A DNA stretch of 37,094 nt. It comes from Planctomycetota bacterium (lineage in GTDB: Bacteria; Planctomycetota; Phycisphaerae; Phycisphaerales; Phycisphaeraceae). Both the position numbers and the translations under genes were made by a program. The notes beneath the pieces are model-generated. The model was not told the origin of the DNA. It made no database searches and saw nothing but the letters and a program-made list of their open reading frames with translations. This document shows positions 1 to 37,094 of the stretch, piece by piece. The stretch is from assembly GCA_024279865.1 (NCBI GenBank), contig JAJRRC010000092.1:1-37094 (forward strand), given 5' to 3'. Position 1 is the stretch's first letter; the number at the start of each line of letters is the position of its first letter.

Positions 1-215
1 ATGCGACGATTCAGTCAGAATTTATTGAAAAACGAGAAGACGTTGAAGGTGGGCATTCAATCAAAACGCCTCCAATGTGGATGGAATCACGATTACCTGC
101 TCAAAATTGTGAAAGGCATGATTTAGATGCGATGGCCCTGAAGAGCCATTGGCTCTAAGAGTTAATATCTATTAAACTGTGTAATCTCAAGGCACATTTT
201 AAACTGGAGGTTCTC

Positions 216-1358
216 GTGGCTGAAGTATTGATTAAAGGCGTAGGCAAAATCTATCCCGGCAACGTACGGGCTGTTAAAGATGTCAATATTACCGTGGGAG
301 ACGGGGAATTTCTCGTCCTCGTGGGCCCCAGTGGCTGTGGTAAAAGTACCACACTCCGAATGGTCGCGGGACTTGAAGAAATCTCCGAAGGAACCATTAC
401 CATCGGCGACAAAATTGTCAATGACGTTCCTCCCAAGGATCGTGACATTGCCATGGTCTTCCAGAACTACGCCCTCTATCCGCACATGACGGTCTACAAG
501 AACATGGCGTTTGGCTTGAAGCTTCGTGGCTTCAAAAAAACTGAAACCGACAAACGCGTTCGCAATGCCTCGGCTATCCTCGGCATTGAAGATCTCCTCG
601 ACCGCAAGCCCAAAGCACTCTCAGGCGGCCAACGACAACGTGTTGCCCTAGGACGAGCCATCGTTCGCCAGCCTTCAGCATTCCTCTTTGATGAACCGCT
701 GTCCAACCTTGATGCCAAGCTGCGTGTCACCACCCGCGCAGAACTCAAGCATCTGCATCATCGCCTCAAAACCACCACCATCTACGTCACCCATGACCAA
801 GAAGAAGCCATGACCCTCGGCGAACGCGTCTGTGTCATGGACGTGGGCTTTGTCCAGCAATGTGACACGCCCATGAACGTGTACAACTATCCCAACAACC
901 GATTCGTCGCGGGCTTCCTAGGCATGCCTCCCATGAACTTCATCGAAGGCAAGCTGACTGCTGAAAACGGCGAAACCTGGTTTGAAGGGGAAGGCGTGCA
1001 TCTCAAACTAGCCGAGGGCATGGCTTCGCGTGTCAATGACCATCTCAATCAAGAAATTATTTTGGGGATTCGCCCTGAATGTTTCCGGCTTCGGCAAGAG
1101 CCGGGCTTTGGAGATCAACCTGGCCAAACATTGGAATTGAAAGTCATTGTCGTCGAGCCTTTGGGCAAAGACATGGATGTGTATCTGGAAACTTCCAAAG
1201 AAAAACGATTTGTGGCAAGGATCGATGCTGAGGCATTGAAATATGACACACAAGTCACCATGCACGTTGCGATGGATCGTGTGCATTTATTTGAAACCGG
1301 TGAGCATGGCCGCAACATCTCGCTACCCGAATCCCAGACCGCAGCCGTGAGCGTGTAA
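216..1358 (+). CDS. ugpC: Sugar ABC transporter ATP-binding protein (UgpC/MsmK/MalK family)
   Basis: This is the ATP-hydrolysing subunit of a carbohydrate importer, acting on the cytoplasmic face of the inner membrane. Walker A (GPSGCGKST, residues 37-45), the Q-loop (FQNYALYPHM), the signature LSGGQRQRV, Walker B (FLFDEPLSNLD) and the switch His (YVTHDQEEAM) are all visible. A C-terminal TOBE-like regulatory domain follows (about residues 240-375), and 380 residues is normal for the family. The start is GTG, chosen because GGAGG lies 5 nt upstream at 206-210. No permease or binding protein is adjacent: a terminator follows directly and the 215 nt upstream hold no convincing gene. It may therefore be a shared, MsmX-like ATPase serving several transporters (inference). 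Family assignment is certain; the sugar is not, and the symbol names the family rather than the substrate. Confidence 0.93.
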   Translation: MAEVLIKGVGKIYPGNVRAVKDVNITVGDGEFLVLVGPSGCGKSTTLRMVAGLEEISEGTITIGDKIVNDVPPKDRDIAMVFQNYALYPHMTVYKNMAFGLKLRGFKKTETDKRVRNASAILGIEDLLDRKPKALSGGQRQRVALGRAIVRQPSAFLFDEPLSNLDAKLRVTTRAELKHLHHRLKTTTIYVTHDQEEAMTLGERVCVMDVGFVQQCDTPMNVYNYPNNRFVAGFLGMPPMNFIEGKLTAENGETWFEGEGVHLKLAEGMASRVNDHLNQEIILGIRPECFRLRQEPGFGDQPGQTLELKVIVVEPLGKDMDVYLETSKEKRFVARIDAEALKYDTQVTMHVAMDRVHLFETGEHGRNISLPESQTAAVSV

Positions 1359-1388
1359 AACGTTCTGCGATTGAATTAAAAACAACCC

Positions 1389-1420
1389 AAAGGGTGGAGA
1401 TTTACTCTCCACCCTTTTTT
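1389..1420 (+). terminator. Rho-independent terminator of the ABC ATPase gene
   Basis: GGGTGGAGA (1392-1400) pairs perfectly with TCTCCACCC (1406-1414) around a 5-nt loop. AAA before the stem and TTTTTT after it extend the hairpin and give the U-tract. It begins about 30 nt after the stop codon at 1358. Confidence 0.9.
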
Positions 1421-1447
1421 ATACAAAGAAACTCACAAAGGGAAATA

Positions 1448-1483
1448 AACCGGGGGCAGAACCGGGGGCGAACCGGGGGCGAA
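1448..1483. repeat. Intergenic tandem CCGGGGG repeat (three units of 11-12 nt)
   Basis: Three head-to-tail units are seen: aaccgggggcag (12 nt), aaccgggggcg (11 nt) and aaccgggggcg (11 nt). The same core on the other strand (TTCCCCCGG-like) recurs inside two coding regions at about 25951-26005 and 35721-35785, where the units are 12 nt. No function is assigned. Confidence 0.8.
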
Positions 1484-1496
1484 ATTCGGCCCTGCG

Positions 1497-1527
1497 GCAG
1501 ACCTTCGGACTCGGCGTTGTGATAGCT
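1497..1527. repeat. Dispersed imperfect 31-nt repeat, copy 1
   Basis: This stretch matches 14649-14679 at 24 of 31 positions without gaps. The shared core is TCGGCGTTGTGAT followed by aGCT here and cGCT in copy 2. Both copies lie between genes. The rest of the gap (1528-1628) shows nothing I recognise. Confidence 0.55.
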
Positions 1528-1628
1528 ACATACAAACAGTGTACGCCTCTTGGACACGTACTCCAAAATATAGAAGATGCGAACGAAGAGAGGGCAATGC
1601 TGATCGCAACAAAGTGGCCGATCTGATT

Positions 1629-1660
1629 TTAAATCAAAAAAAACCTGAGCTTCACGACCC
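1629..1660 (-). terminator. Possible terminator of the DUF151 gene (weak stem, long U-tract)
   Basis: Read on the minus strand, AGCTT overlapping the stop codon can pair with AAGCT about 10 nt later, followed by CAGG and eight T residues. The stem is short, so only the T-run makes this plausible. Confidence 0.3.
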
Positions 1661-2065
1661 TTAAGCTTTTGGAGGACAGACCGCTTCTAAAACGGATTCC
1701 GCTACAAAAATAGGGATTTCAGACGAGGCTCCCAAGGCCAAGGCATCGCTAGGACGTGAATCAACCTGAATTTCCTGGCCCCCGCGAACAAGAATTAATT
1801 GTGCGTAAAACGTATGGTCATGTAGATCACAGATCACAATTTTTTTAAGCGTTGCACCCAACTGACCAATGACCTGTTCTAAGAGTTCATGGGTTTGCGG
1901 CCTTGGCAATGTTTTTTCCATCAACCGCCGTTCAATGGCAATCGCTTCATGAGGACCAATGACAATCGGGAACACCCGGTCCCCTTCGACTTCACGTAGT
2001 TCGACGATATGGGATTCATAGCCTTCACGAATCAAAATCCGAGAAAGCTCCATTTGTATATCCAT
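1661..2065 (-). CDS. Bifunctional nuclease family protein (DUF151)
   Basis: This small cytoplasmic protein of 134 residues is a single DUF151/BFN domain. Family hallmarks are visible: the N-terminal strand pattern, VFPIVIGPHEAIAI (about residues 31-44), and the conserved SRPSDALALG near residue 104 followed by IPIFVAESVLE. Plant and bacterial members have been reported to have DNase/RNase activity, and others appear in stress or metabolic contexts, so the true role here is open. The start ATG lacks a strong ribosome site; an in-frame ATG four codons later is an alternative. It stands alone between a long hairpin (2232-2271) and a possible T-rich terminator, so it is probably monocistronic. 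Confidence 0.88.
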   Translation of the reverse strand: MDIQMELSRILIREGYESHIVELREVEGDRVFPIVIGPHEAIAIERRLMEKTLPRPQTHELLEQVIGQLGATLKKIVICDLHDHTFYAQLILVRGGQEIQVDSRPSDALALGASSEIPIFVAESVLEAVCPPKA

Positions 2066-2231
2066 GACTCAGCCCCATCATGTTTAAAACTCGTGCGTTT
2101 TGTGATTCGCGGAAACTGAATTGATGAGACTTTATAAAACTCTCAACGCGCAACTAAAAATACGCCATGCGTATCAGTCCCCTTTCGGCTCTATCATCTT
2201 AACGCGCGACCCGCTGGGGGCCAACCAACAA

Positions 2232-2271
2232 CCAAGGGGCTACCAAGACAAATGTCCGGGTAGCCCCTTGG
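2232..2271 (-). terminator. Long hairpin downstream of xylA, likely transcription stop
   Basis: CCAAGGGGCTACC (2232-2244) pairs perfectly over 13 bp with GGTAGCCCCTTGG (2259-2271). The loop contains a second small inverted repeat (GAC...GTC), giving a two-part stem. It sits about 70 nt past the xylA stop. On the minus strand the tail is TTGTTGGTTGG rather than a pure T-run, so termination is likely but not certain; it could also stabilise the mRNA 3' end. Confidence 0.6.
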
Positions 2272-2341
2272 CATTGGCTCCTTGGCATACAAACGTTAAA
2301 CGCGTCTGCCAGGAGTTGAATTATTTATTTGTCGTTGTGAC

Positions 2342-3373
2342 TTAGGAAGCGCCCAGCAGGTGTTCCATCACCATCAGTTCAAGAGCTTCGTAGTCACGGT
2401 TGGCAATGCACTGATCCGCAGCGTTCTGGTCAAAGCTACGAACGCGTTCGACGAGTAGTTCGAAGATTCGTTTGCTGTTGGGCAGATGGCTGGTGGCAGG
2501 GCCTTTTTGGGTTCGCATGGCTTTGACGTCAAAGGCGACCATGCCGATGTCTTTGTAGCCAGCGGCTTCGAGGACACGGATCTGGTTGAATCCGGTCCGC
2601 AGGTTGGCTGCTGCGAAGGATTTGTCTTGGTCGTACTTCATGCCGTTCTGGTCATTGAGGTGTACGCCCCAGAGCTTGTTGAGGCTCAATGCGTATGCCA
2701 TATCATCTGCTGGACATAGGCCCGCAAGCTGTGAGTGGGCTGTTTCAATGAGGCCGCCGACGCGAGACGGGTCAACGGTTTCATGCGCCAGGCCCATGAC
2801 GTGTCCGATGGTGGGAATGTACATCTGATCCATGGGTTCATTGGGCTTGGGCTCAATGGCAATACGGATTTTGGGATGATGTTCCAGGATTGCATTCAGC
2901 GAATCGATGAGATAGCGGTGTGAATCGAGCGCGTTTTTGGATTCGCGGATGTAGGTGCCTTCACGGGCAAGCCACAGGACCAGCAGGTCTGTGCCGAGGA
3001 TATCGCCTAGGTCAGCGGTCCGCTTGGCACGGTCAATCCCCCACTGTCGTGCAGCCAGATCATTGGAGGTCAACGGCCCATCAATGCCTCGTGCGTCTTC
3101 CCACAAGCGTGGCGCCACGATTTCAGCGACGAGTCCCTGATCGTCTAGAAGCTGGCGATAAGCCTTGGCTTCATCTTCAATTTGTGAAGCAGATTTGGAA
3201 TCAATGTCTGGCACAATGTCATCATCATGAAGCATGATGGCATCAAAGCCATGATCTTTGAACACTTTGAATTTATCCGCCAAATCCACCGTCGAACGCA
3301 CCATCGGCCCAAACGGGTCGGCACCTTCATGAATGTTCCAAGGCCCAAACGAAAAGCGATATCCACTGGACAT
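2342..3373 (-). CDS. xylA: Xylose isomerase
   Basis: The enzyme interconverts D-xylose and D-xylulose in the cytoplasm using two divalent metals in a TIM barrel. The sequence follows the compact class I (actinobacterial-type) pattern. It shows the N-terminal FSFGPWN segment, LHDDDIVP with the catalytic His and its Asp partner, the catalytic Lys and metal-binding Glu in EPKPNEP, ETAHSQL (metal Glu/His), HLNDQNGMKYDQD (metal Asp and Lys/Asp cluster), and FDVKAMRTQ with the late metal Asp. At 343 residues it is shorter than Streptomyces enzymes, mostly in the C-terminal arm that helps tetramerise. The ATG start is preceded by AGGAGA. No xylulokinase gene is adjacent. Confidence 0.95.
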   Translation of the reverse strand: MSSGYRFSFGPWNIHEGADPFGPMVRSTVDLADKFKVFKDHGFDAIMLHDDDIVPDIDSKSASQIEDEAKAYRQLLDDQGLVAEIVAPRLWEDARGIDGPLTSNDLAARQWGIDRAKRTADLGDILGTDLLVLWLAREGTYIRESKNALDSHRYLIDSLNAILEHHPKIRIAIEPKPNEPMDQMYIPTIGHVMGLAHETVDPSRVGGLIETAHSQLAGLCPADDMAYALSLNKLWGVHLNDQNGMKYDQDKSFAAANLRTGFNQIRVLEAAGYKDIGMVAFDVKAMRTQKGPATSHLPNSKRIFELLVERVRSFDQNAADQCIANRDYEALELMVMEHLLGAS

Positions 3374-3482
3374 AATGATTCTCCTAATATTAAACTGATT
3401 TAACTGCTGAAAAAGATATCGAATCTATGACGGTTTGGCAAGACACAAGGCAGATTTTATTTTGCCTCGTCACCTCGCCTCT

Positions 3483-4460
3483 TTACATATCATCAAACAA
3501 TCCGGGCTGGGGGTTGTAGCCGTTTCGAACATAGAGCCGTTTGAGATTCCATTTATAGTTCGGATAGCGTTCTTTAAGCACCCGGCAAATCGCGTTGTTG
3601 TAGCACATATTGAGCATCGCGCCACCGCCGGTGCGAGCGAGATCCTCCCGGCGAATTTGGTACCAATCTACTGGCCTGCGAAAGCCCAGTTCCTTGCCCA
3701 GCCAAGTTAAATAGCCCAACCGGTTGTCGTAGGTTTTCCAAAATCCACAAGGGACCCGTGCAAACAGCCAAGGCTTCCAATCGTATTTCGGCATAAATTC
3801 CCGCATCACGTTCAACGGCGCGCCGCCTGACTTCACGAACAACGTCCCACCACGGTTGGCGTGAAAATGGGTCCGTGACAACTGATACCAATCTTCGGGC
3901 TTACGAAATTCTAACTTTTTGCCAAGCCATTGCATATAGCGTTTGCGATTGGCGGCAGAACTCCAAAACCGTTGTGGCACCGAAACGTATTCCCATTCAT
4001 AACGGCGTTTTTTCTTCAAATAGTCACGAACGATCATCGAGACGGAGTTTTCATAATAGTTACTAAGTAGGCCGCCCCCCTCATTGGCGTAAAAATCATC
4101 CTTGGTCACCCGATGCCAATCATCGTCGGACTTCAGTTTCATTTGTTTGCCAAGCCAGTCCATATACTCGCGTCGGTTGGCAGGATCACGCCAATAGCGT
4201 TGAGGCGTACTGGTAAATAGCCACGCACGCCATTTTCGACGGGGAAAACAATCGCAGATCGCTGCGTATGGGGAATCTTTGTATGCGGTCCAGAGCATCC
4301 CGCCGCCGTTGTTTTTATGGAAAGTCATCCGAGTTGCCTGATACCAGTCATCTAACGTGGTATAGCCCATTCGTTTTCCCAGCCAACGCATATATTTCAG
4401 GCGATTTGATCGAACAGACCAATAGCCGTTCGGCACACGCCAAGTCCACGGTGTTTCCAT
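3483..4460 (-). CDS. Unrecognised protein of four ~75-residue W/NR/WLGK/DWY repeats
   Basis: I do not recognise the family. The 325-residue product has four tandem repeats beginning near residues 10, 86, 162 and 237. Each follows P-x2-aromatic-W, then NR-x2-Y, WLGK, DW[YH], an F/L, and GG. The repeats are rich in Trp, Tyr, Arg and Lys, and there is no signal peptide or membrane segment, so a nucleic-acid-binding role is plausible (inference). The C-terminus is NPQPGLFDDM; QPGLF resembles the Q-x-x-L-F pentapeptide that docks proteins on the bacterial sliding clamp. The ATG at 4458-4460 is chosen because AAAGGA lies 6 nt upstream; a GTG at 4485-4487 would add nine residues. It sits between xylA and the rRNA methyltransferase gene, all reading leftward, with gaps of about 110 and 174 nt. 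Confidence 0.8.
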   Translation of the reverse strand: METPWTWRVPNGYWSVRSNRLKYMRWLGKRMGYTTLDDWYQATRMTFHKNNGGGMLWTAYKDSPYAAICDCFPRRKWRAWLFTSTPQRYWRDPANRREYMDWLGKQMKLKSDDDWHRVTKDDFYANEGGGLLSNYYENSVSMIVRDYLKKKRRYEWEYVSVPQRFWSSAANRKRYMQWLGKKLEFRKPEDWYQLSRTHFHANRGGTLFVKSGGAPLNVMREFMPKYDWKPWLFARVPCGFWKTYDNRLGYLTWLGKELGFRRPVDWYQIRREDLARTGGGAMLNMCYNNAICRVLKERYPNYKWNLKRLYVRNGYNPQPGLFDDM

Positions 4461-4634
4461 GGTGAATCCTTTCACAATCCCATCCACGAGCAGGTATAGG
4501 ATCTATTTTGTGGTTATAACACGCGCGTTGGAGGTCACCACAAATAAACCAACCGGCACGCTTAAGCATAGGATACTCAAAACAGGTCACTTTTGCGAGT
4601 GGCGGGAAAGGAACGAGACCCAAGCGGAAAAACT

Positions 4635-5939
4635 TTATAGCGAAAGGTCTATCAGCGAAACGTAGCCGCCATCGTGATAGGTATTTCCCGTGCCGCCGGG
4701 ATAGGTTTGATATTCACGAAGCAACGATCCTCCATAACGACCAAGAGCCCATTGGGCCATGCGCCCGTTTTCGCTGGGACACAAACTACAAGTGCTGTAG
4801 AGTAGATACTTCGCATGGGTCACCTGTTTAAGGGAGGCCTTGATGATACGACGTTGAAGGGCGACGAGTTCATCGTGCGATTCGCGGGAGAAGCGGTATC
4901 GCGCTTCGGGTCGCCGCGCCAAGACCCCGGTGTTGGTGCAAGGAACATCCAAAACCAACAGATCCGCTTCGGTGGGCAAGTCAGACGCAGGCACTGCATG
5001 CAAATTGTCCACCTGCTCTGCGACATCTTTGAGCATGGCAAAACGTCTGGCATCCGGGTCCGCTGCGTAAACCTGGGCTTGGGAATGAGCTTGGGCGAGC
5101 TGAAGACTCTTGGTCCCTTTGCCTGCACAAAAGTCCACGATCACTTTAAGATCCAAATCTTCGCAAACCGTCATCGCCCGCGCCGCGGTCGGATCTTGTA
5201 CACGCCAAAACCGATGAGACGCGAGCGTCTGCTGAAGCTGACCATAATCACCACGCCACACCGCAAAGCCAGGCGTTTCATGTGGCACCGCCATTGATTC
5301 ATCTAATATTTCATCACATGACAAAATGGTCGGAGCGGATTGCAAACTATGCTGGCATAGCGCAATGACCTCTTTGGCGGGCATCCATGAAAGCCAATGT
5401 TCGACGAGTTCACAAGGATGGCTTGTCGCCACCGCCAAATAAGCCGGTAAATCCTTGGCGGGATTGGGCAAGAAGCCTTCTTTGACCTGCAAGTAACCGC
5501 CCTCGCGAGGCAAAGTCCTCGGGGCTGCAGTCCAAGGTTCATCCACCACTTCCACAGCATCGGCAACCCGACGCAACACGGCATTGACCAATCCCTTCGC
5601 GCCAGAACGAACCTGACGGCTGGCAATCCCGACCATTTCATTGATCACCGCATACACAGGCAAACGGTCGAAAAATAGAAGTTGGGCAGCGCCCGTCAAC
5701 AACACCCCTGCCATGGAGGGTTCCATGTGCTCCAACGGCTTACGCAAAAAAGTATTCAATAACGCTTCAAGCGTAATCCATCGCTGTACCACCGTGCGAT
5801 GAATCGCAATCGCCAACTGGCGTTCACGACCATCGGTCAATTCCTCGGCGGTCCATGCTTCAGGCAGTAAAAAGGGATAATCCGCTACGGCAAGAGCGAT
5901 TGCCTTGGAAGCGGCACTACGAGCATTTTGATCAAACAT
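4635..5939 (-). CDS. rsmB: 16S rRNA (cytosine-5)-methyltransferase, RsmB/Sun family
   Basis: The product methylates a cytosine C5 in 16S rRNA using S-adenosylmethionine. An N-terminal NusB-like helical domain (about residues 1-140, with the typical LVNAVLRRV helix) is followed by a Rossmann methyltransferase domain. Motif I reads DFCAGKGTKSLQLA instead of the usual CAAPGGKT. The two catalytic cysteines are visible in DVPCTNTGVLARRPEARYR (motif IV) and STCSLCPSENG (motif VI). Length (434) is standard. The ATG overlaps the stop of the upstream signalling gene by one base (TAATG), which suggests translational coupling and a shared transcript, though no functional link is evident. Confidence 0.93.
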   Translation of the reverse strand: MFDQNARSAASKAIALAVADYPFLLPEAWTAEELTDGRERQLAIAIHRTVVQRWITLEALLNTFLRKPLEHMEPSMAGVLLTGAAQLLFFDRLPVYAVINEMVGIASRQVRSGAKGLVNAVLRRVADAVEVVDEPWTAAPRTLPREGGYLQVKEGFLPNPAKDLPAYLAVATSHPCELVEHWLSWMPAKEVIALCQHSLQSAPTILSCDEILDESMAVPHETPGFAVWRGDYGQLQQTLASHRFWRVQDPTAARAMTVCEDLDLKVIVDFCAGKGTKSLQLAQAHSQAQVYAADPDARRFAMLKDVAEQVDNLHAVPASDLPTEADLLVLDVPCTNTGVLARRPEARYRFSRESHDELVALQRRIIKASLKQVTHAKYLLYSTCSLCPSENGRMAQWALGRYGGSLLREYQTYPGGTGNTYHDGGYVSLIDLSL

Positions 5940-6976
5940 TACGAATTAGCCTGGTTCGGAGCGTCCACCGAATGTCCAGTCAGTGCTTTACGCACAGCTT
6001 CGAGCATCTGATCAACTTTGAAAGGTTTAAATAACACCGCGCACAAGCCATCTTGGTTGGCGCGAACAATCGAGTGGTGCGGATCATACCCAAAGCCCGT
6101 CATCAAAATCACAGGCACCGTCTTGTCCTGACGCTGAACGGCTGCATAAATTTCGTAGCCGTTGCGGTGGGGCATCCGAATGTCTGACAGAACCAAATCA
6201 AAGGTATGATTTTCTAATTGCTGAATAGCATCAAAACCGTCTTTGGCGACCATGGCCACACAGCCATAACGCGTCAGAATATCCCCAATGGTGGTGCGGA
6301 TATTTGCTTCGTCGTCGGCAATCAGAATCCGTTTGCCGCTGAGAATGGGATCGCCCGCATCGGCTTTCACGTCGCCGGTCCCCAGAACCGTTCGGGTTCC
6401 ACGAGCTACTTCACGTACTGCTACACGCACCGATTCAACTTTTTGAATAATGTGATCAAGCTGTTCGTGCATGTGTTCATCGCCAATGTACTGGCCCATC
6501 AATGCCTTGGCACTGGTGACAATGTCATTGAGCGGATGGGTCATTTCAGAAATGACGCTGGCGGCAATTTGGCCTGAGGTGTTACAACGCTCAACAACCA
6601 ATAGATTCAGTGTATTGAGGGCAATGGCAATGTACTGGCCAAAAATCTCGGCAAACAAGCGGTCATCTTCATAGAACGCCCCCACCGATTCAGACTCAAT
6701 GTTAAACACGCCAATGATCTTGTCATGAAGACGCAACGGAACCGTGAGCGAACTTTTGCAATGATCAATGCCCAGAATGTAGCGTGGGTCTTTTTCCGTA
6801 TCATCACAAATATAACTGCGTCCAGTGGCGGCAACGTAGCCACTGATGCCGTTGCCTTCGGGCTGGGCGTAAAGATCAACTTCCAAGGCATCCGGAGGCA
6901 AGCCCTCATCAATGACGATGTCCAGTTTCTTGTCCCGCTCGTCCACCACACGAATGCCAAAATGATCAAAATCCAA
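5939..6976 (-). CDS. GAF-HisKA-like-receiver protein, 3' part of a frameshifted gene
   Basis: This is the downstream portion of one signalling gene interrupted near 6975-6978. It holds most of a GAF sensor domain (about residues 1-115), a helical segment with an H-box-like EMTHPLNDIV but no ATPase domain (about 118-195), and a complete receiver domain (about 215-335). The receiver has the acidic pair ADDE, phospho-acceptor Asp in SDIRMP, Thr in LMTGFG and Lys in FKPF. Its only in-frame entry point upstream of the GAF core is a TTG with no ribosome site, which is poor support for an independent start. The partner portion is 6607-7662. The role is probably a cytoplasmic small-molecule sensor coupled to phosphotransfer. 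It precedes the methyltransferase gene by a 1-nt overlap. Confidence 0.8.
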   Translation of the reverse strand: MDFDHFGIRVVDERDKKLDIVIDEGLPPDALEVDLYAQPEGNGISGYVAATGRSYICDDTEKDPRYILGIDHCKSSLTVPLRLHDKIIGVFNIESESVGAFYEDDRLFAEIFGQYIAIALNTLNLLVVERCNTSGQIAASVISEMTHPLNDIVTSAKALMGQYIGDEHMHEQLDHIIQKVESVRVAVREVARGTRTVLGTGDVKADAGDPILSGKRILIADDEANIRTTIGDILTRYGCVAMVAKDGFDAIQQLENHTFDLVLSDIRMPHRNGYEIYAAVQRQDKTVPVILMTGFGYDPHHSIVRANQDGLCAVLFKPFKVDQMLEAVRKALTGHSVDAPNQANS

Positions 6977-7662
6977 AGGTCTTTGCTGGTTTTGGTGATC
7001 TTGTCACGCAACAGATCCAAACGTTCAGTGGGCGACAACTTGGCGATCCGACTTGATTCAAGTTTGGCCAATTCACGGCCGGCGGTGTTGATGGCATTAA
7101 CCTTCAACTCCATTTGCTTCGAACGGGTCATGTCCCAAACAATGGCCACCACCCGCTCCACAACCTTGGCTTTCTCTGGAATTTGATTCGCAGAGGTGTC
7201 TGAGGCTGGGGATGGAATAATGGGCGAAACGATTAATTCAAAAAATTGATCATGCTCAACAGGAAAAGAAAATTTCCTTGCCGGCGGCACCTCTTGCCCA
7301 TCGGCTTGGGCCCCCGAAAGCGTGAACATCTCCACCGCACGGCCACAAATCTCCAACACCTGAGCCATCGCCTCAGGGGCAAAAGCTTTCATTCTCGCAT
7401 TGGCCCAACAAACTTTCCCTTGACAATCGGCAACGAGAACGCCTTCGCCAATTGTGTTGAGAATGACACTGGCCTCTTGCTCCACAAGATTGCGTTCTAA
7501 AGCATCAAAGCAGTCGCACGAAGCAAGCACCGCATCAAAGGCGCCCTCAGCTATGAGCTGGGCAACCTCTTGCGAGGACTGGGCCAACTGATAACTTGCG
7601 TTGCCAAAATCAACATCGCCGACCCCCAGAGTCAGAATACGAGGCTTGTCGTTTGTGTTCAT
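6607..7662 (-). CDS. PAS-containing signalling protein, 5' part of a frameshifted gene
   Basis: Authentic coding sequence runs from the ATG at 7662 to about residue 229 (near 6976). It carries a short receiver-like N-terminus (1-60), a PAS domain (about 63-180, with GEGVLVADCQGKVCWANARM), and the linker helix leading into a GAF domain (LDLLRDKITKTSKDL). After residue 229 this frame becomes implausible (ILIILAFVWW), and the expected GAF continuation DFDHFGIRVVDE is found in the neighbouring frame at 6976. Restoring one T in the CCTTTGG run would give KDLLDFDHFGI and a single protein of about 573 residues. A sequencing error or a recent mutation are both possible. Confidence 0.75.
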   Translation of the reverse strand: MNTNDKPRILTLGVGDVDFGNASYQLAQSSQEVAQLIAEGAFDAVLASCDCFDALERNLVEQEASVILNTIGEGVLVADCQGKVCWANARMKAFAPEAMAQVLEICGRAVEMFTLSGAQADGQEVPPARKFSFPVEHDQFFELIVSPIIPSPASDTSANQIPEKAKVVERVVAIVWDMTRSKQMELKVNAINTAGRELAKLESSRIAKLSPTERLDLLRDKITKTSKDLWILIILAFVWWTSGTRNWTSSLMRACLRMPWKLIFTPSPKATASVATLPPLDAVIFVMIRKKTHATFWALIIAKVRSRFRCVFMTRSLACLTLSLNRWGRSMKMTACLPRFLASTLPLPSIH

Positions 7663-7901
7663 ATAAAGGTCAATATCAGAGGCGAGACATCCGTTTATTT
7701 TTAGAATTTCTTATTGTACTTACCCAATCAAGATGAAGTCAACCACCAATTTTTAATTTTATCTTCTTTGTAACCAAAACAGACGTTGGGAAACGGTACG
7801 CCCTTCGCACCTGCAAAAAAACTTTTTACGCACGTCAAAAATAATTTTAATCCGCCCCAAGGTCTATGTATCTTCTGAAAAAAGCCCAAGCCGCAAAGTT
7901 T

Positions 7902-8918
7902 TCAAGACTGGCGAATCAGCACCGCAGAAGCCATTTCCATCAAAAGCTGACGAGCAGAACTGTCTGGAATATTAGACAAGGCTTCGCGTGCTTCATTGAT
8001 CAATTGCTCAGCTCGGCGGGTGGCGTAGGCCACACTTTGCGTCTTGGCTAGCAAATCATGAATCGCGATGCCCTGCTCTAGGGTGGGAGTTGTGCCTTCG
8101 GTGGTATGAGCTTGTAGCAATTCTAAGAGCGTTTTGCGGGTTGCGTCATCAGCCACCTGGCGACAATGGATCAATGGCAAAGTCAGCTTGCCTTTTTGCA
8201 AGTCTCGCCCCAAGGTTTTGCCCACCGTGGCCTGCGAACCGGTGAGGTCCAGCAAATCATCGACAATCTGAAATGCCTGGCCTAGCTTGCGGCCATAGGT
8301 GTCCATGGCATCTTGCAAGATTAAATCACATCCATGCAACAAAGCCGCGACCCGACCACAAACCCCACACAAACTGGCGGTTTTACGGTCAATAATGTCA
8401 AAATAGGTTTTTTCGTCGAGGTCCCAATTTTCACGGTTGGCCAACTGAAGTAGTTCGCCTTCACAGACCACGTTGGTGGTCGAAGCAATCAGTCCCGCAA
8501 GTTCTTGGGAACCGAGGCTGCTGCACAAATGGTACGAATGGCTAATAAGGTAGTCGCCGAGCATCACGGCCGTCTCGTTGCCTCGTAGGGAATTGACGGT
8601 CTGCCCGCCCCGTCTCACCTGGGCTTCATCGAGAATGTCATCGTGAACCAACGTGGCCATGTGAATCATCTCAACGACGGTTGCCAAGACGCGATGACCC
8701 TTGGTCAGTGTTTGGCCATCAGGCGAAACCGCCATTGCGGCCACCAACACCAGCAACGGGCGTAAACGTTTACCCCGGTATCGCTCCACATGCGACACCA
8801 GCGTATTCACACAATCCAACGAGCTTTTCAATTCAGACGCAAAACAATCCTCCACCTTGGCCAATTCATCGGCAAGGCGTTGGCTGATCATTTCATCAAC
8901 AGGGGAAACCAATAACAT
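7902..8918 (-). CDS. ispB: Polyprenyl (all-trans) diphosphate synthase
   Basis: This prenyltransferase extends an allylic diphosphate with isopentenyl diphosphate to make the side chain of respiratory quinones. Key motifs are GKRLRP (near 50-55, substrate diphosphate), the first Asp-rich motif DDILDEAQVRRG (about residues 94-105), KTASL, and the second Asp-rich motif DDLLD preceded by GQAFQIV. Length (338) fits long-chain IspB/HepT-type enzymes; the chain length cannot be read from sequence alone, so the symbol is tentative. The ATG at 8916-8918 is used, and a TTG lies just before it. Gaps on both sides are about 240-290 nt without another gene. Confidence 0.9.
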   Translation of the reverse strand: MLLVSPVDEMISQRLADELAKVEDCFASELKSSLDCVNTLVSHVERYRGKRLRPLLVLVAAMAVSPDGQTLTKGHRVLATVVEMIHMATLVHDDILDEAQVRRGGQTVNSLRGNETAVMLGDYLISHSYHLCSSLGSQELAGLIASTTNVVCEGELLQLANRENWDLDEKTYFDIIDRKTASLCGVCGRVAALLHGCDLILQDAMDTYGRKLGQAFQIVDDLLDLTGSQATVGKTLGRDLQKGKLTLPLIHCRQVADDATRKTLLELLQAHTTEGTTPTLEQGIAIHDLLAKTQSVAYATRRAEQLINEAREALSNIPDSSARQLLMEMASAVLIRQS

Positions 8919-9103
8919 CAATCCATTCCAACCCAGTCCAGTTCAAAAGCATTCAGCCCGCTGATGGCGAAACCGATTCCAAAAACGAAACTCCAAACAC
9001 ATTGTAGCCCCAATAGGCCATCAATGCCCAATTTCTCACTTTACCAACTTTTTGACATTTCCAAAAAACCCTCCAGAAAAATTAGAAAACTTCTAAAAAC
9101 TGT

Positions 9104-9132
9104 TTGACAGAATCGCCTCTGGCGCGTAACGT
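9104..9132 (+). promoter_or_regulatory. Probable sigma-70-type promoter for the Ser/Thr kinase gene
   Basis: A perfect TTGACA (9104-9109) is followed after 17 nt by TAACGT (9127-9132), which keeps the TA....T positions of a -10 box. It would leave a leader of about 75 nt before the kinase ATG. Confidence 0.45.
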
Positions 9133-9212
9133 CCAAGGAAGGTCATGTTCTATAAATCGAGTAGGACACGCCAAGTGGAACGATATCACCTTTAAGTCAC
9201 GGACATTTTCTT

Positions 9213-10472
9213 ATGGCCGAAAGCCCCAAGCTCAGTCAAGACTCAATTGTCGGACGTCTGGTTGTCGAGCATGGCCTGTGCACCTCAGAAGATGTGGAAA
9301 AGTGCATCCGCCTTCGCCGCAAACAAAGCGAAGAGAGTGATCCAAACCAACACAGTCTCGCCAGCACCCTAGTCATCAAAGGCTGCGTCACCAAACGTCA
9401 ACTTGAGCGTCTGCGGCCGAAAATTGAAGAGTCCAAAACCACCCAACAAATCCCCGGCTATCAAGTCATCGAACGACTCGGAGCTGGGGCCATGGCCACC
9501 GTCTACAAAGCCAGACAACTCAGCTTGGACCGCATGGTCGCCATTAAAATTTTGCCACAAAAATTTACGAACAACCCTCAGTTCGTCGAACGCTTTTACC
9601 AAGAAGGCAAAGCTGCCGCCAAACTGAATCATCCGCACATCGTGCAAGCTTTTGACGTGGGTCAATCAGGTGAATACCACTATTTTGTCATGGAATATGT
9701 CAAAGGGCACACTGTCTATGACGATATTGTCAAAATGGGGAAATACCCCGAAGACCGGGCCATCCAGATCATTATTGAAACATCCAAAGCATTGGAGCAC
9801 GCTCACAAAGCGGGCTTTATCCATCGGGATGTCAAACCCAAAAATATCATGATCGCAAACGAAGATGGGACCACCAAACTCGCAGACATGGGACTGGCAC
9901 GAGCCATCAGTGACCGCGAAGCCGCCGAGGCTGAAAAGGGCGAAGCCTTCGGCACGCCTTACTACATCTCACCTGAACAGATTCGAGGAAAACAAGACAT
10001 TGATTTTCGAGCTGATATCTACAGCCTCGGCTGTACGTTCTATCACATGGTCACAGGCAAAGTTCCTTTTGACGGGCCCAATCCCTCGGCTGTCATGCAC
10101 AAGCATCTCAAGGAAGACGTGGTGCCCCCGGACCATCTCAACCCGTCACTCTCAGCAGGTATCGGCGAAGTAATCGAAGTTTGTATGGCCAAGGACCGAA
10201 AGAACCGATACACCTCAACCTCGGATTTGCTTCAGGACCTCGAAGCGCTCTGCAAAGGCGAACCACCCTTGCAGGCACGAAATCGATTTGACCTGCCCAC
10301 GCTTGCCGCGTTAGAAGCCACAGGCACCTCTGAAAGCCACGATGTCACTGCAGCCACCATCGAAGTCGATCAATCCTCTAAATCACCGCTGACCCGCCAA
10401 ATGTTGTTCTGGCTTGCCATCGGCGGATGGGTCATTGCTCTGGTCTTGTTGGTTTTGTGGATTGTGAGTTAA
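9213..10472 (+). CDS. Membrane-anchored Ser/Thr protein kinase with GspE-N-like leader domain
   Basis: This Hanks-type kinase has 419 residues. Residues about 10-75 form a helical domain of the kind found at the N-terminus of GspE/MshE ATPases (VGRLVVEHGLCTSEDVEKCI), a combination I associate with planctomycete kinases. The kinase domain (about 82-345) has the glycine loop GAGAMATVY, the VAIK lysine, catalytic HRDVKPKN, DMG in place of DFG, an activation loop with GTPYYISPEQ, and the GLY-like DIYSLG helix. A low-complexity juxtamembrane stretch leads to one C-terminal transmembrane helix (about 398-418), placing the kinase on the cytoplasmic side with almost nothing outside. The substrate is unknown. 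The gene appears monocistronic. Confidence 0.93.
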   Translation: MAESPKLSQDSIVGRLVVEHGLCTSEDVEKCIRLRRKQSEESDPNQHSLASTLVIKGCVTKRQLERLRPKIEESKTTQQIPGYQVIERLGAGAMATVYKARQLSLDRMVAIKILPQKFTNNPQFVERFYQEGKAAAKLNHPHIVQAFDVGQSGEYHYFVMEYVKGHTVYDDIVKMGKYPEDRAIQIIIETSKALEHAHKAGFIHRDVKPKNIMIANEDGTTKLADMGLARAISDREAAEAEKGEAFGTPYYISPEQIRGKQDIDFRADIYSLGCTFYHMVTGKVPFDGPNPSAVMHKHLKEDVVPPDHLNPSLSAGIGEVIEVCMAKDRKNRYTSTSDLLQDLEALCKGEPPLQARNRFDLPTLAALEATGTSESHDVTAATIEVDQSSKSPLTRQMLFWLAIGGWVIALVLLVLWIVS

Positions 10473-10548
10473 TTCTGCGGGTTGTCTGAAATTGGCAAAA
10501 AAACTGCAAACCAGTCCACGACCACATCTCTCAAAACGCCCGAAAAAA

Positions 10549-10863
10549 TCACACCAATTCGCAATCGGCCGCATGATCATGAATCAACTGCTCAAGGGGA
10601 TTGGCCTCCCATTTCCGAAAACCGTTGAGGTCCCGAGAAGAATAACAGACCATCGAGCCGTCGGCACCTTGCACCTTCACCACATTTTTGAAACGACAGG
10701 CACTCAGACAAACCGAAGGGTAAATATCCACGTCCCCACCATCCGCTTGAAGCTGATCGGCCACCATTTGCACCTGGTGATACAAATGGTCTGGCGTACA
10801 TCCTCGGCAAACAAAAAACCGTAATTTGTCTGAAGATATTTCTCTAAACCCTTTTCCTGCCAT
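10549..10863 (-). CDS. Thioredoxin-like (2Fe-2S) ferredoxin domain protein
   Basis: This is a small predicted electron carrier with a thioredoxin-like 2Fe-2S ferredoxin fold. Four candidate cluster cysteines follow the family spacing: CRGC near the N-terminus (after the strand LRFFV) and C-x3-C in VCLSACRFKN. The frame stays open upstream to 10995, but those 44 extra residues are Cys/Tyr/hydrophobic and unlike the family. I therefore place the start at the ATG 10861-10863 (MAGKGFREI), giving about 104 residues. No strong ribosome site is seen for either start. It converges with the kinase gene and diverges from citrate synthase. Its redox partner is unknown. Confidence 0.78.
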   Translation of the reverse strand: MAGKGFREISSDKLRFFVCRGCTPDHLYHQVQMVADQLQADGGDVDIYPSVCLSACRFKNVVKVQGADGSMVCYSSRDLNGFRKWEANPLEQLIHDHAADCELV

Positions 10864-11024
10864 GGGTTCATTATATCGGCATAAATATAAAATCACACAA
10901 TAAACACATGAAAAAGAATTTATTACAAAAACAACTCGCCAATCAGCAGTCTCGGGCTCACCCTCACGCGCCAACAAACCCCAAAACCTCGCCAATCTGG
11001 CAATAACGCACCTTGGAAGCCTGA

Positions 11025-11054
11025 TTGGAATATAAATGAAATTTATTCTATACT
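11025..11054 (+). promoter_or_regulatory. Possible promoter of the citrate synthase gene
   Basis: TTGGAA (11025-11030) and TATACT (11049-11054) are separated by 18 nt and lie about 50 nt before the ATG, within an AT-rich stretch. Confidence 0.4.
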
Positions 11055-11105
11055 GGCCTTGCTACAACAAAACTTGATCTAATTTAACCCACTGGCAGGA
11101 GCACT

Positions 11106-12398
11106 ATGACTACCACAGCAAGCAAAGCGGTCAAACTGGAACTGAGCGGCAAACCAATTGAAATGCCCATTATTGTCGGAACTGAAAACGAACATGCGTT
11201 GGATATTTCCAAACTCCGCGCACAAACAGGTTATATCACCATTGATGAAGCCTATGGCAATACGGGCTCATGCCAGTCTGCCATCACGTTCATTGATGGT
11301 GAAAAAGGAATCCTGCGATATCGCGGCATTCCCATTGAGCAACTCGCGGAGAACAGCACCTTCATCGAAACAGCACTGCTTCTGATCTACGGCGAACTGC
11401 CTAGCCAGGAACAACTCACCCGTTTCAAAGGTCTACTCACCGAGCACGAAATGCTCCATGAAGGCCTCCATAAAAGCTTTGATGGATTCCCCTCCAACGG
11501 ACACCCCATGGCCATCCTTTCAGCCATGATCAATGCCGTGAGCTGCTATCACCCTGACATGATGAAAATGGAAGACGCATCAACCTTTGAAATCGCCGCT
11601 GCACGGCTCATCTCCAAGGTTCGCACCATTGCCGCCGCGGCACACAATGCCTCCATCGGCCATCCACTGGTCTACCCACGACCTGACCTCAACTATTGCT
11701 CGAACTTCATGCACATGATGTTCGCCATCCCTTACAAGGACTATGAACCAGATCCAGAAATCATCTCCGCTCTGCGATTAATCCTTATCCTCCACGCAGA
11801 CCATGAACAGAACTGCTCCACCAGCACCGTCCGTATGGTAGCTTCCAGTGGTGCAAACCTCTTTGCAAGCTGCTCGGCTGGTGTCTGTGCACTATGGGGA
11901 CCCAAGCATGGTGGAGCCAATGTGGCGGTGCTGAACATGCTTCAGCGTATCCATGACCAAGGCATCCCCATGGAGAAATACCTCGAACGCGTTCGCAACA
12001 AAGAAGAACTGCTTTGGGGCTTTGGCCATCGCGTTTACAAGAGCTTTGATCCACGCGCAGCGATCCTCAAGAAAGCGGCTGACAAGGTCCTCGCCAAGCT
12101 CGGCGTGAAAGACCCACTGTTGGATATGGCCCGTAAACTCGAAGAAGTGGCCCTCAACGACAGCTACTTCATCGACCGCAACCTTTACCCCAACGTGGAC
12201 TTCTACTCAGGCATTATCCTCCGTGCGATGGGCATTCCGATAAACATGTTCACCGTCATGTTCTCCATCGGCCGCATGCCAGGCTGGATTGCTCACTGGA
12301 AAGAATCCTTCGACGCTCCCAACGGCCGCATTTGCCGCCCTCGCCAAGTCTACACCGGTGCAACCGCACGCGACTACGTGCCAATGAGCCAGCGATAA
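11106..12398 (+). CDS. gltA: Citrate synthase (type II)
   Basis: The enzyme condenses acetyl-CoA with oxaloacetate at the entry of the TCA cycle. The 430-residue protein matches the hexameric Gram-negative type, including the N-terminal beta-rich extension (GYITIDEAYGNTGSCQSAITF). Active-site His residues are in ADHEQNCSTSTVRM and in FGHRVYKSFDPRA, and the catalytic Asp is in the VDFYSGIILRAMGIP segment. Arginine-containing substrate motifs near GRMPGWIAHW and GRICRPRQVYTG complete the site. The ATG follows GGCAGGAGC, a good ribosome site. It is flanked by a promoter-like element and a strong terminator, so it is a single-gene transcript. Confidence 0.97.
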   Translation: MTTTASKAVKLELSGKPIEMPIIVGTENEHALDISKLRAQTGYITIDEAYGNTGSCQSAITFIDGEKGILRYRGIPIEQLAENSTFIETALLLIYGELPSQEQLTRFKGLLTEHEMLHEGLHKSFDGFPSNGHPMAILSAMINAVSCYHPDMMKMEDASTFEIAAARLISKVRTIAAAAHNASIGHPLVYPRPDLNYCSNFMHMMFAIPYKDYEPDPEIISALRLILILHADHEQNCSTSTVRMVASSGANLFASCSAGVCALWGPKHGGANVAVLNMLQRIHDQGIPMEKYLERVRNKEELLWGFGHRVYKSFDPRAAILKKAADKVLAKLGVKDPLLDMARKLEEVALNDSYFIDRNLYPNVDFYSGIILRAMGIPINMFTVMFSIGRMPGWIAHWKESFDAPNGRICRPRQVYTGATARDYVPMSQR

Positions 12399-12438
12399 AA
12401 CGCAAAGTCGTTCATCCTAAAAATAAAATAACCAAAAC

Positions 12439-12480
12439 AAGACACCGAAAAGCACACCCTGCTCTTCGGTGTCTTTGTTT
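12439..12480. terminator. Bidirectional terminator between gltA and tyrS
   Basis: GACACCGAA (12441-12449) pairs with TTCGGTGTC (12465-12473), with extra AGCA/TGCT pairing inside. The plus strand continues CTTTGTTT and the minus strand CTTGTTTTGG, so the hairpin can serve both convergent genes. Confidence 0.85.
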
Positions 12481-12541
12481 ATAGTCCAGCACCATTTTTT
12501 AGAATCGCCCCAAACCCTCTATGCTTTGCACAAGACAAATT

Positions 12542-13735
12542 TCACCGAAGTGCAACGCGACAAATTTTGCGTTTGCCAACCTTTAAAATAGGTTCGCCAG
12601 CAATCTCAACTTTGACCGTAGGCTCGACAAGCTTCTGACCATCAAACGTCACCGCACCCTGCGTCACCAGCCGACGCGCTTCAGAATTACTCGACGCAAA
12701 TCCCACTTGGCGAATCATGTCCAACAAACCCACCGGCGAACGATCCACAGGGCAAGTCTTCAAGTCCGTTGGCAACTGATGCTCACTAAAGCGACGGCGA
12801 AATTCTTCACTCGCTGCAGTGGCAGCATCCGCATCATAAAACGCTTCAACAATCACACGCCCCAAGACGTCCTTGGCCTCACGGGGGTGCGTCACTTGGC
12901 CATTGAGCAAACTCTTAATGCGATCTGCGGGCAAAGATGTCAGCAACGTGAAATAGTTTTCCATCAGTGCATCGGGAATGCTCATCACTTTGCCAAACAT
13001 CTCATTGGCATCGTCGGTCAGAGCAATGTAGTTGCCTTTGGACTTGCTCATTTTCTCGTGACCATCAAGACCCACAAGAATCGGCATCACCATGACCACC
13101 TGTTTTTCCTGGCCATCGCGTTCTTGGAGTTGTCGCCCCATCAGATTGTTAAATGTTTGATCGGTTCCGCCCAGTTCCACATCAGCTTTGATGACCACCG
13201 AGTCGTAGGCTTGCATCAGGGGATACATGAATTCACTGATCATGATTTCGGTATCTTGGGCCATCCGTTTTTTGAAGTTTTCACGATGCAGCATTTGCCC
13301 CACCGTCACTTGGCCAGTGAGCTTCAGCACGTCGGCAAAGGAGAGCTTGGCGAGCCATTGAGCGTTGTGCTGCACTTCGAGTTTTTCAGGATTGGTGTCC
13401 AGCACCTTGCCTGCCTGCTGTAGATAGGTCTGAGCATTGTCTGCGATGGCCTGTTCGCTGAGAACTGGACGGGTCACATCACGGCCGGTGGGATCACCAA
13501 TGCGTGCGGTGTAGTCGCCGATGATAAGGATTGCTTTGTGGCCTAGGTCTTGGAACTGCCTCATTTTCCGCAGGACGACGGTGTGTCCCAGATGGATATC
13601 TGGCGAGGTGGGGTCCATGCCCAGTTTAATCCGCAGTGGCCGTCCGGACTTCAGTTTGCGTGCAAGTTCTTCACGGCTATAGATATGTTCTGTGCCGCGT
13701 CCGAGGTCTTCTAAAATGGAGTCGATCTGTGTCAT
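12542..13735 (-). CDS. tyrS: Tyrosyl-tRNA synthetase
   Basis: This class I aminoacyl-tRNA synthetase charges tRNA-Tyr. It has the HIGH-type motif HLGH (about residue 49), a tyrosine-binding region with GGTDQTFN, and the KMSKSKGN motif (about residue 229). A C-terminal S4 RNA-binding domain (about 335-397; SNSEARRLVTQGAVTFDG) completes it. Its length of just under 400 residues and HLGH signature fit the longer TyrS subgroup. The ATG at 13733-13735 is used; a GTG lies directly before it, and the nearest purine-rich tract (GGGG) is very close to both. It converges on gltA and shares its terminator. Confidence 0.95.
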   Translation of the reverse strand: MTQIDSILEDLGRGTEHIYSREELARKLKSGRPLRIKLGMDPTSPDIHLGHTVVLRKMRQFQDLGHKAILIIGDYTARIGDPTGRDVTRPVLSEQAIADNAQTYLQQAGKVLDTNPEKLEVQHNAQWLAKLSFADVLKLTGQVTVGQMLHRENFKKRMAQDTEIMISEFMYPLMQAYDSVVIKADVELGGTDQTFNNLMGRQLQERDGQEKQVVMVMPILVGLDGHEKMSKSKGNYIALTDDANEMFGKVMSIPDALMENYFTLLTSLPADRIKSLLNGQVTHPREAKDVLGRVIVEAFYDADAATAASEEFRRRFSEHQLPTDLKTCPVDRSPVGLLDMIRQVGFASSNSEARRLVTQGAVTFDGQKLVEPTVKVEIAGEPILKVGKRKICRVALR

Positions 13736-13839
13736 CACCCCATGGTAACTAGGTTCAAGGATTGTGTCCTGTCCTGTTGCCGTATTCGGTCAATTTACAT
13801 GTCATCGCCCCGAGAATGAAGCCTCTGAGGACCTGTGAT

Positions 13840-13867
13840 TTGCCAGCAGAGACACAGGCGGTATAAT
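13840..13867 (+). promoter_or_regulatory. Promoter of the tRNA-Val gene
   Basis: TTGCCA (13840-13845) is followed after 16 nt by a perfect TATAAT (13862-13867). The element ends 47 nt before the mature tRNA 5' end, a suitable distance for a short precursor leader. Confidence 0.6.
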
Positions 13868-13914
13868 TCCGGACTACAAACCTTCAATCGCTTTGTGGTT
13901 GAGGGCAAAGTAAG

Positions 13915-13988
13915 GGGCCGTTGGCGCAGTTGGCTAGCGCGCGTCGTTGACATCGACGAGGTCACAAGTTCAAGTCTTGTACGGCCCA
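13915..13988 (+). tRNA. tRNA-Val (anticodon GAC)
   Basis: A full cloverleaf can be drawn. The acceptor stem is GGGCCGT/ACGGCCC, the D-stem GCGC/GCGC, and the anticodon stem CGTCG/CGACG encloses TTGACAT, giving anticodon GAC at 13949-13951. The T-arm is ACAAG/CTTGT around TTCAAGT, and the discriminator base is A at 13988. The 3' CCA is not encoded. It reads valine codons GUC and GUU. It has its own promoter and a terminator about 70 nt downstream. Confidence 0.95.
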
Positions 13989-14059
13989 TTGAAATCCGCT
14001 TGCACCAATCCGTATGACCGAGCAAGCGTCTGCAAAACCTTGCAGAGTAACGAACTAAG

Positions 14060-14090
14060 AGAATCGTCCAAAACGGGCGATTCTTTTTTC
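14060..14090. terminator. Terminator downstream of tRNA-Val
   Basis: AGAATCGTCC (14060-14069) pairs with GGGCGATTCT (14075-14084; one G-T pair) around a 5-nt loop and is followed by TTTTTT. The minus-strand copy also has a T-run, so it may stop the convergent SUI1-gene transcript too. Confidence 0.85.
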
Positions 14091-14137
14091 ATGTCCTTTG
14101 AATATCGGCCAGAGAGTAACCTATCACGTCACACGCC

Positions 14138-14491
14138 TTAACCGCCGGAGGCTTTGGCGGCATAGCCTTGTTCTTTTAATAGTTTCACAAGACGGTCGCG
14201 GTGGTCGCCTTGGATTTCGACATGGCCGTCTTTGGCGGACCCGCCTGCTGAGCAAAGATTTTTAAATTGCTTGGCTAGCTTGTTGAGGTCTGTTGCTTTG
14301 GGGTCGAGGCCAGTGATGACGGTGTTCCATTTGCCTTTGCGTTTTTCACGATGCACCCGTACTTGTTGGTCTTTGGGCAAACAAACGTTGCCATCTGTGC
14401 CGCGTGGACACGTACAGTCTGCAAGAGATTGCTCGCAAACGCTGCAAGTCACCGGACGTTCTAAGGATGTCCCATCAAATAAACCAGCCAT
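14138..14491 (-). CDS. yciH: SUI1/eIF1-like translation factor (YciH family)
   Basis: This 117-residue protein resembles bacterial YciH and eukaryotic eIF1, which act at the small ribosomal subunit during initiation; the bacterial role is less well defined. A short N-terminal zinc-ribbon-like stretch contains four Cys (CSVCEQSLADCTC, about residues 16-28). The SUI1 core follows from about residue 42: the basic segment RVHREKRKGKWNTVITGLD, then LAKQFKNLCSAGGSAKDGHVEIQGDH and a final helix. GCSAGG-type and EIQGDHR signatures are characteristic. The ribosome site before the ATG is weak. It lies downstream of ileS on the same strand, separated by 233 nt. Confidence 0.92.
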   Translation of the reverse strand: MAGLFDGTSLERPVTCSVCEQSLADCTCPRGTDGNVCLPKDQQVRVHREKRKGKWNTVITGLDPKATDLNKLAKQFKNLCSAGGSAKDGHVEIQGDHRDRLVKLLKEQGYAAKASGG

Positions 14492-14648
14492 TGGGATAGT
14501 TTAACCTTTTTCAATCAAGTTCGATGGCTGACAAAGTTACAAAACGCAGATCAGACCAATTGTGAAAATGACCACGATCAAAAAAACGATCAATCACGTA
14601 AAGGCCCTGATTCCAAGTGTCGCAAGTAATCAAGAATTCGACTCTTCA

Positions 14649-14679
14649 GCAGACTTCAGAGTTCGGCGTTGTGATCGCT
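14649..14679. repeat. Dispersed imperfect 31-nt repeat, copy 2
   Basis: This copy matches 1497-1527 at 24 of 31 positions with the core TCGGCGTTGTGAT. It lies in the gap between the SUI1 gene and ileS, which otherwise shows no recognisable signal. Confidence 0.55.
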
Positions 14680-14724
14680 GCAAAAAAACTTGCGATCTAG
14701 GGACAAATTCCAACGTGCAAAAAA

Positions 14725-17547
14725 CTATTGGGCCTTCAATCCCAACGCCACCGCATCGCGTGCGCTGAGTGAAACCATTTCGCCTTCATGCTCGAAAGTT
14801 TCAACCGTGCCGTCACGCTTCCAAGAACGCTCGCAACGCGGTTCACTTCGTAGATCCACCACCATGGGCTGCTCAACGGCTGCCCATTCAACGTGACTGA
14901 TGCTACAAAGGTCTGCCAAGTCTTCAGCGGCAAACAGAGAACTGTCGCCACCCTCTGGCAAAATTAAACCCATGTCCAATGGATTGTCCACGCCGCTGGA
15001 CTGACGGAATTGTTCAATGGCTTTGAGCCAACTATTCCGTTCGGCCATTACCGAAACCCATTGTGGGGCGACCCCAATGGCTCGCATGCAATTCACATTC
15101 TGGAACGGCAACACATGCACACAATCAGCGTCTTCACCTTCAAGAGCGGCCCATGCTTCATCGGCAGTGTGAGGCGTGATCGGAGCAATCAGACGAATCA
15201 ACGTCGTGGCAATCCGATACAACGTGGCCTGCGAACGACGACGACGACGGCTGTCTGCTTTGTCACAATAAAGACGATCCTTCACCGCCACCAAATACAC
15301 GGCAGACAATGTTTCATTGCAAAAATGGAACACCGCTTCACTGGCTGAACGATAGTCCAACGCTTCGTATGCTTTGTGAACCGTTTCGGACAACGCGATC
15401 AGTTCACCAATCGCCCATGCGTCAATGGTGTTCACTTCATCGTCTTGGAATTTCACTTTGTCGGTCTTTGGATCAAAGTCCGCAAGGTTGCTCAACAGGA
15501 AACGAATGGTGTTGCGGAGCTTGCGGTACTCTTCGCCAGCAAGGCGGAAGAAATCATGATCGACTTTGATATCGTTGTCGACGTTAAGACGACTGACCCA
15601 CCAACGACACACATCTGCGCCGAACTCTTTGAGGAGGTCATCAACGTCTAAGGTGTTGCCGATGCTTTTGGACATTTTGCGTCCATCTTTATCGACCATG
15701 AAGCCGTGCGTTAAGACAGTTTCGAATGGTGTTTTTCCGGTGACCGCCAATGCGGGCAACAGGGAGTGTTGAAACCAGCCGCGATGTTGATCGGAGCCTT
15801 CGAGATACAAATCGGTGAGGCCAGCGGCATCGTCGGGCTTAACCTGTCCACGCAGTTTCATCACGGCGTTCCAGGAAGAGCCTGACTCGAACCACACATC
15901 AAAGGTATCGCTTGCTTTTTGCAGGCTGGCCAAATCAGAGCCAAGCCAATCCGGTGCGTCGGCGTCTGCTTGTGGGTCATAAGATTCGAGCAGTTGTTCG
16001 GGGGATGCTAGGAACCAACTGTCTGAGCCATGTTCACCAAAGTATTTCGCCACTGCTGTGACGGAAGCTTCGGTTAGCAAGGGTTCACCTTGTTCGTTGT
16101 AGAACGCGGGGATGGGCAAGCCCCAGGATCGTTGACGGCTAATACACCAGTCAGGTCTCGAATCGAGCATGCCTCGCATGCGATTGCGTCCCCAGGTTGG
16201 GATAAAGTTAATTTTTTCTTCGGTCCATTGCAATGCTTTTTCACGGAGTGTGGGCCCGTCATCAAGTGAACGGTCCACGCCGATGAACCATTGTTCGGTG
16301 GCTCGGAAGATGATGGGGGTTTTGCCTCGCCAATCGTGCGGATAGCTATGGGTGAATCGGTTGGCGTGAAAGAGATGGCCTGACTGTTTGAGATGTTCAA
16401 CGACTTTGTCGTTGGCATCCCAGACGGATAAGCCCACGAGCCAATCGGGCACAGTGTGGTCGAAAGTTCCGTCGGCTTGGACGGGACAGTAGACGTCGAG
16501 TCCTTCACGCAAGCCTGTTTGGTAATCTTCTACGCCGTGGCCTGGGGCGGTGTGGACCATGCCTGTGCCGTCTTCGAGAGTGACGTACAGAGCGTGGACC
16601 ACTTTGCCGGTGCGTTCGATGAAGGGATGTTGATAGGTGACGCCCAGCAGGTCTGCGCCTTTGAGGGTGGCGAGTGTGGTTGCGTCTTCGATGCCTTGGG
16701 ACTTGAGGACGCTCGCTGCAAGTTGTTCAGCGATGACCACGCGGCGATCACCAATTTGGTAAACGCCATAGGTGTAACCTTCATGCACCGCCACGGCAAG
16801 GTTGGCGGGCAAGGTCCAAGGCGTGGTGGTCCAGATCATCAATGCGTCATATTGATCCTTGAGCGGACTGTCGTCGGTGAGATCAAACTGCACGTACACA
16901 CTGGTATCTTCGCGGTCTTCATATTCGAGTTCTGCTTCAGCGAGTGCGGTTTGGTTTTCAATGGACCAATGCACGGGCTTAAGCTGGCGGAAGACAATGT
17001 CTTTGCCGACGAGTGAGGCGAAGACTTCGAGGACCGCCTCTTCGTATCGCGGCTGCATGGTGAGGTAGGGATCGTCGTAGTCGGCAAGGGTGAGCAATCG
17101 CTGCATTTGTCCTTTTTGGAGCTTGACGAATTTTTCAGCATAGGTGCGACACTTGCGTCGGATGTCGATGGGTCTCATTTGGCGGGCTTTGTCGCCGAGG
17201 TTGGCCATGACTTTGTGTTCGATTGGTAGGCCGTGACAATCCCAGCCTGGGGTGTAGGCACAATCCTTGCCTAGCATGGTCTGGGTCCGCACAACAAAAT
17301 CCTTAAGCACTTTGTTGAGCAGGTGTCCGAGATGAATCGATCCGTTGGCATAGGGCGGCCCGTCGTGAAAGACATAGCTGGGGGCATCAGCACGGGCTTT
17401 TCGAACTTGTTTGTAGAGGTCCATTTTCTGCCAGCGTTTGAGGCTCGCAGGTTCATTTTGCACGAGATTCCCTCGCATGGGGAACCGGGTTTTGAGCAGG
17501 TTTAGGGTGGACTTGAATGATTTCTTTTTGGGAGCGGATTGAGTCAT
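14725..17547 (-). CDS. ileS: Isoleucyl-tRNA synthetase
   Basis: This class I synthetase charges tRNA-Ile and edits misactivated valine. The HIGH motif is HLGH (residues 72-75, within PPYANGSIHLGH). The CP1 editing domain follows, with WTTTPWTLPAN and the GHGVEDYQTG region. Then come the DWCISRQRSWGLPIP segment and KMSKSIGNT. The anticodon-binding helical domain closes the protein at 940 residues, normal for the bacterial type. The C-terminal zinc-ribbon region is degenerate: the place of the first Cys pair reads RCERSW (Cys905, Ser908) and no second Cys pair is visible. The ATG start has only a weak ribosome site. The gdh transcript upstream is closed by a terminator, so ileS starts a new unit. 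Confidence 0.96.
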   Translation of the reverse strand: MTQSAPKKKSFKSTLNLLKTRFPMRGNLVQNEPASLKRWQKMDLYKQVRKARADAPSYVFHDGPPYANGSIHLGHLLNKVLKDFVVRTQTMLGKDCAYTPGWDCHGLPIEHKVMANLGDKARQMRPIDIRRKCRTYAEKFVKLQKGQMQRLLTLADYDDPYLTMQPRYEEAVLEVFASLVGKDIVFRQLKPVHWSIENQTALAEAELEYEDREDTSVYVQFDLTDDSPLKDQYDALMIWTTTPWTLPANLAVAVHEGYTYGVYQIGDRRVVIAEQLAASVLKSQGIEDATTLATLKGADLLGVTYQHPFIERTGKVVHALYVTLEDGTGMVHTAPGHGVEDYQTGLREGLDVYCPVQADGTFDHTVPDWLVGLSVWDANDKVVEHLKQSGHLFHANRFTHSYPHDWRGKTPIIFRATEQWFIGVDRSLDDGPTLREKALQWTEEKINFIPTWGRNRMRGMLDSRPDWCISRQRSWGLPIPAFYNEQGEPLLTEASVTAVAKYFGEHGSDSWFLASPEQLLESYDPQADADAPDWLGSDLASLQKASDTFDVWFESGSSWNAVMKLRGQVKPDDAAGLTDLYLEGSDQHRGWFQHSLLPALAVTGKTPFETVLTHGFMVDKDGRKMSKSIGNTLDVDDLLKEFGADVCRWWVSRLNVDNDIKVDHDFFRLAGEEYRKLRNTIRFLLSNLADFDPKTDKVKFQDDEVNTIDAWAIGELIALSETVHKAYEALDYRSASEAVFHFCNETLSAVYLVAVKDRLYCDKADSRRRRRSQATLYRIATTLIRLIAPITPHTADEAWAALEGEDADCVHVLPFQNVNCMRAIGVAPQWVSVMAERNSWLKAIEQFRQSSGVDNPLDMGLILPEGGDSSLFAAEDLADLCSISHVEWAAVEQPMVVDLRSEPRCERSWKRDGTVETFEHEGEMVSLSARDAVALGLKAQ

Positions 17548-17611
17548 GGTATGGAGGGACCCTGTGTATTTTTCTGAATCGCACAGTATAGCCGAATACG
17601 CCCATGTATAT

Positions 17612-17651
17612 GATATAAACAGCGGGACATCGTTAAAACGACATCCCGCTG
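17612..17651 (-). terminator. Terminator of the glutamate dehydrogenase gene
   Basis: On the minus strand CAGCGGGATGTCG pairs with CGATGTCCCGCTG around TTTTAA (17620-17651): 13 bp with two G-U pairs that exist only in the minus-strand RNA. TTTATAT follows. The wobble asymmetry supports the leftward orientation. Confidence 0.8.
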
Positions 17652-17692
17652 GCTTTGGGTCTATATTTTTTTATTAGAAATTGAGGAGAGCC

Positions 17693-18991
17693 TTAGCCTC
17701 CGTTGGTTTTATTGTTGAAGTATCGGTAGGTTCCACCTGCGGAGATGGCACTGCCGATGCGATCAAGGGCATGGGTGTAGGCTGCGGTTCGCATATCCAC
17801 GCTGTGTTTTTCCATCAGTTCGTAGACATTGTTGAACTCACGGGACATGATGACTTGCAAGCGTTGTTGAACTTCTTCTTCGGTCCAGTAGAATCCTTGT
17901 CGATTTTGCACCCATTCAAAATAGCTGACGGTCACGCCGCCGGCATTGGCGAGGATATCTGGGATAATCAGAATACCCCGTTCAGCCAGCATCGCGTCTG
18001 CTTCACTGGTCGTTGGTCCATTGGCGACTTCGACGATGATGGGTGCTTGGATTTTTGCCATGTTCTGAGGGGTGATTTGGTTTTCCAAGGCTGCGGGGAT
18101 CAGGATATCCACTTTTAGTTCAAGCAGCTCTTCATTGGAGAGAGCTTCTGCTTTGACTTGTTCACACAGCGAGCCATGGCAGTAGACTGCTTTGAGTTTG
18201 CGGGTATCTTTTTTTACATGCATAAGGCTGGGGATATCAAAGCCTTCTTCATTATAAATGGCTCCCTGCGAGTCACTGACTGCGACGATTTTATAGCCGT
18301 CGTGGTGTAAGAGGCGAGCGACATGTTGGCCTGCGTTGCCGAAGCCTTGGACGGCAACGCGAATATCTGCGTTGTTCCATTTGCGGCGTTTTTCAAGTTC
18401 TTTGATGCAGTAGTAAGCTCCACGTCCGGTGGCATCATCGCGGCCGAGCGACCCACCGAGGGGGATGGGTTTGCCTGTGATGACGGCCGGGGAATGTTGT
18501 CGTTTGATACTGGAGTAGGCATTCATCATCCAACCCATAATCATGGCATTGGTATAAACGTCCGGTGCAGGGATATCGATATCTGGCCCGATGAAGTCCG
18601 CCAATCGGTCGATAAATCCACGGGAGAGTCTTTCGAGTTCGAGGTGAGAAAGTTCTTTGGGATTGACGGTGACGCCGCCTTTGGCTCCGCCGAAGGGGAT
18701 TCCGACGACTGCGCATTTACAGGTCATCCAAAAGGCGAGCGCTTTGACTTCATCAAGGTTGACATCGGGGTGAAAGCGAATGCCTCCCTTGGTTGGTCCA
18801 CGGGTGCTGTCGTGTTGAACACGGTAGCCATCAAAAATTTTCAGACCCCCGTCATCCATTCGCACAGGAATACTGACCTGCATAATGGCTTTGGGATGGC
18901 GAAGTCGTTCAATAACTTCAGCATCGATTTTTGACAGTTCACCAGCCTTGTCCAGACGTTTGATGGCGTCTTCGAAAATACTTTGTGCCAT
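17693..18991 (-). CDS. gdhA: Glutamate dehydrogenase (Glu/Leu/Phe/Val dehydrogenase family)
   Basis: The enzyme links nitrogen and carbon metabolism by reversible oxidative deamination of glutamate to 2-oxoglutarate. The N-terminal half has the dimerisation/catalytic segments FDGYRVQHDSTRGPTKGG, PFGGAKGGV with the catalytic Lys, and PDIDIPAPDVYT with the catalytic Asp. The NAD(P)-binding domain shows the Rossmann fingerprint VQGFGNAGQH followed by VAVSDSQGAIYN, which ends the second strand in an acidic residue and favours NAD (inference). GGVTVSYFEWVQNRQGFYW is typical of the GudB/GdhA hexameric class, and 432 residues is standard. The ATG is preceded by a purine-rich AAAAGGATACTCCC. Its cofactor and direction cannot be settled from sequence. 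Confidence 0.94.
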   Translation of the reverse strand: MAQSIFEDAIKRLDKAGELSKIDAEVIERLRHPKAIMQVSIPVRMDDGGLKIFDGYRVQHDSTRGPTKGGIRFHPDVNLDEVKALAFWMTCKCAVVGIPFGGAKGGVTVNPKELSHLELERLSRGFIDRLADFIGPDIDIPAPDVYTNAMIMGWMMNAYSSIKRQHSPAVITGKPIPLGGSLGRDDATGRGAYYCIKELEKRRKWNNADIRVAVQGFGNAGQHVARLLHHDGYKIVAVSDSQGAIYNEEGFDIPSLMHVKKDTRKLKAVYCHGSLCEQVKAEALSNEELLELKVDILIPAALENQITPQNMAKIQAPIIVEVANGPTTSEADAMLAERGILIIPDILANAGGVTVSYFEWVQNRQGFYWTEEEVQQRLQVIMSREFNNVYELMEKHSVDMRTAAYTHALDRIGSAISAGGTYRYFNNKTNGG

Positions 18992-19203
18992 GGGAGTATC
19001 CTTTTCTAATTTATCAGCCCAAATAACAATGGTTTCGTAGCGGAACGACCTACGCCCACAGTGTAACGTCCAGAGCTTGCGGTTTCAGCCTATCGGGCCT
19101 GAATTATTAGTTTTTTTTATAGTTCCTCTTTCAAGCCTAGATTGTTTTCCACTAACCTTTTTGACAACTATATTTATAAGATATTTAAGTTTTCTTAAAT
19201 TTT

Positions 19204-19521
19204 CTATTTCACGGCTGCTCGACGACATAATTCCACCAAATCATCGGTAGCTTGGCGGATTTCCTCCATGGATGAATCGTGCTCGGTCAAAGATTCAAGG
19301 ATCGATGCTTGGTCGGAAATAGGCATAAAGCCATACCCGCCAGCAGAACCTTTGATCTGATGAGCCAAGAAACCCAACTCCTCAATTTCGGCAACTTCCA
19401 GGGCTTGAGAAAGAGAATCGACGCGTAAATGCAAATTCGATACGTACTCCTCAACGAGATCCACCATGTATGGATCATCCGAAAATTCACTCAGTAACGG
19501 CTGAGGTTTGGATAATGACAT
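19204..19521 (-). CDS. Hpt (histidine phosphotransfer) domain protein
   Basis: This single-domain phosphorelay intermediate of 106 residues has the phospho-accepting His in LAHQIKGSAGGYGF, the core Hpt motif (HxxKGSAxxxG). It has no other domain, so it should shuttle phosphate between receiver domains or from a kinase. The ATG at 19519-19521 is preferred: AAGGGAA lies about 10 nt upstream, whereas the in-frame GTG at 19525-19527 would leave only 4 nt. It is the last gene of a leftward three-gene operon (HD-GYP, HDOD, Hpt), 20 nt after the HDOD gene. The likely donors or acceptors are the receiver proteins of the divergent operon at 22-24 kb. Confidence 0.9.
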   Translation of the reverse strand: MSLSKPQPLLSEFSDDPYMVDLVEEYVSNLHLRVDSLSQALEVAEIEELGFLAHQIKGSAGGYGFMPISDQASILESLTEHDSSMEEIRQATDDLVELCRRAAVK

Positions 19522-19541
19522 AAGCACTAATTCCCTTAAAA

Positions 19542-20531
19542 TTAAGAAGGTTGAACAATTCCCATCGCTTCAGTCATCGTCAAATTGTCCATGATCAAAG
19601 CCTGCATCGCGGCACCGGCCTCGAGCATAATTCGCTGGCGAGATTGCTGTTCATCTTGCCAGTCTCCTAGTTCCAGATCGAATACACTGGCAAGCTGCTT
19701 TAGACGTTGACGCAATTCTTTTAACTTATTTTCAACTTCACTTGCACGATAGCCCAGTCGCGGCAAGCCATCAGCAAGCCAACCTCGGGCGGCACTGGCT
19801 TCAAAGCCCGCAATGCGTGCACCAAGCACTTCCACCGCACGATAGTGAAAGTAAGATTCATCCTCTGCTGGATTTAATAACGCATGAACACCAGCCCCCA
19901 GCTCCTGTGGACACTGCATAGACTCCAACGCCCACAGGGCCACTTGATAATGAGAGACGCCTAGGTGCCGTTTTTCTCGACGAGCCAATGTCATCGGCCG
20001 CAGCTTCGCGCCCAAGATTTGGTTATACGTCTGGCCAAGTCCTGCCCAGAGAACCATCGCGCCCAATCCTGCAACGAGTCCTCCGAGAAGATGCTCAAAT
20101 CCACCCGAAGCATTTTTGCCATCATCGGAGAGAAAATCATTGGCAATCGCACACGCCAACACCCATCTGCGTAGATCCAGACGTTGTGGCGTTTCGCCTG
20201 ATGCGTTCAGCAAAGGCCCGGCGAGCATGACGCTAAAAATTAAATTTTTAACTTGGACTAAGCCCAACATTTGAACCGCACGGTCGAGCGATTGGATCGG
20301 GCCACTGCTTTGACGGGTTGCCATGTTCGCCAAACCAATGACCTTTGTTGCAATGTACGCATCGCTTTGAAGCAGGTTGGCAATGTGATAAAAATCAGCC
20401 TTGGGTTGACTCAAAGCTTCGAGCACTTTGTTACAAACCTGGGTACTGAGTACCCGTGATAAATTTTGATCCAATTGGTGGGCAGTCCATTGTGCGTCAA
20501 TGGTGAGGGGTATTTGATTGTGATTCATCAT
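19542..20531 (-). CDS. HDOD-domain signalling protein
   Basis: Residues about 15-225 form an HDOD domain, a catalytically doubtful HD-related module used in bacterial signalling. Typical features are the helix ending in VLEALSQPKADFYHIANLLQSDAYIATKVIGLANMA, then SLDRAVQMLGLVQVKNLIFSVML. The metal-binding HD pair of true phosphohydrolases is not seen (LLGGLVAGLGAMVLW replaces LLHDIGKL). The C-terminal third has a leucine-rich helix (VENKLKELRQRLKQLASVF) likely to form a coiled coil. The ATG overlaps the upstream HD-GYP stop codon (ATGA at 20528-20531) with GGAGGT ahead of it, so translation is coupled. It probably relays or scaffolds the output of its operon partners. Confidence 0.88.
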   Translation of the reverse strand: MMNHNQIPLTIDAQWTAHQLDQNLSRVLSTQVCNKVLEALSQPKADFYHIANLLQSDAYIATKVIGLANMATRQSSGPIQSLDRAVQMLGLVQVKNLIFSVMLAGPLLNASGETPQRLDLRRWVLACAIANDFLSDDGKNASGGFEHLLGGLVAGLGAMVLWAGLGQTYNQILGAKLRPMTLARREKRHLGVSHYQVALWALESMQCPQELGAGVHALLNPAEDESYFHYRAVEVLGARIAGFEASAARGWLADGLPRLGYRASEVENKLKELRQRLKQLASVFDLELGDWQDEQQSRQRIMLEAGAAMQALIMDNLTMTEAMGIVQPS

Positions 20532-21904
20532 GCACCTCCCGTTGTTCGTCGTGGCAGATCAAATTCCAATGTCTGGAGTAATGACAGGGAATCGGCTCTG
20601 TGCCGCGAATGACGCCATTGCTCAAAATCACGGACTGCCTGAGCAAATTCGTCCGGTTTAATTTGAATAAAAAGGTCTACCAACTGAGGGTCAAACTGCG
20701 TTCCGCTGTTTTTCTTGACTTCAGCTATCGCATCTTGAATCGACAAACCAAGACGATAGGGTCGATCCGAAGTCATTGCATCAAACGCATCTGCAATCGC
20801 AGCGACCCGTGCAAGCAAAGGAAGTTCTTCTCCCTTGAGGCCATCGGGATACCCCTTGCCATCAAAACGCTCATGATGCCAGCGAACCACAGGCTTGGTT
20901 TTCGCCAATTGTGGAATTCGTGAAACGATTTCATAACCCACCACGGGATGGGGATTGACCAATGCTATTTCTTGATCTGTTAAAGGCAACGGCTTACGAA
21001 GAATTGCATCAGGCACTGCGATCTTGCCAATGTCATGCAACAAGCCTCCCAATCGCAATGTCGTCAAGTCCGCAGCACTCATTCCCATGCGTTCGCCCAG
21101 TAACAATGCGTAAGCAGTGACCCGCTCGACATGACCGCCGGTATAAGGATCGCGTGATTCAATGGCCAACGCCATCGCAATCACCACATCCACAATCATG
21201 GAACTAAGCGTGCTCAGCAGCCGAACATTTTCACAAGAAATCGTTGTATGGTGAAGTAAATTTTGAATAAAACGGGTGCGATTGCTGTCCGTCGGGTCGT
21301 TCTGTTGACTCAAACGGTAGCACAACACACCCATCACATGTTGATCGGTGTACATACCCGCAGCAATAAAATGGTCGCCTCCCCCATCAGGATCATACAT
21401 CGGCATCACCAGAGGAGCGGTCGGCATCTCGGCAATCACCCGAGCACCTAGATCTTGAACCTCTAGAGGTAAAGACTCCATGGTTTCAGATTTTTGCCCA
21501 TCCTTTGCATAAACCACCCGAACACAAGAATTGCCATCAGGCTCTAATAGCCAAATGTCCGTGGCATTGGTTAGGTGACCTACTTCCTGGATCAAATCAG
21601 CAACAATCTGTTCCATCGGCCGATGCTTGGTCAACGCATCAGCCATGTGATTGAGTCGAGCCAATTCTCGTAAATGATTTAAATTGGCAGCGATCACATC
21701 ATTGCGACCTGCTTCCAAATCCAAAACCTTTTGAGACAACAAATCAATTTGACTTGAGTCAGGTGGAGGCAGTTGGTGTTGGTGGTTTGATGGCACGATG
21801 ATAACCTTGCTTCCCTTCACCGGAGCATCTAAAGGAAGATGGTCCCCCATATGACTATCGGCCATTTCCCAGCGTGCCTTTATCTCGTCAAGGTCCAAAA
21901 CCAC
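20528..21904 (-). CDS. GAF/HD-GYP protein, predicted cyclic-di-GMP phosphodiesterase
   Basis: This 458-residue cytoplasmic protein has a coiled-coil N-terminus, a GAF-like sensor (about 85-230) and an HD-GYP domain (about 245-420). The catalytic signature is intact: GGHVERVTAYA, LLHDIGKIAVPDAILRKP, the conserved His in NPHPVVGYEI, and HHERFDGKGYPDGLKGEELPLLARV. Such domains usually hydrolyse cyclic-di-GMP, although some act on cGAMP or are regulatory. The reading frame begins at GTG 21902-21904 with AGG about 7 nt upstream; a later ATG (MADSHMGDH) is possible. It is the first gene of the leftward operon and is divergent, across about 140 nt, from the receiver operon, suggesting co-regulation. 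Confidence 0.93.
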   Translation of the reverse strand: MVLDLDEIKARWEMADSHMGDHLPLDAPVKGSKVIIVPSNHQHQLPPPDSSQIDLLSQKVLDLEAGRNDVIAANLNHLRELARLNHMADALTKHRPMEQIVADLIQEVGHLTNATDIWLLEPDGNSCVRVVYAKDGQKSETMESLPLEVQDLGARVIAEMPTAPLVMPMYDPDGGGDHFIAAGMYTDQHVMGVLCYRLSQQNDPTDSNRTRFIQNLLHHTTISCENVRLLSTLSSMIVDVVIAMALAIESRDPYTGGHVERVTAYALLLGERMGMSAADLTTLRLGGLLHDIGKIAVPDAILRKPLPLTDQEIALVNPHPVVGYEIVSRIPQLAKTKPVVRWHHERFDGKGYPDGLKGEELPLLARVAAIADAFDAMTSDRPYRLGLSIQDAIAEVKKNSGTQFDPQLVDLFIQIKPDEFAQAVRDFEQWRHSRHRADSLSLLQTLEFDLPRRTTGGA

Positions 21905-21941
21905 AAACCTAAATTCAAGTCTAAAAAAACTCTTGAGATAA

Positions 21942-21969
21942 TTTATACTTCTGATTCTCTATAGATCAA
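21942..21969 (-). promoter_or_regulatory. Possible promoter of the HD-GYP/HDOD/Hpt operon
   Basis: On the minus strand TTGATC (21964-21969) and TATAAA (21942-21947) are separated by 16 nt. The -10 box lies 38 nt before the GTG start. The region is AT-rich and shared with the divergent operon. Confidence 0.42.
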
Positions 21970-22042
21970 GTACCAACGCTAAATGGTCGATTCTGGAAAA
22001 AGAATCTCTCAATTTGGAATCTTTCGAGACAAAGGTATTTCA

Positions 22043-22450
22043 ATGCCCACACGTCCATTAATACTACTGGCAGACGATGAACCGCATATCCTACTGGCAT
22101 TAGAATACCTGACCCGACAGCTTGGAGAGGTCAAAGTATTAACTGCTACGGATGGCCCCACAGCCGTCCATTTGGCGATTCAACACCAACCGGCCCTGAT
22201 CCTTTTAGATGTTATGATGCCTGGGATGGATGGATACGCTGCTTGTACAGAAATCCGCAACCACTGGCAACAGTCACCTAGCCCACACGATGGTCAGATA
22301 TGGTTCCTTACTGCGCGTGAATCAAATCTGGACAAAACCCAATCACTCGAAGTCGGAGCCAATCGAATCATCAATAAACCTTTTGACCCTGATCGTCTCT
22401 TAAATGATATTTCTAATGCGTTAAACATTCCGTCGTCGATCCAGGCATAA
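22043..22450 (+). CDS. Single-domain response regulator (receiver)
   Basis: This 135-residue CheY-like receiver with no output domain shows a complete site: acidic pair in LLADDEP, phospho-acceptor Asp in LILLDVMMPGMDG, Thr in FLTARES and Lys in INKPFDPDRL. The ATG at 22043-22045 is chosen because AAAGGT lies 6 nt upstream; an in-frame ATG at 21983 would add 20 residues that do not belong to the domain. It heads the rightward operon, 49 nt before the receiver-HDOD gene. It is a natural partner for the Hpt protein encoded divergently (inference). Confidence 0.9.
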   Translation: MPTRPLILLADDEPHILLALEYLTRQLGEVKVLTATDGPTAVHLAIQHQPALILLDVMMPGMDGYAACTEIRNHWQQSPSPHDGQIWFLTARESNLDKTQSLEVGANRIINKPFDPDRLLNDISNALNIPSSIQA

Positions 22451-22499
22451 TTTTCAACTGTCATCCCCGGGGAGGGGAATTTTTTCTCAGGAGCTTTGT

Positions 22500-24326
22500 G
22501 TGCCTCATACGCCACCCCTTTCTTCATCCACTGCTTGTACATCTGCAAGCAAAATCCCATGGCGGATTTTGCTTGCAGATGATGATGCATCCACACGAGT
22601 GGCGATGGAGTATGTGCTACTGCACTTGGGCTATGACGTAACCTTGGTGGCCAATGGACGTGAATGTCTTTCTACCCTGACGGACCAAGTCTACGACCTG
22701 GTGATACTGGATATACACATGCCTGTACTGGATGGCATTACCACATTGGCAGCTCTGAAGCGTAATCCCACGACTACTGAAATACCTGTTATTTTGATGA
22801 CCCAAGAGGCCACCAGCGAAAAAATTGCTCAATGCCGTTCCTTGGGAGCAGCGAGCTTTATTACCAAAGGCGACCTGCAACTAGAGGAACTGACCAACAC
22901 GCTTGCCCATGCGATCAATGACCTTCGTCATCCAAAAACAAGCCTTCAGAATGCAGAAGCCCAATCCAAAACTCCCGATGAGCTATCCGTTAATCAGCAA
23001 ACTGACTCTTGGGCCCAGATCGTTCAATCGATTCCCCATTTCACCGCAGAGCAAACACGCCAAGCCGTTGAAACCACCACCATCGGCTTAATTTTCTCAC
23101 GCTTCAAAAAAGACATTTCCCGCCTCAAGCCCAATCAAGTAATCGAATGCGCCAAGTTTCTTGAGATGGAGCCTGCGGCCTTATACCGTGTTCTGACGGC
23201 TGCCAATCGACAAGCCCAAGCGGCACGCAGTCGTCCCGGCGGACTCGAAGCAGCAGCGAATCTTCCGGGTAGCGATGTTTTGGCTGCCATTGATTTATTG
23301 GGCATGGATCAAGTTCGCCAGATTGTCGAACAAATTCCTCAGCCAGATGAAGATTCACCCATGAGGCCTTGGATCTTGCGATGGTGGTATCACGCTATCA
23401 CCGTTTCAAACATTGCCGACACTTTGGCGGTCGCGTTTAATGTCAAGCCCCCTCTCGCGAGGACTGCGGGCATGCTTTGTGGCATCGGTCGCTTGGGGTT
23501 GCTTAATAGCGAGCTGGGACAGACCACGACACAGATTTATGATGCTGTTAGAAATCTCATTTTGCCGACAAGCCATTGTGAACAAATGATGTTGGGCGTC
23601 GATCATATGCAGCTTGGTGTCGAATTTTGCAACCACCACCATTTACCAGATATTTTGGCAATGAGTTGTCTGGGCCAAGAGGTGAACGATCTTTTGCGTA
23701 GCCGGATGTCGCCACCCAATGCAGCCTTGAGTGCCTTACTCAGCACGTCCGTCACGCTGGCCAATTCGGCCGGCTTTGGCGCTTTGCCCGGCAGTGAGCT
23801 TCAACCGTTCCCGAAAAAATCAGACCAAATTACGTCCACCGCCCATATCGCGATTGAAAAGGCTCTGGAAAAAACCAAAACCACCGCCCAATGGTGGCTC
23901 GGGCGTTCTGCTCCACAACACCAGCACCATCTCAAAGTAGACATCACCGGCATTTCCATCTTGATGTTGACCAATGATATTGGCCCGTGGAATCCGTACA
24001 AAAAAACCTTGACCCGTGCAGGGGCTCATGTGGTAGCCTACCCCAATCTGACACTGGCCAAAGACCATCTTTTAAAATCCGACCTCGTGCTGCTCGATCA
24101 AACCAGCCACCATCTGCATCAGCAGATCGAAACGGTTCGCCAAGCAGCGGATCATTTTTCGGCCTTGCCTGTTTTGCTTTTGGCCATGTGTTCAGATGAT
24201 CCGCACCACCTCATTGATGAAGCACAATTGCCTGTGCATGTCTATGCCACGCCCATTCGCGTGCATTCCTTATTACAAGCGATCCGTCGCCTGACCACTA
24301 CCAAACCTGAAAGGAATGACCAATGA
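22500..24326 (+). CDS. Receiver-HDOD-pseudoreceiver fusion protein
   Basis: This 608-residue protein has three parts. The N-terminal receiver (about 20-145) is intact, with LLADDDAS, the phospho-acceptor in LVILDIHMPVLDG, Thr in ILMTQEA and Lys in FITKGD. The middle (about 170-440) is HDOD-like, with the HD position replaced (AGMLCGIGRLGLL). The C-terminal segment (about 480-600) resembles a receiver fold that keeps an Asp (LVLLDQTS) but lacks the acidic pair and the Lys (YATPIRV instead of a KP), so it is probably a pseudoreceiver. The GTG start is supported by CAGGAG 6 nt upstream (22488-22493). The stop overlaps the next ATG (ATGA). Its likely job is to convert receiver phosphorylation into an HDOD-mediated output. 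Confidence 0.9.
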   Translation: MPHTPPLSSSTACTSASKIPWRILLADDDASTRVAMEYVLLHLGYDVTLVANGRECLSTLTDQVYDLVILDIHMPVLDGITTLAALKRNPTTTEIPVILMTQEATSEKIAQCRSLGAASFITKGDLQLEELTNTLAHAINDLRHPKTSLQNAEAQSKTPDELSVNQQTDSWAQIVQSIPHFTAEQTRQAVETTTIGLIFSRFKKDISRLKPNQVIECAKFLEMEPAALYRVLTAANRQAQAARSRPGGLEAAANLPGSDVLAAIDLLGMDQVRQIVEQIPQPDEDSPMRPWILRWWYHAITVSNIADTLAVAFNVKPPLARTAGMLCGIGRLGLLNSELGQTTTQIYDAVRNLILPTSHCEQMMLGVDHMQLGVEFCNHHHLPDILAMSCLGQEVNDLLRSRMSPPNAALSALLSTSVTLANSAGFGALPGSELQPFPKKSDQITSTAHIAIEKALEKTKTTAQWWLGRSAPQHQHHLKVDITGISILMLTNDIGPWNPYKKTLTRAGAHVVAYPNLTLAKDHLLKSDLVLLDQTSHHLHQQIETVRQAADHFSALPVLLLAMCSDDPHHLIDEAQLPVHVYATPIRVHSLLQAIRRLTTTKPERNDQ

Positions 24327-25117
24327 GCGGCCTTTCACTAGCCCCCCACCCCACTACCCCTCAAAGCCCATCGCTGGATAATCAATCTGCCGACCAATGG
24401 GAACAACATGCTCAATTGGCCTTTCTTTTTGCACGCCATGCACGCCATGACCTAGCGAATATCCACTGCGCCCTTGGCATGCTGGAAATGGTTGAGCAAA
24501 TCCAAGCAGAAAACCCAGAGCAAGAGTTACCTGAAGAATTACAGCCCCATAAAGTTCGCGAAAAATCGCGTCTGGACATCAAGCGAATCATCAGCATTTC
24601 CAATGATCTGATTATGCTCAGCCAAGCCTCCTCCACCGCGGCCTATCGCCCAGCTCATACAGCCAATTTATCTGACCTGATCGTCCAATACATTGCCGAC
24701 CGAATGGGTTCAGAAAATGCTCCACCAAACAAACTTCTAGAAACAACCGCTCAACTCGATGTCCTTACGCTCGGTGATATGCTTGGCCCTGCCCTTAGCA
24801 CCTTTTATTGCCAGTGGACCCCGTGGCTACATTCGCATGAAAATGCCGCCAATGCGACGGCAGATCTAAACGATGGCCAAATTTATCTCACCATCCCAGC
24901 AGACGACACTGAACTTATTTCACATTGGGGGCTGCACCTCAATCAAACAGATCATTGTCCGATCACACAAATCCTCAGTGAAAACCTCACCGCCAGCACG
25001 GCTGAACTGGCGTTGTGGTTGGCCAGACATATCATTCTCATTCATGGCGGCAATGTGACGGTCCAATCAGAATCCTCAACGCCACAAATACAAATTACGT
25101 TGCCCCATGCCCAATAA
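24323..25117 (+). CDS. Histidine-kinase-like phosphotransfer protein lacking a recognisable ATP site
   Basis: The 264-residue product has a dimerisation/phosphoacceptor-like helix pair (about 28-110) with RHDLANIHCALGMLEM, where His42 matches the H-[DE]-L-x-N form of an H-box. The C-terminal domain keeps the last part of an HATPase fold (LWLARHIILIHGGNVTVQSES, then a final strand). However, no N-box asparagines and no DxGxG or GxG motifs are seen. By analogy with Spo0B and ChpT it may be a dimeric phosphotransferase rather than a kinase (inference). It starts inside the stop of the receiver-HDOD gene (ATGA, 24323-24326), so the two are probably made in step. There is no signal peptide or membrane segment. 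Confidence 0.78.
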   Translation: MSGLSLAPHPTTPQSPSLDNQSADQWEQHAQLAFLFARHARHDLANIHCALGMLEMVEQIQAENPEQELPEELQPHKVREKSRLDIKRIISISNDLIMLSQASSTAAYRPAHTANLSDLIVQYIADRMGSENAPPNKLLETTAQLDVLTLGDMLGPALSTFYCQWTPWLHSHENAANATADLNDGQIYLTIPADDTELISHWGLHLNQTDHCPITQILSENLTASTAELALWLARHIILIHGGNVTVQSESSTPQIQITLPHAQ

Positions 25118-25190
25118 GTTTTTCCCAGCCAATTTGTCGCCACACAAAAATCGTCCGCACGCGCTGTGCAAGATTTTTGCACTATTTTCT

Positions 25191-25241
25191 GCAGCTCCTC
25201 GAACACGCACGCAGTATGCGTGTATGCGTACGGCTGCTTTT
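25191..25241 (+). terminator. Possible terminator of the rightward signalling operon
   Basis: ACACGCA (25203-25209) pairs with TGCGTGT (25217-25223), and GCAGC (25191-25195) with GCTGC (25233-25237), followed by TTTT. The nested stem is imperfect, so confidence is limited. The rest of 25118-25371 shows nothing clear. Confidence 0.35.
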
Positions 25242-25371
25242 CAAACACCCCACCTAATCAAAGGCGGCAAGAAATAATGCCAAAGGCTCGCGCGTTCTGC
25301 CTGGTGAATACAGCCCAATAACAAACGCCATTCTTCATTCAAAACGTTTTCACAACGCGACCTACAAAGAA

Positions 25372-26850
25372 CTATTTCAGCAGCCAAGCCAACGCGAACT
25401 CCCAAGACTCATCAAGCGAATCCTTGCGAGACACTTGCAATTCATAACGCCCCGCAGGCAAATGGCGAAGATACACATGTTCCACATTGTCATGTTCACT
25501 CATGGATTCAGCCACGACTTGGCCTTTCCAGTCATACAACACCAAATCAAAATCTGCGAGCCTCGGACGGTTGGACCATACGATTTTTCGTGTCAGGCGA
25601 TCTGAAAAACGACGGCCATCAATCCGACGATGCCACGTCAGCAAAAAAGAGACTTCACGCATGGGCTGATGAATCTCCAAATGCCAGGACTGTGGCTGGC
25701 GAACGGTTGCTTCACCAAAGAACCAACCCATTTTTTTCTGGATCACCGCACCCTCAGGCGAACCTGCCGCGAGCATGGCATAACTTCGATCCACGTTCAC
25801 CACACCTGCGCCCAAATGAGAATCCAACGGATGACCCGGAGAAGCCTTCCATGTGGCGGGCTTGGTCGCACCGCCGAGCAGGACTGCTTTAATCACCTCC
25901 GCACGCGAAGCGTTGGGTATCGGGGTCGGTAGAGAATCCGTGGAAGAAATGGGGGGGAAACCCGGGGGGAAACCGGGGGGGGAACCGGGGGAAAGCTTCC
26001 GGGGGCTGGGATTGCTTTGAGTCTGAACGTCAGATAATGCGAATTCTAAAAGTCTTGCAACCGCAGCAGAAACCACAGGCACTGCAAAACTGGTCAATCC
26101 ACCGGGCGCGACCAAATCGGGCTTACATCGGTTGGCTTCTTCGACGGAGGTCTCTCCGCCGCTGGATCGTCCATCTGCTCGCCCCACGGCAATGAGGTTG
26201 TACCCACTGGCTAAAATGGAAGGGATTGATTTGTCCGGTCCATTGTCCACGCCCACCACTGGAATCACATCATAAATATCCGCCAAATAATCCAGCCGTC
26301 GTAAAATCTTGACTGCCAGGGGTCGTTGATCGTAAGCAATCCAACTGCAATTAATCACACGGCTACCATCAAACAAAGGCGGGCGATTGGTCCGGACACG
26401 CAATCCGCCATCGGTCATCCAATGGCGACTGTCGTAGCATTGAACTTGCGTGATGCCGGGCGCTAAACCGCGTGAGCCGTAGATGACTTTGGCGGTTGCA
26501 TGGGCGTGGCCTGACACTTTGTGGTCCCCGCCACTACGCGGGGAGAAATGAACACCTTTGAATCGTTCTTGTTTGTGGTTTGGGAGATACCCACCATCGA
26601 CTTCGCCCTCCACGTGGGCCACCATGATACCTCGGCCGGTGGGTGTTTTGTTCACGCCCAAACGCTGGGTCAGGGATTCGATCCCTATCCTTTGGCCAAG
26701 TGAGGGGGGCTTTGGCTCAGACTTGGAAGGCAAAGCCTCAGCCATTGCAATCGCAGTTAGTCCCATGACCACCCCACAAATCGAGAGAGAAGCCGTTATA
26801 CGCATTGCGTATTTTTGTTGCGTGTTGAGAGTTTTATTAAGTTTTGTCAA
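25372..26850 (-). CDS. Secreted subtilisin-like (S8 family) protein with atypical catalytic Asp motif
   Basis: A long N-terminal signal sequence (hydrophobic core about residues 19-37, ending AMAEA) precedes a subtilase-like domain. The usual VAVIDTG strand reads GIMVAHVEGEVDGG, so the catalytic Asp position appears to be Glu81, or shifts to Asp85. The His region is SGHAHATAKVIYG, the oxyanion region VVGVDNGPDKS, and the Ser region APGGLTSFAVPVVSAAVARLL. A Pro/Gly loop (about 288-304) comes from a DNA minisatellite. The C-terminal domain (about 385-490) is beta-rich and resembles a pre-peptidase/P-type domain. TTG 26848-26850 is the best start, with GGAG 7 nt upstream; the ATG 15 codons later lacks one. 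It may be an active protease or a degenerate one. Confidence 0.82.
   Translation of the reverse strand: MTKLNKTLNTQQKYAMRITASLSICGVVMGLTAIAMAEALPSKSEPKPPSLGQRIGIESLTQRLGVNKTPTGRGIMVAHVEGEVDGGYLPNHKQERFKGVHFSPRSGGDHKVSGHAHATAKVIYGSRGLAPGITQVQCYDSRHWMTDGGLRVRTNRPPLFDGSRVINCSWIAYDQRPLAVKILRRLDYLADIYDVIPVVGVDNGPDKSIPSILASGYNLIAVGRADGRSSGGETSVEEANRCKPDLVAPGGLTSFAVPVVSAAVARLLEFALSDVQTQSNPSPRKLSPGSPPGFPPGFPPISSTDSLPTPIPNASRAEVIKAVLLGGATKPATWKASPGHPLDSHLGAGVVNVDRSYAMLAAGSPEGAVIQKKMGWFFGEATVRQPQSWHLEIHQPMREVSFLLTWHRRIDGRRFSDRLTRKIVWSNRPRLADFDLVLYDWKGQVVAESMSEHDNVEHVYLRHLPAGRYELQVSRKDSLDESWEFALAWLLK
25951..26005. repeat. Coding minisatellite in the subtilase gene (12-nt units, CCCCCGG core)
   Basis: Three consecutive 12-nt units can be read: gggggggaaacc, cggggggaaacc and ggggggggaacc, followed by a partial gggggaaagcttcc ggggg. 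On the coding strand this gives SPGSPPGFPPGFPP. The unit length is a multiple of three, so copy changes would keep the frame. Confidence 0.8.
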
Positions 26851-27008
26851 TTCAGTCTCCGCGAATCATAAAACGCACCAGTTTTAAACACAATTGGCAT
26901 ACCCATCGGGTATGAGAATGCCCGCGATGAAAACGATTTGAACGCTTAAAACAAGGTGCCACGTCCAAAGGAAAACAGGAAAACTCAACTGCGATTGGTG
27001 TATTGTGT

Positions 27009-28130
27009 TCAAGAGGTCATCCGTTGATAAAGGTGAAGTGTTTGAGCCACTTGCTGTTCAAACACCAAATGCGTTCGGACATGGGTGGCGGCCGCTTGTC
27101 CCATCGGCGCAAGCTGCGAAGGGTCTTTGAGTAAGGAGATTGCTTTTTGAATAAAGGCCTCGTGATCCACCTCCGTAGAACAGCCGGTAACGTCTTCAAT
27201 AATCTGTTCATGCCAGCCTGCTGTGCGTGTCCGCAAAACCGGGATGCCGCAACACATGGCCTCGGCACACACGTAGGAGAACCCCTCTGCTGCCGACGGC
27301 AACAACATCAGATCCGCTGCATGATAAACCTGAACGGGATCTTGATAAGGCAACAAAGTCACCCGATCCGCCATCCCCCTCCGATCAATCTGTTCCTCAA
27401 GTAATTTCCGATGAGGCCCTTCTCCCACAAGTAAAATACGCAACGCCGGTTGCCACTGATGGGCCTGGGAAACTAGGTTCACCAACCAATGTACATTTTT
27501 AGGCACGTCAAATCGGCCCACATACACACCCACCACCGCGTCATGAGGCAAGTTCAAAGATTGACGTGCCAAGGCCCGACGATCCGCATTGACTTGCTCA
27601 AACTGAGTCACCTCAATGCCATGAGGAATTTTTGTGATTTTGGATGAGCATACCTCTGCCTCAGCCATGAGCCATTGGCGTGCCTGCTCCGACGGCACAT
27701 GGGTTCGATCCCCCCAATCACTGAGCTGGCGCCAAGGCCAGTGCATGGGAATACCCGTCAGGTGAAGGGTAAACAGCATCGGCACATTCAGTCTCTGGGC
27801 GAGTTGGCGACCGACCCAGGCGGCCTTGCGATAGTGCGTATGAATGAGGTCAACGCGTTGGCCAGCCAATTTTTCGTATAGTGTTTGTTGCGATCCAAGC
27901 AACGCTGGCAAATGACCATTCAAAGGCACATCCAACCACTGCAGGCCTGCCTGTTCAAACGCATGATGCAGTTCACCACGTGCGCCTCCGAGGACCGCTT
28001 CGTGGCCGTGCTCGGCGAGCCCTGCACAGAGCTGTAACAAGTAACGGCTCACACCACCGAGGTCCGAAGCTCCCGTTAAATGCAAAATACGCAAGGGTGT
28101 CTGAGGGTTACAAGCCAAATAATATACCAA
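27009..28130 (-). CDS. Glycosyltransferase family 4 protein
   Basis: This is a GT-B fold, retaining glycosyltransferase likely to build surface polysaccharide in the cytoplasm. The N-terminal acceptor domain starts RILHLTGASDLGGVSRYLLQL, and DLIHTHYRKAAWVG is the typical mid-domain segment. The C-terminal donor domain begins near GVYVGRFDVPKN and carries the E-x7-E motif EGFSYVCAE with AMCCGIPVL. At 373 residues it is complete. The start is uncertain: the frame opens with TTG at 28128-28130 without a visible ribosome site, and the true start may be a few codons further in. It lies between the subtilase gene and the large secreted protein gene, all leftward. Confidence 0.9.
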   Translation of the reverse strand: MVYYLACNPQTPLRILHLTGASDLGGVSRYLLQLCAGLAEHGHEAVLGGARGELHHAFEQAGLQWLDVPLNGHLPALLGSQQTLYEKLAGQRVDLIHTHYRKAAWVGRQLAQRLNVPMLFTLHLTGIPMHWPWRQLSDWGDRTHVPSEQARQWLMAEAEVCSSKITKIPHGIEVTQFEQVNADRRALARQSLNLPHDAVVGVYVGRFDVPKNVHWLVNLVSQAHQWQPALRILLVGEGPHRKLLEEQIDRRGMADRVTLLPYQDPVQVYHAADLMLLPSAAEGFSYVCAEAMCCGIPVLRTRTAGWHEQIIEDVTGCSTEVDHEAFIQKAISLLKDPSQLAPMGQAAATHVRTHLVFEQQVAQTLHLYQRMTS

Positions 28131-28259
28131 TCACGATTGTGTTTTAGCGATCAACGGTCCATTCAAAAAAACTCTAAAGTGGGTTGTCAGCCTTGTGTGG
28201 ACCTCTACGTCTTTCTGTTTTTTTTAACGGACAACCAAATGCTCAAGACAGATCGCTTC

Positions 28260-31229
28260 TTACCCGCTCTCATCTGATCGTGTTGCTTTTTTGTCCGCAG
28301 AGATCATTTGAAGCTGGGCTTTGAGGCCACCCTCTAGAAAGAAGTCCCCTTTCCAGAGGCCATCGGATTGGCGGATGAGCAGGATGGGTTCGGTGACTTG
28401 ATCGAGTCCAAGTTCAGCCAATTCTTCATTGGGAAAGCTTTTGAGTTCGCTGGGGTTTTTGAGAGCAATCGCATGCCGTCGATCACCAATGACCACGTCC
28501 AGTGCATCGTGGCCAAGACTGGCGGTCTTGGCGGTTAGGTCGATACGGAACTGAACGACGCCCACCGGGATTTCACGCATGGCAAAGTCTTCTGTCTCGC
28601 CCGTGTCATCTGCATCAGCGATCATCAGTGACAAACGATAATGTCCTTCAAATCGCTTGAGACCTGCAGCAAACAGTGTTTGTTTCTGATCTTCCCAAGC
28701 TGCGGTCACAGATTCCATGGTCTGATCGCCCAGAGCAGCCACTTGTTGCAGGAACTTCAAGGCCACCCGATCCGACCCGCCGACCGATGAAACCAACACG
28801 GCAGAAGCGCCCTTGGCGAGTTCCACATCGTTAGAAGCAACCAGTTCCAATAGAGGGCCTTCACCTTCGAACTGGGAACCCCAGGCAGAGGTTGAAGGGA
28901 TGATTCCTTTGGCAACTTCGTCGCCGAACCATTTGGCGATGGGGCTGTTGCTTTCACGACGACGCAGCACATTCACAACCAACGGCGGCGGAACACGCTT
29001 GGCGCCAATTTCATAGACCAACATGGCAAAGCCCTGACGTTCGCCGGACTGTAGTTCGAGCATCACGTCACCCAATGGACCGCCCCCACCGACCAAGGAT
29101 CGCACTGCGGCGGTGGCCACAGGAGGTGAGCCACGCAAGACCACTTGAATGAGCGTTTGAGCCGTCCGAAGTTTGTTCGGCTGACGTTCTAAAAACGCCA
29201 CCACCGAAGGTGGCGTGGGAAGCTGGTCCAAGGCCGCTTCGAGCAACACCTGATAACGATCCATCCCTGAAGAGGAGACCGCAGCAGGAGCAACCTCAGC
29301 CCCATCGGTATCCTTCGCGACCTTCAGCAACGGCATGGTAAAGCGAGACAAACAACTCCACGCCAATGTACGGATTTTGCGATCACCATGCTGCAACGCC
29401 CGGTAAAGACTGTCATGCACCGACTCAATGGCAATCGGCTCACGCATGCGAGCTTTGCGGACCACCGACTTGTTCGCAGATTGAGCATGCGTCCCAAACA
29501 ACTTGTCCACAGCCCAGCTAAAAATCGGCCCCAAATCGCGAGCACCCGTATCAGCCTGAGCAATCACCGTTAAGGTTTTATGCAACGTCGCCCGATTGGC
29601 AGAACCTAAGAAATGTTCATTGAGCCAAGCAGCCGCCAAAGGTTCAACCCCTGCATTTTCCACAATAAAAACCAACGCATCATTCAAACGATTTTCAGGC
29701 ATCGCCCCAAACCGAATCGACTGCATCAACACACGACGCACTTCTTCATTTTCACGCCCCACTTCCAACAACGGCCGCAACAAATCCTCAGGCGGTGGAC
29801 CGTCTTCATTCTGTAGCATCGTATTAATGGTCTGGGCTGTCTGACTGGCCTGTTGCGGGTCATTGCCCACGGCTTTGACCATCTCAGTGATGGCGGCACT
29901 TTTTTCTCTGATATCCCCGACGTTCTGCACCACCACGAGCTTGGCCAATTCAATCGTCGCACGCGTCGGAGGCAAGGTTTGTCTTAATTCTGATAAGACA
30001 AATCGCCTGGCATTGCTATCGGTTCCCAAGAGCAAGGCTTTGAGTAGAAAAAATTGAGCATCACCCAGTTGAGCGTATGGCACAAGGTTGGTCAGACTCA
30101 AGGTTATGGCCGCGACTTGCATGTTGTAAGGATGTGGCTCAGCAGCGAGTTCGGACAATTGAAAAATGACATCTTCATACTGATCGGTCAATCGCATCAC
30201 GCCATCAAAATCTTCTTCTGCTGGCTGAGGATCTTTGACCGTCAAAACCTGACGCAGATTCAACAACATTTCCGTGTCGATCTTCCAAGGCAAAGGCTTC
30301 TCGCCTGAAAAAAGTAATTCATCTAGGTCGCCATCAAATTCATAAATAATCCAAATGCGGGTGGGCGCTTCGAGTTCGATTTCTTTGGGCAACTTACGAA
30401 AAGCTTTACCCAACGCAAGGTATTCCTTGAGTTCTTTGCGATACAGACGGCTCGCAGCCTGTGCCTCTCGCTGAGAAGAGGGGTCACGCCGAGTCGGCGT
30501 GGCTCGACGACGTGGCGCGCCACCACCAAGATCAGCGCCACCGATATCTCCACCCATAACACGAGTGGGTCGAGTGGGCCGAGCGGGCCGAGCGGCTCCA
30601 CCGCGTCCGGGGGCTTCTGGGCGTAATTCCTGATAGAGCTTGATATCATTTTTATAACGATAGAGGCTGTCGCCTTCTGCAAGGATGGTCGCGTGCCGTT
30701 TGCTAAGACGACCGACCTTGAACCAGATTTTCCCATCGGGCATGAGAATAAATTTTTTGGTCACGGTAGGCGGCGAGGCCAGCGGATCGGTTTTGCGCTT
30801 CATGAGGCGTTTAGAGCCCACGGATGCTTCACGAAAATCTTCTTTGGCCTGCGAGAACAGATCGTTGCTTTCGCCGAAATCATTGAGGCGAAAGCCGATG
30901 AAGGTTCCTTTGGTTAATTTCAAAATGGTATTGGACAGTTCAACGGGTTTTGTCCCGGGCGTGATGAGAAGGGGAACTTGGATCAGGATTTTGCCTGACC
31001 CTTCTTGTGGATGAACGACCCAGACGGGGCCGACGATTTCTTGGGGGAACAGCTCTTCAGACGTGAGAAGCTGCATGATGTCGATTTTGAATGAAAGGCC
31101 TGCTTCAGCAGGGCTGGTGGCTAATTTGATATTGGCCATCCCTTGTGCTTGAACCCCACTGGCCCAGCACAAACACAAAACGCCCATCAAGATCCATCGA
31201 CAACGTCCGAGCAACTTGGCTTGTAGCAT
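28260..31229 (-). CDS. Large secreted protein of unknown function (989 residues)
   Basis: I do not recognise a family. The product begins with a clear signal peptide (basic start, hydrophobic core about 12-26, likely cleavage after VQAQ), so it is exported. Residues about 30-200 are mixed strand. A low-complexity Arg/Pro/Gly/Ala linker spans about 203-252 and includes RPARPTRPTR from a 9-nt DNA repeat. From about 320 to 850 it is mostly alpha-helical with repeated short helices, reminiscent of HEAT/ARM-like solenoids, and it ends with a beta-rich domain (about 860-975). ATG 31227-31229 is preceded by GAGGATAAAG. Lone large exported proteins of this type are common in planctomycetes (general knowledge). 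It faces the polymerase gene across a 252-nt divergent gap. Confidence 0.8.
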   Translation of the reverse strand: MLQAKLLGRCRWILMGVLCLCWASGVQAQGMANIKLATSPAEAGLSFKIDIMQLLTSEELFPQEIVGPVWVVHPQEGSGKILIQVPLLITPGTKPVELSNTILKLTKGTFIGFRLNDFGESNDLFSQAKEDFREASVGSKRLMKRKTDPLASPPTVTKKFILMPDGKIWFKVGRLSKRHATILAEGDSLYRYKNDIKLYQELRPEAPGRGGAARPARPTRPTRVMGGDIGGADLGGGAPRRRATPTRRDPSSQREAQAASRLYRKELKEYLALGKAFRKLPKEIELEAPTRIWIIYEFDGDLDELLFSGEKPLPWKIDTEMLLNLRQVLTVKDPQPAEEDFDGVMRLTDQYEDVIFQLSELAAEPHPYNMQVAAITLSLTNLVPYAQLGDAQFFLLKALLLGTDSNARRFVLSELRQTLPPTRATIELAKLVVVQNVGDIREKSAAITEMVKAVGNDPQQASQTAQTINTMLQNEDGPPPEDLLRPLLEVGRENEEVRRVLMQSIRFGAMPENRLNDALVFIVENAGVEPLAAAWLNEHFLGSANRATLHKTLTVIAQADTGARDLGPIFSWAVDKLFGTHAQSANKSVVRKARMREPIAIESVHDSLYRALQHGDRKIRTLAWSCLSRFTMPLLKVAKDTDGAEVAPAAVSSSGMDRYQVLLEAALDQLPTPPSVVAFLERQPNKLRTAQTLIQVVLRGSPPVATAAVRSLVGGGGPLGDVMLELQSGERQGFAMLVYEIGAKRVPPPLVVNVLRRRESNSPIAKWFGDEVAKGIIPSTSAWGSQFEGEGPLLELVASNDVELAKGASAVLVSSVGGSDRVALKFLQQVAALGDQTMESVTAAWEDQKQTLFAAGLKRFEGHYRLSLMIADADDTGETEDFAMREIPVGVVQFRIDLTAKTASLGHDALDVVIGDRRHAIALKNPSELKSFPNEELAELGLDQVTEPILLIRQSDGLWKGDFFLEGGLKAQLQMISADKKATRSDESG
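30562..30597. repeat. Coding 9-nt tandem repeat in the large secreted protein gene
   Basis: Four adjacent 9-nt units (cgagtgggt, cgagtgggc, cgagcgggc, cgagcggct) encode the RPARPTRPTR part of the linker. The unit length preserves the frame. Confidence 0.75.
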
Positions 31230-31481
31230 TCTTTATCCTCTGCAATGGCGAGGCTGGCGAGTGTCAGCATTCGCATCAGGCCTCTTCTATGAATATATAG
31301 ATGGTAACCGCCGTGGACGTTGCATTCCACCACCCCAAATACTCTATTTACAAAGGAAACCGTGCAAACCCAGATAAAGCAAGCCCCAAAATCGGCCGAT
31401 GCTCAGTGAAGGACCGCCCTGCAATGGCTTCAAAAGCCTTGCTCAGTGGCGTAACGTCCTCTCAATAGGCCAAGGTGACCA

Positions 31482-33035
31482 ATGCCAGTAGATGTCAGCA
31501 AACTTGATGAAATGGGCTACCTCAAGCGATCGATGTACGCACCGCTGGCCTTGATTTTGCCTGTCATCCTCAGCGCGGCATCTTGGATGATGAACGGCCT
31601 ACCGTTTCTCACGGACCTGTCGTTTGCTTGTCTGACCTTAATCTGTGCAGCTTATTTCTTCATGGAACTGTACAACTTCCCCCAACGCTTTGGCATTGGC
31701 GGGATTATTCTCTATGGCGGGGTGATGATCTGGTTTGGCCATGATTATTTTAATCACTGGATTGGACACGGCTTAGCATCCAATGCCCATGATATCTTCA
31801 CCCCAGAAATTATCGCAAAAGCAACGTTCTGTCATTGTCTGTTCATTTTGTTCTTGAGCTTGGGGCTAATGATCCCGTTTCATCGACCTTTGACACGCCT
31901 TATCCATGCGGTCCCTGAACCCAATACCCAGACCTTTTATTTATGGATGTTGGCGGGATTGTTCTTTATTGGCATTTTGCCTTACCTCTTGTTCACCCGT
32001 GATTCTTTCTTGGTATCGATCTGGCGGGACATGTGGGCCGGCCGCGGTGGCGGCGGTGCCAAATGGACGGTGAGTCGCACGGGTAACGTGAACTATTCCT
32101 TTGGTGCGTATGCTGCGGTTCTGATTCAAATGGGACAGCTCGGTGGACAGATGGCGGTTTTTTATGCCCTGTTGGTCACGCGCAATCCCCTTGGCAAAAT
32201 TTTCGCATGGGCGATCTGGGCCTTCTGGCTCGCGTTGGCGTTTGGGAGTGGCAGTCGTGGACAGGTGCTGTTTATGGCCCTCCCCGCTGTGGCGTTGCTC
32301 TATCTCAAATATCAATCCTATGCCGCGGTCGTCTTTCGTAAAGTGAGCGCCCGAGCGTACATCCTGACCTTGCTCGCGGCCTTGGGCGTCCTCTTTTTGG
32401 TGCAGTTCCAAGGCTATTTCCGAACTGTCGGATTTGGCTCTGAACAAGCAAGCACCCAACGTCTGCAACTGTTCAACCTTCGAGGCAATACGATGTTCTC
32501 TGAAGGTCTGCTCGGCTATGCCATGATTCCCGATGTGGAAAACCACTACTACAATCAAGTCCCAGGCGAAATGCTACTTCGACCGATCCCTCAAACGCTC
32601 TACTGGTTCCTCGTCGGCCCGATCCCTCGCGCCATCTGGACCACCAAACCCATCGACCCCGTCTGGGCTTGGTACAACTATGCCTTCACCGGCGGACGTC
32701 ATGCCACCGGCGGCACCACCATTTCTCAGGGACTCGTAGGCTACTGGTATTTCCGTTACGGCCTCGCGGGTGTGATCCAAGGTGGACTGCTCATTGGCTG
32801 GCTGATGCGCGTCGCAGAAAAATCTCTGCAAAACGCCCAAGGCAAACCCATTCGCATTCTCTTTAGCTTGGGCTTTGCCACCTGGCTGTTCCGCATGTTC
32901 CGTGGGGTGAACTTTAATGACCTCTACCCATTGATCATTGGTGGCGTGGTTTTGTACGTCCTGATCCAAATGTTCAACCTGACTGTCACACGCCCGGGCC
33001 AATCCCAGTTGGCATCGCCCTCTCATCTGTCATAA
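31482..33035 (+). CDS. Polytopic membrane protein, probable O-antigen/exopolysaccharide polymerase (Wzy-like)
   Basis: The 517-residue protein has about ten or more hydrophobic helices spread along its length (for example LALILPVILSAASW, FLTDLSFACLTLICAAYFF, LWMLAGLFFIGILPYLLF, AYILTLLAALGVLFLVQF) and a large loop in the second half. This fits Wzy/O-antigen ligase-like enzymes, which join lipid-linked repeat units on the periplasmic face of the inner membrane. These proteins share little sequence, so the call rests on topology and on the neighbours: two GT4 genes and a Wzz-like gene downstream on the same strand. AAGGTGACC precedes the ATG. A specific polymerase-versus-ligase assignment is not possible here. 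Confidence 0.72.
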   Translation: MPVDVSKLDEMGYLKRSMYAPLALILPVILSAASWMMNGLPFLTDLSFACLTLICAAYFFMELYNFPQRFGIGGIILYGGVMIWFGHDYFNHWIGHGLASNAHDIFTPEIIAKATFCHCLFILFLSLGLMIPFHRPLTRLIHAVPEPNTQTFYLWMLAGLFFIGILPYLLFTRDSFLVSIWRDMWAGRGGGGAKWTVSRTGNVNYSFGAYAAVLIQMGQLGGQMAVFYALLVTRNPLGKIFAWAIWAFWLALAFGSGSRGQVLFMALPAVALLYLKYQSYAAVVFRKVSARAYILTLLAALGVLFLVQFQGYFRTVGFGSEQASTQRLQLFNLRGNTMFSEGLLGYAMIPDVENHYYNQVPGEMLLRPIPQTLYWFLVGPIPRAIWTTKPIDPVWAWYNYAFTGGRHATGGTTISQGLVGYWYFRYGLAGVIQGGLLIGWLMRVAEKSLQNAQGKPIRILFSLGFATWLFRMFRGVNFNDLYPLIIGGVVLYVLIQMFNLTVTRPGQSQLASPSHLS

Positions 33036-33093
33036 TAAACAGCGGTGTTCTGTTTTTGCTCCTTATTCTTACTGACAGATGGTCACTTAAACC

Positions 33094-34266
33094 ATGAATC
33101 TTCGTGTTGCCATGATCCAGGATGGTGCCAGACGACGCTATGCCGTCCCGGCTGCTTTGCATCGCACGTCATCGCTTGAGGTGATGTACACGGACCTGTT
33201 CCGTCGCGGTGGACGAGGTCGACGCGCGTGTGCTGAACTGGACAACGCTCGAATCAAAACCAACCCGGTCTTGGCCTTGCGAGCCAGACTGGCAGCTAGG
33301 CGATTCGATTCTCAAACGGCCTACTACCACTGGGTCTCCCAACAAACTGCTCGTTGGATCATGCGCAAGGGTGTCGACAAAGCCAACATGCTTCTGGGCT
33401 ATATTCGCAATGTGCATCCGGATTTATTGGCATGGAGTCAGCAACAAGGTCTGCTCACGGTGGGAGACCAGATCATCGCCCCAGCGGCAGTGGAAATAGA
33501 GCACGCTCGCCATGAAGCCCAACGCTGGCCCGGTTGGCAAGATGATGCAACCTTAGAAAATTTAGCGTCCGTGGCAGACTTTGAAAAACAGAGTTGGCAA
33601 CACCTCGATCATATTTTGTGCATGTCTAATTTTGTGCGAGATGGGCTAGTCAGCCAAGGGGTCCATGCAGACAAAATCACACGAATCCCTTATCCCATTG
33701 ATGCCAATCAATTTTATGTTCCCAAACGCGAAGATCGCAGAGGACCTGTGACCGTTGGATTTACAGGCGCGCTGAATCTTCGCAAAGGCGCACCTTGCGT
33801 TCTGGAAGTTGCCAAACGATTTGACCCACGTCATGTGAAGTTTGTCATGGTGGGACAAAATTATCTCAATGAAAAAATGCTTGCCAAGCATCGCAGCCAC
33901 GTCGAAATCGTCGGCCGCGTCCCGCGAACCGAAATCTCACCCTGGCTCAAACGTTTTGATATCTTCTTCTTTCCCTCCACTTGTGAAGGCTCCGCCGGCT
34001 CGGTCATCGAAGCACTCGCCAGTGGACTGCCCGTCGTTACCACCCACAACAGCGGCAGCCTCGTTCGCCACGGCATCGAAGGACACATCGTCCCCTGCGG
34101 CGACCTCGATGGATTCTGTGATGCCATCACGGAACTGGTCGATGATAAAAACAAACGCATTGAAACCGGCCGTGCTGCTAGACAACGAGCCGAACAGTTT
34201 CACCCTGCGTGGTACGCCACCACCTTGGCGCGAACGCTTCAACAGATTGCGGACAACTCATTATGA
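33094..34266 (+). CDS. Glycosyltransferase family 4 protein
   Basis: This 390-residue GT-B glycosyltransferase is probably involved in assembling the polysaccharide repeat unit. The N-terminal domain is divergent (VAMIQDGARRRYAVPAALHR). The C-terminal donor domain is clear: GFTGALNLRKGAPCVLEVAKRF, then VGRVPRTEISPWLKRFDIFFFPS, and the E-x7-E motif EGSAGSVIE followed by ALASGLPVVTTHNSG. It starts 58 nt after the polymerase gene and its stop overlaps the next glycosyltransferase start (ATGA at 34263-34266), so the three form an operon. Confidence 0.92.
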   Translation: MNLRVAMIQDGARRRYAVPAALHRTSSLEVMYTDLFRRGGRGRRACAELDNARIKTNPVLALRARLAARRFDSQTAYYHWVSQQTARWIMRKGVDKANMLLGYIRNVHPDLLAWSQQQGLLTVGDQIIAPAAVEIEHARHEAQRWPGWQDDATLENLASVADFEKQSWQHLDHILCMSNFVRDGLVSQGVHADKITRIPYPIDANQFYVPKREDRRGPVTVGFTGALNLRKGAPCVLEVAKRFDPRHVKFVMVGQNYLNEKMLAKHRSHVEIVGRVPRTEISPWLKRFDIFFFPSTCEGSAGSVIEALASGLPVVTTHNSGSLVRHGIEGHIVPCGDLDGFCDAITELVDDKNKRIETGRAARQRAEQFHPAWYATTLARTLQQIADNSL

Positions 34267-35480
34267 AAATTTTGTTCGTCAATCAGTTCTATTGGCCAGA
34301 CATGGCCGCGACGAGCCAGATGATGGCGGACCTCTGTCAACGCCTCGCCAACAAGGACCACGAAATCCACGTCCTGTGTTCACGAGGCCAATACGACGAC
34401 GGCAGCAACCATGCGAAACTTTCACCTCGATCTGAAACCCGTGACCACGTCCACATCCACCGCGTCAAGGCCACCGGGTTCGGCAAAAAAAACATGCTCG
34501 GCCGCATCGCAGACTATCTGAGCTTTCACCTGCTGGTCGGCTTGCGCATCCTCTTCACCGCTCATCGCTATGACGTGATCGTGACCCTGACCACCCCGCC
34601 GCTCATCGGCCTCTATGCCACGCCCATGCGAATATTCACCCACGTCCGACATGTCTGCTGGGTCATGGACCTGCACCCGGATTGTGAATTTGAACTGGGC
34701 GTCTTCAACCGAAAAAGTTTGCTCCCCCGACTTCTGGACTATCTCAATAGCCTGCACTTTCGAAAAGCAGACCGGTGCGTGGTCCTTGGGGCATGTATGG
34801 CCAAACGCCTCCAAGACAAACAAGTTCTCCCCAACCGCATCCGAAAAATCCCCGTCTGGGGCCATGAACTCGAACCGGCAGACCCAGCCCCGCTCCGCCA
34901 AGAACTAGGCCTCACTTCGCAACAAACTATTTTGATGTATTCAGGCAACGCCGGATTGATCCATCACTTTGACGCGGTCTGCCAAGCAGCACTGCGTTTA
35001 CGCGATGACGATCGATTTGTCTTCCTCTTCGTTGGCGGCGGCAAACGGATCGCTGAAATCCAAGCCTTCAAAAAACAACACCAACTCAACAACCTCCAAG
35101 TCCGAGGCTACTTCCCGCGTGAACAATTGGCCCAGTCACTGAGGCTTGCCGACGCACACCTGATCACCCTTCGCGACGGCATGGCAGGCGTGGCAGTCCC
35201 CTGCAAACTCTATGGCATCATGGCTGCTGCCAAGCCCGCCATTTTTATCGGCCCATCCCAATGTGAAACCGCGCAAACCATCGAGCAATACCAAGCAGGA
35301 TGTACCCTCACCACCGACGATGCTGATGGCCTGGTCACCGCCCTCAAACAACTGGCCGACGACCCGGAACGTTGGCAACAATACGGCCGAAACGCCAAGA
35401 CAGGCTACCTCGAACAATTCAATGCAGACCAATGTGCCAAGCAATGGTCTGCGGTGCTAGAAGAATTGGCAGGCCACTGA
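34263..35480 (+). CDS. Glycosyltransferase family 4 protein (WbuB-like)
   Basis: This 405-residue GT4 enzyme resembles the WbuB-like N-acetylhexosaminyl transferases of O-antigen clusters. It has the N-terminal KILFVNQFYWPDMAATSQMMADLCQRLA, the WVMDLHPDCEFELGVF segment, and a donor domain with ILMYSGNAGLIHHF and FLFVGGGKRIAEIQ. The late motif reads GVAVPCKLYGIMAAAKPAIF, in which the usual first Glu of E-x7-E is absent, as I recall for this subgroup. The start at ATG 34263 overlaps the upstream stop; a longer in-frame opening at 34209 would only add 18 unrelated residues inside the previous gene. Donor sugar and linkage are unknown. Confidence 0.9.
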   Translation: MKILFVNQFYWPDMAATSQMMADLCQRLANKDHEIHVLCSRGQYDDGSNHAKLSPRSETRDHVHIHRVKATGFGKKNMLGRIADYLSFHLLVGLRILFTAHRYDVIVTLTTPPLIGLYATPMRIFTHVRHVCWVMDLHPDCEFELGVFNRKSLLPRLLDYLNSLHFRKADRCVVLGACMAKRLQDKQVLPNRIRKIPVWGHELEPADPAPLRQELGLTSQQTILMYSGNAGLIHHFDAVCQAALRLRDDDRFVFLFVGGGKRIAEIQAFKKQHQLNNLQVRGYFPREQLAQSLRLADAHLITLRDGMAGVAVPCKLYGIMAAAKPAIFIGPSQCETAQTIEQYQAGCTLTTDDADGLVTALKQLADDPERWQQYGRNAKTGYLEQFNADQCAKQWSAVLEELAGH

Positions 35481-35680
35481 CCAGCAGGCCACCGTATCGA
35501 ACCCTCTGATTCTCTCCCAAAACAGCCCTGCAAAACCAGATTCCGCCCTTTTTTTAAGCTTTTTGACTCCTCCGATAACTTGTTTGGGACAAAACCCTAC
35601 AGACGGCCCCCCAAATATCCGAAGTTATAGATATGGGACGCTCTGTGGCGTTCAAACTGGCCTCTTGGAGGGAAACGCAG

Positions 35681-37051
35681 ATGCTTCGACGCACAGCATT
35701 TGCAGAAAATCTGAACACCGCCCCCGGAAAGTCCCCCGGAAATTCCCCCGGTCATTCCTCGGGAAAATCTTTGGGGAAATCTCCCGGTGCAATGGGACCC
35801 AGCCTTGTTGCCTTTGCAGCGATGCTGGCTGTGGTGTGGGGTAGTTGCTTGTGGCCTAGAGAGTTCTCTGCCACGGGCAGTCTGGTTCCTCAAGCAGACC
35901 CTCAGCTCACGCAAATCCAAAATGCCCCCTTGCAACAAGCCTTGAGCCAACTGCTCACGCAAAAAATCCCTGCCATCACCACCACCGCTCCTTCGGCCAA
36001 AGAAGCAGCCCATCAGGCCAACCTCGCTCTCCAACAAAAACAACAAGACACGCTGGCCTCGCTGCAACCAGCTCTGACACTTGCTTGGCAACAGCAAAAA
36101 AATTCCTTCGCTCAAACGCAACAAAAAATTCAACAGATCGACCAGCAGCTTGCCCAACTCGCCACTCAAAACCCGCAAGGTTTCACCACCGGTGATCTAC
36201 AACCTCAACGTGATGCGATCAAGGCAACTTTGGCGAAAGCGAATCACAATCTCAAAAAACTCAAACACCAACAGGCCGTCTGGGCCGGTTCAAACCGCAC
36301 GCTGTCGGGTTTGCTCGCTCGTCGAACCTTGCTCACACGGGACCTGTCATTGCATCTGACCAAACTCGGTCGATCAGAAGATCATCCGGTGGTGCGTCAA
36401 ACGCGATCCCAAATTCAAAAGCTACAAGTACGCATTGATGCACTACAAAACGCCACAAACTTAGACGAACATGCTGATCAAAAAATCCACGCACTGGCGC
36501 TAGCCATCACTGCCGCGAAAAAAAACATCACGCAACAACAGCAAACACTCACCACCTTGGCTGCGATTGAAAAATCGCTCGCCCAGATGGCAACCCTGCG
36601 TCCAGAACGACAAGCCTTAATGGCTCAACTTGGCCCGCAAAAAATCCAACTCAAACACCTTGCCACTGCCCTGCGAGGCCAATGGCAGGTTCTTCAAATT
36701 CGCAAAGCAACGCCAGAACAAGCCCAGCTTCTTTCACCAACGCCCCCCCAAGTTGCGTTGATTGCGTGCTTCGTGGGCTTGATGGTTTGGATCAGCATGA
36801 CATACGTCTGCCGTTATTTTGACCAGACCCTCCACAATGCAACCGATGTCAGCGAACAATTGGATTTACCTGTCTTAGGCTGTATTACCGCAAGCCCAAA
36901 ACATCGCTGGTTCAAACCCACGTTAAAGCTGGCCATGGCGGCCGTTCTTATTGTCAGTTTTGGCGTGGTGCATTGGCCTCAGACAATCAAATGGAATCCC
37001 CAGATTCATTCACCGCAGCCGGTACAAACCCAACAGGTGGCCTTGGACTAA
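35681..37051 (+). CDS. Chain-length determinant/polysaccharide co-polymerase (Wzz/GumC-like)
   Basis: This inner-membrane protein is predicted to set polysaccharide chain length with the Wzy-like polymerase. It has a cytoplasmic N-terminus with a GKSPGNSPG-type repeat (about 15-37) and a first membrane helix (about 40-56). A long Gln-rich periplasmic coiled coil (about 80-340) contains a GNVR-like LRPERQALMAQLGPQKIQLKHL segment. A second membrane helix (about 358-380) is followed by the family signature YFDQTLHNATDVSEQLDLPVLGCI. A third hydrophobic helix then follows near 415-432. No tyrosine kinase domain is fused. ATG 35681 is preferred over 35633 because GGAGGG lies 8 nt upstream. It follows the glycosyltransferases after a 200-nt gap with no clear terminator. 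Confidence 0.85.
   Translation: MLRRTAFAENLNTAPGKSPGNSPGHSSGKSLGKSPGAMGPSLVAFAAMLAVVWGSCLWPREFSATGSLVPQADPQLTQIQNAPLQQALSQLLTQKIPAITTTAPSAKEAAHQANLALQQKQQDTLASLQPALTLAWQQQKNSFAQTQQKIQQIDQQLAQLATQNPQGFTTGDLQPQRDAIKATLAKANHNLKKLKHQQAVWAGSNRTLSGLLARRTLLTRDLSLHLTKLGRSEDHPVVRQTRSQIQKLQVRIDALQNATNLDEHADQKIHALALAITAAKKNITQQQQTLTTLAAIEKSLAQMATLRPERQALMAQLGPQKIQLKHLATALRGQWQVLQIRKATPEQAQLLSPTPPQVALIACFVGLMVWISMTYVCRYFDQTLHNATDVSEQLDLPVLGCITASPKHRWFKPTLKLAMAAVLIVSFGVVHWPQTIKWNPQIHSPQPVQTQQVALD
35721..35785. repeat. Coding minisatellite in the Wzz-like gene (12-nt units, CCCCCGG core)
   Basis: Units cccccggaaagt, cccccggaaatt, cccccggtcatt, cctcgggaaaat and ctttggggaaat follow head to tail, decaying toward the 3' side and ending with ctcccggt. 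They encode GKSPGNSPGHSSGKSLGKSPG-like sequence just before the first membrane helix. Confidence 0.8.
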
Positions 37052-37094
37052 AAAAAACGTCATGTATGAATCTTTCTACGGTTTTGAAGTATCC

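Follow-up and report, generated by a model that had tools for sequence, protein, structure and literature searches.

CCGGGGG arrays in the window

The stretch of DNA analyzed here, referred to as the window, is 37,094 nucleotides long and is contig 114 of the genome G000 (3.42 Mb in 122 contigs, 95.7% complete). The initial annotation had reported arrays of CCCCCGG at three loci, and we found them at these positions. We took CCGGGGG (7 nt; complement CCCCCGG) as the core of the repeat and defined the step as the core-to-core distance. Clusters of at least two exact CCGGGGG within 24 nt occurred three times in the window, at 1450-1479, 25962-26005, and 35721-35751, whereas 200 dinucleotide shuffles gave a mean of 0.005 clusters and a maximum of 1. 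The wider coordinates used below (1448-1483, 25951-26005, and 35721-35785) take in decayed units.

The first array (1448-1483, G-rich strand +) is intergenic and has units of 12, 11, and 11 nt, as had been noted. It is flanked on one side by the gene for a UgpC-type ABC transporter ATPase (216-1358, +) and on the other by ORFs on the minus strand. Dispersed short repeats of other kinds also occur in the window, at 1485-1522, 123, 2078, and 26847-26915; one example is TTCGGCCCTGCGGCAGACCTTCGGACTCGG, which follows directly after this array and has a near copy in G000 at about position 33200 of contig C2.

The other two arrays are intragenic. The array at 25951-26005 has its G-rich strand on +, antisense to the host ORF (25372-26850, -), and its protein reading is SPRKLSPGSPPGFPPGFPP. 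The host ORF shows a weak subtilase match (PF00082, residues 161-269, E 9.5e-4, 19 bits, below the cut-off of 21.8), and the array starts near residue 282, shortly past this match. The array at 35721-35785 has its G-rich strand on -, so that the coding strand is C-rich, and reads APGKSPGNSPGHSSGKSLGKSPG. Its host ORF (35633-37051, +) weakly matches a polysaccharide chain-length determinant (TIGR01006, E 4.8e-4, 19.6 bits vs. a cut-off of 296), with the array situated in the N-terminal tail, ahead of the first hydrophobic stretch of the protein. Every readable unit inside genes had been described as 12 nt long. This is true of the array at 35721-35785, where three exact units and then decayed units keep a 12-nt step throughout, but not of that at 25951-26005, where TRF reported a period of 12 over 25951-25991 only and the exact cores are 11, 12, and 14 nt apart, the last step being the one of 14. 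In the totals given below, the array at 35721-35785 is scored as lying between genes because the hexamer gene caller left its ORF out.

Genome-wide family and taxonomic distribution

Further copies had been expected in the genome, and across the whole of G000 two cores are spaced by 12 nt at 298 places and by 11 nt at 36, vs. 1 and 0, respectively, for the reversed motif. Arrays were then counted in two samples. The G000 sample comprised 1,115,608 bases (1.12 Mb), namely the window and 60 further stretches, with 894 genes called by a simple hexamer model; the second sample was 1,181,299 bases (1.18 Mb) of the Phycisphaeraceae isolate SJ709 (G015), which belongs to the same family as G000 but to another genus. 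The G000 sample contained 168 arrays, 99 of them in genes, 68 between genes, and 1 across a gene edge, and the G015 sample contained 160. Array density between genes was 4 to 6 times that inside genes; because the G000 stretches were picked partly where arrays were already known, the density figures cannot be taken as representative of the whole genome. TRF, which does not depend on the core, found 223 tandem loci in the G000 sample, of which 126 hold the core and 150 hold a run of four G or C. Tandem units of at least 7 nt are therefore present at many loci of one genome, as in a dispersed bacterial minisatellite.

Within the family, at least one place with cores 12 nt apart was found in 42 of 51 genomes (range 0-298); the nine without any include some incomplete genomes. 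Numbers differed widely even within one genus, with 176 such places in the family member G052 and 25-43 in the five congeners compared with it. We also scanned a collection of 84,980 genomes, from which close relatives of G000 are possibly omitted, with one three-unit pattern (CCGGGGGNRCTT twice, then the core). Among the 67 stretches returned, 62 carry a label beginning with Phycisphaer; these come from 14 record sets, and 33 are from SJ709. The remaining five are two other Planctomycetota and three unrelated records (Prescottella, Paraburkholderia, and Chlorogloea). Because this pattern fixes an NRCTT spacer, the scan would miss arrays of other groups whose spacers differ.

Ordinary slippage in GC-rich DNA, together with chance, might produce such arrays without any special role of the core. 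Genomes in general often contain short tandem repeats, and each of the Prescottella, Paraburkholderia, and Chlorogloea records has its array within one long ORF. However, when five words were used as controls (one C3G4 and four composed of the same letters as the core), they formed 0-15 clusters vs. 168 in G000 and 2-39 vs. 160 in G015, and the reversed pattern occurred 0-12 times per genome across the 51 family genomes. The concentration of the scan stretches in one taxon also argues against this explanation, which we regard as barely credible.

Reading-frame filter

We counted the steps by their remainder modulo 3 (0/1/2). In G000 the counts were 198/7/10 in genes and 43/41/43 between genes; in G015 they were 111/1/3 in genes and 64/48/32 between genes, the unevenness of the latter being probably due to genes missed by the gene caller. 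Steps that are not a multiple of three thus made up 17 of 215 in genes vs. 84 of 127 between genes in G000, and 4 of 115 vs. 80 of 144 in G015 (p = 1.6e-29 and 1.9e-18, respectively, although the steps of one array are not independent). Within G000 genes, steps of 12 (113) and 9 (60) dominate, and steps of 15, 18, 21, and 24 also occur, whereas the 127 steps between genes are mainly 11 (29), 12 (28), 7 (15), 9 (13), and 10 (12). The proposal that unit length is set by coding context had been made from three loci, which are too few to carry it; the count inside and outside genes over 1.12 Mb suffices. The filter holds, and 11-nt units are not equally frequent within genes, but the steps in genes follow a rule of divisibility by three, not a fixed length of 12.

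A bias is possible in these counts, since an array that breaks the frame would end its ORF and so be scored as lying between genes. When only arrays in genes with a reciprocal-best ortholog in the other genus were considered, the steps were 45/0/2 in G000 and 27/1/1 in G015, and within ORFs of more than 300 amino acids they were 140/5/9 and 97/0/1, respectively. Split genes posing as intergenic regions were rejected as a source of the intergenic arrays: none of the 68 arrays between genes in G000 lies between collinear fragments of one G015 protein, with a match of any kind obtained for only 42 of these regions.

The reading phase is filtered as well as the step length. With one frame counted per array, phases 0/1/2 were used 25/70/4 times in G000 and 27/39/3 times in G015; phase 2 reads Arg, so that the Arg frame is nearly absent from genes (4 of 99 and 3 of 69 arrays, respectively). 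The G-rich strand was sense in 49 and antisense in 50 in-gene arrays of G000, and sense in 44 and antisense in 25 of G015. The frames in use encode linkers rich in Ser, Gly, Pro, Ala, and Thr.

Steps were also counted at loci that had been selected by a 12-nt pattern, a selection that biases the between-gene counts, which accordingly show no flat distribution. In the 13 other record sets (without the 33 SJ709 loci and the 5 stretches not labelled Phycisphaer) they were 63/2/2 in genes and 41/0/2 between; viral loci gave 27/2/0 and 16/7/3; and G052 gave 23/0/1 and 24/1/11, with two arrays (five 12-nt steps) counted double because L290 and L292 overlap.

These peptides raise the question of whether selection favours the linkers themselves (of SGGT, SAPG, or PPE type), the likeness of the DNA following from codon usage. 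The in-gene arrays do encode low-complexity, probably flexible peptides, and the two intragenic arrays of the window lie in a likely loop (25951-26005) and in an N-terminal tail (35721-35785), a placement that also fits the picture of arrays being tolerated there. The higher density of arrays between genes already disfavours a selection for linkers. Furthermore, the two strands encode unlike peptides and both are used in genes, and the 12-nt arrays keep the core nearly invariant at all seven positions. We therefore consider selection for linkers highly unlikely as the origin of the arrays.

A frame filter acting on a spreading repeat can thus be read from sequence alone. Because the repeat has been inserted hundreds of times in genes and in gaps, one genome displays both the raw output, seen between genes as steps spread evenly modulo 3, and what selection passes, seen in genes as steps that are nearly all multiples of three with one phase avoided; with both in the same genome, the strength of the filter becomes measurable. 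The arrays also show how bacterial proteins can repeatedly gain flexible inserts.

Core, spacer, and quadruplex motif

The arrays consist of a fixed 7-nt core and spacers of mostly 0-6 nt, which gives steps of mostly 7-13 nt. Adjacent spacers were identical in 67 of 175 cases, vs. 1.9% of random spacer pairs; neighbouring spacers are thus often copies of each other, which shows that arrays grow by local tandem duplication. The spacers differ between genera. Among 12-nt units, 69 of 141 spacers in G000 and 60 of 87 in G015 fit NRCTT, vs. 1 of 31 in G052 (counted without the L290/L292 double). Since G052 has the core and the 12-nt step with other spacers, the genera share the core and the step and not a fixed sequence.

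Deviation from the consensus of each array was generally lower in the core than in the spacer: 0.7% vs. 6.0% in 44 in-gene 12-nt TRF arrays and 1.1% vs. 4.5% in nine between-gene 12-nt TRF arrays. In some sets this difference was small or absent (5.4% vs. 7.3% in the 11-nt between-gene arrays of G000; 2.2% for both in the in-gene 9-nt TRF arrays of G015). Isolated cores between genes numbered 83 in G000 and 184 in G015, vs. medians of 12 and 110, respectively, for 21 words of the same letters. Inside G000 genes, isolated cores showed no excess over other same-letter words, so that seeds are not visibly enriched there.

The G-runs may fold into quadruplexes, to judge from their sequence. A quadruplex sequence motif (loops of 1-8) is contained in 130 of 168 arrays in G000 and in 94 of 160 in G015; conversely, arrays account for 134 of the 200 motifs in the G000 sample and for 105 of the 595 in the G015 sample.

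These properties bear on the possibility that each array is a functional site at the DNA level, recognized for example by a nucleoid protein, by a factor of recombination or replication, or by a sensor of G-quadruplexes, and is kept by selection, with the step of 11-12 nt corresponding to about one helical turn. A core that varies less than its spacer in most array sets, between genes too, a core and 12-nt step common to genera with different spacers, and the frequent quadruplex motif would all be expected of such a site. On the other hand, the counts of places with cores 12 nt apart vary widely among congeners, and nine of the 51 family genomes, some of them incomplete, have none. The position of the arrays relative to transcription is not stable either: convergent gaps make up 17% of the intergenic bases in each genome and contain 17 of 64 arrays in G000 and 6 of 82 in G015. 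Array positions also differ in the two array genes common to G000 and G015 (see below). We consider a selected DNA site unlikely. A terminator or promoter role was rejected, as the intergenic arrays of G000 and G015 favour no consistent type of gap.

The two ends of the arrays tend to differ, with NAACTT on the 5' side of the G-rich strand and G-runs (e.g., CGGGGG) at the 3' side, and C-runs, which are inverted partners of the core, are enriched 20-60 nt upstream of arrays and not downstream. Opposed pairs of arrays within 150 nt were seen five times among the 168 arrays of G000, with the C-rich arm upstream in all five, and not among the 160 arrays of G015. Some arrays form palindromes with an inverted array 30 nt away, e.g., at C90:18987-19053, C70:8859-8949, and C38:124509-124593 of G000. 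Three intergenic arrays of G000 (C22:8847, C110:8761, and C38:192280) lie inside what appears to be another dispersed repeat, in which CGTACAC precedes the array and CAATCGCGATT follows it, with changes; arrays can therefore ride in, or arise in, other elements. A larger mobile element that carries the arrays was considered on account of the upstream C-runs, the five opposed pairs, and the few arrays in other repeats, but was rejected because most arrays have no such partner.

Probable array gain between genera and congeners

G000 and G015 shared 222 reciprocal best pairs of proteins (median identity 49%), which include 20 array genes of G000 and 19 of G015. Both members had arrays in 2 of the 222 pairs, where 1.7 are expected, and in both pairs the arrays align to different places. 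In the pairwise ortholog alignments the arrays lie mostly in gapped or unaligned stretches. The arrays thus look lineage-specific, and the initial suggestion that the repeat spreads or expands in this genome and is filtered by selection in coding DNA is supported, the spread being inferred from this comparison of genera.

Three loci of G052, obtained through the 12-nt pattern, were compared with the five congeners by net length. For one gene with a 31-nt array, the part of the match that contains the array was shorter by 33, 35, 36, and 39 nt in four congeners, and the fifth had no long match. At the second locus, four congeners were 24 to 66 nt shorter and one was 21 nt shorter over part of the stretch. 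At the third (L289), four of the five were 27 to 69 nt longer and one was 27 nt shorter over part of it; with the congeners mostly longer, this locus gives array gain no support.

Arrays in phage genes

The two-unit pattern was also present in 23 stretches of a viral collection. We compared eight proteins from three of these (L193, L194, and L196) with PHROGs, and seven matched portal, head-protease, tape-measure, or terminase families. Both the portal gene and the head gene of L193 contain arrays with steps that are multiples of three, as do the portal, head, and terminase genes of L194; the two tape-measure genes among the phage proteins examined have no array. Together with L305-L384, these three stretches represent a phage family with homologous portal genes, some with the CCGGGGG repeat; among 80 portal relatives, a set that includes the query's own contig, 10 had an array nearby. 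Judged by the repeat alone, these phages perhaps infect Phycisphaerales.

Rare in-frame insertions were then located in alignments of three phage genes, each built from up to 60 full-length homologs (84, 35, and 44 were found) and excluding L192, L206, and L210 (near-duplicates), L305 (the query's own contig), and L326 (the same contig as L205). Of 76 such insertions, 24 touch CCGGGG or its complement; some insertions are common to relatives, and distinct sites were therefore counted as well, giving 16 of 45. Random intervals of like length touched CCGGGG 2.7 times on average and at most 7 times in 200 draws. The calls shift with the alignment, a version that included L326 giving 28 of 75. Seven of the 24 insertions are three codons long, and some consist of a single core without a neighbour. 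Slippage alone does not explain single three-codon core insertions.

Two near-identical phage pairs (99.8-99.9%) showed no difference in array length. The alignment of L191 with L192, which are 95% identical, has five gaps in 4.6 kb, and three of these fall at CCGGGGG-like sequence.

The single-unit insertions, some of which have like outer letters (e.g., ACTTCCGGGGGC), would suit a dedicated sequence-specific writer, such as a transposase, a reverse transcriptase, or a terminal-transferase-like enzyme with its own template, that inserts core units. The different ends of the arrays and the C-runs enriched on the upstream side only would also be in keeping with such an enzyme. However, a single fixed template could not give spacers that differ from genus to genus, and the candidate enzymes were rejected. 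No reverse transcriptase domain (PF00078) was found in the 95.7% complete G000. Ku, on which an end-joining route would depend, is present in 1 of the 51 family genomes, and none was found in G000. Y1 transposases of the REP/IS200 type are present in 33 of 41 genomes and show no relation to array number by eye. A dedicated writer is thus improbable.

Proposed mechanism

We think it probable that CCGGGGG is a dispersing minisatellite that expands by core-dependent slippage or template switching at G-runs and is filtered by selection in genes. Beyond the dispersal, local duplication, frame filter, and presence in phages described above, expansion driven by the core is what the sequences would suggest. 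The core would be what makes a site expand: a run of five G, often with four runs in a row, could stall or dislocate the replication fork, and slippage or short-range template switching, perhaps via a quadruplex or the CCGG palindrome, could follow. Each event would add one core plus the adjacent spacer, and chance cores or short templated insertions could provide new seeds. Any DNA that replicates in these cells, that of phages included, would be subject to the process in trans, and the arrays would be mainly selfish or neutral, being tolerated where a flexible loop results.

A stronger proposal, which we make tentatively and consider rather doubtful, is that a trans-acting, sequence-specific process in Phycisphaerales goes on writing CCGGGGG units into the DNA of chromosomes and phages alike. 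Such a process would read the 7-nt core only and take the spacer from the site, and new in-frame linker peptides would arise from it throughout the proteome. The arrays raise the question of what makes CCGGGGG repeat in one bacterial order and in some phages.

Relation to known repeats

No description of the CCGGGGG repeat or its like was found among the titles and abstract openings listed by an open-access library. Rickettsia palindromic elements (RPEs) are single palindromic elements of 105-146 bp and, like the CCGGGGG arrays, are small repeats found across one bacterial lineage, both between genes and in frame in conserved protein genes, where they are apparently tolerated (PMC2229807). Presence in frame in conserved genes was indeed found for the CCGGGGG arrays. 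Unlike RPEs, these are tandem arrays of mostly 7-13 nt units that keep the frame unit by unit and mostly have no inverted partner; instead of palindromes of about 100-150 bp with terminal inverted repeats, we found the few opposed pairs described above.

The STRRs of cyanobacteria are heptamers, mostly intergenic, that are dispersed in many copies in the genome. They are short tandem repeats of one bacterial group, as the CCGGGGG arrays are, and have been used for fingerprinting (PMC5088731). The CCGGGGG arrays differ from them in having a fixed core, a free spacer, and steps of variable length, and in that many lie in genes: the commonest steps in G000 are 12, 9, and 11, not 7, and the one cyanobacterial record among the 67 scan stretches has its arrays within one ORF. 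RPEs are nearest to the CCGGGGG arrays in behaviour and STRRs in form, and the arrays fall under neither definition. A second tandem family of G000 consists of heptamers (AGCTATC, AACTGAT, and the like; e.g., C38:143784 and C22:16839), and the 1.18 Mb of G015 contain 67 TRF loci of period 7, including AATGACG (10), AACTCCT (8), and AATCGGC (7).

Intragenic minisatellites and contingency repeats are individual loci with unrelated units. The CCGGGGG arrays resemble them in that unit length in genes is a multiple of three and units are homogenized within an array, but their single core recurs at hundreds of loci, in several genera, and in some phages. CRISPR arrays have repeats of about 25-40 nt separated by unique spacers of like size, whereas in CCGGGGG arrays the steps are far shorter and the spacers are copied. 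What looks like a CRISPR array is present in G000 from C1:72498 to near the contig end, where the listed copies of a 16-mer are spaced by about 66 nt; this 16-mer occurs 26 times in the sample.
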